Assembly (NCBI RefSeq): GCF_000316665.1
Contig: NC_019678.1
Location: 6,324,001 to 6,388,000 of the forward strand
Origin: Rivularia sp. PCC 7116
Lineage (GTDB): Bacteria > Cyanobacteriota > Cyanobacteriia > Cyanobacteriales > Nostocaceae
DNA length: 64,000 bases
Reading direction: 5' to 3'
Shown here: positions 1-64,000 of the stretch, piece after piece
Layout: every line of letters starts with the position of its first letter
Position numbering within the stretch: the first letter of the stretch is position 1
Program-made: the position numbers and the translations under genes
Notes under the pieces: generated by a model
What the model saw: the letters and a program-made list of their open reading frames with translations, nothing else
Database searches by the model: none
What the model was told of the DNA's origin: nothing

Positions 1-338
1 TGAGAAGCCGCGCAAGATAAACCTTTAGAGGTTGCAGAAAATTCAGAATCATGCATACACCTAATGTTTTATAAAAACGTAGTTGTATTATACTGTTTGC
101 TTGACAGTTAATTCGTTAATTTATGCAAAATAATTATTTTTTGCGGTTTCTAGGAATTGACAATTAAAGTGTGAAATATCTACTTTTTGACACTTAATTT
201 GTGAAATGATGGTTAGAAAAGTGTGATTGTTGTAAATAGTAAAAACCCTGTCATAATCCTTGCAATGACAGGGTTTGATGGATTTAAAGTTTCGTGACGA
301 ATAATTTGTTAAGTTGACAGATAATTAGTTAATGTACA
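1..338. mobile_element. End of a Tn7-like (TnsB-type, V-K CAST-like) transposon
   Basis: Several 20-bp-class repeats of the form TTGACAnnTAATTnnTnAA lie at 101-120, 157-177, 187-207, 294-312 and 314-332. The last runs into TGTACA at 333-338. Read outward, the terminus begins TGTACATTAAC followed by further binding-site-like copies. Tandem TnsB sites ending in TGTACA are typical of type V-K CRISPR-associated transposons and relatives. The interior of the element must lie to the left of the window, so its genes are not visible and the subtype is inferred. No other terminus is present, so the 5-bp target duplication cannot be tested; the flanking bases here are AATTC at 339-343. Confidence 0.6.
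241..277. terminator. Hairpin inside the transposon end
   Basis: AAACCCTGTCAT and ATGACAGGGTTT form a 12-bp perfect stem with a loop of about 10 nt. It lies between the inner and terminal TnsB-like repeats. It may terminate transcription leaving the element or entering it from the TPR gene. No long T-run follows on either strand, so its role as a terminator is inferred. Confidence 0.5.
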
Positions 339-1951
339 AATTCCTCTGCTTCGGAAAAACGTTCTAAACTACCATAGACTGTAGCAAGATTATTTAAAGT
401 TGTGGCTACCTGGGGATGGTTATTACCAAATTGACTTCTAATAATTAACAAGACTTCCGTAAATAGCTTTTCTGCTTCTGCATATTTAAATTGAGCATCA
501 TAAAGTACTGCCAAACTATTCAAAATTCCCGCAACATCGGGATGCATTTCTCCCAGTAAGCGTTTTGCTAACTGATAATTTTCTTTGTATATTGCTTCTG
601 CTTGAGAATATCTTCCTTGTAAGCGGTAAATTTCTGCGATTCTATTTAAACTTTTGACAATATCGTGATGCTCTTCTCCGAATATATTTTTTCTAATGGC
701 TAAAACTGTTAAATATTTTTGTTCGGCTTGAGAATAATTTCCTTGTTTTTGATAAACTAGCGCTAAATGGTTTAAGTTATCGGCGTAATTGGGATGATTT
801 TTACCGTATGCTTTTTCAATTGAATCAAGTGTTTTTAAACAAATAGATTCTGCTGTTTGATAACGTCCTTGATAAGTATAGAGTACCGCAAAATTATGTA
901 ATAGTTGGACAATATCGGGATGTTCTGGATTTAAAAATAATTTTCTAATGTCGTAAGCTTGTTGATAAACTTCTTCGGCTTTTAAATAAAGTCCTCGAAG
1001 TAGATAAACATTACCTAAATTATTTAGACTTTGAGCAACTTCTAAATGCTCTTTTCCAAATATTGCTTTTCGGATTTCTAAAGCTTGTAAATGAATTCTT
1101 TCCGCATCTGCATAACGACCTAGATTTTCAGAAATACCGCCAAGATTATTTAAAATAATAGCAATAGAGGGATGTTTGTCATTCCCCAAACATTTTTTAC
1201 ATAATTCACAAGCTTGGGTATAATAATCTTCAGCTTCCGCAAAACGTCCTTGAGAATTATATAAAGCGGCTAAATTATTTAAACTCGCTGCCACATTCCA
1301 ATGTTCTTCACCAAGCAATTTTTTACGCATTGCTAATGCTTCTAAATGCATTGTTTCCGCATCTTGATAGCGTGCTTGGTTTTCATAGATTGCAGCTAAA
1401 TTATCCAGACTCTGAGCAACATCGGAATGTTTTTCTCCAAATAGAGATTGTCGCATATTTAAAGATTTGATATGCATTTTCTCTGATTCTGCATAACGTC
1501 CTTGCTCTCGATATACTTCGGCAATATTATTTAAAATAGTCGCAATTTCTTCATGTTCTTCACCAAGGTGAATTTTCCACAGATGCAAAGCTTGAAAAAA
1601 ATAGTTTTCAGCTTCAGGATAATTACCTTGAATTACATAAAATGCAGCTAGATTATTTAAACTTTGAGCAACATCGGGATGATTTTCTCCCAACAATTGC
1701 TTTCTCATTTCTGTGCTTTCAATCAGCAATGGTTGGGCATCTGGATAGTTACCTTGAATTCGGTATAATTCTGCGAGGTTATTGAGGCTGTCTGCTAAAA
1801 CTTTATGCTCGCCGATTTTTTCTTTAGTTAGTTTAATTGCTTTTTTGGTGATAGATATTGCTTGTTTTATATCACCTTCTCCGGCTAATCTTACAACTTC
1901 TCGGTTGAGTTGGTTTATTTCTTCGAGGTTTTGAGAGGTGTTGTTGTTCAT
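329..1951 (-). CDS. Kinesin-light-chain-type TPR protein, 3' end cut by transposon
   Basis: The 540-residue protein is almost entirely tandem 42-residue tetratricopeptide repeats (TPR_10/TPR_12 type), with recurring LNNLA.LY..QGRY..AE and LG..HP motifs; about twelve units are visible. Such proteins are protein-interaction scaffolds, and in filamentous cyanobacteria they often belong to signalling or conflict modules. The last repeat stops halfway at AEEF. The final residues V-H and the TAA stop are read from the transposon terminus (TGTACATTAA on the minus strand). The native C-terminus is therefore missing and any downstream domain has been lost to the other side of the element. No N-terminal effector domain is visible. 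Whether the truncated protein is functional is unknown. Confidence 0.85.
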   Translation of the reverse strand: MNNNTSQNLEEINQLNREVVRLAGEGDIKQAISITKKAIKLTKEKIGEHKVLADSLNNLAELYRIQGNYPDAQPLLIESTEMRKQLLGENHPDVAQSLNNLAAFYVIQGNYPEAENYFFQALHLWKIHLGEEHEEIATILNNIAEVYREQGRYAESEKMHIKSLNMRQSLFGEKHSDVAQSLDNLAAIYENQARYQDAETMHLEALAMRKKLLGEEHWNVAASLNNLAALYNSQGRFAEAEDYYTQACELCKKCLGNDKHPSIAIILNNLGGISENLGRYADAERIHLQALEIRKAIFGKEHLEVAQSLNNLGNVYLLRGLYLKAEEVYQQAYDIRKLFLNPEHPDIVQLLHNFAVLYTYQGRYQTAESICLKTLDSIEKAYGKNHPNYADNLNHLALVYQKQGNYSQAEQKYLTVLAIRKNIFGEEHHDIVKSLNRIAEIYRLQGRYSQAEAIYKENYQLAKRLLGEMHPDVAGILNSLAVLYDAQFKYAEAEKLFTEVLLIIRSQFGNNHPQVATTLNNLATVYGSLERFSEAEEFVH

Positions 1952-2107
1952 AACTTTTGTTTTTTAAACGCAAAGTTTCGCAAAGGTAGCACCGAGTTTC
2001 GCTCTCTGTAAATTATTAATCGAGATTTATCTTATTTTATCGAAAATATTTTAATTTTCTCTCTCTTCTTCCTCTGCGTACTCTGCCTGCGCCTCTGCGG
2101 TTTTTTT

Positions 2108-2472
2108 TCATTCGTCCCCGTGAAGGGGAATTAATTTAAAACACACAGAAAGCAGAAAACATCTTTTCTTAAAGTGGAAGTTTCCGTCCCCGTGAAGGGG
2201 AATTAATTTAAAACCAGTATTGAATCTGCAAGCTAACACAAATACTAATTTAGTTTCCGTCCCCGTGAAGGGGAATTAATTTAAAACAGCTAGTTCTCAA
2301 GTTTTAGAAGATTTGGAAGAGTTGTTTCCGTCCCCGTGAAGGGGAATTAATTTAAAACGTATGGTCGAAGGAATAGATACAGTAGATCCTCGTGAGTTTC
2401 CGTCCCCGTGAAGGGGAATTAATTTAAAACTTAGAAGTTCCCAAGCATCATCAGTTGGAACTGCTAGAGTTT
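2108..2472 (-). CRISPR. CRISPR array, leader-distal half (repeat type A)
   Basis: Five 35-bp repeats start at 2108, 2180, 2253, 2324 and 2396, separated by spacers of 36-38 bp. A fifth spacer at 2431-2468 is followed by GTTT at 2469-2472, the first bases of a sixth repeat that the intron interrupts. In plus orientation the repeat begins GTTTCCGTCCCCGTGAAGGGG and ends TTTAAAAC. On the minus strand a CCCC-TTCAC-GGGG hairpin is followed by exactly 8 nt, ACGGAAAC, as expected for a Cas6-generated 5' handle, so transcription is inferred to be leftward. The repeat at 2108 is degenerate at its handle end, which fits the leader-distal end. No cas gene lies in the window. Confidence 0.93.
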
Positions 2473-2512
2473 AATGGGTGGGTCAGGGATATCGCTACCC
2501 CCTTCCCCCCGA

Positions 2513-2547
2513 CAAACCGGACAAGCAAGTTACCAAGCATCCGGCTT
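2513..2547 (-). ncRNA. Group II intron domain V
   Basis: On the minus strand a hairpin starting AGCCGGATGCTTGG and closing CTTGTCCGGTTT, with a GTAA tetraloop, matches the size and AGC-bearing stem of group II domain V, the catalytic core. It directly follows the maturase stop codon. A second G-rich/C-rich stem between it and 2473 would be domain VI. Confidence 0.75.
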
Positions 2548-4340
2548 TAGCCAATCCTAACGCTTCCAGGGACTGGGTTTAATTCTTGTAAGTCCTGCAC
2601 AAATACCTCGTCTTCACACCCAGGGGCTACTGAATGTACTTGTCGGTGACAGTAGTAATGCATCAATTCTAGATTAGCGTAAGTATCTTTACCACCCCTA
2701 CTTTGAGGAACTTTGTGATGTTTTTGAATTGGTTCATCATTAAACAATGATTCCCCACAAACGCAACACTTATATCCTTGTTTTCGGGCTAGCTTTTGGT
2801 AAGAAGGAATTAGATTTTGAGATTTTCTCTTAGTTCTTGACTCCCAATATTTAACCAAATCTGGGTTATCATAAGAAGCATCACCTTTGACTAAAGTGTG
2901 CCTTCTAATATTGAACCAACTAAACTTGAGAAGATACTGACCTGTCCGCTTATCCCCCTCCGGGTTCACCAGTTTGCTTATGCCGGGGAACCCGTCCACC
3001 GCAACTGGTTCACCGAACACCCAGTTATCATTTCTATCAAAGTTTAGTCGTCCCCAGTACTTATGTTTACGCCATCCAGAACTTTTCTTTGGATGCACTC
3101 TTTTGGCGTACCTGTTTTCTCTGACATACATCCAAGTATCTAGTTTGTGGAATATGTGGGAGGAAACGACTGTACGGTAATAATTAGCAACTCCGCGAAT
3201 AATCGGGTTAAGTTTGGATATCAAATAATTAACATTACTGCTCTTATTTTCTAACCAAACTTGCTTAATCTTATTCCGTACATCTTGCAACGCTTCTTTA
3301 CTGGGTTTAATCAGTACTTTCCGCCCAATTTTGGTATTTTTATCCTTGTACCATCTGATGTTAAAGCTCAAGAAGTTGAATCCTTCACTCAGATGTACTA
3401 TGTTAGTTTTAGCTTTGGATAAAGCCAAACCTTTAGATTTCATCCAGTGGGATAGCGTCTCAACCACGCAAGCGGCATCTTCTTGAGTTTTGCAGAAAAC
3501 CACAAGGTCATCTGCGTAGCGCACGATACCACGATTTCCAATAGTATGACCGTGTTTATCGTATCTAATGCCGAGCGCAGACTCCATACCGTGTAAAGCA
3601 ATATTCGCAAGCAAAGGCGAGATTATTCCGCCTTGAGGTACACCAGTTTCTGTATCGTTAAAAACGCCCTTGTCTACATATCCAGCCTTTAACCACTGTT
3701 GAATTAACTTCTTTGCGGGGAAGTTACCAATGGTTTTAAGTAAAGGGGAGTGAGCGATATTATCAAAACAACCCTCAATATCTGCATCCACAACCCAGCT
3801 TTTAGTTGAGTTGGCTTTAGACATTGAATGTATTCTTTCTATCGCATCATGTACGCCTCTACCGGGGCGGAAACCGTAAGATGTTCTCTCGAATTGTGCT
3901 TCCCAATAAGGTTCTAAAGCATTTTTCACAATGGCTTGTAAACACCTATCGATGACACAAGGGATTCCGAGGGGACGTTGTTTACCGTTGGATTTACGGA
4001 TATAAACCCGTTTTACTGGTAGTGGTTTCCAGGGAGGACACCTTGTTAAAATATCAACCAAAGTTCCTCTAGCTCCTGGGGTCAAAACCAGTAATTTATC
4101 CACACCCGCAGTTTTCTTACCAGAATTTAATTGCGTGACTCGTCTAACGGAAAGTACTATGTTAGAATAGCTACGCATGAGTAGCTTTTGAAGACTACGA
4201 ATCTTTTTTAAGTCACCGTCTCTGGTTGCCTTGAAAATTCTTTGTCTAAGTCTGGTGACTACCCGGTTAGCATGTTTCCATTTAATGCTATTCCAGTCGG
4301 TAGCCCTCTCGGTTACGTTCACAATTGTAGATTGCACCAT
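2547..4340 (-). CDS. ltrA: Group II intron reverse transcriptase/maturase with HNH endonuclease
   Basis: This 597-residue intron-encoded protein supports splicing and retrohoming of the surrounding intron. Order of domains: an RVT_N region (about 1-90), a reverse transcriptase domain (about 95-330) with the catalytic YADD at 275-278 and the GVPQGGIISPLLANI motif just before it, a maturase/thumb region (about 350-460), and a C-terminal HNH nuclease (about 525-580) with CCVCGE, a KHHKVP histidine pair and YCHRQVH. All key residues are present and the frame is intact, so the intron may be mobile. ATG is at 4340, and about 590 bp of ribozyme sequence precedes it, as is normal. The stop codon abuts domain V. 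The name ltrA is used generically. Confidence 0.93.
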   Translation of the reverse strand: MVQSTIVNVTERATDWNSIKWKHANRVVTRLRQRIFKATRDGDLKKIRSLQKLLMRSYSNIVLSVRRVTQLNSGKKTAGVDKLLVLTPGARGTLVDILTRCPPWKPLPVKRVYIRKSNGKQRPLGIPCVIDRCLQAIVKNALEPYWEAQFERTSYGFRPGRGVHDAIERIHSMSKANSTKSWVVDADIEGCFDNIAHSPLLKTIGNFPAKKLIQQWLKAGYVDKGVFNDTETGVPQGGIISPLLANIALHGMESALGIRYDKHGHTIGNRGIVRYADDLVVFCKTQEDAACVVETLSHWMKSKGLALSKAKTNIVHLSEGFNFLSFNIRWYKDKNTKIGRKVLIKPSKEALQDVRNKIKQVWLENKSSNVNYLISKLNPIIRGVANYYRTVVSSHIFHKLDTWMYVRENRYAKRVHPKKSSGWRKHKYWGRLNFDRNDNWVFGEPVAVDGFPGISKLVNPEGDKRTGQYLLKFSWFNIRRHTLVKGDASYDNPDLVKYWESRTKRKSQNLIPSYQKLARKQGYKCCVCGESLFNDEPIQKHHKVPQSRGGKDTYANLELMHYYCHRQVHSVAPGCEDEVFVQDLQELNPVPGSVRIG

Positions 4341-4930
4341 AACTTTTCCCGAAAAGTTAACTTTTCTTGTTGCATAGAATTCAAGGGATTCACTCGCTAC
4401 ACGTCAGCACTCTTTCGGGTTAGTCATTAGACCTATCTGCCCAGTTATGATTTCCTGTTTACCGTTGGGCTTGGCAGCATTCGCTTCTTGTAGCGTCTTA
4501 CACCCACTGTGGAATTAAAAATCGGATTACTCCAATCCCTACTTACAGCGTCGATTCTAGTTGTAAGACCTCAATGGGGTTACTTCATATCACACACAAG
4601 AGATACAACCATTACGGGTTCCTTCTATACACCGGAAGTTGTTTGATGCCTTATATTCCGAGGACAGGGCGAAATATCTAACTCCATTTATCGTGTCAGC
4701 CGTTTCGATAATTCCTCATCACGGTGCCTCGTCAAAGATTCACTTTCGTTAACCCAAAAATGATTTTACCCTAGCGCCTCATCCACTTTTCGGCTAGTAG
4801 ATTTTACGCATTTCCCTCTAGCTCTGAGACATCATAGTTACCCGTGATGCCCCTTCGGGCAGGTACTGGTCAGACATTAACCAGGAGTAGTTACAAGCTA
4901 CTCACTCTCGTGAGCGACTGATAGTCGCAC

Positions 4931-5393
4931 CCATCCCCGTAAGGGGTTAAGGAATTAAAACTTCGTAGAGCTCAATACCAGATCGTGAACCAAGGAGGTT
5001 TCCATCCCCGTAAGGGGTTAAGGAATTAAAACAAGTTAGAGATTACTTACTTTTTGATCGTATTGGCGTTTCCATCCCCGTAAGGGGTTAAGGAATTAAA
5101 ACTGAAAACCGCATTGTCGCCAATTGCCGCATTGAAAGTTTCCATCCCCGTAAGGGGTTAAGGAATTAAAACAATTGCAGCATGCAAATAGTGTAGAAGA
5201 TGTGGGAAAAGTTTCCATCCCCGTAAGGGGTTAAGGAATTAAAACCATATTTCTACAAAATCCACATCTGTGGTAGGTGATAGTTTCCATCCCCGTAAGG
5301 GGTTAAGGAATTAAAACAATAAGCGGAAAATTTTTGGTCCTGCTGAAACTCTTAAAGTGTTTCCATCCCCGTAAGGGGTTAAGGAATTAAAAC
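4931..5393 (-). CRISPR. CRISPR array, leader-proximal half (repeat type B)
   Basis: A 31-bp partial repeat at 4931-4961, missing only the GTTT left of the intron, is followed by six full 35-bp repeats starting at 4998, 5068, 5138, 5211, 5283 and 5359. The six spacers are 35-41 bp. In plus orientation the repeat begins GTTTCCATCCCCGTAAGGGG and ends GAATTAAAAC. On the minus strand a CCCC-TTAC-GGGG stem is followed by the 8-nt handle ATGGAAAC, giving leftward transcription. Repeats are identical among themselves but differ from those left of the intron in the 5' half and loop. With the other half, the array would have 11 spacers. The effector type cannot be assigned without cas genes. Confidence 0.95.
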
Positions 5394-5720
5394 CCTACCA
5401 TTCTAGAACTATTACTATAACTGGATTTCAAGGTGCCATTTTAGCGGGGGTCTAATTTAACAACCAATAAACCGAAATTTTTGATAAAAACTAATCCAAA
5501 CACCAGCCTCAAAGCACCATGTAGTAGTCAATTAGCGGGGGGTAACAGAAGAATCAATATTTCGGCGATCGCCTTACCCCCGCTAAAATATTACGTATGC
5601 TCTGTCAAAACAAACACAATTGCTATGAATTGGAAACGTATAATTAAGTTTTCAAGGTTCTGTAATTTCCTGGATAAAGTATAACAAAAAACTCAAAAAT
5701 TTTCATAGTGCCAAAATTAA
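5394..5720 (-). promoter_or_regulatory. Probable CRISPR leader and upstream region
   Basis: This AT-rich stretch has no credible gene and lies at the end of the array expected to be leader-proximal. Close to the first repeat is a GCGGGGGT block (about 5446). A second copy forms an inverted repeat with ACCCCCGCTAA at about 5527-5587, enclosing a GGCGATCGCC site. The short plus-strand reading frame here has no coding features. Leader identity is inferred from array polarity, the clean final repeat at 5359-5393 and AT-richness; no promoter box was identified with confidence. Confidence 0.5.
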
Positions 5721-5970
5721 AAATCTTTAATACCATTTCTTTATAAAGATGCGCCTAATTTAGCCCGCGTAGGCGGGCTTAGTTTCAGTAGCCCCAGCCT
5801 TCCAGGCTGAGGGCGATTAAGCGCAGCCTCATACAGAATTGGTATAACCACTGATATCTCTATATCAACAGTTATCGTTTTACGGCTCACGCCGATGAAG
5901 TTGTGAAGCTCTGCGGGGGAATCTTCCCCCGCAAGACTTCGCGTGAAGTTCGTAAAATGATTTTGAAAAA
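5721..5970. repeat. Intergenic hairpin-rich repeat block
   Basis: Two palindromic stretches are visible: GCCCGCGTAGGCGGGC near 5762, and a region around 5900-5935 with GCGGGGGAATCTTCCCCCGC. They resemble dispersed intergenic repeats of filamentous cyanobacteria. A minus-strand frame through this block has no protein-like composition and I do not regard it as a gene. Confidence 0.5.
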
Positions 5971-6333
5971 ATGAAAACTCCGCAAGAAATAGCCAGCGAA
6001 CTAAACCAGTTTTATGGTTCAACTACTCTCTACAAACACTGGCTCGGCTTGAAATATACCGAAGGTGTTCAATACCTAGCGCAAGAAACTAATTGCTACT
6101 GGTTATTAGATGCAATAGCTTCACATCAAACGAAGAAATTCCTATCAAATCCAAAACTCCGAGAATTTCAAATTTGGCATTTACGAGTTCAAGAAAATTC
6201 GGGTGTTTTGATATGTGAGTGGGATACGAATCAAGAAGTATTACGCCAAGAAATTGAATATACTGATTTTCCGTTGAGCCATATCAAACTTTATCTCGTT
6301 GAAAAAGTTCTCATGCTCCCAAACGAATACTAA
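5971..6333 (+). CDS. DUF6876 family protein
   Basis: The 120-residue protein contains the features I associate with DUF6876: an N-terminal ELNQFYGST followed by HWLGLKYTEGVQYLA, then NCYWLLDAIASHQ, and a C-terminal strand-rich region ending near KLYLVEKVLMLPNEY. The function is unknown. The family is frequent in cyanobacterial plasmids, phages and mobile regions, which fits the position between a CRISPR array and an IS. It is followed after about 30 bp by a disrupted small gene on the same strand, possibly an old two-gene unit. Family assignment is from remembered motifs. Confidence 0.75.
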   Translation: MKTPQEIASELNQFYGSTTLYKHWLGLKYTEGVQYLAQETNCYWLLDAIASHQTKKFLSNPKLREFQIWHLRVQENSGVLICEWDTNQEVLRQEIEYTDFPLSHIKLYLVEKVLMLPNEY

Positions 6334-6363
6334 ATCGCTTCATATAATTTATAGGAGAAAATA

Positions 6364-6609
6364 ATGATTCAGGCAATTAATTCAGAACAAGTATTCGTCA
6401 CAAACCTCGAACAATTCATGACGAAAGCTGACAAATTCATCAAAATCTACTATTCAGGTGTCAGCGATGAAAATCATCTTCGAGAAATACTGCAATAACT
6501 GAAAAATCTAGGATTAGATACAGACTTGCGACAGTTAGAAATCGATTATCAGCACAACTGCGAAATCAAGGATTTGATGGCAGATTATCACGATTCATCT
6601 TGGTACTGA
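6364..6609 (+). pseudogene. Small gene with an in-frame stop codon
   Basis: ATG at 6364 is preceded by an AGGAGA ribosome-binding site (6352-6357). The frame runs 44 codons to TAA at 6496-6498, directly after ATACTGCAA, then stays open in the same frame for 36 more codons to TGA at 6607-6609. The second half (KNLGLDTDLRQLEIDYQ and onward) has ordinary protein composition. This is most simply an 81-residue gene interrupted by a point mutation. Translation of the 44-residue N-terminal part is possible. No known domain was recognised. Confidence 0.6.
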
Positions 6610-6749
6610 TTACCGAAACTTATGTGACTTAAAGGAAAAGTTTGCCGCAATGGCAAGCTTATACTTTAATTTGGCTGCGGTTTCCATAAAGATAAAGGCA
6701 TCACTGTCTTCATCATCTTTAAAGCAGTTCGCCAAGAGAACGCCGTACC

Positions 6750-6965
6750 TCACGGCGGAGTTTCGAGAACCTCTTCACGCCATAATGCTTCTGGATTAGT
6801 CATAACACTAGCCAGATTTTTAACACTGGGAGTTATTCCTTGTGCATAAAGTTCTGGAACTAGTCGTTTGACTTCACTAATACCCGTCGCGCTCAAACCC
6901 AAATCGAGCAGCCCAATAAATGAAATTACCGCATAAAATCCCCCTATTAAACCATAAGGATTCAT
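6750..6965 (-). pseudogene. Gene fragment cut by ISAzo13 insertion
   Basis: About 71 codons end at TGA/TAG-side position 6750. The sequence starts MNPYGLIGGFYAV, continues with a hydrophobic segment (about residues 4-25) and ends in a soluble tail with SVMTNPEALWREEV. The upstream codons run into the IS and encode IS sequence, and the first possible Met is the CATG at the element's tip, so the native 5' end is probably missing. Without a promoter, expression is doubtful. I do not recognise the family. It may instead be a small membrane protein with a start recreated by the IS. Confidence 0.4.
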
Positions 6966-8286
6966 GTAAAAATAACTTGAACAATTAACCAGAAATCTGC
7001 GGTTTAATAATGTAGTTCCACTCACCATGAAAAGAGTTTCGTTCAATGGCAATATTATCAAGCTCTTTATCTGTAACTTTAATTCCTGTTTGATAGAGGT
7101 TTTCGTCTAGTCGAGCTTCGACAACCAAGCCCTGTGTAGTGGTAGTATTGCCAATCAGATTAATCACTACTTGTAAGCTAGTTAATGGTCGACCTCGCCA
7201 GTTAGTTGTGATGTGACAAAATAAACGATGCTCTATTTTGTTCCATTTACTTGTACCAGGAGGAAAATGGCAAACATGAATACTTTTACCAATTTCGGTT
7301 GCAAACTCTTGCAGCTTTAACTTCCATAGTCGAGAACGATAACTATTGCTACCACCCGAATCTGCTGTAATCATTATATGCTCAGACTTTGGATATAAAA
7401 GATTACCCATTGAGTACCACCAATGGCGAATAGACTCGACCGCAAACTCTGCGGTGTCATGGTCAATGCCGACATTAACCCATCCTTTATTTAAGGTTAG
7501 ATCATAAATTCCATAGGGAATTGCCTTACCGGCGTTAGGGTCAACAAAGTCATGCATCCTTACTTCAACTGGCTGTTCGGAGTCACACCATTCAGTTCCA
7601 GGATTTTTAAAGTTTCCGATTAACTCTTTTTTCTTAGTATCAACTGAAATTACAGGTTCGTTGTGGGACTGAAAATATTTGACTTGGTTAGAAATATATA
7701 AAAACTGGTCGTCTCTATCCTCATGAGATGAACCATCACGAGTCTTACGATTTGATTGTAGGCTGTAGCCAAGAGATTCAAGTAAGTTGTAAACACTTTT
7801 TGGACTAATACTATGCCCTCCCTCCTTAAGTGCAGCAGCAAGTTTTACAACACTTTTATTCGTCCATTTTATCGGTGATTCTGGGTCTCCTAAAGTCATT
7901 GGTTCAAGCAATGATTCTAAATCTGATAGCAGCATCGCATCTTTTTCTTCGAGCAGTTTCCGTCCACCACCTACTGTGCGGATTCGAGTACTCTCATCCT
8001 CCGTTTTTACTTCATCCAATTTTGACAGCAAATCAATTCCACTATGAATTGTAGTTCGAGATAAACCAGTTGCGATCGCAACTGCTGTTACACCTCCCCA
8101 CCCAAGGCTTTGGGCTTCAATTGCTGCCCAGATACGCCGTGTTTTCTCGTTCAGATAAGGAGATAAAGAATCATATTTGTCTTGAATTATTTTAACTTTG
8201 TGATTATCAGGCATCTAACACTGCAATTTACACTACATTATAATTATTTAACTTTCTGGCTAATTGTTCAAGTTATTTTTACATGA
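6962..8286 (-). mobile_element. Complete ISAzo13-like insertion sequence
   Basis: Terminal inverted repeats of about 34 bp flank the transposase. Left is 6962-6995 beginning TCATGTAAAAATAACTTG; right is 8253-8286, its reverse complement with two or three mismatches. ATT lies immediately outside CATG on both sides (6960-6962 and 8285-8287 region), a possible 3-bp target duplication. The element is intact. Its right end lies about 10 bp before the start codon of the baseplate gene, and its left end abuts a truncated reading frame, so insertion has separated the contractile injection genes from whatever stood upstream. Confidence 0.85.
6985..8214 (-). CDS. ISAzo13 family transposase
   Basis: The 409-residue transposase has the N-terminal helix-turn-helix region typical of ISAzo13/Rhodopirellula-type transposases (DKYDSLSPYLNEKTRRIWAA, then GLSRTTIHSGIDLL). 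A DDE catalytic domain follows, with ISVDTKKKELIGNF, VNVGIDHDTAEFAV, ITADSGGSN and WNKIEHRLFCHIT blocks. Length matches the family and no frameshift or stop is seen. The C-terminal codons overlap the left inverted repeat, as is common for this family. It is the only gene of the element and probably remains active, judged only from integrity of the frame and termini. Confidence 0.9.
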   Translation of the reverse strand: MPDNHKVKIIQDKYDSLSPYLNEKTRRIWAAIEAQSLGWGGVTAVAIATGLSRTTIHSGIDLLSKLDEVKTEDESTRIRTVGGGRKLLEEKDAMLLSDLESLLEPMTLGDPESPIKWTNKSVVKLAAALKEGGHSISPKSVYNLLESLGYSLQSNRKTRDGSSHEDRDDQFLYISNQVKYFQSHNEPVISVDTKKKELIGNFKNPGTEWCDSEQPVEVRMHDFVDPNAGKAIPYGIYDLTLNKGWVNVGIDHDTAEFAVESIRHWWYSMGNLLYPKSEHIMITADSGGSNSYRSRLWKLKLQEFATEIGKSIHVCHFPPGTSKWNKIEHRLFCHITTNWRGRPLTSLQVVINLIGNTTTTQGLVVEARLDENLYQTGIKVTDKELDNIAIERNSFHGEWNYIIKPQISG

Positions 8287-8296
8287 TTCCTTAATT

Positions 8297-10582
8297 ATGG
8301 ACTTTGAATTTTTACCGAAGCTACCAAAATCAAATCTTGATGACCGCACTTTCAAAGACTTAGTTGAAGAGTGCATTCTCCGGATTCCGCGTTATTGTCC
8401 GGAGTGGACGAATCATAATCCTAGCGACCCTGGTATTACTTTAATCGAACTGTTTGCGTGGTTGACTGACCAAATGTTGCTGCGCTTTAATCAAGTTCCT
8501 CGACGCAATTATGTGGCTTTTTTGGAATTAATGGGAATTCGCCTCAATCCTCCATCCCCCGCAACTTGCAAACTTACTTTTTACCTTTCGGCAGCCCAGA
8601 CTCAGGAAGTACCCATTCCCAGGTTTACGGAAGTTGCTACGGTACGAACGGAAACAGAAGAGGCAGTGATTTTTACCACTGATAAAGAACTTTTCATTGG
8701 CAATCCTCAAATTAACTATTTGCTCGCTGCAAATAAAGCTACAGATAAAGCGGAAACTATCTCTAAAGAAGATTTGAGAAGCCTTACTCCTGATAATCGT
8801 CGATGGCAAGATTTAGGAGAAACCTTATTATTTGACCTTGACCAGCCATCTCCTGGTAACTGTTTCTATTTGGTATTCTCAGAATCAGAAAATTCCATCG
8901 CAGGAAATGCGATCGCCATTACTTTCACGGGTGAACCAGGGAGAACCACGGGTATTGACCCCAATAATCCACCTTTGCGATGGCAAGCTTGGGATGGTCA
9001 AAACTGGGTTAATGTGCTGCGGGAAAAAAATGATGATAAAACCAAAGGTTTCAGTTTTAAAGGTATAGCCCAACCCCTCGAAGGAGCCGATGTTATTTTA
9101 CATTTACCTCTGGATTTGCCTGTTTTTAATGTTATTGATACTAGTTATAGGGGACACTGGATACGCTGCACTTATATAGATCCTCAAGAGTCGCAACAAC
9201 ATTACAGTTCTTCTCCTAGCATTGTTGGTTTGACTGTGCGGTCTATTGGTGGTGCAGTAAAAGCCACTCAGTGTATTCGCGTAGAACAGGAATTATTAGG
9301 TGTAAGTAATGGTAAAGCAGGTCAGACATTTGAGTTGCAAAGCAAGCCTGTTTTAAAGCGAGAGCCTTCTTTTGGGGAACACATTCGGATTAAACTGCCA
9401 GGAGAAAGAAGCGAAAACCCCTTAGATTGGGAACAATGGCAAGAAGTATCAGATTTTGCTGTATCTGGGCCAGAAGACCCGCACTACACCATCGATTCTC
9501 AAACTGGTGAAATTCAATTTGGTCCGCTGATACGAGAACCTTCGCAATTAAGACAGCAGATATATCAACGCGGAAAGGTGCAACCAGTAGGAAGAATTGT
9601 TAGAAGAGACGACCACAAAGCGGATAATTTAGCTACTTACACTCCTCCTTCTGTGAGCAATACTGCTGGAGAAATAGCATTAGAACGACAGTATGGTAAA
9701 GTTCCCCCTCCCGGTTCAGAGATATATATGATGGCATACCGTACTGGTGGTGGTACTACTGGTAACGTGAAAGATAGTAAAATTACGGTAATAAAAAATT
9801 CAATTCCTTATGTCAAAAGCGTGATTAACTATGAAGATGCTTATGGTGGAACCGATCCAGAATCCTTAGACGAAGCTGCAATCAGAGTGCCGGAATTGCT
9901 ACGTACTCGTGAATGTGGAGTAACCCCAGAGGATTTTGAAAGGATAGCAAGAACAGCCTCTAAATTAGTTGCTCGCGCTCATTGTTTAACCAAACCCGAA
10001 CACACCACAGCCGGGATTGTCCGTTTACTGATTGTACCCCAATTCAAAAATCTAGATCACTTTGATTTTAGACGGGGAATGAATCCAGATGCTGAATTTG
10101 CGCTTTCTCGGGAGTTGAAAGAAGAGATTAAGAATTACATGAGCGATCGCAAACCATTAGGTGTAGATATCAACTTAGAAGAACCGGAATATACTGGCGT
10201 TAGCGTTAGAGCCGAGATAATACTAGAACCACAATACAATAATCCAGGGGATAAAGAAAAAATTCGTGACAATTTACTTGTGGCAATATACCGCTTTTTG
10301 AATCCTTTAGTAGGCGGTTTTGAAGAAAAAGGTTGGGATTTAGGACGTTCGGTGTATAGTTCAGATATCGTAGCTGTTTGCCAAAAAATTCCAGGTGTCA
10401 GGTATTTAGGAAGAGTAGAATTGTTTCGATGCAGCAAATTTGAATCTGAATTGAATTCTAAATGGTTGCGTGAAGATTTTTCAGAATCAGAAATTGAACC
10501 TGGTTCCTTGGGACTGATATGTTCTTGGCAAGATAACAATCAACAATTAAACTCAGGTCACATTATAGAATTTAGGGAATAG
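8297..10582 (+). CDS. Baseplate assembly protein J-like (contractile injection system)
   Basis: About 761 residues starting at ATG 8297. The longer frame from 8264 begins inside the IS and is rejected. The N-terminus (MDFEFLPKLPKSNLDDRT, CPEWTNHNPSDPGITLIELFAWLTD) is diagnostic of the gp47/J-like putative baseplate assembly family, the Afp11 class in extracellular contractile injection systems. A mid-region YGGTDPESLDEAAIRVP and C-terminal DINLEEPEYTGVSVRAEI continue the baseplate J fold. The product would form the wedge of a phage-tail-like baseplate. The tail-I-like gene downstream is the normal neighbour. Upstream system genes (sheath, tube, spike, gp25-like) are absent and an IS occupies their place, so the system is probably incomplete or rearranged. 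Confidence 0.88.
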   Translation: MDFEFLPKLPKSNLDDRTFKDLVEECILRIPRYCPEWTNHNPSDPGITLIELFAWLTDQMLLRFNQVPRRNYVAFLELMGIRLNPPSPATCKLTFYLSAAQTQEVPIPRFTEVATVRTETEEAVIFTTDKELFIGNPQINYLLAANKATDKAETISKEDLRSLTPDNRRWQDLGETLLFDLDQPSPGNCFYLVFSESENSIAGNAIAITFTGEPGRTTGIDPNNPPLRWQAWDGQNWVNVLREKNDDKTKGFSFKGIAQPLEGADVILHLPLDLPVFNVIDTSYRGHWIRCTYIDPQESQQHYSSSPSIVGLTVRSIGGAVKATQCIRVEQELLGVSNGKAGQTFELQSKPVLKREPSFGEHIRIKLPGERSENPLDWEQWQEVSDFAVSGPEDPHYTIDSQTGEIQFGPLIREPSQLRQQIYQRGKVQPVGRIVRRDDHKADNLATYTPPSVSNTAGEIALERQYGKVPPPGSEIYMMAYRTGGGTTGNVKDSKITVIKNSIPYVKSVINYEDAYGGTDPESLDEAAIRVPELLRTRECGVTPEDFERIARTASKLVARAHCLTKPEHTTAGIVRLLIVPQFKNLDHFDFRRGMNPDAEFALSRELKEEIKNYMSDRKPLGVDINLEEPEYTGVSVRAEIILEPQYNNPGDKEKIRDNLLVAIYRFLNPLVGGFEEKGWDLGRSVYSSDIVAVCQKIPGVRYLGRVELFRCSKFESELNSKWLREDFSESEIEPGSLGLICSWQDNNQQLNSGHIIEFRE

Positions 10583-10628
10583 GGAATGGGCAATAAATAA
10601 TATGTAATAGGTAATATAAAAAAAACTG

Positions 10629-10739
10629 GGCGTTGCTGATTAAAAGTATGAATTTATTTAATAGATAACCGAAACCTATGTAGAGACGTAGCAATGCTAC
10701 GTCTAAAAATGTCAATTCATACACAGATTCAGCAACGCT
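10629..10739. repeat. MITE-like element, GGCGTTGCTGATT ends (copy 1)
   Basis: An approximately 111-bp element with ends GGCGTTGCTGATTAAAAGT and, inverted, AGCGTTGCTGAATC; both arms continue to ATGAAT. The interior carries a further palindrome, TAGAGACGTAGCAATGCTACGTCTA. A second copy with the same ends and an unrelated interior lies at 19776-19919. It sits between the two injection-system genes and may separate their transcription. Confidence 0.75.
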
Positions 10740-10854
10740 AAAAGCTGAATATTTTAAGCGCAAGCGCAGTTTACACTAACAAAAATCAAGTAGTATTTCT
10801 ATAAAAATTATCAGTTATCAACTAACCACTAACCACTAACAACTAAAAACTAAC

Positions 10855-11838
10855 ATGGTATTAGCAGTACAAATTACTCCGATGCAACCTCTACAAGCCG
10901 ATATATCTTCAGAGAAAAGCAAAGAACCAGTTAGTAATAATTTACCTCTATATCCTGGAGAAGCAGGAGAGTTTTTGGTTACTCTTTCAAATCCAACAGA
11001 TAGTTCATTGGAATGGAAACTAGAAATTGAAGGAGACTTTCCGAGTGATTGGTGTAACCGGAATCAAACAAGTTTTGAGGAAATTTTACCCAGGGGAAAG
11101 CGAGAGTTTCCTATATATTTAATAGTTCCAGATAATTTTTTTGAAGATTCGCATACTATAAATAAAAATCAACCGCGTTTGCAAATTGATTATCAAATGC
11201 AGATTTCAATTTACACAACACAAACCGGAAATGAACCCCAGCTAATAAAATATCAAGTTTTAAACTTGTTGGTGCGTCCTAATATTTCTTATTTAGACTT
11301 TTTACCAAATATTTATCAAGAAGTAGATTTCGTCGGACGATTAGTAGGCATTTTTGAACAAGCTTTTGACCCAGTAGTCCAAACAATAGATACTTTATGG
11401 GCATATCTCGACCCTTTGACAGCACCTACTGCATTACAAAACTTTTTAGCACATTGGGTAGCTTGGGATATTGATAGTCGCTGGGATATTGACAAACAAA
11501 GACAATTAATTCGCAATGCGATTACTATTTATCGTTGGCACGGTACGCGCTATGGCTTACGTTTGTACTTGCATCTTTATACAGGTTTACCATTAGACGA
11601 AGATTCACCAGAAGTAGATAAACATATTAGTATTCAAGAAGTTTTTAATAATGGTTTTGTATTAGGTAAAACTTTTATTGGTCAAGATTCAATGATAGGA
11701 GGTGGTCGTCCATATCATTTTATTGTGCGATTACGTGCAACTGAATCATTACATATCGATGAAAGTTTAGTACGAAAGATTATCGAACAGCAAAAACCAG
11801 CTTTTTCGACTTATGAGTTGTCGATTATAAATCCTTAA
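10855..11838 (+). CDS. Phage tail protein I-like baseplate subunit (contractile injection system)
   Basis: The 327-residue protein has an N-terminal beta-rich region (about 1-140, with VTLSNPTDSSLEWKLEIEGD) and a C-terminal tail-protein-I domain from ISYLDFLPNIYQ through WRHG-like TIYRWHGTRYGLRLYLHLYTG to the end (TIGR02242-type). In eCIS particles this protein, the Afp12 class, connects baseplate and tail-tip components. It lies 272 bp after the J-like gene on the same strand, with a MITE between them. ATG at 10855 follows a short-repeat stretch (AACTAACAACTAA) with no clear Shine-Dalgarno. Directly downstream is an ISAs1 remnant, so both sides of this two-gene remnant are bounded by IS material. 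Confidence 0.85.
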   Translation: MVLAVQITPMQPLQADISSEKSKEPVSNNLPLYPGEAGEFLVTLSNPTDSSLEWKLEIEGDFPSDWCNRNQTSFEEILPRGKREFPIYLIVPDNFFEDSHTINKNQPRLQIDYQMQISIYTTQTGNEPQLIKYQVLNLLVRPNISYLDFLPNIYQEVDFVGRLVGIFEQAFDPVVQTIDTLWAYLDPLTAPTALQNFLAHWVAWDIDSRWDIDKQRQLIRNAITIYRWHGTRYGLRLYLHLYTGLPLDEDSPEVDKHISIQEVFNNGFVLGKTFIGQDSMIGGGRPYHFIVRLRATESLHIDESLVRKIIEQQKPAFSTYELSIINP

Positions 11839-11876
11839 GCTGCAAGATATAGACCAGGGTAAGCGCATCTCAAACC

Positions 11877-12290
11877 CTATTGACAACAGGCTTTTGAAGC
11901 ATCATTATGGTTATGAGATAAACAAGCAGCAAGAATTGTTAACATATAATTGTTATCCATTGCAGCCCGGTTTGATTTTTGACGATTACTGCGTTTTAAG
12001 GATTGTTCCAAATTCAATGCGTTAATTGCAATTCGATGCAGCAATGACAGATTTTGTGGAGCATGACCAGTACGGACGCGGCAAGCGTCTTCATTGAAGG
12101 TAACATCTAGAGTCCAGTGTAAGCCGTTTTCAACGCTCCAATGCAGGCGAATCGCTTGTCCCAACTTGCAAGCATCGCAATCCAAGCTAGTGAGATAAAA
12201 CTGTACTTCACGAGTTGTTTTGTTCCACAGATGTCTCACACGGACAACCATAACTAAACACTTTAGTCCAACCCAATCCGAATGATTGTG
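11877..12290 (-). pseudogene. ISAs1 family transposase, C-terminal remnant
   Basis: The minus-strand frame encodes the C-terminal third of an ISAs1 (H-repeat-like) transposase: LWNKTTREVQFYLTSL, then IRLHWSVENGLHWTLDVTF, then NEDACRVRTGHAPQNLSLLHRIAINAL. Coding similarity extends upstream of the ATG at 12251 to about 12290 (DWVGLKCLV is in frame), so that ATG is internal. The N-terminal two thirds with the first catalytic residues are missing. The remnant is inactive and marks an old insertion or deletion next to the injection-system genes. Nothing recognisable was found at 12291-12496. Confidence 0.85.
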
Positions 12291-12496
12291 CAGGGGTAAG
12301 AAAACGCCGCCCTAAAGCTTATAGAAAGAACTAATTCTTGGATGGAGAGATGCACTCATTTTGGTCAAGAACTTTGAAAGAACTCTTGAACATTCTACTG
12401 CTAGAATTAATCTCTGCTTTGTCCGACTGATGCTTAAAAGATTGGCGACTGATTAAATAGATCCCAAATGGGTTCTATATTGTCCATTTTTTGACG

Positions 12497-13048
12497 TCAA
12501 GTTACAGCTTGTGCTGTTTTATCCTTCTCTTTTTGTTCTGCCATATCCTCGTTACTTACAAAGCTACTAGTCTGTTGTACTTGGTTGAGATGAATATTAT
12601 TTACTTGGGTAATAAAGTTTTCGATTGATTTCTTCGCCCTTTTTTCTTGTTCGTTTTCATTAATTGAGTCATAGCAGCGGTACAATGGAGTTATTCCGAG
12701 AACAAACTTTTCTTGTTCAGCTTCTAATAATTCAACGGTTGTGTTAGCAGAAATCCAATTTTCTTGAAAAGGAAAGGAAGTGACAATACTAGCGACAATA
12801 GAAGCAACTGCAGGGAAAATAACTGGTAGCCATTTTAGCCAAGTATCACTAGCTTGTATTTTATCTACTAAAACTAAAATGGGTGTCACCCCAGACAAAA
12901 TAATTGTTCCTATTTGCAAACCATAGTAAAGATTTCTCGATATTGCACGAGTTTTCTTGTAATCCTTAATCAATTCTTGAGCATATCCTAAAGCTTTTTC
13001 TCTTGCTGGTACGATAGGATTATCAATTATTTTCTTCTGACTATTCAT
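12497..13048 (-). CDS. DUF4231 (SLATT-like) membrane protein
   Basis: The 183-residue protein has two closely spaced transmembrane helices (about 41-62 and 71-93, separated by DKIQASDTWLKWL), followed by a long amphipathic helical region with the pattern ENWISANTTVELLEAEQEKF and a charged C-terminal tail. This matches DUF4231, related to the SLATT group that often accompanies nucleotide-signalling or conflict systems as a predicted membrane effector. No sensor or synthase gene is adjacent: neighbours are an ISAs1 remnant and an ISKra4-like transposase, so the gene looks orphaned. Function is inferred from family behaviour only. Confidence 0.7.
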   Translation of the reverse strand: MNSQKKIIDNPIVPAREKALGYAQELIKDYKKTRAISRNLYYGLQIGTIILSGVTPILVLVDKIQASDTWLKWLPVIFPAVASIVASIVTSFPFQENWISANTTVELLEAEQEKFVLGITPLYRCYDSINENEQEKRAKKSIENFITQVNNIHLNQVQQTSSFVSNEDMAEQKEKDKTAQAVT

Positions 13049-13159
13049 CAGGGGAGCAACGCGATTTTGTGAAAACCAGTGCGATCGCTATTATCATACT
13101 TAGAAAATAATCACTAAAAATAACATTTATTTAAAGTATAAATACATAAACAATAAAAA

Positions 13160-13190
13160 GAAGGAGTTGCAGCGAAGCTGCAACTCCTTC
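13160..13190. terminator. Perfect hairpin with GCGAAGC loop, left of the transposase
   Basis: GAAGGAGTTGCAGC and its exact complement are separated by GAA, so the apex is GCGAAGC, known as an exceptionally stable DNA/RNA mini-hairpin. The stem is 14 bp. A hairpin of the same design lies at 14827-14862, on the other side of the transposase gene. It could be a bidirectional terminator or part of a mobile unit. Confidence 0.6.
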
Positions 13191-13275
13191 TTCTTCAAGA
13201 GCAAAAAAAGGTAAGATTCCCTATCATAAAGGGTTTTATGGCTTAAAACTCTCTACTTACGGGGTACTTACCAAG

Positions 13276-14737
13276 ATGAATAAAATATATGCAACTCTAG
13301 ATTTAAACAAATCTCTGAAAGAATTTAAAGAGAATGTTACGAAAATTTTAGAATTGACTGATGTGGACAATTGGGATGGAGTAAAAATCAAAAATAAAGA
13401 ATCTTGTAATAAGAAATATTGCTTTAATTTTAGCAGGACAATGCGTAGCTATTCTATTATATAATCTTTCTCATAATACAATTGCTATCAATACAGCAAA
13501 TAAAAAGACACAAGCATGGTGGCGTGCGAAGACGAAAAATCATGGATATAAAAATCGCCAAATACTAACAATAGGGAATGTAGAATTGAATCTAAAATTG
13601 CCTTATGTTGTGGAACGTAATAAGAATAAGAAAGGAAGTAAAACTTTAAACCAGGGATTTTGCCCCTTTCTAAGATGGTTGGGTATGGAAGAAGGAATTA
13701 CCCCCTTTGTTTGGTCAAATATTGCAAAGTATGGTGCAATAAGTTCATCATTTGATTCTGCTCGTCAAACATTAATAGATTGGGGAATTAATATAAGCCT
13801 AAAACGTATAGAAAGATTAACGTATTGTTTTGGTAAAATAGGATTAAGTATACGTGAATCAAAAATTTTTAATCTTAATATTGGTAATTTGGTACCAGGC
13901 AACACATTAAAAGGTCAACGGGTAGTTATAGCTGCTGATGGTGGAAGAACTAGAATTCGTATCGATAAAAAAGGTCGGAGAAATTCTAAAACGAATAGAC
14001 ATGGCTTTACTGGAGAATGGATTGAGCCAAAACTTTTGACTATTTACACCGTGGATGAAAAAGGTAAAAAAATTAAAAATGGTGAAATCCCTATTATAAA
14101 TGACGGAACTTATGAAGATTACCAGGGATTTCTTAAAATACTAGAAATGTACCTTGTTAGCTTAGGAATAAATCAAGCACGGCAAGTATTATTAATTGCG
14201 GATGGAGCAGAGTGGATATGGAAACACATTCCTCCACTTCTTAAAAAATTAAATTGCCCACTAGAAACTTATCAACTACTAGATTTTTATCACGCTACGG
14301 AACATTTACAAGTTTTTGCAGATAATGCTTTTTCTAAAGAAGCAGAGCGAAAAAAATGGTTTAAGCAAACTCGTTCTGCATTGAAAAAAGGTAAGATAAA
14401 TTCCATTATTCAAGAAATGAATAAACTCAGCTTAGAGTTTACTGGTGAGCGTCGTAAAAATTTGGATAGAGAAATAAATTATTTTTTCAAAGGCAATAAA
14501 GAAGGACGTTTTAACTATCATAAAATTTCATCTCTTAAACTACCTATTGGTAGTGGTGCTGTAGAAAGTTTAATTCGACAAGCTGTTAATTTGCGTATGA
14601 AAGGAAACAGCAAATTTTGGTTAAAAGAGAATGCTGAAACTATATTACACGCTCGTTGTCAATGGATTGCTGGTTCCTGGAACAATTTCTGCGATTCTAT
14701 TTTAACTGCACTCGTTAAGCCGATACAGCTTGCATAA
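13276..14737 (+). pseudogene. ISKra4-like (ISMich2-type) transposase with a frameshift
   Basis: Two frames together encode one transposase. The first starts MNKIYATLDLNKSL at 13276. The second, open from 13385, continues with RNIALILAGQCVAILL, then WWRAKTKNHGYKNRQI, and runs through RVVIAADGGRTRIR, LLIADGAEWIWKHI, LLDFYHATEHL and PIGSGAVESLIRQ to 14737. The DDE-like acidic residues and GSGAVES motif fit the ISKra4 family. The frames are offset by +1 (or -2), with the switch possible within A-rich DNA at about 13385-13400. This could be programmed frameshifting, known for some relatives, or an inactivating indel. The later ATG at 13586 is internal. Convincing inverted repeats were not found. 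Confidence 0.7.
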
Positions 14738-14826
14738 ATTATACCAAATATTCTGTTTTATCTTTAATATGTAATTATTAGCACCCTCCTGTTAGGGTAT
14801 TTTTTGCTGACTTTATATCTATAACT

Positions 14827-14862
14827 AACAGAGGTGTGCCGCGAAGCGGCACACCTCTGTTT
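14827..14862. terminator. Perfect hairpin with GCGAAGC loop, right of the transposase
   Basis: AACAGAGGTGTGCCGC and its complement are separated by GAA, giving a 16-bp perfect stem with a GCGAAGC apex. It is followed by T-residues on the plus strand. It mirrors the hairpin at 13160-13190 and may terminate the transposase transcript. Confidence 0.6.
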
Positions 14863-14889
14863 AACACAAAAGTATTTATACTTATTTAA

Positions 14890-15248
14890 ATGTATTCTTT
14901 AATCAAATACCACTTATTTTTTTTGTTGGCGATCGCGATATTTGGGTTAAAGTTCACGAAATCGCGTTGCTCCCCCTTTGCAGATTTACTATCGCGTTTG
15001 GGAGCAGTAGAGTTACCCGTAGGTGCGGTAACAGCTTTACTCGGTTCTCCTTTATTTATTTGGTTACTCTATCGCGGTTCAAGGGTCAAGAAAAAGCTGA
15101 AGAAGAATTAGGAAAATTTGTAGAAATTCGTGATGCAGAACTAAAAGCAGCTAACGAAGAGATAATTGCTGCTCAAGAACACGCTCAAAGCTTGGAACAA
15201 GCCCTCGAATATTCCAAAGGGCATGACAAAACAAACATTTATAAATAA
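14890..15248 (+). pseudogene. FecCD permease C-terminal remnant fused to a coiled-coil fragment
   Basis: The first frame (14890-15111) ends with DLLSR, AVELPVGAVTALLGSPLFIWLL, characteristic of the last segment of FecCD-type iron-siderophore ABC permeases; the remaining helices are missing. From about 15085 an overlapping frame continues to 15248 with EKAEEELGKFVEIRD and AALEQALEY-like heptads, a coiled-coil tail of an unrelated protein. The piece looks like a composite of two gene ends joined by deletion next to the ISKra4-like element. No start or promoter supports expression. Confidence 0.5.
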
Positions 15249-15506
15249 GTAATATGCAATGTCGTCAACAGTTGCAAGCTAACACTAAAAGAATCCCTCG
15301 TTGGTTAGCAAAGTTTCAAGGTTTTGAAATCTTCCAATTTAAGAATAGAAAAAATGTGAGGAAGTTGTGAGCAAATATTTTTTTGAATTAGTAATAGATA
15401 GATAAATAAATTTTTATGTAAATCCCAAGCTTTTTCAGTAAATTCCCTGTTGACAGAGAGATAATATAAGTGATGGTTCGGATTGATCGTAAGGAGATCC
15501 GATGTG

Positions 15507-15875
15507 ATGAAAAAACTATTAAAGAATACAATTGCCCTAGCAGCACTTTTGACATTAAGTACGACTGCTTTACCCGCATCTGCTTTAGAGGTAAATTCAC
15601 CTGAAGGTAGCGCGGAAGAGGTTTTAGTTGCTCAAAGAAGAATTAGCCGACGCGGAAATAGGTTCCGCAGAACTCGATGTGTTACAGTTCGGCGGACTAG
15701 AAGATGGCTATATCAACGCTGTCGAAGATATCGGTGCTTCAGAAGAGGCAGGCGAGGAAGAAGACTAAGATGTCGGCTTGTTAGTAGTTGGAGAAGGCAG
15801 ATACGCCGCAGATACAGAAGATTTTCCAGAGGAGAAATACCACGTACATCCCGAACAATTTGGAGAAGATATTGA
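15507..15875 (+). CDS. Small secreted Arg-rich, Cys-containing protein
   Basis: About 122 residues. ATG 15507 is chosen because it follows AAGGAG (15491-15496) at normal spacing and begins a clear signal peptide, MKKLLKNTIALAALLTLSTT, with ASA at the likely cleavage site. The mature part is extremely basic: more than 30 arginines, five cysteines in CVTVRRTRRW, QRCRRYRCF and LRC contexts, and conserved-looking RRY motifs. This suggests a periplasmic or exported nucleic-acid or polyanion binder, or an antimicrobial-like peptide; that is inference. No family is recognised. A second frame through the same DNA is also long and acidic, so coding by the basic frame rests on the signal peptide and ribosome-binding site. 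Confidence 0.6.
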   Translation: MKKLLKNTIALAALLTLSTTALPASALEVNSPEGSAEEVLVAQRRISRRGNRFRRTRCVTVRRTRRWLYQRCRRYRCFRRGRRGRRLRCRLVSSWRRQIRRRYRRFSRGEIPRTSRTIWRRY

Positions 15876-15939
15876 TAAATAATCAGAACTCAGAGCAATC
15901 GACAATTTGTTTTCTGATTCATAGCATGATTGATTACGA

Positions 15940-15976
15940 TGTAGAGACGCAATATCCACCCGTCTCTACAAATTTT
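15940..15976 (+). terminator. Rho-independent-like terminator
   Basis: TGTAGAGACG and CGTCTCTACA form a 10-bp stem around an 11-nt loop and are followed by AATTTTT. It lies 65 bp after the Arg-rich protein gene. The same stem sequence recurs in dispersed repeats of the window, so it may be repeat-derived. Confidence 0.55.
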
Positions 15977-16264
15977 TCGGTTGTTTAATAAATAAATTTT
16001 CAATTTTATTACTTATTTAATAGTAAGTATTAGTTGAGCATCGCTGGCTATAGCTAAACAAATAGCTTCATCTAAGAGGGTGTTTATTATTGTCCGAAGC
16101 GCATACTATTATGCTTGATTTACCCCTACCTTTTCAACAATCCCCAATGCCCGCACTGCAACAGTTCTTATTATTACTTTTAATTTAAACCTATCCCCTT
16201 AATTCATGTTTTCTGTTACACCAATATGTGAAAACTAATTTTCATCGCAAGTGAGAGATTAATT
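15977..16264. other. Intergenic region before the nuclease gene
   Basis: AT-rich with no reading frame of credible composition on either strand. A weak GTGAGAG purine stretch at 16249-16255 precedes the nuclease start. No promoter boxes were identified with confidence. Confidence 0.4.
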
Positions 16265-17209
16265 ATGCGAGCAACTAAGGAAAAAGCAAAGGCTATCAAG
16301 GGTACAACTGTTGACGCTACTGTAGTTAGGGTTGTGGATGGTGATACTGTCCGCGTTGAAGTGCAAGGTAAGGAAGAAAGTTTACGGATTTTGGGTTTAG
16401 ATACCGAGGAATCTAATGCAGGTAGCCCAAAACCGGTTTCACCTTGGGGAAAGGAAGCGAAAAAGGAAGCTGAGAAATTATTCAAGGCTGGCGATAAAGT
16501 CAAGCTGGAATTTCCGGGTGATGAAGTAGTAGAAGAATGTATGCAAAAGTATCGTGGAAACTACGGTCGGTTATTAGTATTTGTTTATTTAGATGACGGT
16601 ACGGATTTTCAAGAATACATGATTCAAAAGGGTTTTAGTCCTTATTTCATGAAGTATGGTTATGCGGCACTTCTCGATAACCACGAACGATATATGCAAG
16701 CGGAGAAGGAAGCACAAATAGCTAATCGCGGGGTTTGGAATCAAATCGAGGTGAATGGCTCCGAAGTTCGGAATTATGCGGCGCTGGGGGTTTGGTGGTA
16801 TTTAAGAGCGGAAATAATTCAAAATTACCGTCAGTTTAAGCAGGAAAATGAAGATGCAACTGTATTTAATACCCGACTCGATTATGAGAAAGTATTAGAA
16901 TTAGCGAAGAAGGAAGAAGAAGCGACTATTTTTACCGAGTTGCGTAATCCCAAACGTGTTGCTAGTAATAGTATGCTTATTGGTATTGGTTCTGTAGAAA
17001 AACCTTTTTCCATCTTTATTCCCAAAGTTGACGAAGCTGCTGGGGAGAAAATAATGAGTTTGATTACTAACCGTTATATCTCAACAGATGAAGAACATCC
17101 ACGCAGAAGCTATGCATATGTAAAAGGTAAATTGAGTATCTATAGAGATAAGCCCCAGGTTATTGTGACTAACGTTAAGCAAGTTATGGATTTACCGCAG
17201 CTTGATTAG
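16265..17209 (+). CDS. Staphylococcal-nuclease-like (thermonuclease family) protein
   Basis: The 314-residue protein has an SNase domain at about 14-165. VVRVVDGDTVRVEV carries the calcium-binding Asp, LRILGLDTEE the second active-site segment, and YGRLLVFVYLDDG the catalytic Arg. AEKEAQIANRGVW ends the domain. The C-terminal 130 residues (from about 185) form a separate region ending in YVKGKLSIYRDKPQVIVTN, resembling an OB-fold. It would hydrolyse DNA or RNA. No signal peptide is visible, so it is probably intracellular, unlike secreted micrococcal nuclease. The gene stands alone. Confidence 0.85.
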   Translation: MRATKEKAKAIKGTTVDATVVRVVDGDTVRVEVQGKEESLRILGLDTEESNAGSPKPVSPWGKEAKKEAEKLFKAGDKVKLEFPGDEVVEECMQKYRGNYGRLLVFVYLDDGTDFQEYMIQKGFSPYFMKYGYAALLDNHERYMQAEKEAQIANRGVWNQIEVNGSEVRNYAALGVWWYLRAEIIQNYRQFKQENEDATVFNTRLDYEKVLELAKKEEEATIFTELRNPKRVASNSMLIGIGSVEKPFSIFIPKVDEAAGEKIMSLITNRYISTDEEHPRRSYAYVKGKLSIYRDKPQVIVTNVKQVMDLPQLD

Positions 17210-17345
17210 GGCATGGGAGAAGTCTTGTTACAAGGCTCTGCCTTGTAATACATTTCTAGAGGCTCTGCCTCATGCGCGAGGCTGAAGGCAGAGCCTTTGA
17301 GAATGCATTCCCAGCCTGGAGGCTGGGAACGAGTAATGCCTAATT
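17210..17345. repeat. Dispersed repeat with GGCTCTGCC and CCAGCCTGGAGGCTGGG stems
   Basis: Nested hairpins occur here: TTACAAGGCTCTGCCTTGTAA, AGGCAGAGCCT and TTCCCAGCCTGGAGGCTGGGAA. Very similar words recur at 24549-24643. The block is a cyanobacterial intergenic repeat family and probably forms the end of the nuclease transcript. Confidence 0.7.
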
Positions 17346-17350
17346 CCCAA

Positions 17351-17539
17351 TTAAACACTATCAGTGTTTCGGCTTAGCTGATTTTCAATAGTTTCAATAG
17401 CTGCATTCAGTGCGGCTAATCTAGCTTCTACGTTATCTCTCATAAATTTGAGAAACTTTAACTTGTTCTCTTGATGTCTCGTAGTAGAAAAACTATCAGT
17501 ACCGCAGCAAGAATTCATCCAGAAAGGAAACATAATCAT
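17351..17539 (-). CDS. Small conserved cyanobacterial protein
   Basis: The 62-residue protein has a variable Cys-containing N-terminus and a helical core with the pattern KLKFLKFMRDNVEARLAALNAA followed by IETIENQL. I recall closely similar short proteins in many Nostocales genomes; their function is unknown. The core predicts one or two amphipathic helices, possibly a small oligomer or regulatory partner. It lies between a repeat block and short tandem repeats, and no operon partner is evident. Confidence 0.6.
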   Translation of the reverse strand: MIMFPFWMNSCCGTDSFSTTRHQENKLKFLKFMRDNVEARLAALNAAIETIENQLSRNTDSV

Positions 17540-17588
17540 TACCTAAATTAAAATTGCCTCTATTTATATCTTGCCGCGATTTTTAAGA

Positions 17589-17684
17589 AATTGGTAATTG
17601 GTAATTGGTAATTGCCTTCTCCTTATCTCCCTCTTCCCCATGCCCCATGCCCCATGCCCAATGCCCAATGCCCCATGCCCATTC
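17589..17684. repeat. Short tandem repeats (GGTAATT and GCCCCAT types)
   Basis: Three copies of GGTAATT are followed by a run of ATGCCCC/ATGCCCA heptamers at about 17638-17680. Such STRRs are dispersed between genes in heterocystous cyanobacteria and here mark the 3' side of the GH15 gene. The unit is far too short for CRISPR. Confidence 0.85.
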
Positions 17685-19514
17685 TCAAATTGATCGATCC
17701 AAATTACAAGCGGCACTAATTAATGCTAAATGCGTAAAGGCTTGGGGAAAGTTTCCTAGCGCTTCTCCGCTGGTACCTGTTTCTTCTGCATATAATCCCA
17801 AATGATTAGCGTAGCTTAACATTTCTTCAAATATGAGTCTTGCTTTATTCAACTTTTCGGAATCTCTTCCTCTTCCGGCACGGGTTAAGGCTTCTACTAA
17901 CCAAAAGGTACATAAATTAAAACTTCCTTCTTCACCTTCTAATCCGTCGCTGTAATCTTGGGTGTTGTAACGATATACCAAACTGTTGGATAACAGTCCA
18001 CCTTCGTGGGGAGACTTCATTATTGCATCGAGTGTTTTGAGCATTCTAGGGTCATTAGGAGACATAAAGAATACCAAAGGCATAATTAGATTACTGGCAT
18101 CTAAAGTTGTGCTGCCGTAGTACTGTACAAAGGTTTGCTTTTCCTCGTTCCATCCGTTTTCAATGATATCGAGGTATATCTCATTACGAACTTTGAGCCA
18201 TTTTTCTCGATTAGCGGGGAAGGAACGTTTTTGAGCTAAACGCAAACCTCTATCAACGGCTACCCAACACATTAACTTTGAGTAAACAAAGTCTTGTTTG
18301 CCGTCTCTAGTTTCCCAAATACCGCTGTCTTCTAGTTTCCAATTATCGCAAACCCATTCGACATATTTATGTAAATTCACCCAAGTATCGTAGGATATCG
18401 GCGTACCATATTTATTGAAAAGATACACCGAATCCATCAATTCCCCATAAATATCAAGCTGGGTTTGATTGTAAGCACCGTTACCAATACGAACTGGAGA
18501 AGAACCCTTATATCCTTCTAAATGGTCTAAAATTTCTTCTTCAAGGTTTTTTCTGCCGTCAATACCGTAAACTATCTGCAATTGCGAATCATTTTCTAAA
18601 TGGGACGGACAAAGCGATATAATCCAATCAATAAAATTACCTGCTTCTTCGGTAAATCCAATCCGCATCAAAGCATAAAGAGTAAAAGCAGAATCGCGAA
18701 TCCAGCTATAGCGATAATCCCAATTACGTTCGCCACCAATACCTTCAGGTAAACCGCAAGTAGGGGCAGCTATAATTGCTCCGGTAGGCTCGTAGGTAAG
18801 CAGTTTCAACATTAAAGCCGAACGCTCTACCATTTCTCGCCATCTACCTTTATAGGTACATTTAGAAATCCAGCGTCGCCAATAATCTATAGTGTGTTCA
18901 AATATGTGCGTAGTTTCTTCCGTATTTAACGGCAAACCACAACCTTGCTCGCATTCAACTTCTCGTAATATGAATACTGCCGATTCTCCTTCTTTCAAAC
19001 TGAATTCGGCAAACACTCCTTTTTCATCTTGTTTGAGGGGAATATCTGTTACCAATCCCAAATTTAAATCATCTGATTTGAAAATTACCCCACCTTCAGT
19101 CAATTGCGTTTCATGTTTATCGCGAGCGTAATTAAAAGCAGGTTTACATTCCATGCGAAACTTCATACTACTCCGCACGCAACTAACTTTTCTTACCAGC
19201 CAGTGATAGCCTTTATCATTCTGGGATAATCCCACAGGCATAAAATCAATTACTTCCCCAACACCACAATCAGCAAGAAAGCGAGTTATTAAAATATTAG
19301 TTTCAGGCCAGTAAAATTGTTTATAAGTATTTTTACAAAGTGTAGGGAAAATTTTGAAATAACCACCCTTATGTTCATCGATAATAGCAGCAAAAACGCT
19401 TGGTGAATCATGTCTGGGGTAGCAAAACCAATCGATTGAGCCATTCTTCCCCACCAAAGCGGTGGTATGCATGTTGCCGATAATCCCGTAGTCTTCGATT
19501 GGTTGATAACCCAT
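17685..19514 (-). CDS. Glycoside hydrolase family 15 protein
   Basis: The 609-residue protein matches the GH15 family (glucoamylase / trehalase-like, inverting alpha-glucosidases). The N-terminal domain begins [20 protein letters not shown] and [18 protein letters not shown]. The (alpha/alpha)6 catalytic barrel starts near 240, with [20 protein letters not shown] and [15 protein letters not shown]. The C-terminal [16 protein letters not shown] carries the probable second catalytic Glu. Length and motif order are those of the intracellular bacterial family without a signal peptide. The substrate (maltodextrin, glycogen fragments or trehalose) cannot be decided from sequence. It is monocistronic, between STRR blocks. 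Confidence 0.9.
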
Positions 19515-19775
19515 AATAATTGGTAATTGGTAATTGGTAATCGGTAATCGGTAATTATTCCCTTCGCGCTCTATAGTTACTTATCTCTGTTAATTTCTTA
19601 CCTCCGCGCTCTGTGCGCTCTCTGCGGTTTTTTAATGGGTAATCTTCTGCGAAAGGGAGTAAATATGAAAAACAAGAGCCAGAATTGATCTTAAGTAGTT
19701 ACACAGAAAAACACTTCCTCCCACTGATTTTATTTAAATAAACCAAAAGATGGATGCGAAATACATGGAAAAGAA
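19515..19775. other. Intergenic region with STRR copies
   Basis: GGTAATTGG-type tandem copies occur directly upstream of the GH15 start (about 19519-19555), followed by a CTGCGCTC-rich repeat typical of these genomes and AT-rich DNA. No gene was seen. A short plus-strand frame beginning near 19750 runs through the MITE and is not credible. Confidence 0.6.
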
Positions 19776-19919
19776 GGCGTTGCTGATTAAAAGTATGAAT
19801 AGCCCCCTTACCCCCAATTATGGGGGGAACAAGATAATTAAAATTCCCCCAGAATTGAGGGATTTAGGGGGCATAACTGTGAAGGAAAAAATAAATTCAT
19901 ACTGGGATTCAGCAAAGCC
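19776..19919. repeat. MITE-like element, GGCGTTGCTGATT ends (copy 2)
   Basis: It starts GGCGTTGCTGATTAAAAGT and ends with the complement of GGCTTTGCTGAATCC. The interior differs from copy 1 at 10629-10739 and contains a CCCCCTTACCCCC / GGGGGCAT-type palindromic block. Shared ends with different interiors suggest a non-autonomous family mobilised by a transposase elsewhere. Confidence 0.75.
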
Positions 19920-19957
19920 GAAAAGAATATTTTATTTACAACTATTCCTAAAAATAT

Positions 19958-20012
19958 CCCAATTACCAATTACCAATTACCAATTACCCATTACCCATTA
20001 CCAATTACCAAT
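19958..20012. repeat. Short tandem repeats (CCAATTA type)
   Basis: About seven consecutive CCAATTA/CCCATTA heptamers abut the stop codon of the response regulator gene. This is the same STRR family as at 17589 and 28900. Confidence 0.85.
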
Positions 20013-20013
20013 T

Positions 20014-20694
20014 TCATTCTTCGCGCAAAACATAGCCGACACCGCGCACTGTATGAACCAAACGTTTTTCGTTGTTTTCTTCAAGTTTGAGACGTACATA
20101 ACGGACATACACTTCAATAACATTAGAATCGCCAACAAAATCATAACCCCAAACCTTTTCTAAAATTTGGTCTCTTGTAAACACTTGACGGGGATTTCCC
20201 ATCAAATATTCGAGCAAATCAAACTCTTTTACCGTCAACTCTATTGCTCTATCACCGCGAAAAACCTGACGAGTTTGACGATTTAAGCTCAAATCTTCAA
20301 ATTGTAATAAATGACGATTATCTTCCTCAGTACAACGACGTAAATGAGCGCGAATTCTAGCTAAAAGTTCTTCTATACTAAAAGGTTTGATTACATAATC
20401 ATCAGCCCCAGCATCCAAACCTTCAACCCGTGCAGTTACTTCATCCTTAGCAGTTAGTAAAATTATTGGAATTTTACTTCCTGTTGTTCGCAGACGACGA
20501 CAAAGCTCCACCCCACTTAAACCGGGAAGCATCCAATCTAAAATTGCTAAATCAGGAGTTGATTCTCGCGCTAAAATCAATCCTGTCATTCCGTCATGAG
20601 CGACGCTAACGTTATAACCTTCGCTACTCAACTCCATTTCTAAAAATTGAGCTAATTTGACTTCATCTTCAACCAGAATAATGTTTTCACTCAT
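20014..20694 (-). CDS. OmpR-family response regulator
   Basis: 226 residues. The receiver domain (about 1-120) has ILVEDEVKLAQFL with the acidic pair, phosphoacceptor Asp in LAILDWMLPGLSG, conserved Thr in LLTAKDE and Lys in YVIKPFS. The winged-helix DNA-binding domain (about 130-225) includes ELTVKEFDLLEYLM, VWGYDF and VHTVRGVGYVL. All phosphorylation residues are intact. It is a DNA-binding output regulator and probably pairs with the GAF histidine kinase encoded 170 bp upstream on the same strand, although a repeat hairpin separates them. Its targets are unknown. Confidence 0.93.
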   Translation of the reverse strand: MSENIILVEDEVKLAQFLEMELSSEGYNVSVAHDGMTGLILARESTPDLAILDWMLPGLSGVELCRRLRTTGSKIPIILLTAKDEVTARVEGLDAGADDYVIKPFSIEELLARIRAHLRRCTEEDNRHLLQFEDLSLNRQTRQVFRGDRAIELTVKEFDLLEYLMGNPRQVFTRDQILEKVWGYDFVGDSNVIEVYVRYVRLKLEENNEKRLVHTVRGVGYVLREE

Positions 20695-20739
20695 TTCAAT
20701 TGTAGATTTTAGATATTATCAATCAATACTGCTCGGTTA

Positions 20740-20815
20740 AGGGGGAGATCCTCCCTAACCCTCCTTAAAAAGGAGGGAATAAAAGCCCCCTTTTTAAGGG
20801 GGTTGGGGGATCTGA
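20740..20815. repeat. Hairpin repeat between kinase and regulator
   Basis: AACCCTCCTTAAAAAGGAGGG and CCCCCTTTTTAAGGGGG are two adjacent stem-loops bounded by GGGGGAGATC and GGGGGATCT. This is a common dispersed repeat in cyanobacterial spacers. It may attenuate readthrough from the kinase gene into the regulator. Confidence 0.7.
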
Positions 20816-20864
20816 AAACCAGTTTAATTGCTTAACGGAGTAGTATTGCATTACCAATTACCAA

Positions 20865-22529
20865 TTACCCAATTGCCATCGGTAATTTCACCGTGACTGA
20901 AGTTCCTTCTTCCGAATTCGATTCAATAAAAAATGTTCCGTTGTGTGCTTCGACAATCCTTTTTGTAATTGCTAATCCTAATCCTGTTCCGGAAGATTTG
21001 GTCGAAAAGAATGGCTGAGTTAGCAATGGCAAAATATCTGGCGGTATGGGTTCCCCACCATTACGAACTTGGATGCAAACTTCTTTATTATTTAAATCGC
21101 TATCTACCCGTAACTTAACTTCTTCTCCAGAATGTACTGCTTCACAAGCATTCTGAACAATATTAATTAATACTTGCTTAATTTTATTTTCATCTCCCTG
21201 TATTTTGGGTTCGGTGTTTGCTGGATAAAAATCAATACTTTTATTAATTATTGCCGGAATATTTCGCTGAATCTCTAACACTTTATTAATACATTTATTA
21301 ATATCAATTTGAGAAATATCTAAAATATGCGGTTTGGCATAAAGCAATATTTCTTCTAATAACTGTTCTAAACGGTTTGCTTCATCTTGCGCCAAACTTA
21401 AACGCTTTTTAACCTTGTCAGATAAATCAACTTTATTAAAGTATTCTAAAACTAATTTAATCGTACAAAAAGGATTGCGAATTTCATGCACTATAGAAGC
21501 TGCAAATTCACCAATGGCGGCTAAACGTTCTCTTTCCACTAGTTTTGCTTGTGCTGTTCGTAACTCTTCTGTTTTATTCGTGACTTCTGTTTCTAAAGTT
21601 TGATTAAACTGTTTTTGTTGTTGATAAAGGTGATGGTTATCGATTGCTGTAGCTGCTCGCTCGGCGAACAATTCTGCAATTTCTATTTCTTGAGGTGAAA
21701 ATTGACGCGGTTTACCGTGAAAACAACAAATTGTACCGATAACTTTGCCTTGAGAAGTGCGTAAAGGTATTCCTAAATATGCACGGCATCCGGCTGGTGC
21801 TGTACCATGTTCAGTAGATTTATCTGTATCCTCGACAACTAAACATTTACCAGAATTGAAAACAGTTCCAGTTAATTGTCCATGTAAAGATTGATGACTA
21901 TTTTCATTACCCATATCCACGTTACTAGCTAATACTTGAGCAAAACCTTCTTGACAAATAGTGATAACAGAAGAATCAACATCAATTAACTCACCAACAC
22001 CATTAGCAATTTCTTTTAGATATACGTTAAAGGTACCCGTGCGATGACTAAGAGATGACAAAATCTCTAAAGTTCTTTGTTTATGATGCCAATAACAATT
22101 ATTTAATGCTTGATTTTTACTACTTCTTGTCTTATTCAAAGCAAACAAATTATCATCATCTCGCAATAAAAATAAGCTAATTGAAGCTCCTACCAATGGT
22201 ATACTTGACCACAATAAAATATCAGTGGGTTCGCTAAATTTGAATAACTCTTTATATGTAGGAGCTAACAAAACTAGCTGCATACTCAATACACCACCAT
22301 AGGAAAATGTTTTATACAAACCGCTGAGAAAGGATACTATTAAAGCTGTTGTAATAAATATTAGTGGATAACAGATAAAAGCTGGTATGTCTAATGAATA
22401 GAAACCTTGAAAAATTCCTTGTTTTGGCTGAGCTATGAAAAGTTTCTGGGTTATCAAAGCTAAAAAAGAGATGGATATACTCAAACGCATGACAAATAAT
22501 CCGATTTCAAGCCGTTTTTCGTTTGCCAT
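20865..22529 (-). CDS. Membrane GAF-domain sensor histidine kinase
   Basis: 554 residues. About four transmembrane helices occupy residues 8-125. A GAF domain follows at about 150-300 (GELIDVDSSVITICQEG, GIPLRTSQGKVIGTICCFH), then a coiled coil (QQKQFNQTLETEV), a HisKA domain with the phosphoacceptor His in SIVHEIRNPFCTIKL, and an HATPase with NIVQNACEAV (N-box) and GTGLGLAITKRIV (G2). The kinase probably senses a membrane or small-molecule/redox signal and phosphorylates the OmpR regulator downstream. The GAF lacks the CH motif of bilin-binding domains, so photoreception is not indicated. The tetR gene is divergent, sharing a 172-bp upstream region. Confidence 0.92.
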   Translation of the reverse strand: MANEKRLEIGLFVMRLSISISFLALITQKLFIAQPKQGIFQGFYSLDIPAFICYPLIFITTALIVSFLSGLYKTFSYGGVLSMQLVLLAPTYKELFKFSEPTDILLWSSIPLVGASISLFLLRDDDNLFALNKTRSSKNQALNNCYWHHKQRTLEILSSLSHRTGTFNVYLKEIANGVGELIDVDSSVITICQEGFAQVLASNVDMGNENSHQSLHGQLTGTVFNSGKCLVVEDTDKSTEHGTAPAGCRAYLGIPLRTSQGKVIGTICCFHGKPRQFSPQEIEIAELFAERAATAIDNHHLYQQQKQFNQTLETEVTNKTEELRTAQAKLVERERLAAIGEFAASIVHEIRNPFCTIKLVLEYFNKVDLSDKVKKRLSLAQDEANRLEQLLEEILLYAKPHILDISQIDINKCINKVLEIQRNIPAIINKSIDFYPANTEPKIQGDENKIKQVLINIVQNACEAVHSGEEVKLRVDSDLNNKEVCIQVRNGGEPIPPDILPLLTQPFFSTKSSGTGLGLAITKRIVEAHNGTFFIESNSEEGTSVTVKLPMAIG

Positions 22530-22658
22530 AGTCTAGCCCCCAATTATCAATTTAGTAGACTGGTGTAAAATGCAAGCTATAATCAAAGGTTAAATATACA
22601 GATTTATCTAGAAAAACCTAGCTAAACGATATAAAGACCTGCATTTAAAGATACTAGC

Positions 22659-22680
22659 AAGTAGACGTATGAGTCTACTT
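22659..22680. promoter_or_regulatory. Palindrome upstream of tetR, probable operator
   Basis: AAGTAGAC and GTCTACTT are perfect 8-bp arms around GTATGA, ending 22 bp before the tetR start codon. The same GTAGAC-N6-GTCTAC core recurs 3' of tetR at 23469-23486, and a GTAGAC half-site lies at 22555-22560, near the divergent kinase start. Position and symmetry suggest TetR autoregulation. Confidence 0.6.
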
Positions 22681-22701
22681 TTACTACATAATTATTGATT
22701 T

Positions 22702-23325
22702 ATGAGCGGCGAAACTAACGAGCAGCGCCAACAGAATCGTTTAAAATCAAGCGATTTATTTAGGAAGCATCAGCTACGGGAAAAAATTTTGATTGCCGCA
22801 GCAAACTTGTTTTACTACAAGGGTTTTAATCAAGTTAGTATCAATGAGGTAATTGTAAATTCAGATGTTGCCAGACGGACGTTTTATCGATATTTCTCAT
22901 CTAAAGATGAGCTAATTGTGCAAGTGATGCGCTTTCAATCAAAGCGTTGGCTTGGATGGTTTGAAGAAGCCCTTAATCAAAGAGCGAGCGATCCTAAAGA
23001 GAAAATATTAATCAGCTTCGATGTTTGGCGAGAATGGTTTGAAAGCCCCGATTTTCGCGGTTGCCCTTTTATTAAATCAGCTTTAGAAATCGCCGATATA
23101 TCCCATCCCGTAAACCAAATTGCCGTAATGGCAAGACAATCGGTTCGGACTTATATTTTCAAACTCGCTCTTGAAGCTGATATTCCCAAACCGGAGGTGT
23201 TTTCTCAACAATACTTGCTTTTGCTTGGGGGTTCAATTTTGATGGCGAGTATTGAAGATACTTCTATCGGGGTTGAATATGCTCGCGAAACCTTAACCGC
23301 TTTTATGAACAAAGATTTAAATTAG
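22702..23325 (+). CDS. TetR family transcriptional regulator
   Basis: 207 residues. The N-terminal TetR DNA-binding domain (about 24-75) shows REKILIAAANLFYYKGFNQVSINEV, then DVARRTFYRYFSSKDEL, the recognition helix. The C-terminal ligand domain is less conserved, with FRGCPFIKSALEIADISHP, a feature of TetR regulators that control electrophile or drug responses. It is probably a repressor acting on its own promoter through the GTAGAC palindrome at 22659-22680. Its other targets may include the kinase promoter (half-site at 22555) or the convergent flavoprotein gene. The ligand is unknown. Confidence 0.92.
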   Translation: MSGETNEQRQQNRLKSSDLFRKHQLREKILIAAANLFYYKGFNQVSINEVIVNSDVARRTFYRYFSSKDELIVQVMRFQSKRWLGWFEEALNQRASDPKEKILISFDVWREWFESPDFRGCPFIKSALEIADISHPVNQIAVMARQSVRTYIFKLALEADIPKPEVFSQQYLLLLGGSILMASIEDTSIGVEYARETLTAFMNKDLN

Positions 23326-23362
23326 CGGCTTGCAAATTTTACTTCAAATCTTGCATCAGAAG

Positions 23363-23455
23363 GTAGGTTGGGTTGAACGGAGTGAAGCCCAACATCCGTG
23401 TTGGGTTACGCTATGTGCTTGACACGCTCCGCTAACGCTTCACCCAACCTACGAA
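23363..23455. repeat. Dispersed AGGTTGGGTT/AACCCAACCT repeat
   Basis: AGGTTGGGTTGAACGGAG at the left is matched by inverted CACCCAACCTACG at the right, with an internal CCAACATCCGTGTTGGG hairpin. A related copy lies at about 31089-31155. It is an intergenic repeat with no coding content. Confidence 0.7.
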
Positions 23456-23466
23456 TCTTCATTTAT

Positions 23467-23488
23467 TTGTAGACAGTAGAGTCTACTT
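23467..23488. promoter_or_regulatory. Second GTAGAC-N6-GTCTAC palindrome, between convergent genes
   Basis: GTAGAC (23469-23474), AGTAGA and GTCTAC (23481-23486), followed by TTTTT, repeats the arms and spacing of the site upstream of tetR. Because it lies between the ends of convergent genes and is followed by a T-run, it can also be read as a terminator with a 6-bp stem. The exact sharing of arms favours recognition by the same protein. Confidence 0.45.
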
Positions 23489-23500
23489 TTTAAACTAAAA

Positions 23501-24499
23501 TTAAACTAAAGCAGCAGCATCAACATCCGAGCGCCGCTTAACACCTCTTTCGCGCCGAATTTCTCCCCAAATTCCCGTCGCTGCGATCGCGCCATCGGAA
23601 GCAGCCACTATTACTTGATTTAATCCCGTTTTCAAATCCCCAATTGCGAAAACTCGGGGGTGAGATGTGCGACACATTTTATCTGTCACCAAATTCTCAC
23701 CTTGAGTTTGCAAGTTCAATCCAGAAAGGTAGCTAGAATGGAATACCGAACCCATTGAAACTAATCCAGCATCCAATTCTATTACGGAACCATCCATCAT
23801 TTGCACCCCAGTCATTTGATGGTTTTCGCCGATAAATTGCTTGATTGGTTTTTCAACTAGCTTATATTCATGCTCCCATAATCTATCGCGAAATTGGGAA
23901 CTAACTTCAAACATATCTTGAGTAAAAAGAGTGATATATGGTGTAAACCAGCCAAGACTAAAAGCTACCTGCAAACTACGCTCGTTTCTACCAAATACGC
24001 CAACTCTTTTGTCTGCCATTTCATAGCCATCGCAAATCAAGCAGACGTGTAAATTATATCCTGCATATTCGTAAACATTTTGGATATCGTCTACAAAAGG
24101 CAAGTTATCAATGATACCGCTAGCTGCAATTATATATCTGGCGCGAAATACCGCATAAGTGCTGTTTTGCCGACCTACTTTAACTTTAACCTCAAAAAAA
24201 TCTCCTTTATCAGTTATATCTTCAACATAGGCATTAAGTAAATCTCCTCCCAAAGATAAATAATGGTCTTTCCCATGTTTTAATAAAGTACGACCTTGAG
24301 TATCTGGTGGTAAACCAAGATAATTATGAAGTTCCTGCATCCAGAAAGAGCGAGCTTTACCTTTGTCTACGATTAAAGTATTTAAAAGATATCTTTGTAA
24401 ATAAATTCCAGCAGATAAGCCACCAACACCGCCACCGATAACAATAGTATCGTAAACCTTGTCCGTGGATTCTTGTAAATCTTGTTTTGATAGTTGCAT
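23501..24499 (-). CDS. Thioredoxin-reductase-like NAD(P)/FAD oxidoreductase
   Basis: 332 residues. The N-terminal Rossmann motif VIGGGVGGLSAGIYL binds FAD. The mid-region has a CLIC dithiol followed by DGYEMADKRVGVFGR, matching the CxxC and second nucleotide-binding region of thioredoxin reductases. The C-terminal HPRVFAIGDLKTGLNQVIVA is the second FAD-binding motif. It probably transfers electrons from NAD(P)H to a disulfide partner. The unusual CLIC and the absence of an adjacent thioredoxin leave the partner open; a 111-residue thioredoxin-fold protein lies four genes upstream. It is the last gene of the minus-strand sulfur/redox group and converges with tetR. Confidence 0.85.
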   Translation of the reverse strand: MQLSKQDLQESTDKVYDTIVIGGGVGGLSAGIYLQRYLLNTLIVDKGKARSFWMQELHNYLGLPPDTQGRTLLKHGKDHYLSLGGDLLNAYVEDITDKGDFFEVKVKVGRQNSTYAVFRARYIIAASGIIDNLPFVDDIQNVYEYAGYNLHVCLICDGYEMADKRVGVFGRNERSLQVAFSLGWFTPYITLFTQDMFEVSSQFRDRLWEHEYKLVEKPIKQFIGENHQMTGVQMMDGSVIELDAGLVSMGSVFHSSYLSGLNLQTQGENLVTDKMCRTSHPRVFAIGDLKTGLNQVIVAASDGAIAATGIWGEIRRERGVKRRSDVDAAALV

Positions 24500-24548
24500 A
24501 ATTACCTTTTGGAGTTAGTTGTTAGTTGTTAATAATTAATTCATTGTA

Positions 24549-24643
24549 TTTCTGGTTCCCAGTCTCTGGCTGGGAACCCTCTTGGGAGGCAGAGCCTCCC
24601 GATATGCATTACAAGGCAGAGCCTTGTAACGAGAGGCGGTAAC
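24549..24643. repeat. Dispersed repeat related to 17210-17345
   Basis: TTCCCAGTCTCTGGCTGGGAA, GGGAGGCAGAGCCTCCC and TTACAAGGCAGAGCCTTGTAA are three consecutive hairpins, in the opposite order to the block at 17210. It separates the flavoprotein gene from the DUF302 gene and could act as an intercistronic terminator. Confidence 0.75.
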
Positions 24644-24646
24644 TGC

Positions 24647-25171
24647 TCACTGAGTTGCTTTTTCAGCCAACATTTTCAAAGCATTGCTAATTCTTGCCAA
24701 TGGCTCGTCAGCACAACCTCTTAATTTATGGCGGCGAGATAGATAATTGGGATTGTTGTAACCAAGCCAAACTTGTCCGTCTTCGTCTTGCCAAATAAGT
24801 GCTTTTTGAGGTAAATCAATTCCCGCAGTTTGATTGCACTGCATTAACGGCGTACCTGCTCGAGGATTACCAAATAGAATTACTTGTGTAGGGCGCAATT
24901 CTAAACCAACAGATTCCGCTCCCGCTTGGTGATTAACTGTACCAAAAATATTTAAACCTTGCTCTTTCGCAATAGATTCAAAGCGTTTAACCGTTTCTTC
25001 TACGCTGTAATTGCTTTTAACTCTAATAATACCATCTCTTCTAACTCTATTAATTCCATTTTTTCTACCTCTAGCTATCTCTTGTTTCGAGTTTTCTCTA
25101 ATTCCTTGAGTCGCATAAGCAGGAAGAACAAATAAGCCTAATGCAGCAATAGTCAATAATGCTTTCTTCAT
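24647..25171 (-). CDS. DUF302 domain protein, exported
   Basis: 174 residues beginning with a signal peptide (MKKALLTIAALGLFVLPAYA). A basic linker precedes a DUF302 domain at about 48-170: NYSVEETVKRFESIAKEQGLN, IFGTVNHQ, RPTQVILFGNPRAGTPLMQ, and DLPQKALIWQDEDG. DUF302 proteins are small periplasmic proteins of unclear function, frequently near sulfur, thiosulfate or redox genes, which fits the neighbours. The basic linker (RGRKNGINRVRRDG) is unusual. It is in the same orientation as YeiH upstream, but STRR copies separate them. Confidence 0.85.
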   Translation of the reverse strand: MKKALLTIAALGLFVLPAYATQGIRENSKQEIARGRKNGINRVRRDGIIRVKSNYSVEETVKRFESIAKEQGLNIFGTVNHQAGAESVGLELRPTQVILFGNPRAGTPLMQCNQTAGIDLPQKALIWQDEDGQVWLGYNNPNYLSRRHKLRGCADEPLARISNALKMLAEKATQ

Positions 25172-25259
25172 TGTTAATTCTCCAAAAATTACAGAAGTTA
25201 AAATTCAAAAATAAAAATTAGATCGGGAAATATAGAATTATTTTACTTATTATCAACTA

Positions 25260-25320
25260 AATTCCCAATGCCCAATGCCCAATGCCCAATTCTCAATGCC
25301 CAATGCCCAATTCTCAATTA
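25260..25320. repeat. Short tandem repeats (CCCAATG/CCCAATT type)
   Basis: Eight or more CCCAATG and CCCAATT heptamers lie between the DUF302 and YeiH genes. Some units overlap the YeiH stop codon region. Confidence 0.85.
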
Positions 25321-26352
25321 ATAAAAAGCCTTGATAAGACTAAAACTCAACACAGAAATGAACACCCAGGAAACAGCACCTAAATAGAGAGGTTTGATTC
25401 CATTTTGTTTAATTTCAAGAATGCTAGTTTTCAAACCCATACCCGCCATTGAAATAGTTAGTAAGAAATGGTTAATTTCGGTGACTGATTTTTTTAATCC
25501 TTCAGGAAAAACATTACCACTATTCAGTAACATTAGAGCAATAAATCCAAATACAAACCAAGGGATAGGTAACTTTTTAGACTTAGTTTCTGGCGACGAA
25601 TTACTAGAACCAGATGATACAAATCCTAAAGTTAATACAACCGGAGCCAAAAAGATTACTCTTGATAGTTTGGCAATCGTACCGAATTCACCGCTAACAT
25701 CTCCACCTTGAAATGCTGCTGCAATTACCTGGGCTGTTTCGTGAATGGAAACACCGCACCAAATGCCAAACTCTTGCGAATTTACCTGTAAAAAAGTAGA
25801 TAGGAAGGGATAAAGCAACATGGAGAGAGTTCCAAAAATGGTAACTATTGCCACAGCATAAGCAACGTCTTCGTCTTTGCCCTCGACAACACCGTTAGTA
25901 GCAACGATTGCAGAAGCTCCACAGATAGAAGTACCAGCAGCAATTAATTTTGTCAGTTTTTGATTAACTCCAATTTGTCTGCCAAACCAACAGGTAAATA
26001 TAAAAGTACTGGTTAAAGTTACAAAGACAATTACTAGTCCAGCGGGACCAACTGCTAGTATTTGAGGTAAACTTAATCGCAATCCTAAGAGAATAATTGA
26101 TAGTCGGAGAATGCGTTTTAAGGAAAAGGTAATTCCTGGTTTGAAGATTTGAGAAACTCCAACTGTATTTTTTAGTATTATTCCTAAAATTATCGCGATG
26201 ATTAACGAACTAAATAGTGAAAGTGAGGGAATCTTTTTTAAATACTCTGCTAAAATAGCAACTCCAGCGGTTAGTAATAGTCCTGGAATTATGGCGTTAA
26301 ATGGTAAATATTTTGCGATTTCTGGCTTTATTTTTTGAGGTGGGCTTTCCAT
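25318..26352 (-). CDS. yeiH: YeiH/UPF0324 family putative sulfate exporter
   Basis: 344 residues with about ten transmembrane helices and no signal peptide, consistent with UPF0324 (YeiH). Family signatures include LSLFSSLIIAIILGIILKNT, the GTSICGASAIVAT block and VSIHETAQVIAAAF. The family is annotated as sulfate or sulfite exporters on limited evidence. Its place downstream of sat and cysH supports a role in exporting excess sulfite or sulfate, or in anion balance during sulfur assimilation. ATG 26352 begins a hydrophilic lead of about 14 residues. Confidence 0.88.
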   Translation of the reverse strand: MESPPQKIKPEIAKYLPFNAIIPGLLLTAGVAILAEYLKKIPSLSLFSSLIIAIILGIILKNTVGVSQIFKPGITFSLKRILRLSIILLGLRLSLPQILAVGPAGLVIVFVTLTSTFIFTCWFGRQIGVNQKLTKLIAAGTSICGASAIVATNGVVEGKDEDVAYAVAIVTIFGTLSMLLYPFLSTFLQVNSQEFGIWCGVSIHETAQVIAAAFQGGDVSGEFGTIAKLSRVIFLAPVVLTLGFVSSGSSNSSPETKSKKLPIPWFVFGFIALMLLNSGNVFPEGLKKSVTEINHFLLTISMAGMGLKTSILEIKQNGIKPLYLGAVSWVFISVLSFSLIKAFY

Positions 26353-26427
26353 TTTTATAAATTCAATTAATGAAGATTAACAGTTTCAATACAGTGAAGT
26401 AAATTTGTAGAAGATGAACCTCACCCC

Positions 26428-26456
26428 CTCCCCTCTCCTTAACAAGGAGAGGGGTG
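26428..26456. terminator. Hairpin between the thioredoxin-fold gene and yeiH
   Basis: CCCCTCTCCTT and AAGGAGAGGGG form an 11-bp stem with a 3-nt loop. The sequence resembles a dispersed cyanobacterial repeat. Located 10 bp beyond the 3' end of the upstream gene, it may attenuate transcription into yeiH. Confidence 0.55.
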
Positions 26457-26465
26457 CCGGAGGCG

Positions 26466-26801
26466 TTAAATGTAATCTAACTCTGGATTTTGAGCCATCA
26501 TTTCCGAAATTTCGTCTTCTTCGGAAACTATAATATTAAAAACATCTTTCATGAAGCGATAATAAGCAGTATAAATTTTAGTTGTACCTTCCTTTTCGAC
26601 AATGAAAAAAGGTGCAGAAGACACGTTATATTTTTTTGCTAAATCAAATCCTTTACTATCAGATTGCTGCCGCTCATCTGCTGCAATTATTTCGTCTATT
26701 TTATCTAATAAATTTAATTCTTTAAGTTCGTTTAAAACTTTTGCGGATTTGCGGCAAGAATTACCGTCTAATTTAATTTTTTGAACTAGTTTGATATTCA
26801 T
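26466..26801 (-). CDS. Small thioredoxin-fold protein
   Basis: 111 residues. The N-terminal VQKIKLDGNSCRKSAKVLNEL, followed by an AKKYNVSSAPFFIVEKEG segment with cis-Pro after Ala, is the pattern of a thioredoxin/glutaredoxin fold. Only one cysteine (in NSCRKS) lies at the active-site position, so it is a monothiol type. The C-terminal extension is acidic. Position between cysH and yeiH suggests a thiol carrier or electron donor for the sulfonucleotide reductase; this is inferred from context only. Confidence 0.65.
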   Translation of the reverse strand: MNIKLVQKIKLDGNSCRKSAKVLNELKELNLLDKIDEIIAADERQQSDSKGFDLAKKYNVSSAPFFIVEKEGTTKIYTAYYRFMKDVFNIIVSEEDEISEMMAQNPELDYI

Positions 26802-26905
26802 GGTTTTCTTTTTTGTAACTATATTTTATTCGGTGTGGTTTTAACGCACTGTAAATCTATTGGTGCGTTACGCTCCGCGATAACACACCCTACGAAATTT
26901 TGTAA

Positions 26906-27658
26906 TTAACCGTTGTTTTGATTTAAATTAATTTCGTGGAAACCACATTCTTTATCAGCAGCTTCTTCCCACCACCAACGTCCGAGACGTTCGTGCTGAT
27001 TTGGTAAAACTGCTCTTGTGCAAGGTTCGCAACCGATGCTAATAAAACCTTTAGAATGTAATTTGTTGTAAGGAACTTCATTTTTGCGGATATATTCCCA
27101 TACTTGGGCAGAAGTCCAGTTTGCTAGGGGATTGAATTTAACTAATGTGCCTTCGTCTGTAGAGAAAGCTGTGTCCACCTGAATAACGGGAACGCTATTT
27201 CTAGTTGCAGGGTTTTGGTCTTTACGTTGTCCGGTAATCCAAGCATCGACTGTTTTTAGCTTGCGACGTAATGGCTTGACTTTGCGGATAGCACAGCATT
27301 CTTTGTGTCCGTCTTGATAAAAGCTGAATAGTCCTTTTTCTTTAACTAATGCTTCAACTTCTGCTGCTTCGGGAGAAATTACGTCTATCTTGATGCGATA
27401 TTGTTTTCTAATTCTGTCAATAAACTGGTAAGTTTCGGGATGCAAGCGACCTGTATCAATTGAGAATACTTTGATATCTCTCTTAATTTTCGATGCCATA
27501 TCTATCAAAACTACATCTTCGGCACCACTGAAGGAAATTGTAATGTTATCAAACTGTTTGAGAGCGAATGCAAGGATGTCTTGGGGACGTTTTTGCGAAT
27601 ACTCGGCTTCTAGTTTAGTGATGTCTTCAATGATGGAAAGATTGTTAGCTAGTGTCAT
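26906..27658 (-). CDS. cysH: Phosphoadenylyl-/adenylyl-sulfate reductase
   Basis: 250 residues. The enzyme reduces (P)APS to sulfite with thioredoxin or glutaredoxin. It shows the PP-loop [15 protein letters not shown], the [14 protein letters not shown] block, and the catalytic C-terminal ECGFHE (Cys238). Four cysteines in CC (121-122) and CEPC (210, 213) match the [4Fe-4S] site of APS-type reductases, so direct APS reduction is possible and may explain the absence of an APS kinase gene here. It is 47 bp downstream of sat and probably cotranscribed with it. Confidence 0.93.
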
Positions 27659-27705
27659 GATTCTCCTCTCTTTGTTTGCAATTAGTGTATATGGGCTTGT
27701 GGGAA

Positions 27706-28881
27706 TTAAACTGTAGCTAGTTTCATGGAAGAAGCTAAAATTTCTGCAACTTCCGGACGTGAAAACTCTGGTGGTGGGGTTTTACCTTCTCTGAGCATTG
27801 CTCGTACCTTTGTACCCGAGAGATGTATTCTTTCTTCTTTACTGCTGGGGCTAGTTTTACCAGTTGCCATTGATTGGCTGCGAGTACAATAGAATGCGTG
27901 TTCAAATTTTAAGGGAGTAATTTGTAACTCGTCCTCTGTAAATTCATCAAAGATGTATTGTGCGTCGTAAGTGCCGTAATAATCGCCGACTCCAGCATGG
28001 TCGCGTCCGACGATAAAGTGCGTGCAGCCGTAGTTCTGGCGGGCGATCGCGTGCATGATTGCTTCACGAGGTCCGGCGTAGCGCATGGCAGCAGGGAACA
28101 CACCTAAGCATACGCGATTTTGCGGATAATATTTTTGCATCAGTACTTGATAGCACTTCATCCGCACGTCGGCAGGAATATCATCTGACTTTGTTTGCCC
28201 TACTAAAGGATTAATGAAAAGTCCGTCAACAAGTTCTAAAGCGATTTTGGTGATGTATTCGTGGGCGCGGTGAATGGGATTTCTTGTTTGGAATGCCACA
28301 ACTGTATTCCATTCGCGTCTGGAAAATTCAGTTCTGGTAGTTTCTGGAGTCAAACGATAATCAAGAAAGTCTTGATAAGGAACGGAATTAATAAGTTTAA
28401 TCGGACCACCAAGGTAAACATTCCCTTCTTGAAGCATCGCTTTCACACCGGGATGTGCTTCTTCAGAAGTTCGGTAAACTTGTTCGGCTTCAAAACTTTG
28501 GTCTGGCTTAAACTTACTAGTAACAGTCATTACTGCAAGTATTTCACCATTAGGATGAGTTAAAGCAATCTCAGAATCTAGCTGATATTGCTTTGCTATA
28601 GATTCAGGAACCTGTAAAGTAACGGGAATACTCCAAGCAATACCGCTAGTCAAACGCATATCTTTAACGATAGAGTTATATTCTATCTCGTTAACAAATC
28701 CTTCCAAAGGACTGTAAACACCCGTAGCAATGCATTCTAAGTCAGCAATATTACGGATGGATAGAGTCAGACGAGGTAGATTCAAAGCCCTGGATAGAGT
28801 TTGTTTACTCTCTTGTTCGGACAAGTAACAGTTGATGAGTTTACCACCGTGGGGTTGAATTAAAGCTTTGATTTGTGACAT
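27706..28881 (-). CDS. sat: Sulfate adenylyltransferase (ATP sulfurylase)
   Basis: 391 residues, the size of the single-domain dissimilatory/cyanobacterial Sat family. It catalyses ATP + sulfate to APS + PPi. Key motifs: [13 protein letters not shown], with the QTRN and HxxH ATP-binding motifs; [13 protein letters not shown]; and FYCTRSQSM. The C-terminal [14 protein letters not shown] is also conserved. No APS-kinase domain is fused. It is the upstream partner of cysH in a sulfate assimilation unit, with the SLC13 permease gene 112 bp upstream on the same strand, separated by STRR. Confidence 0.95.
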
Positions 28882-28897
28882 GATTTTAATCCTAATA

Positions 28898-28952
28898 TTG
28901 GTAATGGGTAATGGGTAATGGGTAATTGGTAATTGGTAATGGGTAATTGTGT
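28898..28952. repeat. Short tandem repeats (GGTAATG/GGTAATT type)
   Basis: About seven GGTAATG and GGTAATT heptamers lie directly upstream of the sat start codon, within the spacer between the permease and sat. A CTGCTCACTGTTCACTG repeat follows. Confidence 0.85.
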
Positions 28953-28993
28953 ACTGCTATTTGCTAACTGCTCACTGTTCACTGTTCACTGCT

Positions 28994-30784
28994 TCAAAGT
29001 CCGTAGAATAAGATGATTAATGGGGGGACGATTATTGTCATCAAGAGATTTAATGGAGTACCGACTCGGATAAAGTCAGTAAATTTATAACCTCCTGCTC
29101 CATAAACCATCGTGTTTGTCTGATATCCAATTGGCGTGATGAAACTGTTAGATGCTGCAAAGATAACTGCAAGCATAAAAGCAAGAGGGTTAAAGCTGAG
29201 TTTCTCGGCTACACTAACTGCAACTGGTAACATTAAAACTACTGATGCATTGTTGGAAATCATTTCTGTAAATATCGAAGTAATGATGAAAAAAAATGTC
29301 AGTATCCAATAACCAGAAAGATTTCCCCCGACTGCAATTAAGTTATTAGCTAACCATTGAGTTGTGCCAGACTTTTCCATTGCGATACCGAGGGGTATTA
29401 AACCAGCGAGTAGAAAAATAATGTCCCAACGTACTGCGTTGTATATTTCTCTAGGTTTGAGACAGCCGGTTAAAACCATCAACACCACACCAACCAGAGA
29501 ACTTATCAGAATGGGTAATAAATTAAACGCTGCAACAGCAACAACTCCTAAACCAATTCCGATCGCAATTGAAGCCTTTTCACGTCTGAGAGTTTCTAAT
29601 TCTCTGTGGGTTAGTACCAAAAAGTCTCGGTTAATTTGCAAACCCATAAGACTTTGTTTGGGACCTTGCACTAAAAGCACATCGCCAAATTTTAATCGGA
29701 TTTCACTTAGACGCTCTCGTGTAATTTCTTGTCCGCGATGGACTGCTAGAACCGTGACATTATAGCGTTGACGAAAGCGTACTTCTTTAACTGTTGAACC
29801 GATAAGGTTAGAATTAGAAGGAATGAGAACCTCTGCAATCCCTTCATCTTCCTGGCTCAGTTGTGCTTGTAAAGACTTTTTGTTTTTGATGAATTCCGGT
29901 AGAATTTCCACACCTTCTTCATCTTTAATTTTGATTAAGTCCTCTCGGCTACTCCTAACTAAAAGTACTGAGCAAGCTTGTAGTTTTTTATCTTCTAAAG
30001 GTTGATGGAAGTGAGTATTGTTAGCAATAATTTCTAATACATCTACATCAAACTTATGCTGTAAACCAGTAGAATCTAAAGTTTTTCCGACTAAAGTAGA
30101 ACCTGGTGGAATCAATATTTCACTAATATAATCCTTTAAACCGTAGTCTTGAGTAAGAATATCATCGGTGTGTTTTCTACGATTTGGCAATAGCTTGGGC
30201 GCTATTAAAGAGAGATAAATTAAACCGATAGAAAAAGTGACTAACCCTAACTTGGTAAATTGGAATAAGCTAAATGTTCCGTATCCTAACTGTTCGGATA
30301 AACCGCTTGCTAAGACATTTGTAGAAGTACCGATTACCGTAATCATTCCGCCCAAAATAGCAGCATATGATAGTGGTATTAATAATTTAGAAACTGAAAT
30401 TTTTTGTCTTCTACACCATTCTTCCACAATAGGTAAAAACACGGCAACAACGGCAGTATTATTTATAAATGCTGTTGTTGGACCTACAATCAACCCCAGT
30501 GTAAAAATTTGCTGAACCGGGCGTTTTCCACCCAACTTAAGTAATAGTTCGCTAACGATTTGGATAGCTCCAGTACGGGAAATACCAGCACTGAGAATAA
30601 ACATTGCCATCACGGTGATAGTAGCAGAATTGCTGAAACCACTTATACTTTCTTCAGGAGTAACTAAACCCAGAATTGTTAAAAGTAGCGTAATAATAAT
30701 AGCGACTATATCTGAAGGAACCCATTCAGCAACAAATAAAATCAATGCCAAGACAACAATGGCAAGTGTCAGAAAAATTGTCAT
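28994..30784 (-). CDS. SLC13-family permease with TrkA-C domains
   Basis: 596 residues. The two membrane halves (about 1-190 and 395-595), each of several helices, are separated by two RCK_C/TrkA-C domains (about 205-290 and 310-385, with IPPGSTLVGKTL, IPSNSNLIGSTVKEV and FGDVLLVQG). The SLC13/DASS motifs PTTAFINNTAVVAVFLP and TEMISNNASVVLMLP are present. This architecture is common among sodium-coupled sulfate or dicarboxylate transporters; position upstream of sat and cysH makes sulfate uptake the likely role. The TrkA-C domains suggest ligand regulation. It is the first gene of the minus-strand sulfur group. Confidence 0.9.
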   Translation of the reverse strand: MTIFLTLAIVVLALILFVAEWVPSDIVAIIITLLLTILGLVTPEESISGFSNSATITVMAMFILSAGISRTGAIQIVSELLLKLGGKRPVQQIFTLGLIVGPTTAFINNTAVVAVFLPIVEEWCRRQKISVSKLLIPLSYAAILGGMITVIGTSTNVLASGLSEQLGYGTFSLFQFTKLGLVTFSIGLIYLSLIAPKLLPNRRKHTDDILTQDYGLKDYISEILIPPGSTLVGKTLDSTGLQHKFDVDVLEIIANNTHFHQPLEDKKLQACSVLLVRSSREDLIKIKDEEGVEILPEFIKNKKSLQAQLSQEDEGIAEVLIPSNSNLIGSTVKEVRFRQRYNVTVLAVHRGQEITRERLSEIRLKFGDVLLVQGPKQSLMGLQINRDFLVLTHRELETLRREKASIAIGIGLGVVAVAAFNLLPILISSLVGVVLMVLTGCLKPREIYNAVRWDIIFLLAGLIPLGIAMEKSGTTQWLANNLIAVGGNLSGYWILTFFFIITSIFTEMISNNASVVLMLPVAVSVAEKLSFNPLAFMLAVIFAASNSFITPIGYQTNTMVYGAGGYKFTDFIRVGTPLNLLMTIIVPPLIILFYGL

Positions 30785-31304
30785 GTCGTTGCTGGCTTAT
30801 AGTAATTTTATTGGGTATCATGTGATTTAAAATCCCGTAATGAATTAAAACTGTGAAAGTACTGTTGTGTTGGGAGAAAAAGAAACATCATGCACCCCTT
30901 TGGAATTAAATAATCTTTGTCGGAAGTTGAATTGTTTTTAATTTGCCTTATTAATCTGAGAAAGTATTGATAAGTAAATGAGATTTACCTGAGAAGTTAA
31001 TTAGTAAAATCACATTTTTGTAAAGAAATGGCTGAATTGCCTTTTATGTAAGGTTTTTCTATGAATCAATCTGGTTCCCAGTTCGTAAGTTGGGTTAAGC
31101 TAAGCGCAACCCAACATCCATGTTGGGTTTTACTCCGTGCAACCTAACCTACAACTACATTAATTTTGATAGGTTTGTAGTTGCGCTTTAGCGCCTCATA
31201 TTCCGGCATCCGGAGGCGCTAAAGCGCAACTACGAACAAATTTTCTTTACCTCTTATAATTTCTGTGGTGGAATACTCATAACTGCTCGCTGTTCACTGT
31301 CATG
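30785..31304. other. 520-bp spacer with repeats upstream of the sulfur group
   Basis: There is no credible gene. The proximal 270 bp are AT-rich and probably carry the SLC13 promoter. An AAGTTGGGTTAAGC / GGGTTTTACTCC repeat block (about 31089-31155) is related to 23363-23455. A long imperfect stem at 31174-31238, TTTGTAGTTGCGCTTTAGCG against its complement ending ACTACGAAC, forms a 24-bp hairpin with a CCGGCATCCGG apex. No riboswitch was recognised. Confidence 0.6.
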
Positions 31305-32693
31305 TTACTGCTCGCTGATTTTCATCGCTTCATCAAGTGTTGCTTCGGGATTTTTTTCTTTGGCACGTTGAACGTAATTAAGCTTTAATTCTTCTAATAA
31401 GTCAGAAATCAATGGTTGCAATTCTTGCTGAAGCCGCTTATCTTGAAGCTGTTTGCGTAAAGTGACTCGAAAATTCTGGCTTAAATTCTCAAATAGTAAG
31501 CGTCCTTGAGTATCGGCATAGGAAGAAGCTAAAATTTCATAAGTAGCTTCAGCGATGTAATCAGCTAAATTTTCGCTTAATTCTGCGGGAATCATGCTTA
31601 TTCCCGGTACATTTTGCAATACTTGATAAAAATCCGATTCCTTTAAGGCACCTTTAAGGCTGTGTTGCAAAAACACTTCCACATCTGGCTGCACTTCTGG
31701 TAAAACCCTGTAGATAACTAATTCTAGTATGCGATCGGTAATTGCATCAAAATTATCAACTTCACCAACTTTTACGTAGTTTTTTGGTTGAAGTAAAGAA
31801 CTGACTGCATCTCCAGATTCGACTGCTTCTTGAGTTTGATTAATTAAACGCACCATTAAAAACATGGATACGCGATTAGCTAAATAAGCGACTGGTTCGT
31901 AAGTAACTTGTTCTAATATACGTTCGGTATTAATGAAACTCGATCTATGCAGCTTTACTGTAACGGGAATGACTCGCAACCATTGCCATTTAGGAAGTAA
32001 AAATATCCCATCATACCAGTTTCTCAGAATTGCATCCCACCAACTGATATTTGATTGTCGTCGAGAAATCCAAAAAGTTTTAGCTAAAAGTTCAAGAGTG
32101 AAAAATGCCACGAATACGCTATCAATCAACCCAAATTTATCAACAAACAAGCCGTTTTCATCAACAACACGATAATAATTAAGTTCTAATAGCGGTCTAA
32201 TTTTACTATCAAAGAAAGATAATGCTTCCTGAGAACCAACTTCTTTAAAATAATCTTGACTCCAAAACTCAGTGAAAGATTTTCTCGCCGACAAAGTATC
32301 CATCTGATATTCCATTCGCCGGTTCAAGGTTGCAAATGTATTGGATTTATTTGCCGACAAAAAGGGATTTTCTGTAAGTATATCTATACTTTGCTGTCGT
32401 AAACTAGCAAATATTGAAGCAGTTGAATTCGCTTGTAAACGATTTTGCTGAAGATGGGTTTCTAACAAATCAACTGTATTCAAATAACTTTGAGTAACCG
32501 GATGCGGTTCTATACTTTTAACCGAATCATAAATAGTAACAGCGGGAATATGTTTTAAATAAATATCCCTCAAAGGAATATAGCTAAGGTTAAATAGTAT
32601 TAATAAAAAGTTAATAACGGCGATTATAGCAATTAAATTGTTCCACCAATTGCTTTTTGATTGCTGGGGTTGCTCGAAAGTCGTCTGTACCAT
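31305..32693 (-). CDS. Conserved cyanobacterial membrane protein of unknown function
   Basis: 462 residues. One N-terminal transmembrane helix (about 19-40, NLIAIIAVINFLLILFNLSY) is followed by a long helical domain. A second hydrophobic segment near 195-215 (SVFVAFFTLELLAKTFWI) leads into a region with DAILRNWYDGIFLLPKWQWLRVIPV, loosely reminiscent of the S1-S4 end of voltage-gated channels. The C-terminal 200 residues are amphipathic helices with many charged residues. I recall homologues in many cyanobacteria, with no known function. A role in the cell envelope or as a channel-like sensor is speculative. Confidence 0.7.
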   Translation of the reverse strand: MVQTTFEQPQQSKSNWWNNLIAIIAVINFLLILFNLSYIPLRDIYLKHIPAVTIYDSVKSIEPHPVTQSYLNTVDLLETHLQQNRLQANSTASIFASLRQQSIDILTENPFLSANKSNTFATLNRRMEYQMDTLSARKSFTEFWSQDYFKEVGSQEALSFFDSKIRPLLELNYYRVVDENGLFVDKFGLIDSVFVAFFTLELLAKTFWISRRQSNISWWDAILRNWYDGIFLLPKWQWLRVIPVTVKLHRSSFINTERILEQVTYEPVAYLANRVSMFLMVRLINQTQEAVESGDAVSSLLQPKNYVKVGEVDNFDAITDRILELVIYRVLPEVQPDVEVFLQHSLKGALKESDFYQVLQNVPGISMIPAELSENLADYIAEATYEILASSYADTQGRLLFENLSQNFRVTLRKQLQDKRLQQELQPLISDLLEELKLNYVQRAKEKNPEATLDEAMKISEQ

Positions 32694-32829
32694 TTTGAAA
32701 CATTTTTTGACAACTTTCTGAGTGTAGCAAATGGTGTTTGTCGGGAGAGAGGGGAAGAAGGAGAGGGGGAGAGGGGGGAGGCAAGAAGAAAAACAATTAT
32801 TTCGCTACTTTTTACTTTCTACTTGCGAC

Positions 32830-34173
32830 TCACTGCTTGCTCTGCATTCGGGGAATCTGTACTCCCAGAGCTACCATTAATGTTGCCATATAAGATGTTA
32901 GGGATAACCACAGTAAATGATTGTTTTGCAAATACCAAGCTATACCAGCTACAGGAGCAAATCCCAATCCTAAAGCAATTAAAGCAGAATTACGTAGCTT
33001 TGCAGCTTCTTTTAAGCCAACAGTATAGCCTTCAAACATAAAGGCGATCGCACCACAAGTTAACAATGGTAACAACCAGTCTCGATAAGTTAGAACTGAT
33101 TCGCTGATGTCGCTATGACTAGTCAAAATACCAAAAACCGTTTGTGGAAATAGAATTGATACCGAAGCAAATATAGATGCAATTAACACCCCGGTGAATA
33201 TTGATACCTGCAACAGCGGTATCATCTGCTCGGTTTGTTTTTTACCTTTAAAATTACCTATCAAAGATTGAGTAGTTAAACCAATACCGTTAACCGTAAA
33301 CTGACTTAATAATACAATTTGCAGCAGCAATCCGTTTTCTGCAATCACCTCGTTTCCCATCGCCGCACTGAGATTAGTAAAAATAGAATAAGCGGTAATC
33401 ATAGCTAAATAGCGAATAAGAATATTGCTTTTGAGTACCACACTCGCTTTCAAAGCTTGCCAATTAAATATATCTTTGAAAACAGCGGGTAATAAATTAG
33501 TTCGCAAACTTAAACCAACCCCAACCAAGCCCACTAACAGCGCTAAATATTGACTCAAACAGGTAGCCAATCCCGCTCCCGTACTTGCCCAACCCCATCG
33601 ACTAATCATTACATAGTCCAAAACAATATTAGAAGCATTGCCTACAAAAGAAATCAGCAACACCAAAACACTCATTTCCTTTCCCAAAAACCAACCAATC
33701 AGCACAAAATTAAGTAAAACCGCAGGTGCAGCCCAAATGCGAGCATTGAAATAATCAATTCCAAAAACTTCAACGTCAGGAGAGCCAGACAGCACGGCAA
33801 AACCAAGTTTTTGAATGGGGTATTGCAGAATTAGGATAATAATCGCTATACCTAAAGCAACCAAACCACTCCGCAATAGAGCTAATAAAACACCTTTCTC
33901 ATCACTTTGTCCAACAGCTTGAGCAGTAATAGCATTAGTACCGTTTCTAAAAAACTTGAGAATCCGATAGAGGTAATCAAACAAAATGCTCGCTAGAATC
34001 ACCCCTGCCAAATGTCGAATATCTGCCAAATGTCCGAGGAAAGCAGTATCAACTATTCCAGCTAAAGGCACCATCATATTCGATATAACACTTACAGATG
34101 CCAATCGATAGAAACGAGGTAAAAAGCTACTGTAGCGAGATGGAAGCGTGAAGGATAAATTTGATGAACCCAT
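32830..34173 (-). CDS. MATE family efflux transporter
   Basis: 447 residues with about twelve transmembrane helices, as in DinF-type MATE transporters. Signatures include MMVPLAGIVDTAFLGHLAD with the conserved Asp in helix 1, RNGTNAITAQAVGQ, and QFTVNGIGLTTQSLIG. It would export a cationic or aromatic compound in exchange for Na+ or H+. No biosynthetic partner is adjacent. A 47-bp decayed copy of part of the gene lies at 35980-36026, so a second MATE gene once stood beyond the neighbouring glycosyltransferase. Confidence 0.9.
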   Translation of the reverse strand: MGSSNLSFTLPSRYSSFLPRFYRLASVSVISNMMVPLAGIVDTAFLGHLADIRHLAGVILASILFDYLYRILKFFRNGTNAITAQAVGQSDEKGVLLALLRSGLVALGIAIIILILQYPIQKLGFAVLSGSPDVEVFGIDYFNARIWAAPAVLLNFVLIGWFLGKEMSVLVLLISFVGNASNIVLDYVMISRWGWASTGAGLATCLSQYLALLVGLVGVGLSLRTNLLPAVFKDIFNWQALKASVVLKSNILIRYLAMITAYSIFTNLSAAMGNEVIAENGLLLQIVLLSQFTVNGIGLTTQSLIGNFKGKKQTEQMIPLLQVSIFTGVLIASIFASVSILFPQTVFGILTSHSDISESVLTYRDWLLPLLTCGAIAFMFEGYTVGLKEAAKLRNSALIALGLGFAPVAGIAWYLQNNHLLWLSLTSYMATLMVALGVQIPRMQSKQ

Positions 34174-34622
34174 AGAAAAGTTGTGTTTTGTTGATAGCCT
34201 TGAACGGTGATGGGATGTAGTTTTTGTTGCAGAAGCTCAAAGCAATAAACCTCTGCTTCAATTAATCTACGCTGAATCAAAATAGATAAAAGTAATAAAT
34301 TGGGCACAAACAGAAATGAATTTAAAAATCCCCCCTATCCAAATTTTAGATACGGGTTTTTTTAATATTAAAAACCCCTCTCCCTTAATAAGGGGAAGGA
34401 GTGAGGTTCCGATGTAATTCATTATCAATTTTAGGTAGCGGTTTTTGTTGCGTTTAATAGCTTTTAGCAATACAAGATTTCGGCGTTGCTCGATTGCAAT
34501 ATGAAATTATGCTTTCACATTGCAGGAGGCGTAACAGTGTTACGTCTCTACATAGGTTTCGTGTTTTTACAAAATGTATATAAATACAATATGACCTAAC
34601 GGTCACGCTCCACTAAGATAGT
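34174..34622. other. Intergenic region with decayed repeats
   Basis: No credible gene. A CCCCTCTCCCTTAATAAGGGG-type hairpin is at about 34376-34400. A GGCGTTGCT end at 34482-34490, followed by GGCGTAACAGTGTTACGTC (34527-34545), looks like a decayed relative of the MITEs at 10629 and 19776. Short minus-strand frames here lack protein-like composition. Confidence 0.55.
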
Positions 34623-35903
34623 TTAATTAAGTAACGCCAGATTTTCTATAATGGCGATCGCGTTCCTAATCCCGTCTTCTTCGCGTATCTTTTTACCTAA
34701 AGTTTCTGCGTTTTGTCGAATAACTCTATCTGTTGTTACTTCTAAAATAGCTTCAGCCAGTTTATCCACTGTCAATTTTTTCTGTGAAATAGGTTTACTA
34801 CCCACACCAAGAGCATAAACTCGCTCTCCCCAATAAAATTGATCTACCAGAAAAGGACATACAATCGTTGGTTTTCCCGCACGCAATCCGGCCGCTATTG
34901 TTCCCGCACCACCATGATGCACCACAGCCGATACGCGAGGAAAGAGCCAGTTATGGGGAACTTTATCAACTTTAAATATAGTTTCCGGCAGATTCTCCGC
35001 ATCCAATCCACCCCAACCAGTAGCAATTATGCCGCGTTTTTTTGCTTTTTGTAGCGCATCAACGACAATATTAGCGATTCGTTGCGGATTGCGTCCCGCC
35101 ATGCTGCCAAATCCAATATAAACGGGTTGTTCGCCAGCTTCAAGAAAATCTATCAATTCAGTTGGAGGTTGCCAATCATCTTTTTGCTCTAAAAACCAAT
35201 AACCAGTGATGTGGGTTGTATTAGTCCAATCTTTTGGACGTTGTGAAACAAGTTCGCTGTAACCATACAAAACCGGAATTGGTTTTCCATCTGCCATTTG
35301 TATCGGACTAATGGATTTAGATATTTTATCAATTCCAAGTACATTCTGGCGGAATTCGTTGATTACATCATCATAAACACGGTAGCCCTTATGCAAAAGC
35401 ACATAAGAAAATTTATTGTACCAGCCTCCAAGCTTCAAATTTGGAAATCCAATAGCGACATATTCAGCAGTGGGAACAATAAGCGGCACCGGAACAGCCA
35501 TTACCGCCGGAACACCCAATTTTTCGGCAATGTGCGAACCTGCCATTGCCTTGGGATGAAAAATTACGATATCGGGCTTTGCAACTTGCGCTGCATTCCA
35601 CGAATCTTTAAGCATTTCTATGGTGAGTGCTTTGGATTCTTTGAGCAATTTCAGCATAGTTTTTATCAAGCTTAAGAAATTGCCACCGCTTTCTATCGCT
35701 TCCCTACCAGCTTCTGAATCAACCAGCTTGATAAAATCATCATTCATATACCCGTAAGGTAAACCATGCTCGGTAATCAATGATTCAAAACTGGAACAAG
35801 TACAAATTGTGACATCATGTCCGGCTTCTTTTAAACCTTTACCCAATGCCACATAAGGTTGAACATCGCCACGAGAACCCACCGTGACAATAAATATATT
35901 CAT
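34623..35903 (-). CDS. GT1/GT28-type glycosyltransferase
   Basis: 426 residues. The N-terminal MNIFIVTVGSRGDVQPYVALG is the GT28-like acceptor-side motif of sterol glucosyltransferase and MGT-type enzymes. The C-terminal Rossmann half has PVYIGFGSMAGR, PHNWLFPRVSAVVHHGGAGT and AGKPTIVCPFLVDQFYWGERV, the UDP-sugar-binding PSPG-like region. It probably transfers a hexose to a lipid, sterol-like or carotenoid acceptor in the cytoplasm or at the membrane. The acceptor cannot be named from sequence. A single gene, with a MATE transporter 450 bp downstream on the same strand. Confidence 0.9.
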   Translation of the reverse strand: MNIFIVTVGSRGDVQPYVALGKGLKEAGHDVTICTCSSFESLITEHGLPYGYMNDDFIKLVDSEAGREAIESGGNFLSLIKTMLKLLKESKALTIEMLKDSWNAAQVAKPDIVIFHPKAMAGSHIAEKLGVPAVMAVPVPLIVPTAEYVAIGFPNLKLGGWYNKFSYVLLHKGYRVYDDVINEFRQNVLGIDKISKSISPIQMADGKPIPVLYGYSELVSQRPKDWTNTTHITGYWFLEQKDDWQPPTELIDFLEAGEQPVYIGFGSMAGRNPQRIANIVVDALQKAKKRGIIATGWGGLDAENLPETIFKVDKVPHNWLFPRVSAVVHHGGAGTIAAGLRAGKPTIVCPFLVDQFYWGERVYALGVGSKPISQKKLTVDKLAEAILEVTTDRVIRQNAETLGKKIREEDGIRNAIAIIENLALLN

Positions 35904-35979
35904 CGCCTGCTTCCTTACTGTTCAAGCATTCTAGAAATTACTACAATTTCATACTTATTATTTCGAGCAGATTAATAAA

Positions 35980-36026
35980 GTAGTTAAACCGATACCGTTA
36001 ACCGTAAACTGATTTAAAAGCACAAT
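35980..36026 (-). pseudogene. MATE transporter gene remnant
   Basis: About 47 bp are nearly identical to an internal part of the MATE gene (33270-33318). On the minus strand it translates as IVLLNQFTVNGIGLTT, against IVLLSQFTVNGIGLTT in the intact gene. Flanks are not similar. It is the visible trace of a duplicated or older MATE copy removed by deletion. Confidence 0.7.
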
Positions 36027-36192
36027 GACATATAGTTAATTTTGTGGTCATGGTTCGTCGTTGCAATCCAGCACTAAGGATGTCAAAAACGGTAAAATTA
36101 CATCAAAGTTAACAGCCTAGTTTGCAACCCCCAGGCGGAATAAAATACAAATAAAGAGAACAGTTTCCTTAAGAAACTTTGTTGCATCAATA

Positions 36193-39141
36193 ATGATTCA
36201 TACACTTGTCATCAATCTGGGATATGGTAATTTATACGAGGGATTTCCTGTTGTAACTGCTTGGTTACGGTCGTTAAATAATCCTCGTCCGCAACAGTTT
36301 ATAGGTAGTTTACCACCAGCGCCGAATTTGGTAGAGTTATATCGAGAATGGCGATTAATGTACCATAATTTTTGCTCCCGTCTAGCACGTTCATCGATTA
36401 GAAATTTGGATGATGATGATGAACTAGAAATTGATGAAAATGATATCACTAATGTCTCTGGAGTTGATTTTGAGGATTTATGTCAGCTGTTACAGCGATA
36501 TATTAACATTTGGCTGGAATCACCAGAAATTATGAATGCTAGCACACAGCTAGAAGCTTTACTTAACCGTGCTGATGAAATACGGGTAATTATTGTAACT
36601 CAAGATACTATTATACAAAAAATACCTTGGCATTGTTGTAATTTTTTTCAAGATTATCCACGGTCGGAAATTTCTTTTTCGAGGACTGAATATAAACGTA
36701 CTCTTGGATTGCAGTTATCAGAAATTCCTCGAAATAAAGTCAGAATTCTGGCAATTTTAGGTAATTCTCAAGATATTGATTTAGAACAAGAAACAAGGTG
36801 TTTACAAAATTTACCAGACTCAAAAGTTGAGTTTCTTGTCAAGCCTTCGCGGCAAGAATTTAACGATACACTTTGGGATTCTCAAGGTTGGGATATGCTC
36901 TTTTTTGCTGGGCACAGTCAAACTATGGAGGGAACTGGAAGAATTTATATTAATGAAAATCCCACAAATAATAGTTTAACGATTGAACAATTAGCAGAAG
37001 CGTTAAAAGCAGCAATTGAGAAGGGTTTAAAACTAGCAATATTTAATTCTTGCGAGGGTTTGGGGTTAGCTAATAGTTTGGATAAATTAAATATGCCCAC
37101 GACTATTGTCATGCGCGAACCCGTACCGGTTCGAGTTGCGGAAGAATTTTTGAATTATTTTTTCCAGGGGTTTGCATTTGAAGAAAAGTCTTTATATATG
37201 TCAGTACAGGAAGCACGACTCAGGTTACAAGGATTAGAAGATGATTTTCCCGGTGCTAGTTGGTTACCTGTAATTTTTATTAATCCTGCTGAAGAAACAC
37301 CAACTTGGGCAATCTTAAAGGATAATTTATTTTCTGCAAGTCCCTTAAAGAAAATTTTGGAGCAGGGAGGTAGTAATGGTTATGGTGAATATATTGCACC
37401 ACAATCACTAGAGGAGGTTACGGAATTAGACCTTTCTGCGAATAAATTAACCGCTTTACCTCCTGGAATAGGACAACTAACCAATTTACAATCCCTCTAC
37501 CTCGACAACAATCAACTGAGTAGCTTACCAGCAGAAATAGGACAACTAACCAATTTACAATCCCTCTACCTCTTCAATAATAAACTGAGTAGTTTACCAG
37601 CAGAAATAGGACAACTAACCAATTTACAAACCCTCTACCTCGACAACAATCAACTGAGTAGTTTACCAGCAGAAATAGGACAACTAACCAATTTACAATC
37701 CCTTTACCTCTTCAATAATAAACTGAGTAGTTTACCAGCAGAAATAGGACAACTCACCAATTTACAATCCTTCTACCTCTACAACACTCTACTGAGTAGT
37801 TTACCAGCAGAAATAGGACAACTCACCAATTTACAATCCTTCTACCTCGACAACACTCTACTGAGTAGTTTACCAGCAGAAATAGGACAACTCACCAATT
37901 TACAATCCTTCTACCTCGACAACACTCTACTGAGTAGTTTACCAGCAAACATATTCCAACTCACCAATTTACAATCCCTCTATCTCAGCAGCAATCAACT
38001 GAGTATTTTACAAGCAGAAATAGGACAACTCACCAATTTACAATCCCTCTACCTCTTCAATAATAAACTGAGTAGTTTACCAGCAGAAATAGGACAACTC
38101 ACCAATTTACAAACCCTCTACCTCTTCAATAATAAACTGAGTAGTTTACCAGCAGAAATAGGACAACTCACCAATTTACAAACCCTCTACCTCTTCAATA
38201 ATAAACTGAGTAGTTTACCAGCAGAAATAGGACAACTCACCAATTTACAAACCCTCTACCTCTTCAATAATAAACTGAGTAGTTTACCAGCAGAAATAGG
38301 ACAACTCACCAATTTACAAACCCTCTACCTCGACAACAATCAACTGAGTAGTTTACCAGCAGAAATAGGACAACTCACCAATTTACAATCCCTCTACCTC
38401 TTCAATAATAAACTGAGTAGTTTACCAGCAGAAATAGGACAACTCACCAATTTACAATCCCTCTACCTCTTCAACAATCAACTGAGTAGTTTACCAGCAG
38501 AAATAGGACAACTCACCAATTTACAATCCCTCTACCTCGACAACAATCAACTGAGTAGTTTACCAGCAGAAATAGGACAACTCACCAATTTACAATCCCT
38601 CTACCTCGACAACAATCAACTGAGTAGTTTACCTCCTGGAATAGGACAACTAACCAATTTACAAACCCTCTACCTCGACAACAATCAACTGAATAGTTTA
38701 CCGACCGAAATTGGACGTTTAAATTCATCCCTAAAAAACTTGTTGCTTGATGGTAATCCCCTAAAATCCCTTCCACCAGAAATCCAATATCAAAATTCTA
38801 AAGCAATTTTAAACTTTTATAAACAACAGTTAGAACAAACAATCGACAATCTCTACGAAGCAAAATTCTTGATTATTGGGGAAGGGGGAGCAGGTAAAAC
38901 TTCTCTAGCGAAGAAAATCGAAGATGAAAACTACAAACTTAACCCTAATGAGGAATCAACTCAAGGAATTGATGTAATCCAATGGAAGTTTCCGCTTGAA
39001 AACGGCAAAGAATTTCGCGTGAATATTTGGGATTTTGGCGGACAAGAAATTTACCATCAAACTCACCAGTTTTTCCTTACCAAACGTTCCCTTTATGCTT
39101 TAGTTGCTGATTCTCGGAGAGAAAATACTAACTTTTACTAG
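36193..39141 (+). CDS. CHAT protease-LRR-Roc protein, N-terminal part before in-frame TAG
   Basis: 982 residues. A CHAT caspase-like domain (about 1-375) has catalytic His241 in FFAGHSQT and Cys287 in FNSCEGLG. Leucine-rich repeats (about 405-860) comprise 18 near-identical 23-residue units of the type QLTNLQSLYLDNNQLSSLP. A Roc GTPase follows, with Walker A GEGGAGKT (896-903) and the switch motif WDFGGQE. The frame stops at TAG 39139-39141 inside the Roc domain, at a position where relatives as I recall them read FYYW. After TAG the same frame stays open for 493 further codons encoding COR and EAD1. It is probably a regulated suicide or immune protein: LRRs sense, Roc-COR switches, CHAT cleaves. 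The stop is a nonsense mutation, readthrough site or split point. Confidence 0.88.
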   Translation: MIHTLVINLGYGNLYEGFPVVTAWLRSLNNPRPQQFIGSLPPAPNLVELYREWRLMYHNFCSRLARSSIRNLDDDDELEIDENDITNVSGVDFEDLCQLLQRYINIWLESPEIMNASTQLEALLNRADEIRVIIVTQDTIIQKIPWHCCNFFQDYPRSEISFSRTEYKRTLGLQLSEIPRNKVRILAILGNSQDIDLEQETRCLQNLPDSKVEFLVKPSRQEFNDTLWDSQGWDMLFFAGHSQTMEGTGRIYINENPTNNSLTIEQLAEALKAAIEKGLKLAIFNSCEGLGLANSLDKLNMPTTIVMREPVPVRVAEEFLNYFFQGFAFEEKSLYMSVQEARLRLQGLEDDFPGASWLPVIFINPAEETPTWAILKDNLFSASPLKKILEQGGSNGYGEYIAPQSLEEVTELDLSANKLTALPPGIGQLTNLQSLYLDNNQLSSLPAEIGQLTNLQSLYLFNNKLSSLPAEIGQLTNLQTLYLDNNQLSSLPAEIGQLTNLQSLYLFNNKLSSLPAEIGQLTNLQSFYLYNTLLSSLPAEIGQLTNLQSFYLDNTLLSSLPAEIGQLTNLQSFYLDNTLLSSLPANIFQLTNLQSLYLSSNQLSILQAEIGQLTNLQSLYLFNNKLSSLPAEIGQLTNLQTLYLFNNKLSSLPAEIGQLTNLQTLYLFNNKLSSLPAEIGQLTNLQTLYLFNNKLSSLPAEIGQLTNLQTLYLDNNQLSSLPAEIGQLTNLQSLYLFNNKLSSLPAEIGQLTNLQSLYLFNNQLSSLPAEIGQLTNLQSLYLDNNQLSSLPAEIGQLTNLQSLYLDNNQLSSLPPGIGQLTNLQTLYLDNNQLNSLPTEIGRLNSSLKNLLLDGNPLKSLPPEIQYQNSKAILNFYKQQLEQTIDNLYEAKFLIIGEGGAGKTSLAKKIEDENYKLNPNEESTQGIDVIQWKFPLENGKEFRVNIWDFGGQEIYHQTHQFFLTKRSLYALVADSRRENTNFY
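37471..38712 (+). repeat. Eighteen tandem 69-bp LRR units (coding minisatellite)
   Basis: GGACAACT(A/C)ACCAATTTACAA recurs every 69 bp exactly from 37471 to 38644, eighteen times, with most units differing at only a few positions. Variation clusters in the solvent-exposed codons after CTCTACCTC (GACAACAATCAA, TTCAATAATAAA, or TACAACACTCTA for DNNQ, FNNK, YNTL). Near-identity indicates recent expansion or gene conversion, so copy number may vary between strains. It also makes assembly error possible. Confidence 0.95.
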
Positions 39142-39144
39142 TGG

Positions 39145-40623
39145 ATGAAAGTTGCCGAACTCTTAAGTGACAAAAGCCCACTTTTGATTGTAAAAAACGA
39201 AAAACAAGAACGTCAGTGTGAAGTCAACGAAAGTCAGTTACGGGCAGAATTTAGTAATTTAAAAGAAATTTTAGCAACTAATTTAGTAACAAATCGTGGT
39301 TTAGAAGAAATCAGAAAAAGTATAACATATAATATCAGCAAGCTTCCCCATATTGGTACGGAGTTACCAAAAATCTGGGTAGAAATCCGTTCAGCTATAG
39401 AAGAAGATTCCCGCAATTACATTAGCCGAGAAGAATATCATCAACTTTGTAAAAAACATAATTTAACAAAACGTGAAGATATGCTATATCTGAGTCGTTT
39501 TTTACACGACCTCGGCGTTTTTTTACACTTCCAAGATGATTCTACACTTAAACATTATGTAATTCTCAAACCCGAATGGGCGACAACTGCGGTTTACAAA
39601 GTATTAGATAATGAAACTGTCAGGAAAAGTCTGGGTCGTTTTAGTCAAGAAGAACTCGCTGATATTTGGAATGATAGCAAATATAGCAATATGCAAGATG
39701 AACTGCTGCAATTAATGATACGGTTCAAACTCTGCTACGAAATCCCCAATCGTCCCGGTAATTACATTGCTCCGCAATTACTCCAAATCGACCAACCCGG
39801 ATACAACTGGGATAAATCTAATAATCTCATATTGCGCTACAAATATGAATTCATGCCCAAGGGTATTATCACACGCTTTATTGTAGAAACACACGATTTA
39901 ATTGAACAACAACAACTTGTTGAACAACAACAACTTGTTTGGAGAAGCGGTGTTGTTCTCAAGGAAAATGAAACTCGTGCTGAAGTGATTGAAAATTACA
40001 ATCAATGGGAAATAAAAGTCAGGGTATCCGGAAACCAGAAAAAACTATTACTCGCAGTCGTTAACCGTGAATTAGAAAAAATTAATAAGTCCTTTGAGGG
40101 TTTGCAATATCAAACTTTGGTTCCCTGTAATTGTGAAAAGTGTGCAGGAAGTGAAGATCCTCAGACTTATCCTTTAGAAGAATTGCGTGAACGTTTAAAC
40201 GCTCGTGTATATCAAATTGAATGTAGAAAAAATCACTTTGTACGAGTAGATATCCACAAATTGATTGAAGATGTCAACTTGTTTTCTCAACGGGAACATT
40301 GGGAATCTAATGCCCAAGATATAGCAGTAAAACAGCAATCGCCTAAAACGCGCGGTCAAAAATTAAAAGAATTGAGAAATGCCATTATTGGTGCTTATCC
40401 AAACAAGATTGAATTAGAGATAATGGTTAGCGATGAATTAGACGAAAATCTAGATTCAATATCTAAGGGAGAAAGTACGAAAGAAGTTGTGTTTAAATTA
40501 ATTCAATGGGCTGACTCGCAAGGCAAGTTAGAGGAATTAGTTAAAGCTGCGTGCGAATCTAATCCTGGTAATCAAGAATTACAAACAATAAGCGAAGAAT
40601 TATTCCCTAATCTACAAAAATGA
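39145..40623 (+). CDS. COR-EAD1 C-terminal part of the CHAT-LRR-ROCO protein
   Basis: 492 residues, in frame with the preceding gene and separated from it by TAG-TGG. ATG 39145 could allow reinitiation. The first residues (AELLSDKSPLLIVKNE) complete the Roc G4 region (VKNE replaces the usual NKxD). A COR domain follows at about 60-390, with LHDLGVFLHFQDD and VILKPEWATTAVYKVLD, and a NCEKC motif at about 325-330. The last 80 residues (from KLKELRNAIIGAYPNK to ELQTISEELFPN) match effector-associated domain EAD1, a death-like adaptor that recruits partners bearing the same domain. No second EAD1 gene is in the window. The frame is fully open, so decay, if any, is recent. Confidence 0.85.
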   Translation: MKVAELLSDKSPLLIVKNEKQERQCEVNESQLRAEFSNLKEILATNLVTNRGLEEIRKSITYNISKLPHIGTELPKIWVEIRSAIEEDSRNYISREEYHQLCKKHNLTKREDMLYLSRFLHDLGVFLHFQDDSTLKHYVILKPEWATTAVYKVLDNETVRKSLGRFSQEELADIWNDSKYSNMQDELLQLMIRFKLCYEIPNRPGNYIAPQLLQIDQPGYNWDKSNNLILRYKYEFMPKGIITRFIVETHDLIEQQQLVEQQQLVWRSGVVLKENETRAEVIENYNQWEIKVRVSGNQKKLLLAVVNRELEKINKSFEGLQYQTLVPCNCEKCAGSEDPQTYPLEELRERLNARVYQIECRKNHFVRVDIHKLIEDVNLFSQREHWESNAQDIAVKQQSPKTRGQKLKELRNAIIGAYPNKIELEIMVSDELDENLDSISKGESTKEVVFKLIQWADSQGKLEELVKAACESNPGNQELQTISEELFPNLQK

Positions 40624-40818
40624 AAATTTTACTTTTAATAGGATTTTCAATCCCCAAAATCAAGGATTCACGAGCGAATATTCCGCAAATTTCCACCTCC
40701 AATTAGAACCCCAGCCGCTACCAAAGAAGGGGAGTAAAAATTAAAGCCTCTCTCCTACTAAAAGAGAGACGAGAAAACGCTCCGCGTTCATGGAGAGAGA
40801 CCAAAATGTAGTACATCC

Positions 40819-41640
40819 TCAATCAGCAAGAGTCAAAATTTCCACACCATCATCAGTCACGGCTACGGTATGCTCAAACTGAGCCGAAAGTTTTCTATCT
40901 TGGGTAATTACAGTCCAACCATCTTTAAGAAACTTTAGTTTATAAGTACCTTCATTCAACATCGGTTCAATGGTAAACACCATTCCCTTCCGCAACTTCA
41001 TTCCGGTATTTCGTTTACCATAATGAGGTACTTGGGGTTCTGTATGAAACACTCTCCCAACACCATGCCCCACCATATCCCGCACTACTGAGTAACCGTT
41101 TGCTTCAGCATATTCCTGAATCGCCGCACCAATGTCGCCAATTCTGCCATCAGGTTTTACTTGAGCAATACCCCGCATCATTGACTCTCTAGTAACTTCA
41201 ACTAGCTTTCTAGCTTTATCCGATACATCTCCCACCAAAAACGTTCTAGAAGTATCGCCGTGATAACCATCTAAAATTGGAGTTACATCAATATTGATAA
41301 TATCCCCTTCCTTCAGAACTTGCTTGGAGTTAGGAATTCCGTGACAAACAACTTCATTAACGCTGGTACAAACGTGTCCTGGATAAGGTGGATGATTGGG
41401 AGGAGCATAACCTATAGTGGCGCTAATTGAACCATTTGCTTTCATGAAACGAGCCGCTTCATCATCTAATTCTTTCGTCGTGACTCCCGGTTGCACCATT
41501 GGTTCGAGATGATTGAGAAGATTTGCTGCCAGCTTGCCGACAACGCGCATTTTATCCAACTCCCTAGAAGAAAGTAAGACAAGTCCTTTCTTGTTTTGTG
41601 CTTTATTCCCACCTATAGAAAGCAAATTTTGATTGTTCAT
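40819..41640 (-). CDS. map: Methionine aminopeptidase, type I
   Basis: 273 residues. It removes the initiator methionine from nascent proteins in the cytoplasm. The dinuclear metal ligands are present: Asp in INIDVTPILDGYHGD (two Asp), His in VGHGVGRVFHTEP, Glu in FTIEPML and Glu in SAQFEHT. The catalytic HPPYPGHVCTSVNEVVCHG segment is intact. The N-terminal extension of about 20 residues is short and lacks a zinc finger. The gene is divergent from the small RHH-like gene, and a 20-bp palindrome lies between them. Confidence 0.95.
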   Translation of the reverse strand: MNNQNLLSIGGNKAQNKKGLVLLSSRELDKMRVVGKLAANLLNHLEPMVQPGVTTKELDDEAARFMKANGSISATIGYAPPNHPPYPGHVCTSVNEVVCHGIPNSKQVLKEGDIINIDVTPILDGYHGDTSRTFLVGDVSDKARKLVEVTRESMMRGIAQVKPDGRIGDIGAAIQEYAEANGYSVVRDMVGHGVGRVFHTEPQVPHYGKRNTGMKLRKGMVFTIEPMLNEGTYKLKFLKDGWTVITQDRKLSAQFEHTVAVTDDGVEILTLAD

Positions 41641-41679
41641 ATTTATATTCGTTTAAACCAAACTCTATTTAGAGATGCT

Positions 41680-41699
41680 ATGCTATGCTAGCACAGCAT
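41680..41699. promoter_or_regulatory. Palindrome between map and the RHH gene
   Basis: ATGCTATGCTAGCACAGCAT is a near-perfect palindrome (18 of 20 positions) centred on GCTAGC, in the 114-bp divergent spacer. It lies 40 bp from the map start and 56 bp from the RHH start. It may be the operator of the RHH-like protein or of an unrelated regulator. Confidence 0.5.
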
Positions 41700-41754
41700 G
41701 GACTAGCTTATTGCTTGTATCCTAAAAGTAAGAAACAGTGGATATTAACTTGGT

Positions 41755-41940
41755 ATGGGTGGTAAAACAAACTTAGATAGAGTAGTTGCTTATATTCCTC
41801 CCGAGTGGAAAAAAGAACTAGAAGAATGGGCAGAAGAAGACGAGCGTTCGGTTTCTTGGCTGGTTGCGAAATTGATTGATAAAGCTTTGCAAGAACGTCG
41901 AGAGCAGAAAAATTCGGCAAAAGTTGTAAATATGCGCTAA
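41755..41940 (+). CDS. Small ribbon-helix-helix-like protein
   Basis: 61 residues: a short beta segment LDRVVAYIPPEWKKELEEWAEE followed by a helix DERSVSWLVAKLIDKALQ and a basic tail. The strand-helix-helix arrangement and the RSVSWLVAKLI turn match CopG/Arc-like DNA-binding proteins found in cyanobacteria. It could bind the palindrome at 41680-41699 and regulate itself and map. There is no toxin-like partner downstream; a dispersed repeat follows at about 41950-42050. Confidence 0.7.
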   Translation: MGGKTNLDRVVAYIPPEWKKELEEWAEEDERSVSWLVAKLIDKALQERREQKNSAKVVNMR

Positions 41941-42101
41941 ATAAGACTTACAAAAAGCCCCGCTTTAAAGGGTGATTGGGGGATCTAAATACATTTCACA
42001 TTGTTAGAGACGTAGCAGTGCTACATCTCTACAAAGGTTGAGCTTAGAAAAATTCCTGCTTCCTAAAATTTACTTAATTTACTTAATTTACTTTATTAAT
42101 T

Positions 42102-45100
42102 TCAAACCTCAGCTTTAATCGGCAACTCAATCAAAAATTGCGTACCTTTTTCTAATTGGGAAGAACATTGAATTTGACCTCGATGTTTTTCAACTATAAT
42201 TTGATAGCAAATAGGTAATCCCAATCCCGTACCTTTGCCTACTTCTTTTGTCGTAAAGAAAGGGTCAAAAATATTATTTTGTATTTCTTCTGGTATCCCA
42301 GAACCATTGTCAGTTATTTTAATAATGACTTGATCGTTAATTGCTTCGGTACTAATTTTAATGTTAAAAGCAACTTCGGATTTTTTTTCTGATGATGAAG
42401 ATTTTTGTTCTAATGCATCAATACTATTGCTCAGAATATTCATGAATACCTGATTCAATTGAGCGGGATAACACTGTACGGGTGGTAATTCACCGTAATT
42501 TTTGATAATTCCAATCCCTGGATATTCGCCGTGTGATTTTAAACGGTGCCCTAAAATCAGTAAAGTGCTATCTAATCCTTCATGAATGTTTACTGCTTTT
42601 AAATCCGCTTCATCTTTACGGGAGAAGTTACGTAATGACAACACAATTTGACGAATACGTTCTGCTCCTACTTGCATTGATTCAAGGGTTTTTGGTAAAT
42701 CGGAAATAATAAAATCGAGGTCAAATTCTTCTAATTCACTTTGAATATCTGCTGGTAAATTAGAATAATTCTGCTGATGAAGATTGACTACTTGAAGTAA
42801 ATCTTCAATATATCCATTAACATGCGTTAAATTTCCAAAAATAAAGTTGACAGGATTATTGATTTCGTGGGCAACTCCAGCCATTAACTGTCCTAAACCC
42901 GCCATTTTTTCACCTTGAATTAGCTGGGCTTGAGTTTGCTTCAATTCTTGTAAAGCTTGAGCAATTTCATTAGCCTGGATTTTAGTCTTTTCTAATAATT
43001 CTGCTTGCTGAATTGCGATTCCTAACTGCGTACCAACTTGTGCGAGCAAATTGACTTCTTCATCTTTCCAGTAGCGGGGTTGAGAGTTTTGATAAGCAAC
43101 TAATAGCCCCCATAATTTTTCACCTTGAGAAATTGGCACAAAAGTTTCGTTACGGGGTAAATTATCATCATCATCGTCACTTGAAAATGTTGGTTGAATA
43201 ATTAGTTGTGTATTGATGACGGGTTTCCAGTCGTCTTTAAACGAATCCGCAACGAATTTACCTCTCCAATCGGAATTAAAGCGATAGATTGCAACTCGTT
43301 CAACTTCTAACAATTCTCGTACTGCTTGAGTAGTAGTCTTAAAAATAGTTTTAATATCGAGTGACTGACGAATTTTATCTACTGTTGCGGCTAAAAACTT
43401 TTGCCGTTCCATTGCTTTTTCTCGTTCGTTTGCTTCTGCTAGCTGAACGGCTTGAGTCTGCACTTGTTTTACATACAAATCTTGTTTTAAAGCAATACCA
43501 AGTTGTTCTGCAAGTTGAGCAATAAATTCGATTTCTGAAGATTCCCAATTGCGAGCATTACTACATTGATGGATGCAAAGTAATCCCCACAATTCACCTT
43601 CTTTCAATAAAGGTGCAACAACATTAGCCCGCACCTGGAATTGTTCTAAAATTTTTATATAGCAGTCTTTAGATTCTTGTTGATAAATATCGGCGATCGC
43701 GTTCACTCTACCTTGTTGATAAAGTGGTGCAAAGTTTTCGCTAAAGCAATGATCGTAAACCTTGTTAGCAATAGCTGAATTCCAACCATCAGCTACATCT
43801 TCGTAAATAAACTCTCCTTCCCAATCATTTGCAGAATTGAAATGGAAAACCCCGACTCTATCAACTTTGAGGAGTTGACGTACTTCGGTAACAGTAGTTT
43901 TAAATATTTTGTCTAAATCTAAAGATTCCCGGATTCGGGTAATCACACCAGTTAATGCTTTTTGCTGTTCTGCTTGATACTGAGCTTCTAATAAAGTTTT
44001 ATTATGTTTGAGAGCAACTCCTAAATTATCCGCAATTTGACGGGTGAATTCGATTTCTTCTTGTTCCCAGTTACGAGAATTACTGCATTGGTGTACGCAC
44101 AATAAACCCCATAATTCCTCTCCTTTGAGTAAAGGCACAACCAAATTAGCCCGAACTTGAAATTGACCTAATATTTGCTGGTGACAATCGCTCAATCCTT
44201 CTGCGTAAATATCAGCAACCGCTTGTACCCTACCTTTTTGATAGTGAACCGCAAATTTGTCTCCAAAAGTACGATCGTAAACTCTGGCTGCAACAACAGA
44301 ATCCCATTGAGGAGCTACACTTTCCCAGACAAATTCTCCTTCCCAATCTTTTTGAGCATCAAATTGAAAAACTGCGACTCTGTCAGCTTTCAACATTTGC
44401 TGAACTTCGGTAACGGTTGTTTGAAAAATAGTGTCTAAATCCAAAGATTCCCGAATCCGGGTAATTACACGAGTTAATGTTTTTTGCTGCTTCGCTTGAT
44501 TTCTAGCTTTAAATAATAATTCATAGTGTCTTAGTGCTACGCCGATTTGCATTCCTATCTGTGTAATTATTTCTACTTCGTCTTCAAGCCAGATTCTAGG
44601 TGCAGAATTTTGATAAGCAGCAATAATTCCCCAAAGTCTATCCCCTTGATGAATGGGAGCAGTTGCAAAACTTTTTGCTTGAAATTGTTCTAAAAGAGCA
44701 ATATGGCAATCACTTAATTGAGCTTGGTAAATATCGTTAACAGTAAATGTCTCACCGCTAACGTAACGTCCACCTTGAGTTTCTTGCAAATATGTATCGT
44801 TAATTGTAGGTTGAACCCCAACCAAAGAATTCCATCCTTCTGTAAAAGATTCAGCTACAAAATTACCGCTCCAATCCGAATTAAAACGAAAAATAGCAAC
44901 GCGCTCGGCTTGGATTAATTCTCGTATATCTTTGGTTGCTGTTTGAAAGATAGTATCAATCTCAACTGGCGTGCGAATTTTATTCACAATTTGAGCAATA
45001 ACTTTGTCGCGTTGTGCTGCTTGAGCTAATTTTGTAGCTTGTGATTCTAACTTTCTAAAATATTCAGCTTGTTGAATCGCAACGGTAAAGTGTTCGGCAA

Positions 45101-45620
45101 TTAACCGAATAAATTCAATCTCCGATTCCTTCCAATTACGAATATCGCTGCATTGATGCACGCAAAGTAAACCCCACAAAACATTTTCTTGCAGTAGTGG
45201 AACGATAAGATTGGCACGCACCTGAAACTGAGCCAAAATTTCCGCATGACAATCACTCAATCCGGCAGCATGAATATCAGCAACTGCTTGTACTTTACCT
45301 TGCTGGTAATGAACCGCAAACTTTTCTCCAAAACAATGATCGTAGACTTTTTTTGTAAGTACCGAATCCCAACCTGTTGCAACATCTTCGGAAACAAACT
45401 CTCCTTCCCAATCATTTTTGATATCAAATTTAAATACAGCTACCCTGTCAGCTTTCAGTAAATGTCGTACTTGAGTTGCAGTAGTTTGAAAAATATTTTG
45501 TAAACTTAACGGTTGTCGAATTAAGGTAATTACACTTGCAAGTGCCTTTTGCTGTTCTAACTGCTCTTGAACTTGAGTATCTAAAGGCTGCTTTTCTGCT
45601 TCGGTTGGATTAGATGTCAT
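42102..45620 (-). CDS. Five-GAF histidine kinase with cyanobacteriochrome-type GAF domains
   Basis: 1172 residues. Five GAF domains (about 25-190, 205-365, 380-540, 555-715, 740-880) precede a HisKA (His918 in [12 protein letters not shown]) and an HATPase with [15 protein letters not shown]1 has the DXCF motif (DHCF, Cys96) and a canonical CH cysteine (Cys124), 28 residues apart, the spacing I recall for TePixJ-type cyanobacteriochromes. GAF4 repeats the pattern (Cys625 and Cys653, but CY instead of CH). GAF2 (Cys305) and GAF3 (Cys479) keep only the canonical CH cysteine. GAF5 has neither. It probably binds one to four bilins and is soluble. No dedicated response regulator is adjacent. Confidence 0.88.
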
Positions 45621-45949
45621 AGTTTGTAGAATTTAGAAATTGAGATAAAAAGTATTAATAACCAAACTTCTTAAAATCAAAGAGTACGAGAAAAGGACAA
45701 AAATATAAAAATATCAAGCTTTTACTAAATGCATCATTTAGAATTAATTGAAGATGGTTATTGTTATTATTCCCATTTTTCTGAATAAACTTACATTCAA
45801 TCAATATTATTCGGTTGTAGCGTTAGGCTAAGCTAAGATTTCTTTTTTCTACGTAACTAAAAATACTGATATTGTGGAGTTATCAACTTTTTGAATTGTG
45901 CAACTTTTGTTCATGTTCTACGATTACAAGAGTACTCACGCACGACAAA
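45621..45949. other. Divergent promoter region between kinase and S9 peptidase
   Basis: About 330 bp of AT-rich DNA without a gene. An upstream in-frame ATG exists at 45872, but the 26 residues it would add (MWSYQLFELCNFCSC and onward) do not resemble the start of the peptidase family. No palindrome or promoter box stands out. Confidence 0.5.
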
Positions 45950-48319
45950 ATGAACAATTCTTCTACCGAACAAACTTGGCAAACACCACCGCAACCCATT
46001 AATCAAATCCTTAAAGCAGCACCCCCGCCGCAAATTCGTATTTCTCCTGACAGAAAGTATATGTTGGAGTTAGAGCAGTCGCAGCTAGTCCCCATTGCTT
46101 TACTTGCCGAAGAAGAAGTTGCCGTCGCCGGTTTTCGCTTAAATCCCCAAACTAATGGTCCCGCTCGTCACAATACTTACTACAGTATGAAGATTAAAGC
46201 GGTAGATTCTCCTGAAAATGTCAGAACAATAGAATTACCGGAAAACCCCCGCATTGGTTTCGTTAAATGGTCAACAGATAGTCAAAAAGTTGCATTTACC
46301 CTGACTCAAGAAACAGGTTTAGAACTTTGGGTTTTGCAAATTGCCGATGGAACTACCCACCGTTTAACCGAACCAGTGCTTAATGCTGCCTATGGAACCC
46401 CGTATCGCTGGCTTGATGACGAAACATTAATTTGTAAATTTATCTCTCAAACTCGTGGCGAAGCACCAGTCAAATCTAAGATTCCTTATGGTCCTTCAAT
46501 TCAAGAAAACTTAGGTAGTAAAAAGCCGACTCGCACCTATACAAATTTACTTAAAAATGCTCACGACGAAGCATTATTTGAATATTATTTAACTTCAACT
46601 TTAGAAAAAATTACTATAGAAGGAAATCGCACTCAATTAGTTTCACCTTGTTTAATTAGCGAAGCAATACCTTCTCCAGATAGTAATTTTATTTTAATTT
46701 CTACCATACATAAACCGTTTTCTTATCAAGTCCCCGCAGCACGTTTCCCCAAACAAATATATGTAATTGATAGTAGCGGTAAACAAGTTTATGAAGTTGC
46801 AAATTTACCCCTTGATGAAGAACGTTCCATCAAATTTGATGCAGTACGCAAAGGCAGAAGACGCACATCATGGCGCAGCGATGCTAAAGCGACATTAACT
46901 TGGGTAGAAGCACTAGACGAAGGCGATCCTACTATAGAAGTTAGCGATCGCGATGCTTTATTCATGCTTGAAGCACCGTTTACAGCTACACCAACGGAGT
47001 TATGGAGATGCAAATATCGTTTTAATTCCGTACTTTGGGGTAAAGCAGATGTAGCATTAGTTTATGAAAAATGGTACGATAGCCGTCGTTATAAAGCTTG
47101 GCGAATTCACCCCAATAATCCACAAACGCCACCAAAATTAATATTTGACCGCAGCTTTGAAGACAAATACAATTCTCCGGGAACACCACTAACGAAATTA
47201 GGAGATTATCGTTACAAAGTTTTACGCTTCGCACCAGATGGTCAAAGTATATACCTCAGCGGACGCGGTGCTTCTCCCGATGGCGTATATCCATTTTTAG
47301 ATAAATTAAATTTAGATACTCAAGAAAATCAACGTTTGTGGCAATGCCAAGACGCTTACTATGAGGAAATATTCGCCGTCCTAGATGATGAAGCACAAAA
47401 CTTAATTACCGTGCGTCAATCTAAAACCGAACCAGCCAATATTATACGGTTTTCTCGCAATCATAATGATGAAAAGATACTTACAGATTACCAAGATCCC
47501 GCACCAGAATTAGCAGGAATTCATAAAGAATTAGTCCAGTATCAACGAGCAGATGGAGTGCAGTTGTCGGCAAAACTATACCTACCTCCTGACTATGACG
47601 TTGAACGAGATGGCCCCTTACCGACGATATTGTGGGTGTATCCCGAAGAATTTAAAGACAAAGAATTTGCAGGACAAATAACTACACCTGAAAATACCTT
47701 TAGCCGTCCCGCACGTGCTTCGGTATTATTCTTATTAACCCAAGGATACGCAGTACTTTCCGGTGCAACCTTACCAATAATCGGTGAAGGAGATAGCGAA
47801 CCCAATGATAGCTATGTAGAACAATTAATTGCCGGAGCGCAAGCCGCAGTTGATTATGTAGTAAAGCGTGGAATTGCCGATAGAAAACATATCGGTATCG
47901 GCGGACACTCTTACGGTGCGTTTACAACAGCAAATTTACTAGCTCATACAGATCTATTTTGCATGGGAATTGCTAGAAGCGGAGCTTACAACCGCACCCT
48001 GACACCATTTGGTTTTCAAGGAGAACAGCGTAACTTTTGGGAAGCACAAGATACATACATAAATATGTCACCCTTTACCCATGCATCCAAAATAAAAGCC
48101 CCATTATTATTAATTCACGGTGAAAACGACAGTAATGCAGGAACATATCCCCTGCAAACCAAACGTTTATACCAAGCACTTAAGGGATTGGGTGCAACCG
48201 TGCGATGGGTAGAATTACCAACAGAAGCCCACGGTTATCGTTCCTCCGAAGCAGTGGGACACGTACTTTGGGAAATGGTTAATTGGTGCGATAAATATTT
48301 GAATAATATATCAATTTAA
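45950..48319 (+). CDS. S9-family prolyl-oligopeptidase-like peptidase
   Basis: 789 residues from ATG 45950, chosen over 45872 because the family's N-terminus begins around TWQTPPQPINQILKAAPPP. The N-terminal beta-propeller (about 50-530) precedes an alpha/beta hydrolase domain. The nucleophile is Ser in GGHSYGAF, the acid Asp in LIHGENDSN, and the His in EAHGYRS. The best match I can name is the glutamyl endopeptidase-like group (S9D), known from chloroplasts and cyanobacteria. It has no signal peptide, so it probably degrades peptides in the cytoplasm. Single gene, divergent from the GAF kinase. Confidence 0.9.
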   Translation: MNNSSTEQTWQTPPQPINQILKAAPPPQIRISPDRKYMLELEQSQLVPIALLAEEEVAVAGFRLNPQTNGPARHNTYYSMKIKAVDSPENVRTIELPENPRIGFVKWSTDSQKVAFTLTQETGLELWVLQIADGTTHRLTEPVLNAAYGTPYRWLDDETLICKFISQTRGEAPVKSKIPYGPSIQENLGSKKPTRTYTNLLKNAHDEALFEYYLTSTLEKITIEGNRTQLVSPCLISEAIPSPDSNFILISTIHKPFSYQVPAARFPKQIYVIDSSGKQVYEVANLPLDEERSIKFDAVRKGRRRTSWRSDAKATLTWVEALDEGDPTIEVSDRDALFMLEAPFTATPTELWRCKYRFNSVLWGKADVALVYEKWYDSRRYKAWRIHPNNPQTPPKLIFDRSFEDKYNSPGTPLTKLGDYRYKVLRFAPDGQSIYLSGRGASPDGVYPFLDKLNLDTQENQRLWQCQDAYYEEIFAVLDDEAQNLITVRQSKTEPANIIRFSRNHNDEKILTDYQDPAPELAGIHKELVQYQRADGVQLSAKLYLPPDYDVERDGPLPTILWVYPEEFKDKEFAGQITTPENTFSRPARASVLFLLTQGYAVLSGATLPIIGEGDSEPNDSYVEQLIAGAQAAVDYVVKRGIADRKHIGIGGHSYGAFTTANLLAHTDLFCMGIARSGAYNRTLTPFGFQGEQRNFWEAQDTYINMSPFTHASKIKAPLLLIHGENDSNAGTYPLQTKRLYQALKGLGATVRWVELPTEAHGYRSSEAVGHVLWEMVNWCDKYLNNISI

Positions 48320-48436
48320 AAGTTGGACGAAACCGATAGATTTTGGGTTTTTCCAAAATCTAGAATCTAAAATAACAACACAAAACATGATATTTTAGAT
48401 TCCGGTTCGCCCATTTTTTCGAGAGTTCGCTGTTAT

Positions 48437-48694
48437 CTAAGTCCCATTAACAGTTTCTATTGCCAAACCAGGCTCTTGTTTTATGAATTTATCCGTCAAT
48501 TCTAGTAAAGCTTCTGGTTTAAATCGAATTGTTCCAGAACTTGAATGCCGATAGCGCTCGCCAACAAATACTGATAGCGTAATATTGGTTCTATCGGGAT
48601 TAGAGACGTTCTTCACCGTGCAAACCTGCATCTTATTATTGAAGTAGGCAATAATGCGATCGCCAGGTCGAATATCTAACGCTTGTATTTTCAT
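48437..48694 (-). CDS. Small conserved cyanobacterial protein
   Basis: 85 residues with a short beta-rich core: IRPGDRIIAYFNNKMQVCTVKNV, then NITLSVFVGERYRHSSSGTIRF, and a C-terminal tail. The PGD and YFN segments suggest an SH3-like or small beta-barrel fold. Short proteins of this type are common in Nostocales. I recognise no function. It converges with the S9 peptidase, with a TTTTAGATTC inverted pair near 48362-48400 between the two stops as a likely shared terminator. Confidence 0.6.
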   Translation of the reverse strand: MKIQALDIRPGDRIIAYFNNKMQVCTVKNVSNPDRTNITLSVFVGERYRHSSSGTIRFKPEALLELTDKFIKQEPGLAIETVNGT

Positions 48695-48735
48695 ACATAC
48701 TATGGTAACACTTTAACAAATATAAACAGAAATTA

Positions 48736-48957
48736 TTATTCTTCGTCTAATTCTTCCTCTTGATCTAGAAGCTCTTCAATTTCATTTGTTGGCTTATCCG
48801 AAAGGTACTTATCGGATTCATGGGATTTAAATCGACCACTACTTTCTATCCATTGGAGAACAGATTCACTTTCCCTTGGAGGGGTAATCAATGCTGGTTC
48901 GCTTATTGGTGCTTGATGAAGCGCAGGGTGGTTTTTATATTTCTTATGTATTCTCAT
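48736..48957 (-). CDS. DUF3134 family protein
   Basis: 73 residues. The central ESVLQWIESSGRF matches the conserved part of DUF3134 (a short hydrophobic LxWxESSGR motif), and the C-terminus is strongly acidic (EELLDQEEELDEE). These proteins are widespread in cyanobacteria, with unknown function. The start codon lies inside the end of the upstream Lys-rich ORF (overlap 14 bp), a translational-coupling arrangement. Confidence 0.8.
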   Translation of the reverse strand: MRIHKKYKNHPALHQAPISEPALITPPRESESVLQWIESSGRFKSHESDKYLSDKPTNEIEELLDQEEELDEE

Positions 48958-49075
48958 TTCTGTTTATTTCCAAGCCTAGTCCGTCAAATCTATTAGGGTC
49001 TTTCTTTTGCTTCTTTGTGCCATCGGATTGTTTTTTTGGTTTTTTAGATTCTCTATTGCCTTTTTTCTTTGCCAT
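48944..49075 (-). CDS. Tiny Lys-rich protein overlapping the DUF3134 gene
   Basis: A 43-residue frame, MAKKKGNRESKKPKKQS through DPNRFDGLGLEINRNENT. The N-terminal 27 residues are about half Lys or Arg, and the C-terminal part carries an RFDGLGLE motif. Its stop lies 14 bp inside the DUF3134 gene, giving a coupled pair of one basic and one acidic small protein. The two could interact; that is inference. Short cyanobacterial proteins with a similar Lys-rich start and a DPNRFDGLG-like end are plausible relatives, but I cannot confirm the family. Confidence 0.55.
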   Translation of the reverse strand: MAKKKGNRESKKPKKQSDGTKKQKKDPNRFDGLGLEINRNENT

Positions 49076-49298
49076 AACGATTCCTAAATTGAATATTGAG
49101 ATATCAGCGATAGCCCACAGTTAGAACAACAAAGTGTTTGATTGAGCTAGTAAACATAGCAAGATTTTCAATTCTCACTTGCCGGGAGCTTAGAAACCTA
49201 TGCTTAACCCTCATTTATCACTCTTGGAAAAATTAACGAGTTTTCGATGTTTCAGCCAACGAAAAATTAAGGTTTCATCCCAGTTTGACAGAAAAGGG

Positions 49299-50270
49299 TT
49301 AATTTACCTTTTGACGAACTAGGTTGAGTAGTTCTTTTGGTGATGCGAGTAGATCAACCGCTACAAAGAAAATTTGGTCTTGAGGATCGAGCAAAAAGCG
49401 CCAGGATATGTTCATACCGACACTAGAACCAAACCAAGGAGTTTCTACTTTGCCTATAACTTTAATCGAGGTATACCCATCTTTTATTGACTCAATAGTG
49501 CCTGCTTCTGGCATCAATTTAAGTCCCTCGCATTCTTCGAGCATATAGTTAAGAACGGCTTCGCGACCAATAATTGGTTTTTGAAAAGGCGGTTGCAAAG
49601 CACCATTAGAAGCAAATAAGTTAACAGCAGTTTCAAAGTCGTTAACATTCATATTGTTGATGTAACTCACCACTGCGGTATTAGTTATGCCTTCAATCTT
49701 AGTTTTGATTGGGTCTGCTATCTTTGTGGGGACAGCTATAGGTTTTCTACCTTTTTGGCTATTATCAGAAGAATTGGAGTCAAATCCCATATTAAGGACA
49801 ATATTACGCAGTATGGTAATTTGCTGTCCTGGATCGGCATTCTCAATTGCCTGAAGCACGGCATTAGCCTCAGAAGAAAGTTTGTAAGCCTGGGGAATTG
49901 GTACAACAAGTCCCTGTTCCATCCATTCTGCCAACTGATTCCAGAAGCCCAACTTTAGATTAGTGGTGAAAGAGCTATAAGAACGGCAGATGGAAGTGTC
50001 AGTGTGGTTTGCTAAATCGCACATGGCTTGTGTTTGCTCTGTAGGAGACATCTGCTTAATCTGGTCAAGCAGTTTTTGAGCAAAGACCATACTGGTTGCA
50101 CCAGGAGCAGCAATCGTAATTGTTTTACCCATTTTTGTATAGGCAAACCAGATTAGTGCCAGTTGATTTTCAGCATTTAGTCGATTGAATTGCTCAATTG
50201 TACTTGGAACAACATTTGCAACTTGAGTATCTGAAAAAATCGACTGAGCAGACTTGATAGTCATAGACAT
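49299..50270 (-). CDS. ocp: Orange carotenoid protein
   Basis: 323 residues. This photoprotective protein binds a ketocarotenoid and quenches phycobilisomes under strong light. The N-terminal helical domain (about 15-165) has LALIWFAYTKMGKT (Tyr44) and Trp110. Arg155 of the interdomain salt bridge is present. The linker (about 165-190) is longer and more basic than in Synechocystis. The C-terminal NTF2-like domain (about 195-317) has Tyr203 and Trp290, the carotenoid carbonyl hydrogen-bond pair (201 and 288 in Synechocystis), within WFGSSVGMNISW. All key residues remain. It is the last gene of the same-strand phycobilisome group. No FRP or carotenoid ketolase gene is in the window. The OCP clade (OCP1, 2 or X) is undecided. 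Confidence 0.95.
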   Translation of the reverse strand: MSMTIKSAQSIFSDTQVANVVPSTIEQFNRLNAENQLALIWFAYTKMGKTITIAAPGATSMVFAQKLLDQIKQMSPTEQTQAMCDLANHTDTSICRSYSSFTTNLKLGFWNQLAEWMEQGLVVPIPQAYKLSSEANAVLQAIENADPGQQITILRNIVLNMGFDSNSSDNSQKGRKPIAVPTKIADPIKTKIEGITNTAVVSYINNMNVNDFETAVNLFASNGALQPPFQKPIIGREAVLNYMLEECEGLKLMPEAGTIESIKDGYTSIKVIGKVETPWFGSSVGMNISWRFLLDPQDQIFFVAVDLLASPKELLNLVRQKVN

Positions 50271-50391
50271 AATATAGAGACTCCTACATTGGATTAAAAG
50301 TGCATCATCATCGCCCAGAAATAAGCGAAAAAATCTGTTTACGAAGTGATGTTTGTAATCAAGCTGAAAATTCTTTATCTTAGTTGAATAC

Positions 50392-50778
50392 TTAGACTTG
50401 TTTTACAGGCATAGACCACCAACCTTCAATTGGATATTTAGCCTTTTCCCAAGCAGTTAAACCACCGATTAGCTCAGAAACATTTTGATAACCAGCTTGG
50501 CGCAGTTTGCTTGCTGCTACAGCGGTTTGTTCATCTGTCTGTGCATAAATATAAATGTCGCGGCTCAATTCGAGGCTGTCAAGAGTAGGGTCGGAAAACT
50601 CGTCCATTGGTATAGGAATAGATCCCCTGATATGAATAACATTGAAAAGCTTTCTAGGTCTTGCATCAACGATATTTAAGGCTGGTTCACCCCAATCAAG
50701 ACGTTTTTTCAGGTCTCCAACGCTGGACTTATTCTGAATTGCTGGGGGAATGGGAATAAAGTTAGAAAATATAGTCAT
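50392..50778 (-). CDS. Rhodanese-like domain protein lacking the catalytic cysteine
   Basis: 128 residues from ATG 50778; a longer frame to 50856 has an atypical Lys-rich start and is rejected. The rhodanese fold is clear from LNIVDARPRKLFNVIHIRGSIPI, DIYIYAQTDEQTAVAASKL and GYQNVSELIGGLTAWEKAKYPIEG. The active-site loop, normally beginning with Cys, reads AQTDEQT, so persulfide chemistry is not expected. It may be a structural or binding module. The gene lies 121 bp before OCP and 92 bp after the NblA-like gene on the same strand. Confidence 0.8.
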   Translation of the reverse strand: MTIFSNFIPIPPAIQNKSSVGDLKKRLDWGEPALNIVDARPRKLFNVIHIRGSIPIPMDEFSDPTLDSLELSRDIYIYAQTDEQTAVAASKLRQAGYQNVSELIGGLTAWEKAKYPIEGWWSMPVKQV

Positions 50779-50870
50779 GATTTTCCTTTTATTGCGTGTT
50801 GACTTATTCATCAAGCGCTTTTTCTTGATCGGATTAGTGTCTCTTAAAGGGAGCAACCCCTTTTTTGGCT

Positions 50871-51068
50871 TTATTTAGCTTTGCCTGAATCTAAATTCCA
50901 TTCGTGCATCAAAAGATTTCGGTACGTTATTTCCTGAATCATCATGTGATTATGCAAGATGATTAAGAACTTTTGAGCTTGTTCGCGAGACATACGCTGT
51001 ACTTGCGAGGCAAAGCTTTTGAGTTGAAATTCTTGCTCTAAAGATAATTCGATTGGTTGATTCATCAA
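50871..51068 (-). CDS. nblA: NblA-family phycobilisome degradation protein
   Basis: 65 residues. MNQPIELSLEQEFQLKSFASQ and VQRMSREQAQKFLIILHNHMM, then EITYRNLLMHEW, follow the complete NblA/Ycf18 pattern, including the two antiparallel helices and C-terminal segment that bind phycobiliprotein alpha subunits. The usual role is to target phycobilisomes to Clp protease during nitrogen or sulfur starvation. Filamentous strains carry several nblA copies. This one is unusual in standing next to OCP and an allophycocyanin paralogue, suggesting specialised remodelling. Confidence 0.88.
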   Translation of the reverse strand: MMNQPIELSLEQEFQLKSFASQVQRMSREQAQKFLIILHNHMMIQEITYRNLLMHEWNLDSGKAK

Positions 51069-51411
51069 ATTTATGCTGTGGGAATAATAAAGAGCTTTGA
51101 CCTGGAAAGAAAACTAAATTATCAATCCTACTAGCTAGATATTTTGGACTTTGAAATACCTAGCTTTAGTTACCGAGTATTTTTTTCGGTTTAAAGCCCC
51201 CCGAAGTTTCTTTAAGCGGGGGAACCCCCTTCGGGTTCGCAGTTGTTCATGGGGGAAACCCCCCGCTCTGCACACTGTCTCACCGCCAACGAACTTCTCT
51301 CCGGATTCATCCGTGGACTATACTCTGTTACAGCCGCTAAATTCCATTTATGGGGAATTAATTACGTAGCTTGCGTCACCCGGAGGGTGATATTACGAAT
51401 TATACTTACGT
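51069..51411. other. Intergenic region with a large G/C hairpin block
   Basis: The 5' part (51069-51190) is AT-rich and may hold the promoter of the nblA-rhodanese-OCP genes. From 51197 to about 51270, AGCCCCCCGAAG, GCGGGGGAACCCCCTTCGGG and GGGGGAAACCCCCCGC form nested hairpins. A CACCCGGAGGGTG stem is at 51379-51391. Short plus-strand frames through it are not credible genes. Confidence 0.55.
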
Positions 51412-51729
51412 CTAGCTGGCTGCAAATGCAATTAGTAATGTGGTGGTAACAAGTAGCATAGCTCCTGCTCCCAAGAAGATATAATGTTTTTGCTGTTTTG
51501 GTGATGGATAGTCTGTTAAAGATATATCGGCTTCGGTTGCATAGTTATCAATGATTCCCTCATCATTAACGGTGTAACCACTTGAAAGAGGTGTATTAGG
51601 TAATCGATTGTTATCAAAGCTTGTATTTGCCTGTATCTCAGCAGGGATTAGCTCACTTCCATCACTAATACGATGCGCTACTACCTTATCTTTAAGGGTG
51701 ATGCTACTGGATATATTTTGTTTGCTCAT
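51412..51729 (-). CDS. ssl1498-family light-harvesting-like membrane protein
   Basis: 105 residues. A variable N-terminus is followed by SGYTVNDEGIIDNYATEADI and YPSPKQQKHYIFLGAGAML and a C-terminal transmembrane helix (about 82-104). This is the pattern of the ssl1498 family, small thylakoid proteins related in annotation to high-light-inducible proteins. The chlorophyll-binding ExxNGR motif of true HLIPs is not present, so pigment binding is uncertain. Location between the PII-like and NblA genes supports a role in light acclimation. Confidence 0.8.
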   Translation of the reverse strand: MSKQNISSSITLKDKVVAHRISDGSELIPAEIQANTSFDNNRLPNTPLSSGYTVNDEGIIDNYATEADISLTDYPSPKQQKHYIFLGAGAMLLVTTTLLIAFAAS

Positions 51730-51814
51730 ATTAAGAGCATAACATTTTTTTAAAATAAGTCGCTCAAAGTCAAATTATTTGGTATAGTTAAAATATTTTT
51801 TCAAAATACAGCAT

Positions 51815-52114
51815 TTAATCAAATAAACCTTCTACTTTTTGTCGAAAGGCTATTAATGCGTGAGATCCCTGAAACTGTTTGAGTTTTTCAAGTAGTTGGT
51901 CGGATATCTCTGGTGTAACGATAGTTTTAACTTCAATATTAGTGTTGTAACCAGCCATATCTCCCATACGTTTTCCGTGACTACCCGCACCCTGCGCCGG
52001 AATAATCGTATACCCAGAAACATTTAATGCTTGTAATAATTTTATCAACCGCTCTTGTAAAACCGCTTCACAGATGATAGTAACAACCATACCCTGACTA
52101 AAAGAAGAAGACAT
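51815..52114 (-). CDS. PII-like signalling protein
   Basis: 99 residues from ATG 52114; the upstream extension to 52171 is hydrophobic and unlike the family. The ferredoxin-like fold is suggested by GMVVTIICEAVLQERLIKLL, a T-loop region GSHGKRMGDMAGYNTNIEV, and VTPEISDQLLEKLKQF. Cyanobacterial PII-like proteins such as SbtB bind adenine nucleotides and gate membrane partners. Classical PII features (uridylylation Tyr, EVxxxGG T-loop) are absent, so GlnB is excluded. A link to the adjacent ssl1498-type membrane protein is a reasonable hypothesis. Confidence 0.7.
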   Translation of the reverse strand: MSSSFSQGMVVTIICEAVLQERLIKLLQALNVSGYTIIPAQGAGSHGKRMGDMAGYNTNIEVKTIVTPEISDQLLEKLKQFQGSHALIAFRQKVEGLFD

Positions 52115-52196
52115 AATAATAATTCCAAAAAAGATTGTGGTGCGGGGTTGTTGCCCGCTTCTCATATACAAACGTTGAAATGTAACAGATTATTGC

Positions 52197-52682
52197 CTAA
52201 TCGAGAGCAGCAGCTAAGTAGTCGAAATACATACCAACTTCAGTAACATCTTCTAAAGACAAAATCGAAGTCGCGATTTCTTTCATAGCACGGACACTTT
52301 TGGCAACGGACTCAATTGGGGTGCCAAGGGATTGGTACATTTGGCGAACACCAACGATTCCGATCTCTTGAATTGGGGCACTATCTCCAGCAGCAATACT
52401 GTAGGAAATCAACCGCAGGTAATAGTCCATATCTCGCAAGCAGGTGGCAGTCATCTCTTTGCCGTAGGCATTACCACCTGGCGAAACTAGGTTTGGACTT
52501 CTTTGAAATAGTTGACTTGCAGCTTCTTTAACAATGCGATCGCGACTAGTCGTTAAAGTTTTTACAATTTTGAGACGGCGATCGCTGCTCTTAATAAAGA
52601 GATTGATTTCCTCAAGTTCTCCAGGGGTAAGATAGCGAATATCAGCATCTGCATTGATAATTATTTTGGTAATAACACTCAT
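52197..52682 (-). CDS. Divergent allophycocyanin alpha-type subunit
   Basis: 161 residues, standard phycobiliprotein length. [39 protein letters not shown] with chromophore-attachment Cys81, and [15 protein letters not shown] are all conserved, so phycocyanobilin binding is expected. Compared with housekeeping ApcA/ApcD the helix F-G region ([19 protein letters not shown]) and E-helix ([13 protein letters not shown]) are more divergent. No beta subunit (apcB) or linker is adjacent. It is probably an alternative terminal emitter or stress-specific core subunit (ApcD-like); exact subtype is not resolved. Confidence 0.88.
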
Positions 52683-52740
52683 TAGTTAACTCCTGCTACG
52701 GTTTAAATTAGGTTTAAATTAGGTCTATGCTCGTCAAAAC

Positions 52741-53190
52741 TTAGATAGCTATGTTATGGACTTTACTCAAAGTCCTTTGAACGATAGTGGCAAGCGCATC
52801 AATAAAAAGGTAGATATCTAAAGGTTTGTTGAACCACAAATCGAACCCGCTTGAAAGAGCATATTGACGCATCCCTTCACTGGTGTAAGCTGTCACAGCA
52901 ACGATCAATAATTCTTGCCTTCGTTCTACTGCAATTGTTCTTGTTTGTTGAGCTAGGGCAAAACCATTTACCTCTGGCAAGGCAATATTAGTTACGAGGA
53001 TATCTGGTTGCCATTCTAAAAATATTTTTAGAGCTTGGTGGGCTAAAAATGCTTTTCTTACTTCTACACCACAGGGCATTAGCAGAAACTCCATAAAATC
53101 GCAGCAATCAACATGGTTGTCTACAACAAGCACTCGCAGCCCTTCAAGGGTTGGAAGATTAATCGCAAATAGATCGTTCTGATTATCCAT
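52741..53190 (-). CDS. Degenerate receiver-domain protein
   Basis: 149 residues, receiver domain only. LRVLVVDNHVDCCDFMEFLL, PDILVTNIALPEVNGF, IVAVTAYTSEG and LWFNKPLD follow the CheY layout, with Thr and Lys conserved. The phosphoacceptor position is Asn68 instead of Asp, and the first acidic pair is reduced to DN. Normal phosphorylation is therefore unlikely. It is probably a pseudo-receiver working by protein contact. It is the first gene of the same-strand phycobilisome group, 59 bp upstream of the allophycocyanin-like gene. Confidence 0.85.
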   Translation of the reverse strand: MDNQNDLFAINLPTLEGLRVLVVDNHVDCCDFMEFLLMPCGVEVRKAFLAHQALKIFLEWQPDILVTNIALPEVNGFALAQQTRTIAVERRQELLIVAVTAYTSEGMRQYALSSGFDLWFNKPLDIYLFIDALATIVQRTLSKVHNIAI

Positions 53191-53249
53191 GCCGCTCGCC
53201 TTATAGTTAATAGGAAAATTGAATTCAAGTAGCGATTTACTTGGTTTTT

Positions 53250-53363
53250 TTAATATCCACGTCGCAGCATTTTTACTACCATCGCTCGCTTGATTTCACT
53301 TTTAGCTTGGCTATTTTCGAGCAAATTTTCTAATGATTGAAACCACATCGATGCACCCCACAT
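53250..53363 (-). CDS. Possible tiny ORF upstream of the receiver gene
   Basis: A 37-codon frame, MWGASMWFQSLENLL through KSEIKRAMVVKMLRRGY, fills part of the 361-bp gap between the NACHT and receiver genes. Composition is helical and basic and somewhat resembles C-terminal tails of Rpn-type transposase-like nucleases, so it may be a remnant. No Shine-Dalgarno sequence is obvious. The rest of the gap (53364-53551) is AT-rich with no gene seen. Confidence 0.3.
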   Translation of the reverse strand: MWGASMWFQSLENLLENSQAKSEIKRAMVVKMLRRGY

Positions 53364-53551
53364 AATTCTTGCTCTAACTATTTATAATGTGACAGAGCTA
53401 TGTTTGAAATTATGTTTCGGCAAGAGTTTAAGTTATATAAGATCGACTTTTAATGTTTGATTTCGTTACAAAAATTTAAATTAAAACTAAAACGAAACTA
53501 AAATATCTGTTAGGAGTCAGAAGTATTATTTTTAGATATTATTGTCACAAA

Positions 53552-55852
53552 TTAATTATCCCATTCCCTATCTTCAAGTTCTTTCTGGGGCAATAATAAG
53601 GCAGCTTCAATCTCTTGACGCACTGCAACTGTTACTTCACAGTTACTATTAAGGCAATCAACCAGCAACTTATTCGCATCATAATAGTGTTCTAGAACTT
53701 TCTGCTGTTCGGGGCTAAAGTGCCAGTGAGACTGTATATTGCGATGAAAGTAAATTGCCGTTTTTAAACGCTCAGTCCAAGCAAGATGGTTGATTTGCCA
53801 CCATGACTGAAATATTGTTTGATTGCAATCTGGATCGGGGAGTTCTTCTTTGAGTTGTTGCAAGGATTGCTGTAACCCAACATCAAGTACAATATTCAGG
53901 GCATTGCTGAGGGCATGGACACAAGCACGAGCATGAGCAAAATCGGTGGAGTCAATAACGCATTCCAACACCAGGTTATCTAATAACGCATCGAGAAAAA
54001 TACCTTGATCCAGAGTACAAGCAAGAGCGAAGTGAGGAGCAACATGAGGAGTTTGCGTAAGACCAAGATAAAAAGCACGAGTTGCAACTAAAGTAGGTTG
54101 GGGTATAACCAGAGATTTTTGACTTGCCCAGGTTAAAAACTTTTGGAGATAAGCATCTTGGGCGACTAGGGCATCGATTTCTTGCTTCATCAATTGTACG
54201 AGGTAGTCTGCACTCCGCAACATAGCAGTAGTCAACAAAAAGATTTCGCGCCATCGTGGTTCGGTGATGTGACTAACTAAACCTTCTAAGGCTCGTAATG
54301 ACTGTAAATTATGACTGGCAACGATTTTTCGGGCAGTGAAGTATTCTTGAAATGTTAAAGAGGAAAAAGAGAAAATTCCCCGTACTCGTTCCGCTAATAG
54401 TCCGTGTTGCAACTCAATTGCTTTTAGCACCACTTCGCTATCGAGTTGTAATTCTTCCGGCTCGGTAGGAGCATTTGGTAAATTGATGATAAAATCGCTG
54501 ATGTACTCTTCTGCGGCTCGTTGTTCAAAAAAATAATTCCCATGTTCAAATGTTACGGCAGCAATCTGACTCATCAGTTTGAGCTTTTGTGGTAATAAAA
54601 ACCCATGATAAAATTCATCCCGTTCAATGCCTCTAATTTGATCCCATTTTCCTAAAAGAAGGTCTAGACATTGCTTATAGAATTCGGCTTTCTTAGAGGG
54701 AAATTCTTCTTGCCGATGGAATACCCAGCAAGCAAGATGTAGAAACAAGGGTGTCACTGCGAGTCGCCGAAATGGCAAGTTTTCGGGTAAATCCAGTTTT
54801 TCGATGAACTGAACTGTCATATCTATGTCTATTACATTGTCTCTAGTAAATACGGAGAACCACTTCTGAGCAAAGGCTACAATTTGCGATTGAGTAAAGG
54901 GAGCGATTTCGACATCGGTAAAGCCTTTGAGATTAAATGCTTTGGCAGCAGTTCGGCAGGTAACGATAAACAAATTCTGAGGATATTTCTCAGAAAATTT
55001 GCGAATTTCCTTCAAGATTTCGTTGTTGTCTTGATGCAGCACTTCATCGAGTCCATCCAATAACAGTAATACTCTTCCCTCACGCAGTAGGATTTCGGTC
55101 GCAGGCTGTTCTGACTCGCTGAAAATATTTGAACTAATGTAGTTTAATAAGCTGAACGCCCCGATCTCTTTTGAGTCGTCAGCAAAATCCTTTAAGGTAA
55201 TAAAAATCGGAACTAGATTAGCAGCAAAGTTACCTTGGTTGCATTGAATGGCGAGATATTGCAAAAAAGTAGTTTTACCACTCCCAGGCTTACCTAATAC
55301 CCTAAGCTTAGAATGGGTTTCAACTGCCCTCATGCCTGGTATTTGTTTCTCAGAAATCTGCCCTAACCCAAAACGGTCAAATTCTTCGGCAGTAGGATTT
55401 TGCAAATTAGAAATATCTAACCACTGTTGACTGGCAATCTCCTGCAATATATTGACATCTATATAAATATTTTCTATTTCAACTGGACGGTTAGTATCTA
55501 ATAACTGCAAAGTACCGCACTGTTGTTGAATTTTATCTCGACATTGCGATCGCACTTTCTTTACCAGGGCATCAATATTTATTGATACTTCTCCTAACTC
55601 GGAAAGCTCCGAAGGGGGATCTATCGCAATTTCTCGCCAATTTAGATCCAAGACAGAGCAAATTTCTATAAAAGTATAGCGTTCTATCGGACGACCTGTA
55701 AAAAATCTCCAAACTGGCTGACGAGTTTTTAAATTCACTTGCCCTGCCAGGTTTTCTTGAGTCCAACCCTTATTGGTAAAAGCTTTTTTGGCTTGTTTTA
55801 CTCCTGTTCGCGATGCCTGGAGCGAGCGTTTTGACACCGGGAAAAACCTCAC
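53552..55852 (-). CDS. HTH-NACHT NTPase, predicted conflict/defence protein
   Basis: 766 residues. An N-terminal helix-turn-helix-like region (about 11-70: VKQAKKAFTNKGWTQENLAG, VWRFFTGRPIERYTFIEIC) is followed by a NACHT STAND NTPase with Walker A GKPGSGKT (187-194) and Walker B LLLLDGLDE (261-270), and TCRT sensor. A C-terminal helical region lacks TPR, WD40 or LRR repeats. This layout is known in cyanobacteria and is related to bNACHT proteins, some of which act against phages. No nuclease or TM effector domain is visible, so the mechanism is unclear. No partner genes stand next to it. Confidence 0.88.
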   Translation of the reverse strand: MRFFPVSKRSLQASRTGVKQAKKAFTNKGWTQENLAGQVNLKTRQPVWRFFTGRPIERYTFIEICSVLDLNWREIAIDPPSELSELGEVSINIDALVKKVRSQCRDKIQQQCGTLQLLDTNRPVEIENIYIDVNILQEIASQQWLDISNLQNPTAEEFDRFGLGQISEKQIPGMRAVETHSKLRVLGKPGSGKTTFLQYLAIQCNQGNFAANLVPIFITLKDFADDSKEIGAFSLLNYISSNIFSESEQPATEILLREGRVLLLLDGLDEVLHQDNNEILKEIRKFSEKYPQNLFIVTCRTAAKAFNLKGFTDVEIAPFTQSQIVAFAQKWFSVFTRDNVIDIDMTVQFIEKLDLPENLPFRRLAVTPLFLHLACWVFHRQEEFPSKKAEFYKQCLDLLLGKWDQIRGIERDEFYHGFLLPQKLKLMSQIAAVTFEHGNYFFEQRAAEEYISDFIINLPNAPTEPEELQLDSEVVLKAIELQHGLLAERVRGIFSFSSLTFQEYFTARKIVASHNLQSLRALEGLVSHITEPRWREIFLLTTAMLRSADYLVQLMKQEIDALVAQDAYLQKFLTWASQKSLVIPQPTLVATRAFYLGLTQTPHVAPHFALACTLDQGIFLDALLDNLVLECVIDSTDFAHARACVHALSNALNIVLDVGLQQSLQQLKEELPDPDCNQTIFQSWWQINHLAWTERLKTAIYFHRNIQSHWHFSPEQQKVLEHYYDANKLLVDCLNSNCEVTVAVRQEIEAALLLPQKELEDREWDN

Positions 55853-56152
55853 TCATCCAATTTTGTTGAGATATTATCGTAAGATTGACAAATCATATTT
55901 TTAAACCTCTACTCTTCCATCGTAACGTTTTCCTCACAATTAAGTTATACAAATATCGAATTAATTAAATTTTATTTTATTAACGAATAATCAAAAAAGT
56001 TCAAACCCTCTGCGGATAAGAACTGTAGATAATTTTGTATTGTAAATTTGTATAAGTTAATTTTTAATTTTCGCTGATTGCCGTTGATGGAGCAATAATT
56101 TTCTATAGTATTACTCCACCAACTCTATCTATTTACGATGCATCGCAGTTGC
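55853..56152. other. Spacer between NACHT and fasciclin genes
   Basis: 300 bp of AT-rich DNA (including TAATTAAATTTTATTTTATTAACG) with no gene. It should carry the NACHT promoter and the 3' end of the fasciclin transcript. No distinct hairpin was seen. Confidence 0.4.
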
Positions 56153-56554
56153 TTAGGAAGGCATCAAAACTGTGTCAATGACATGAATAACACCGTTATC
56201 AGCGGTAACATCAGCTTTTGAAACTGTAGCATCATTAATTTTGACACCATTACTAGCGTCAATTTTGATTTCTGAACCTTCAACTGTTTTAGCTGATTTC
56301 AGCTTAGCCGCGTCAGCCGCCATGACTTTACCTGAAACAACGTGATAAGTCAAGATTTTCTTCAGTTTGGGAATATCCTGGAGTAATCCATCTACTGTGC
56401 CATCAGGAAGCTTCGCAAATGCGTCATCGCTAGGAGCAAATACGGTAAATGGACCTTTACCTTTGAGAGTATCTACCAAACCAGCAGCCTTAACAGCAGC
56501 AACTAAAGTATTGAAAGAACCAGCATTAACTGCGGTATCTACGATATCAGCCAT
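56153..56554 (-). CDS. Fasciclin (FAS1) domain protein
   Basis: 133 residues from ATG 56554, preferred over GTG 56563 because AAGGG lies at proper distance. It is a single FAS1 domain: [53 protein letters not shown] and [14 protein letters not shown]. It has no signal peptide, unlike secreted fasciclins, matching the short cytosolic cyanobacterial form. The exact function is unknown; adhesion roles of eukaryotic relatives may not apply. Single gene, divergent from the RRM gene. Confidence 0.93.
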
Positions 56555-57008
56555 TTTTGTCACCCTTATGTATAATATATCTGACAGTTATTAGCATGAC
56601 ATTCTGCTGTTAGAAATCATGTTTAAGCAAGCGTTTGAGCAACGTATATTTTGTATGAATTGTCTGAGAGCTATACAAAAATTTACAATTAAAACAATTA
56701 AAATTTTTTACTCAAGGGATTTATTTAAATTGAGAATAACGAGCGAGCATTTTTGCTATGGGAAGACAATTGCTATTAGAACCTAATATTTCCAGATAAG
56801 ATAGATATTTATTTATTTTGATTTTTTAACTTTGATGCAATTCATTTCTATGTTAGATAAATAATGTTATACTAGAAAGTGAGAATCCAAAGATTAACGA
56901 TTAAGTTGGTATTCAGTATCAAAGGTTTTTCCATAAAGTATTGAGCTATTTCTTTTCCAATAATCTTGTCTCTTGAAACACAATACTCATTGAGAAGACA
57001 ATCAAAGT
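56555..57008. other. Long divergent spacer, likely 5' UTR of the RRM gene
   Basis: 454 bp of AT-rich DNA without a gene. RRM genes of cyanobacteria commonly have long leaders linked to cold induction, and this spacer would allow one. ATTGAGAAGACAATCAAAGT directly precedes the RRM start, with GAGAAG as weak ribosome-binding site. No known regulatory RNA motif was recognised. Confidence 0.4.
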
Positions 57009-57296
57009 ATGTCGATTTATGTTGGTAATTTATCTTACGAAGTTAGCCAAGAAGGCTTAAACGAAGTCTTTGCCGAGTATGGAACTGTTAAACGGGTTCA
57101 GATTCCCACCGATCGCGAAACAGGTCGCGTCCGAGGATTTGCTTTTGTAGAAATGGAATCCGAAGCCGACGAAGAAAAAGCAATTGAAGCTTTAGACGGA
57201 GCAGAATGGATGGAACGAACTCTAAAAGTTAACAAGGCTATGCCTCGTGAAAACAGAAGTTCATCTGGTGGTGGTCGTAGAAACAACCGTTTCTAA
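57009..57296 (+). CDS. rbp: RRM RNA-binding protein (Rbp family)
   Basis: 95 residues. One RNA recognition motif with RNP2 IYVGNL (3-8) and RNP1 RGFAFVEM (42-49), followed by a short Gly/Arg/Ser tail (SSSGGGRRNNRF). The layout matches cyanobacterial cold-regulated Rbp proteins, which bind U-rich RNA and have been linked to thylakoid mRNA localisation. Aromatic residues at the RNP positions are intact. It is monocistronic; the number of the Rbp paralogue cannot be set from sequence alone. Confidence 0.93.
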   Translation: MSIYVGNLSYEVSQEGLNEVFAEYGTVKRVQIPTDRETGRVRGFAFVEMESEADEEKAIEALDGAEWMERTLKVNKAMPRENRSSSGGGRRNNRF

Positions 57297-57421
57297 ACTT
57301 CATTAAATTCAAAAAATAACGCTTCTGGGAATAAAGTAGATTAGTTCTGTATCTCTTCCCCAGGGGCATTTTTTGTTTAAGCGAGAAATAATACAGTGTT
57401 GCGAGTTGGCAAAATTTATTA

Positions 57422-57546
57422 TAGGACTTACGCAACCGGCACATTTCCGCCGTAGGGTGCTTGCACACTGACTAATTCTGCACGCAATAATGAGGCAATG
57501 AGTGTACGGCACCATCAGAGTTTTGTGACAGTTACGTAAGTCTTGT
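57422..57546. repeat. MITE-like element, AGGACTTACGCAAC ends
   Basis: AGGACTTACGCAAC at the left and GTTACGTAAGTCTT at the right are inverted with 12 of 14 matches over an approximately 125-bp element. The interior has CACATTTCCGCCGTAGGG and no reading frame. Ends starting AGGACTTACGCA are common in cyanobacterial MITEs. The remaining DNA to 57796 has a GGCGTAGGC/GCCCTACGCC pair near 57583-57650 and an ACACCT-AGGTGT stem at about 57751-57776, likely the terminator of the racemase gene. Confidence 0.7.
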
Positions 57547-57796
57547 AGTGACGCATCTACACCGCTCTTAAGAGTCGGCGTAGGCTTCTCGGCGACTCCT
57601 CTATAAGAACATTTACCGAGCTTTTAAGCCCTACGCCCTAGGGACTTTTAGAAATAATTTGTTCTTTTTTTTTGTAGGCTGCATTTCTACATTTAATTGA
57701 GTTACACCTACATTTTTGATTTTACCATGAATCTGGTTCGTAATTCATCCCAACACCTCCCTTGCCGGTAGGTGTGGGACTTCTTCCGATTTAATG

Positions 57797-58852
57797 TTAA
57801 ATAAATTGCTTTTTAATAAAAGGAGAAGTCATTGCTGCTAGAAGACTGCCGTAATCTAAGTTGAAATTGACTCCCATTCCAACTTTTAAACAAAAGTTTT
57901 TACTGTCGAGGACAACATGATCGCTACTAGAGCCAAGTATTTCCAAATCGCAACTTAAGCCAGATATAAGAGTATCCTGCTTTCCCAGAGCAACAATTGC
58001 TCTAGTATGGATACCGCGATTTATAAAGACCGGAACGTTACCAAAAGCATTTCGACCGATTTCCCCATAGGGTAGAGAGGGCTTTGATTTTGACTCGATA
58101 ACTTCCGCAATCAATTTAAAAGTGTTGGTATTTAATGTTGGTATGGTTTTGCTGTGTGCGGTTTCACGTCCTAAAAGAATTGATTCTCCGATACGCAGGT
58201 TATTAATTCGTCCCACTTCCGGTGCAGATTTGTACCATTCATAGTTGGCAGAATTTCCCCCAGAAATTATGGGTAGATTAATTTGAAATTCTTTTTCCAT
58301 CGCTTCGGTTAATGACGATAGTTGACGCATTTTCTGGTTGTCAGGCTTGATTCCCCCATAGCAAGCCAAATTACAGCCTAGTCCCATTATTTTGATGTGA
58401 GGTAAGCAAAGAACTTTTTTAATGAATGAGAAAACGTCACGGGGAAGTATTCCTTCTCTCAAATCACCCATTTCTACCATTAAAATTATTTGATGGATTT
58501 TATTATGCTTCTTTGCATAATAATTAAGCTCTTTAATTGTTTCGGTTTCCGTGTTGAGGCTAATGTCTACATCTTCAACGACAGATTCTGCTTGACTTAA
58601 AGCGGTGCGGAGTAAAACAAAAGTCGCCGATACTCTGGCAATCTTCATCCTTTGAATGTTTTCCAAACGAGAGTCAGCAATATACTTTACACCTCCTCGA
58701 ATCATAGCTTCTGCAATTAAAGGCTCTCCTAATACTGCTTTGGAGACTCCCATTAAAGAAATATCCTGTTGTCCGTAAAGTTCGCATAATATTCGAGCGT
58801 TATGCTGTATTTTGGATAGGGAAATTTCGATTCTTGGCATAAACGCTTTCAT
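57797..58852 (-). CDS. Ornithine/alanine-racemase-like PLP enzyme
   Basis: 351 residues. It is a fold-type III PLP enzyme of the alanine/ornithine racemase (Orr-like) group. The Lys for PLP is in SLMGVSKAVLG; other signatures are GVKYIADSRLENIQRM, ILMVEMGDLREGI, MGLGCNLACYGGIKP, and ISGGNSANYEWY. Substrate is not determinable; relatives racemise ornithine, Ala, Glu or other amino acids. It begins 24 bp after the DUF1611 gene and is surely cotranscribed. DUF1611-racemase pairs are known from DgcN/DgcA-type D-glutamate systems, so a D-amino-acid role is inferred. Confidence 0.85.
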   Translation of the reverse strand: MKAFMPRIEISLSKIQHNARILCELYGQQDISLMGVSKAVLGEPLIAEAMIRGGVKYIADSRLENIQRMKIARVSATFVLLRTALSQAESVVEDVDISLNTETETIKELNYYAKKHNKIHQIILMVEMGDLREGILPRDVFSFIKKVLCLPHIKIMGLGCNLACYGGIKPDNQKMRQLSSLTEAMEKEFQINLPIISGGNSANYEWYKSAPEVGRINNLRIGESILLGRETAHSKTIPTLNTNTFKLIAEVIESKSKPSLPYGEIGRNAFGNVPVFINRGIHTRAIVALGKQDTLISGLSCDLEILGSSSDHVVLDSKNFCLKVGMGVNFNLDYGSLLAAMTSPFIKKQFI

Positions 58853-58876
58853 CTATTTTATTTAAACGTTTTACAT

Positions 58877-59995
58877 TTACTTTGTCGTTAATAAAGGAAT
58901 TATCTGAGAATTTAGTTTGTTTTGACGATCGAGACTTGGAAAACGATTACCTAAAGTACGAACTAGTTTTTTACAGCCACAGGTTAATACATCTGTAGTT
59001 GGTAATTGAAGACGATTTTCATAGCCTTCGATAGTTTTCTTAATTTCTGTTTCTGTCATATTTTCATGGCTTAAGGCGATCGCAATTACCTGAGATTGAG
59101 AAATTGCTTCAATCAAAAGAATTTCACTTTCAATTGTAGGCATGGGTAGCTGGGGAAAATCGCAGCGAAACTTCCTCCCAGGAGGATGTTGCAAAATAAT
59201 TCCATCGGGCATACTTCCTTTTAAAATGCCTACAGAACTCATAAAAGCCGGGTGAGACACTGCACTTTGTCCTTCTACTAAAATAATATCGGGACTTTCT
59301 CGTTCAAAGGCTTGGAGAACGGCATTTTCTATCTCCCCAATCACAAATTGGGACACTAGCGCGTCGATAGATACACCATACCTTGCCCCTTGCATCAAGC
59401 TAGTTTGACCCGTCGCTACCAGTACCGACTTGATGCCCAAATGATTTAAAGCTTTGTTTAATTCCACTGCGGTAGTCATTTTTCCGCAAGCGCAATCGGT
59501 ACCCAAGACAGCAATTACAGGAATATTGACTTTAGAAATTTGTCCCGTAAATACATGGAGGTCTTTTAATTTCGGAGGTTTTCTAATGTCTTTAATTTCA
59601 ATCTCACAGTTGGCAGCCATCTCGATAAACTCGGAATCATCAGAAAAGAACTGATGCAGACCATTAATTATATCCATTCCTTTGGTCATTGCTTCCAAGA
59701 TTAAAGCTCTCTCTTCGGCGGGTATGGTCGCATCTAAAGGAGCTTTACCGTAGATATAGCAATCGGGAACGTCTGGTAATCGATCTAAAGCTGACTGTAA
59801 GTTAGCAAAAATGGGAATATAGTTTTTTTGATTATCTAATTCTTCTCCAGCATCCTTACCAGCCAATGAACTATCGATTACGCCGACAATATGATAAATT
59901 TCTGAATGCCGAACTAAACCGCCTGCAGTTTTGCCATCCATTAAGCCAAATTGATTTTCACAGTAAACTAAAGCTGTTTTTCTTGCAATCGACAT
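58877..59995 (-). CDS. DUF1611 (DgcN-like) P-loop protein
   Basis: 372 residues from ATG 59995; the TTG six codons upstream is rejected. The N-terminal Rossmann-like DUF1611_N domain (about 10-150) has GVIDSSLAGKDAGEEL. The C-terminal P-loop domain has VLGTDCACGKMTTA, a Walker A-like sequence, then ILVEGQSAVSHP and DGIILQHPPGRK. Family members such as DgcN are N-acetyltransferases acting with a racemase/epimerase in D-glutamate metabolism; others are uncharacterised. The overlapping role with the racemase downstream points to conversion or detoxification of an amino acid. Cysteines in CACGK are notable. Confidence 0.82.
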   Translation of the reverse strand: MSIARKTALVYCENQFGLMDGKTAGGLVRHSEIYHIVGVIDSSLAGKDAGEELDNQKNYIPIFANLQSALDRLPDVPDCYIYGKAPLDATIPAEERALILEAMTKGMDIINGLHQFFSDDSEFIEMAANCEIEIKDIRKPPKLKDLHVFTGQISKVNIPVIAVLGTDCACGKMTTAVELNKALNHLGIKSVLVATGQTSLMQGARYGVSIDALVSQFVIGEIENAVLQAFERESPDIILVEGQSAVSHPAFMSSVGILKGSMPDGIILQHPPGRKFRCDFPQLPMPTIESEILLIEAISQSQVIAIALSHENMTETEIKKTIEGYENRLQLPTTDVLTCGCKKLVRTLGNRFPSLDRQNKLNSQIIPLLTTK

Positions 59996-60095
59996 TAAGA
60001 TTATTTTTCCCAATATTTACAAATGAAGGAAGAAGTTATGAGGAAGAAGGGAAAGTTGTTAAAAACCTTCATTTGCTGAGTTTATAGCATTACAT

Positions 60096-60224
60096 GAACC
60101 TATCCCACTAATAATATTTTTGCTGAAAAGCCCAAATATTGTTAGAGATAAAAACTAAAAATTACGCTTTTCACGAACATTTTACTTAAGTAAATAAGCA
60201 TTTTTAGAATAGTGGGATAGGTTC
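60096..60224. repeat. MITE-like element, GAACCTATCCCACTA ends
   Basis: GAACCTATCCCACTAATA at 60096 and its inverse ending GTGGGATAGGTTC at 60224 bound a 129-bp AT-rich element without coding content. A single matching end lies at 62640-62657, next to the P450 remnant, showing the family has at least two sites here. Confidence 0.8.
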
Positions 60225-60258
60225 GTAGTTAGCTTAGGACATTAGGCACTTACAGATA

Positions 60259-60352
60259 ATAAAATGTCCCACCGTCGGTGTCGCCTGAAAGGCGACACCC
60301 CAGTATATCTAGGTTTTGACCGGAATATTTGTAAAACGGTGGGACATTTTAT
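60259..60352. repeat. MITE-like element, ATAAAATGTCCCACCGT ends
   Basis: A perfect 17-bp inverted repeat ATAAAATGTCCCACCGT bounds 94 bp. Inside is GGTGTCGCCTGAAAGGCGACACC, a second perfect hairpin. It lies only 34 bp from the MITE at 60096-60224. Its GTCCCAC/GTGGGAC core resembles the TCCCAC core of that neighbour, so they may share a transposase. Confidence 0.75.
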
Positions 60353-60439
60353 TTCTTGGATCTCCCTTAGCGAATGCCGAAACTTATAATTAGTAAACTT
60401 TTGACTTGCCCTTAGCACTATACAAATACCTCCATCCTT

Positions 60440-60922
60440 TTACAAGTGACGTACCACTAACTCATCTAAATAAGCTCCCTTCAAATAAGCTCCCTCCAAC
60501 TTGGTTTCTTGCAGATTAACTCCCGTTAAGTCAGCCCCTCGCAGGTCAGCACCTTGTAAATTAGTCTCCCGCAAATTTGATCCTCGTAGGTCAGATCCTC
60601 CTAAATTAGCACCCCGTAAGTCTGCTCCACTCAAGTCAGCTTCTCTGAGATCGGCTCCACTGAGATCCGAGTCTATCATTTCGGCATCAATCAAACATGC
60701 TTGAACTATTTGTGCATCACTCAGATTCGATTGATTCAGCTTTGCTTGACTCAAATGAGCTTTGGTTAAATTTGTTCCTCGTAGATTAGCTTTAATTAAG
60801 TGCGCTCCATTTAAATGTGCTCCAATTAAATTAGCGTTGGTTAAACATACTTGAATAAGACTTACATGACTAAAATCTCTTTGTCCTGCTGCATATCGAT
60901 TTAAAATTTCTTGAGCATTCAT
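60440..60922 (-). CDS. Pentapeptide repeat protein
   Basis: 160 residues from ATG 60922 (MNAQEILNRYAAGQRDFSHV). A longer frame to 61066 has a basic, low-complexity extension and is rejected, because the same MNAxE...RYxAGxRDF start occurs in the second pentapeptide gene at 62232. About 23 tandem A(D/N)Lxx units such as LSGADLREADL form a right-handed quadrilateral beta helix. Function is unknown; some family members mimic DNA or bind gyrase, but none of that can be assigned here. Confidence 0.88.
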   Translation of the reverse strand: MNAQEILNRYAAGQRDFSHVSLIQVCLTNANLIGAHLNGAHLIKANLRGTNLTKAHLSQAKLNQSNLSDAQIVQACLIDAEMIDSDLSGADLREADLSGADLRGANLGGSDLRGSNLRETNLQGADLRGADLTGVNLQETKLEGAYLKGAYLDELVVRHL

Positions 60923-61863
60923 ATCTTTTTTTCTCTTGAATATATATTTGAAAATTTTGTTGCGCGAGCGTTTATCAAACTGACTTTTTTTTGGTATCAG
61001 CAACTGCAACACCAACAAGTAGATGCTTTTAGATCGAGTCAATGACGAAATAAAACGGATGAGCAAGTAAATAGTTTACTCATCATAAAATTCAAATTAT
61101 GTATAGCTGTATCTTTTTGTCTTTCCCAATACTCGAACGAATCAGCCTTTAATGCTTAAAATCTCTATTTTTTGCTCTGAGAGCTTTTAGGCACTTAGCA
61201 ATGTCTCTTTTAACGGTGACTGCAATAACAGTTCTGAAGCCACGAAACAAGCAAAGCTAGGTAAAACAATAGATAAATTGCTGACATAAATTTGACATAG
61301 AATATCTCCTCAATAAAAGGGTGTAGAGATTATAGGTTCGGAGAGAAGTCTAGGTCGTTAGTCACATAACCGAAAGTATTTCTCAATACGATCTCATCGT
61401 AACGAGTAAATCTATACCAATACCAGAAAGACACAACTCTTATTAATACGGAATAAGTATAATTCGTAATTTATTCCCTGTAAATATAATTTAGGGGCAT
61501 TGATGGAGTTTAATCTACGCTCTGTACTGTTGCTTTTAAAACTAAAAAAATACTTAGTAATAGGTTGTAATTTACACCTATTTTAAATTAAAATCACCCT
61601 TATTTTACAGGAGTTTAAAAGCCCGCTTAAATTCATATTGTGAAATTATCAACGTCGTAATAAGGTTTTAATGACTTAATTAACCTGAGTTAGGGATAAG
61701 CTGAAACCCTTATGATATCGTTGCTTGATTTTAGTAATCATCAACGTGCTTACGTTGTTTCAGCTATCTATGAGTCGATAACAGTTAAAATTAGCTCCTT
61801 AACCCGAACTGAAGTTAATTAACATAAAACATAAATTGGAAGTTATTAATAGCTGTTCATCTA
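60923..61863. other. Large intergenic region
   Basis: About 940 bp of AT-rich DNA with no frame of protein-like composition on either strand, no repeat family recognised and no RNA gene seen. The first 145 bp could be read as an N-terminal extension of the pentapeptide gene, which I reject. A small RNA could be present but shows no recognisable motif. Confidence 0.45.
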
Positions 61864-62232
61864 TTAAAACTTTTGCATATTATGACTAACGGGGTCAAAA
61901 TTCGGAGTAAACCGAGTGCTTTTATCGTAGCAAGCTCTATCAAGATTGGCTCCGTAAATTTTAATATACTTGAGCCTAGCCCCCCGGAGATTGGCATCTT
62001 TAAGATTTGCACCGCTTAAATTAGCTCGTACCAAATTAGCATTAGCTAAATTAGCTCCTCCTAAATCAGCTCCCCATAATTTAGCTTTGGCTAAATTAGC
62101 GTTAGTTAAATCGGCAGCAAACAAATTGACACCAACTAAATTGGCTCCTATCAGTTTAGCTTTGACTAAACTGACTGCTGCAAAATCTCTTTCCCCAGCA
62201 TCGTAACGTCGCTGTAATTCTTCAGCATTCAT
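61864..62232 (-). CDS. Pentapeptide repeat protein
   Basis: 122 residues. The start MNAEELQRRYDAGERDFAAVSL matches the other pentapeptide protein at 60440. About 14 A(N/D)L units (LIGANLVGVNLFAADLTNANL in style) make a short beta helix, capped by a non-repeat tail (DKSTRFTPNFDPVSHNMQKF). It follows the upstream gene with a 1-bp gap, so the two are translated from one transcript. The shared N-terminal motif suggests the two pentapeptide genes are paralogues. Confidence 0.9.
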   Translation of the reverse strand: MNAEELQRRYDAGERDFAAVSLVKAKLIGANLVGVNLFAADLTNANLAKAKLWGADLGGANLANANLVRANLSGANLKDANLRGARLKYIKIYGANLDRACYDKSTRFTPNFDPVSHNMQKF

Positions 62233-62233
62233 T

Positions 62234-62533
62234 TTATTTAACCTTTTTTAATAATTGAGAAGCTATGTTATTCCATTCTTCATCTAAACTAACCTTGGAT
62301 TCCGGTTTTCCGCTGCGGTTATACCAGTAGCGGGCATTATTCAAATCTCCTTCCCTGCGATGCAAGTATGCATGAACCCAAGCAGTATCGGTATCGCTAA
62401 CATCTCCTATAAATGTATGAGCTTCATCCCAGCCATATTTTTTGTCGTACCATAAACCCTGTAGCGACAAAGGTAAAGAAGTAGGGCATTTTTCCAAGTT
62501 TTCTATTGATTCTTTAAATTCTTCTAAATTCAT
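62234..62533 (-). CDS. Conserved cyanobacterial hypothetical protein
   Basis: 99 residues: MNLEEFKESIENLEKCP, a central LPLSLQGLWYDKKYGWDEAHT, then DTDTAWVHAYLHRREGDLNNARYWY, NRSGKPE, and a C-terminal helix. The HAYLHRREGD.NARYWYNRSG motif is TPR-like. I recall it from small proteins of unknown function in bacteria and plants. It is immediately upstream of, and coupled to, a pentapeptide repeat gene. Confidence 0.75.
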   Translation of the reverse strand: MNLEEFKESIENLEKCPTSLPLSLQGLWYDKKYGWDEAHTFIGDVSDTDTAWVHAYLHRREGDLNNARYWYNRSGKPESKVSLDEEWNNIASQLLKKVK

Positions 62534-62639
62534 TTCTCAGAAAAATTATTTAACTGCTGAAATTTAATATATTAATGATTATTTCTATTCCTTGCTCAAT
62601 ATAATACTATCTAAGGGAGTAAATTAGATTAAACTTAAC

Positions 62640-62657
62640 GAACCTATCCCACTAATA
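62640..62657. repeat. Solo end of the GAACCTATCCCACTA repeat family
   Basis: GAACCTATCCCACTAATA matches the left end of the MITE at 60096 exactly. No inverse partner follows within reach. It directly precedes a P450 gene fragment, so the element or a deletion starting from it removed the P450 5' end. Confidence 0.7.
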
Positions 62658-62661
62658 AAAT

Positions 62662-62808
62662 TTTGTTAATCCAGATATGGAAATGCAAGAAATTACCCTT
62701 CAAATCATTTTAGAAGTGGTATTTGGTTTACAGAAAGGAAAACTATATCAAGAACTCAGAAATTTTAGCGACTTGCTGGGCAATTTATTTGAATCTCCCT
62801 TAAGCTAA
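62662..62808 (+). pseudogene. Cytochrome P450 gene fragment
   Basis: 49 codons read FVNPDMEMQEITLQIILEV, then VFGLQKGKLYQELRNF and [11 protein letters not shown], ending at TAA 62806. This resembles the region of bacterial P450s (CYP110-like) after helix C, including the MQEITLQ(V/I)IL(E)(A/V)VFGL pattern. The I-helix, heme-binding Cys loop and N-terminus are absent. It is a remnant bounded on one side by a repeat end and on the other by DNA of different composition containing selO. Confidence 0.65.
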
Positions 62809-62944
62809 CCACCGTGCCAGCATGCCTCGGAGCGGTCTACACTCCTTCTCGATTAGTCTGGAAAGCTCCACATTTAATATGCTAGTCTTTACAAAGTCCT
62901 CAATTAAACATGAATCTTTCCCGACAATACGGGCGCACTTAACA

Positions 62945-64000
62945 ATGTCATATCCATCTAAACTATCTGTTGAGCCCTGCGTAACAACCTTCGATGAGTT
63001 TGTGCAATTGGCGGATTATTCTCTGATGGACACCTTAAATGCCGATCCTGATGCCACGATCGATGGTGATGATCGCCGTGCCCGCCAGGTTTTTTCTGGT
63101 CATTTTGTACCTGTGACACCCACACCGCTTGCAGAACCAGAATATGTAGCCCATAGCAGCACTTTTTTTAAGGAACTTGGGTTGAGCTCGGAGCTGGCGC
63201 TTGATGAAAAATTTCGCTCCTGTTTTTCTGGTGATATCTCTGCTGCGCGCTCTCCTATGCGTCAGGTTGGCTGGGCGACGGGTTATGCACTGTCAATTTA
63301 TGGCACCGAATATACCCAACAATGTCCATTCGGTACGGGTAATGGTTATGGCGATGGTCGGGCGATATCTATATTTGAAGGAATAATCAATGGCCAGCGC
63401 TGGGAAATGCAATTGAAAGGTGGTGGCCCAACACCTTATTGCCGTGGTGCCGACGGGCGTGCAGTACTACGTTCAAGTGTACGTGAGTTTCTAGCGCAAG
63501 AATATATGCAGTCCTTAGGTGTTCCAACATCGCGCTCTTTGACACTGTATGTTTCATTTTCTGAGACCGTTACCCGACCTTGGTATTCTCAAGACTCCCA
63601 CGACCTTGAGCCTGATATTTTGGTGGACAATCCCGTGGCCATTTCAACTCGCGTTGCACCCTCCTTTTTGCGTGTTGGTCAGCTAGAGTTATTTGCCCGC
63701 CGCGCTCGCAGCAATGCTCATCCAAAAGCATTAGAAGAACTGAGCATGATAGTGTTGCATTTAATTGAGCGAGAATACAAAAGCGACATTAATCAAAACC
63801 TTGGTTTTGCAGATCAATTGGTTGAGTTGGCTAAGCTATTTCGCCAGCGTCTTACTTCACTGGTGGCCAATTGGCTACGTGTTGGTTATTGCCAGGGTAA
63901 TTTTAATAGTGACAACTGCGCCGCTGGTGGCTTTACCCTCGACTATGGGCCATTTGGGTTTTGTGAAATTTTTGACCCTTGGTTTCAACCTTGGACTGGC
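62945..64000 (+). CDS. selO: SelO/YdiU protein adenylyltransferase, 3' end beyond window
   Basis: 352 codons are visible from ATG 62945, running open to the window edge. GNGYGDGRA (132-140), [10 protein letters not shown] with [17 protein letters not shown] (156-182), [16 protein letters not shown] and [19 protein letters not shown] are the conserved SelO nucleotide-binding and catalytic segments. SelO is a pseudokinase-fold enzyme that AMPylates proteins on Ser/Thr/Tyr, linked to redox stress. Codon usage is richer in G/C, with frequent GCC, CGC, GGC and CTG codons, unlike the neighbouring cyanobacterial genes, which suggests recent transfer from a proteobacterium. The first ATG gives a normal N-terminus ([11 protein letters not shown]). 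Confidence 0.9.

What the first reader, a model, noticed from the sequence alone, without database searches (positions are those of the whole stretch)
2469..4961. Group II intron inserted precisely inside a CRISPR repeat
On the plus strand GTTT (2469-2472) and CCATCCCCG onward (4931-4961) flank the intron and together rebuild exactly one 35-bp repeat. A normal-length spacer (38 bp) lies on the left and one of 36 bp on the right. On the minus strand the break falls within the predicted 8-nt crRNA handle (ATGG | AAAC). The intron reads in the same direction as the predicted array transcript, so splicing could restore the repeat and keep the array working. Repeats as homing sites would give an intron many identical targets that do not harm genes. 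I do not know of such a case being described.
Basis: partly seen in the sequence, partly recalled or inferred. Interest (0 to 1): 0.93.

Follow-up and report, generated by a model that had tools for sequence, protein, structure and literature searches.

The report
Retroelement family that homes into CRISPR repeats
A self-splicing mobile intron in this cyanobacterium sits exactly inside a repeat of a CRISPR immune array, and it belongs to a family of such introns whose RNA is complementary to CRISPR repeats and which are found inside them in about twenty other genomes.

Summary
A complete group II intron (2473-4930, minus) splits one CRISPR repeat, ...GGGGATGG^AAAC; the joined exons equal the intact repeat, 35/35. 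An identical copy sits at the same position of an unlike repeat in another array, 1.17 Mb away. Intron-only searches listed 25 sites with a readable 5' junction (24 in 19 genomes of the family, one in another family). All 25 have a repeat-type 5' exon at that position, and 24 have further copies of the repeat at array spacing, against 0 of 21 sister introns. Comparing introns with their own exons located EBS1 (0 of 500 permutations). In this lineage it pairs 7-8 of 8 bases with the repeat and partly follows repeat changes. The encoded RT/maturase/HNH protein is under purifying selection, and CRISPR-inserted copies form one clade (100/100). So this is a lineage of group IIB-like introns whose homing site is the CRISPR repeat. 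It lies in crRNA sense, so splicing could restore the repeat; splicing and mobility are inferred, not shown. Ten open-access full-text searches listed no report of this.

The parts
2473..4930 (-). Complete group II intron, 2458 nt, sense to the crRNA transcript
   Evidence: 5' GUGCG, D5-D6 ending at 2473, IEP, precise exon junctions, identical second copy
2547..4340 (-). Intron-encoded protein, 597 aa: reverse transcriptase, maturase (X) domain, HNH endonuclease
   Evidence: closest solved structure 6me0; dN/dS 0.09-0.15 in seven pairs of lineage members
2473..2549 (-). Domains V-VI; candidate branch-point A at 2479, 7 nt from the 3' end (inferred)
   Evidence: Rfam RF00029, 45.3 bits, cutoff 40; 17-sequence alignment, all rows ending ACCCATT
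4775..4885 (-). Weak match to group-II-D1D4-7, below Rfam cutoff
   Evidence: 28.3 bits, cutoff 34
4660..4667 (-). EBS1, 5'-CUGUCCUC-3' (intron nt 264-271)
   Evidence: Comparative exon-intron pairing; 0 of 500 permutations reach the observed maximum; 8/8 pairing with the repeat
4931..4938 (-). IBS1 = repeat nt GGGGAUGG (-8 to -1), half in the repeat hairpin stem and half in the predicted crRNA handle
4931..4961 (-). 5' exon: first 31 nt of the interrupted repeat in crRNA sense
2469..2472 (-). 3' exon: last 4 nt (AAAC) of the interrupted repeat
4998..5393 (-). Array B: six intact 35-nt repeats upstream in crRNA sense (4998, 5068, 5138, 5211, 5283, 5359)
2113..2430 (-). Array A: four intact repeats of a different type (2180, 2253, 2324, 2396) and a truncated one at about 2113
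2431..2468 (-). 38-nt spacer directly downstream of the intron in crRNA sense
4962..4997 (-). 36-nt spacer directly upstream of the interrupted repeat in crRNA sense
2953..3014 (-). About 60-nt dispersed element inserted in frame in the IEP (19 aa), absent from the other six IEPs aligned

Best explanation
It is a mobile group II intron (group IIB-like, RT-maturase-HNH protein) of a lineage whose homing site is the CRISPR repeat. SHOWN: the lineage sits at one position of the repeat (mostly GGGGAYKG^AAAC) in many different arrays and genomes; its EBS1 is complementary to that part of the repeat; the insertion is precise; its protein-coding sequence is under purifying selection; the CRISPR-inserted proteins form one clade, which fits a single origin from introns with other target sites. 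INFERRED: the intron RNP recognises the repeat in DNA by EBS1-IBS1 pairing and reverse-splices in, and HNH nicking with target-primed reverse transcription completes retrohoming. Because the same pairing positions the 5' splice site, the intron lies in crRNA sense and can splice from the pre-crRNA, rejoining hairpin-AUGG to AAAC and restoring the repeat. Many identical targets outside genes, plus splicing, make CRISPR arrays a low-cost niche. Unspliced transcripts would lose the 5' handle of the next spacer, and Cas6 cutting after GGGG would compete with splicing.
For: Two identical copies in two unlike arrays of one genome. Intron-only search of 217 family genomes: 24 of 24 listed sites with a readable 5' junction have a repeat-type 5' exon; one more from an intron-only search of the order (L142). 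Formal rule: 25 of 26 lineage sites (24 of 25 without L136, which was found with a pattern containing the repeat) against 0 of 21 sister sites have a further copy of the repeat at array spacing. An exon-free array finder: 20 of 25 lineage loci, 1 of 28 sister loci. EBS1 column over 27 introns, 0 of 500 permutations; in 16 lineage introns 8/8 pairs in eight and 7/8 in eight. Changes that fit retargeting: CAAUCC in the branch that includes an AUUG repeat (L131), CUUC with a GGAG stem (L142). Clade support 100/100. dN/dS 0.09-0.15. D5-D6 kept in 17 copies.
Against: No RNA data: splicing, mobility and crRNA output are untested. Pairing is rich in G-U; seven of the 16 introns have one mismatch within the inner six pairs (in five of them CAAUCC faces AUGG); 8-mers with at least 7 of 8 pairs occur 1 to 19 times per intron, EBS1 included; the 16 are not independent. 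EBS2 was not found. The own genome has 10 GGGGACGGAAAC sites outside arrays that EBS1 could pair with and that are empty. Many copies are truncated or ORF-broken. L124 shows only the interrupted repeat; two of six sites known only by their 3' end (L108, L109) have no clear repeat after them. Sites are partly related: 24 distinct 5' exons among 26, and three pairs share flank or leader-side DNA at 85-94%. Identity of the two own copies could also come from gene conversion. The excess of upstream repeats (9 sites more upstream, 4 equal, 1 more downstream) could mean that insertion is not neutral.
Confidence: 0.88

Rival explanations
1. Stem-loop recognition: the intron is guided mainly by the repeat hairpin, as class C introns are by terminator and attC hairpins, and EBS1 pairing with only the 4 nt after the stem is secondary.
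For: 24 of 26 sites have an intact 4-bp stem directly before the last four 5' exon bases, also where the stem sequence differs (L131, L132, L142); in L107 and L128 it is imperfect. Ten GGGGACGGAAAC sites outside arrays are empty in the own genome.
Against: Repeats of this kind have the hairpin anyway, so it cannot be separated from sequence. EBS1 reaches into the stem (8 bp) and has U where the L142 stem reads A. The IEP has an HNH domain, and its best solved relative is 6me0 (E 1e-113), far ahead of the GsI-IIC protein (E 3e-36).
Confidence: 0.2
2. Passive hitch-hiking: one old insertion in one repeat was copied around by recombination between arrays or by array duplication, without active homing.
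For: The intron lies at the border of two repeat types in the window, and introns or remnants lie at such borders in L107 and L136. Some sites share flank or leader-side DNA.
Against: 24 distinct 5' exons among 26 sites, most with neighbours matching the joined exons in 33-35 of 35 bases. The two own copies are identical over 2458 nt but stop exactly at the intron ends, with unlike flanks. EBS1 varies with the target and the IEP is under purifying selection.
Confidence: 0.07
3. Domesticated role: the intron is kept because its RT, HNH protein or splicing serves the CRISPR system, for example RNA spacer capture or switching off old spacers.
For: RT-Cas1 modules are thought to derive from group II introns (PMC5513706, passages); purifying selection.
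Against: No cas gene was seen by eye among the ORFs of at least 100 aa in window 1-25000; cas1 and cas6 are elsewhere. Presence is patchy and many copies are decayed, as for a selfish element.
Confidence: 0.05

Closest known systems
Group II introns of Thermosynechococcus elongatus (Mohr et al. 2010, PMC2882425, passages)
   Same: Cyanobacterial introns that recognise DNA by EBS/IBS pairing and fall into families with different EBS and target sites; best solved IEP relative of the window protein is 6me0 (that this entry is T. elongatus TeI4h, group IIB, is recalled)
   Different: Their targets are dispersed genomic sites and other introns; the word CRISPR does not occur in that paper
Class C (IIC) introns inserted after terminators or at integron attC sites (PMC4424553, passages)
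   Same: Insertion a few bases after a hairpin that occurs in many copies and is not in a coding gene
   Different: Class C lacks the endonuclease domain and this IEP has HNH; EBS1 here covers 8 nt including the stem; the target is the CRISPR repeat
Sister cyanobacterial introns, mostly ending ACCCGAC/T (such as L050, L053-L058, L074-L092, L097)
   Same: IEP about 48-65% identical over most of its length, EBS1 at the same place
   Different: 0 of 21 sit in repeats; in many of them EBS1 matches their own unrelated exons
CRISPR-associated RTs (RT-Cas1)
   [quoted passage not shown] here the ribozyme is present and no cas gene is adjacent

Membership tests
Mobile group II intron | Catalytic domains V-VI | tested here: met
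   RF00029 45.3 bits, cutoff 40
Mobile group II intron | 5' end GUGYG | tested here: met
   GUGCG at the boundary
Mobile group II intron | IEP with RT, maturase (X) and endonuclease domains | tested here: met
   PF00078, PF13655, PF08388, PF01844; TIGR04416 348.9 bits, cutoff 300
Mobile group II intron | Domains I-IV fold | tested here: inconclusive
   group-II-D1D4-7 28.3 bits, below cutoff 34
Mobile group II intron | EBS1-IBS1 pairing | tested here: met
Mobile group II intron | EBS2-IBS2 pairing | tested here: inconclusive
   no column above permutations
Mobile group II intron | Precise insertion without target duplication | tested here: met
   joined exons equal neighbouring repeats 35/35
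Mobile group II intron | Splicing and retrohoming in vivo | not testable with these tools
   needs RNA and mobility assays
Group IIB (chloroplast-like) subclass | IEP closest to IIB proteins | tested here: met
   6me0 E 1e-113; that 6me0 is a IIB intron is recalled; the RNA subclass was not tested
Class C (IIC) intron | IEP without endonuclease domain | tested here: not met
   HNH present
Class C (IIC) intron | Insertion directly after a hairpin | tested here: met
   intact 4-bp stem in 24 of 26 sites, but repeats of this kind have it anyway
CRISPR-associated RT (RT-Cas1) | Fused or adjacent to cas1 and without ribozyme | tested here: not met
   no cas gene seen among ORFs of at least 100 aa in window 1-25000 (by eye); cas1 at 284300 and 6179556 of the chromosome; ribozyme present

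The most novel reading that the evidence does not exclude
A retroelement lineage that uses CRISPR arrays as its habitat: it homes into any repeat whose handle it can pair with, follows repeat evolution by changing EBS1, splices out of pre-crRNA so that immunity survives, and by lying in many arrays serves as shared homology that fuses arrays of different repeat types. It would be an RNA-guided element that targets the guide-RNA loci of its host's own defence.
Probability: 0.5. Interest if true: 0.93.

Novelty: new variant of a known kind. Interest (0 to 1): 0.88.

Why it matters
A 2015 review names three target specificities for bacterial group II introns: homing sites, terminators and integron attC sites (PMC4424553, passages). 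A lineage dedicated to CRISPR repeats would be a further one, or homing with a multi-copy site of a new kind. It puts a self-splicing retroelement inside pre-crRNA, so splicing and Cas6 processing must share one 8-nt handle, which can be tested directly. It also shows a way in which group II RTs come to lie in CRISPR loci, which bears on the origin of RT-Cas1 systems, and it gives a natural series of EBS1 variants for intron-based tools.

Tried and rejected
Assembly join error: judged unlikely (second copy, other genomes). Boundaries elsewhere: rejected, since Rfam's 3' end, GUGCG and the joined exons agree, and the candidate branch A is 7 nt from the end in the lineage and in the sisters seen. 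A longer 3' exon (TAAAC) was considered and rejected by reasoning: the joined repeat would gain a T. EBS1 was first looked for by eye near AUCUC...GUGUG and this failed; the column scan found it. EBS2 scan: nothing above permutations. Viral contigs: 35 stretches matched a pattern, none confirmed. Array fusion: the two window repeat types were not found in the other 7 genomes of the genus at up to 3 mismatches, so this gives no test. Hairpin-only recognition cannot be separated here. A general scan for unrelated intron lineages in CRISPR repeats was not done; the pattern fits this lineage's 5' end (4 of 388 genomes matched, and it is strict: it misses known members).

Rows left out of the 26-site count: six sites with only a 3' end (L108-L111, L113, L129; all with AAAC; four followed by a repeat, two without a clear one), L144 (flank not readable), L116-L118, L143 (a sister), and all internal fragments. 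Matches beyond the listing limit were not seen. The rule added AAAC to every 5' exon, sisters included, and several of the 21 sisters had no 3' end to search from; some sister loci are one locus under two ids (such as L077 and L050), of which only one was counted there.
Full report
WHAT IS THERE. On the minus strand a complete group II intron occupies 2473-4930. Its 5' exon is the first 31 nt of a 35-nt CRISPR repeat (ending GGGGATGG) and its 3' exon is the last 4 nt (AAAC). The joined exons match the six neighbouring repeats at 4998-5393 in 35/35 positions. Rfam places domains V-VI at 2473-2549 minus, 45.3 bits against a cutoff of 40, ending exactly at 2473. The 597-aa protein (2547-4340 minus) has RT, maturase and HNH domains. 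The repeats on the two sides differ in type: right GTTTCCATCCCCGTAAGGGGTTAAGGAATTAAAAC, left GTTTCCGTCCCCGTGAAGGGGAATTAATTTAAAAC. The intron lies at the border.

SECOND COPY. The genome (8,728,773 bases, 3 contigs) holds one further full copy at C1:5159654-5162111, identical over all 2458 nt. It too lies inside a CRISPR repeat at the same position, but the repeat is another one (...CTCCCCTCAGCGGGGATGG^AAAC) in another array. The two targets share the last nine 5' exon bases (CGGGGATGG) and AAAC; loop and 5' half differ. This points to recent mobility, though gene conversion between copies is possible.

RELATIVES. I searched 217 genomes of the same family with the intron alone, so the flanks had no part in the search (its listing is capped by score). 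All 24 listed sites with a readable 5' junction, in 19 genomes, have a repeat-type 5' exon at the same position. Two more come from other families of the order: L142, found with intron DNA alone, and L136, found with a pattern that contains the repeat end and so not blind. By one rule (another copy of the same 35-nt repeat, at least 74% identical, at array spacing) 25 of 26 lineage sites pass, 24 of 25 without L136, and 0 of 21 sister introns pass. The exception, L124, has only the interrupted repeat, next to DNA like the leader side of L122. A finder that ignores the exons sees three or more repeats in a row in 20 of 25 lineage loci (misses: L112, L124, L126, L127, L142) and in 1 of 28 sister loci, L082, about 2 kb from its intron. 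Of six sites known only by their 3' end, all have AAAC; four are followed by a repeat at spacer distance and two are not clearly so.

INDEPENDENCE. The 26 sites have 24 distinct 5' exons. Three pairs share flank or leader-side DNA at 85-94% (L130/L135, L036/L125, L122/L124), so 23 is a cautious number of array loci; weaker likeness of leader-side DNA is common. The downstream flank of the second own copy matches those of two 3'-end sites of the same genus at about 90% (L109, L129), so that locus was probably invaded before these species parted. Named hosts are Calothrix parasitica NIES-267, Mastigocoleus testarum BC008 and a Mastigocoleus MAG. The viral collection gave none.

TARGETING. I aligned the 5' 560-620 nt of 34 introns (13 lineage, 21 sister) and asked which column pairs best with each intron's own 5' exon, using 27 of them (21 sister, 6 lineage) for the statistic. 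One column stands out; 0 of 500 permutations of exons reach its value at any column (observed 3.04, mean permuted maximum 0.86). Several sisters match fully (AAGCAAG in L077, AAGAAAG in L055, TAATCCT in L092, the last 3 nt off the column), while others (for example L058, L062, L083, L085, L099) pair poorly there, perhaps by misalignment. In the window EBS1 is CUGUCCUC at 4660-4667 minus, pairing 8/8 with GGGGAUGG. In 16 lineage introns, near-copies included, pairing is 8/8 in eight and 7/8 in eight. Some changes fit retargeting: CAAUCC pairs its inner six with the AUUG repeat of L131, and L142 has CUUC facing a GGAG stem, with one mismatch elsewhere. The G at the third EBS1 base pairs with both AUGG and ACGG repeats. 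Against this, five introns carry CAAUCC facing AUGG with one mismatch, much of the pairing is G-U, and 8-mers with at least 7 of 8 pairs occur 1 to 19 times per intron, EBS1 included. EBS2 was not found. An intact 4-bp stem precedes the last four exon bases in 24 of 26 sites, so hairpin and sequence cannot be told apart.

HOST TARGETS. The own genome has 30 GGGGATGGAAAC sites, 29 of them in arrays; of 14 GGGGACGGAAAC sites 4 are in array A and 10 lie elsewhere, empty (assigned to arrays by position and 70-78 nt spacing). So for the AUGG type the sequence alone nearly suffices to direct the intron to CRISPR; for the ACGG type it does not. Two Cas1 and two Cas6 genes are present elsewhere, one Cas6 about 2.4 kb from an array with the same handle.

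EVOLUTION. IEPs of the CRISPR-inserted introns (9 of 32 rows) form one side of a branch, 100/100, one change of label; this fits a single origin. All 23 other rows were in the array scan. dN/dS is 0.09-0.15 over seven pairs, two of them with dS near 1.5 and two identical. Domains V-VI are conserved in 17 copies, all ending ACCCATT; sisters mostly end ACCCGAC or ACCCGAT. Many copies are truncated, as expected of a selfish element.

POSITION IN ARRAYS. Taking the leader to be upstream in crRNA sense (not tested), of 14 sites with both ends more repeats lie upstream in 9, equal in 4, fewer in 1. Array growth after insertion or selection against early insertions would both give this.

MECHANISM. 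Shown: site, boundaries, orientation, complementarity, one clade, constraint on the protein. Inferred: retrohoming by EBS1-guided reverse splicing and HNH-primed reverse transcription, splicing from pre-crRNA, restoration of the repeat. Introns or remnants at borders of unlike repeats occur in the window, L107 and L136, which suggests that introns take part in fusing arrays; this rests on three cases.

KNOWN WORK. I ran ten full-text searches of an open-access library, saw their listings, and read passages of six papers. None of what I saw describes introns homing to CRISPR repeats; most listed papers were not opened and subscription papers are mostly not held, so priority is not certain. PMC4424553 names three known target specificities, and PMC2882425 describes EBS shifts that open new target sets, the nearest parallel.

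Noticed in passing
L082 2138-6928 (Okeania sp. SIO2B3): A sister intron lies inside the reverse transcriptase part of what looks like an RT-Cas1 gene, right after its YADDF codons, beside cas2 and a CRISPR array: RVT_1 before the intron, Cas1 (E 3e-81) and Cas2 after it (array). A different intron lineage thus also sits in a CRISPR locus, in the adaptation gene.
   Followed up: partly
L080 2004-6143, L081: Sister introns inserted at the same YADDF codons of another group II intron's RT gene (twintrons); L080 seen, L081 by its exon only.
   Followed up: partly
window 2953-3014 (intron nt 1917-1978): A dispersed element of about 60 nt is inserted in frame in the IEP, adding 19 aa between the maturase and HNH domains. 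Similar stretches occur in many of the 217 family genomes and three times more in the own genome; six other aligned lineage IEPs lack it.
   Followed up: partly
window 2113-5393; L107; L136: The intron or its remnant lies between CRISPR repeats of different types, as if arrays had been fused at the intron.
   Followed up: partly
L058, L061, L079, L083, L090, L096 (5' exons): Several sister introns sit shortly after a TATAAT-like sequence, as if they insert just downstream of promoters.
   Followed up: no
L036 about 6578-6614 and 13891-13927: Two neighbouring arrays differ by one loop base, and each one's terminal repeat carries the other's base, which hints at exchange between arrays.
   Followed up: no
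window 329-1951: ORF with 126-nt repeat units next to the array; looks like a tetratricopeptide-repeat protein (by eye, no family search).
   Followed up: no
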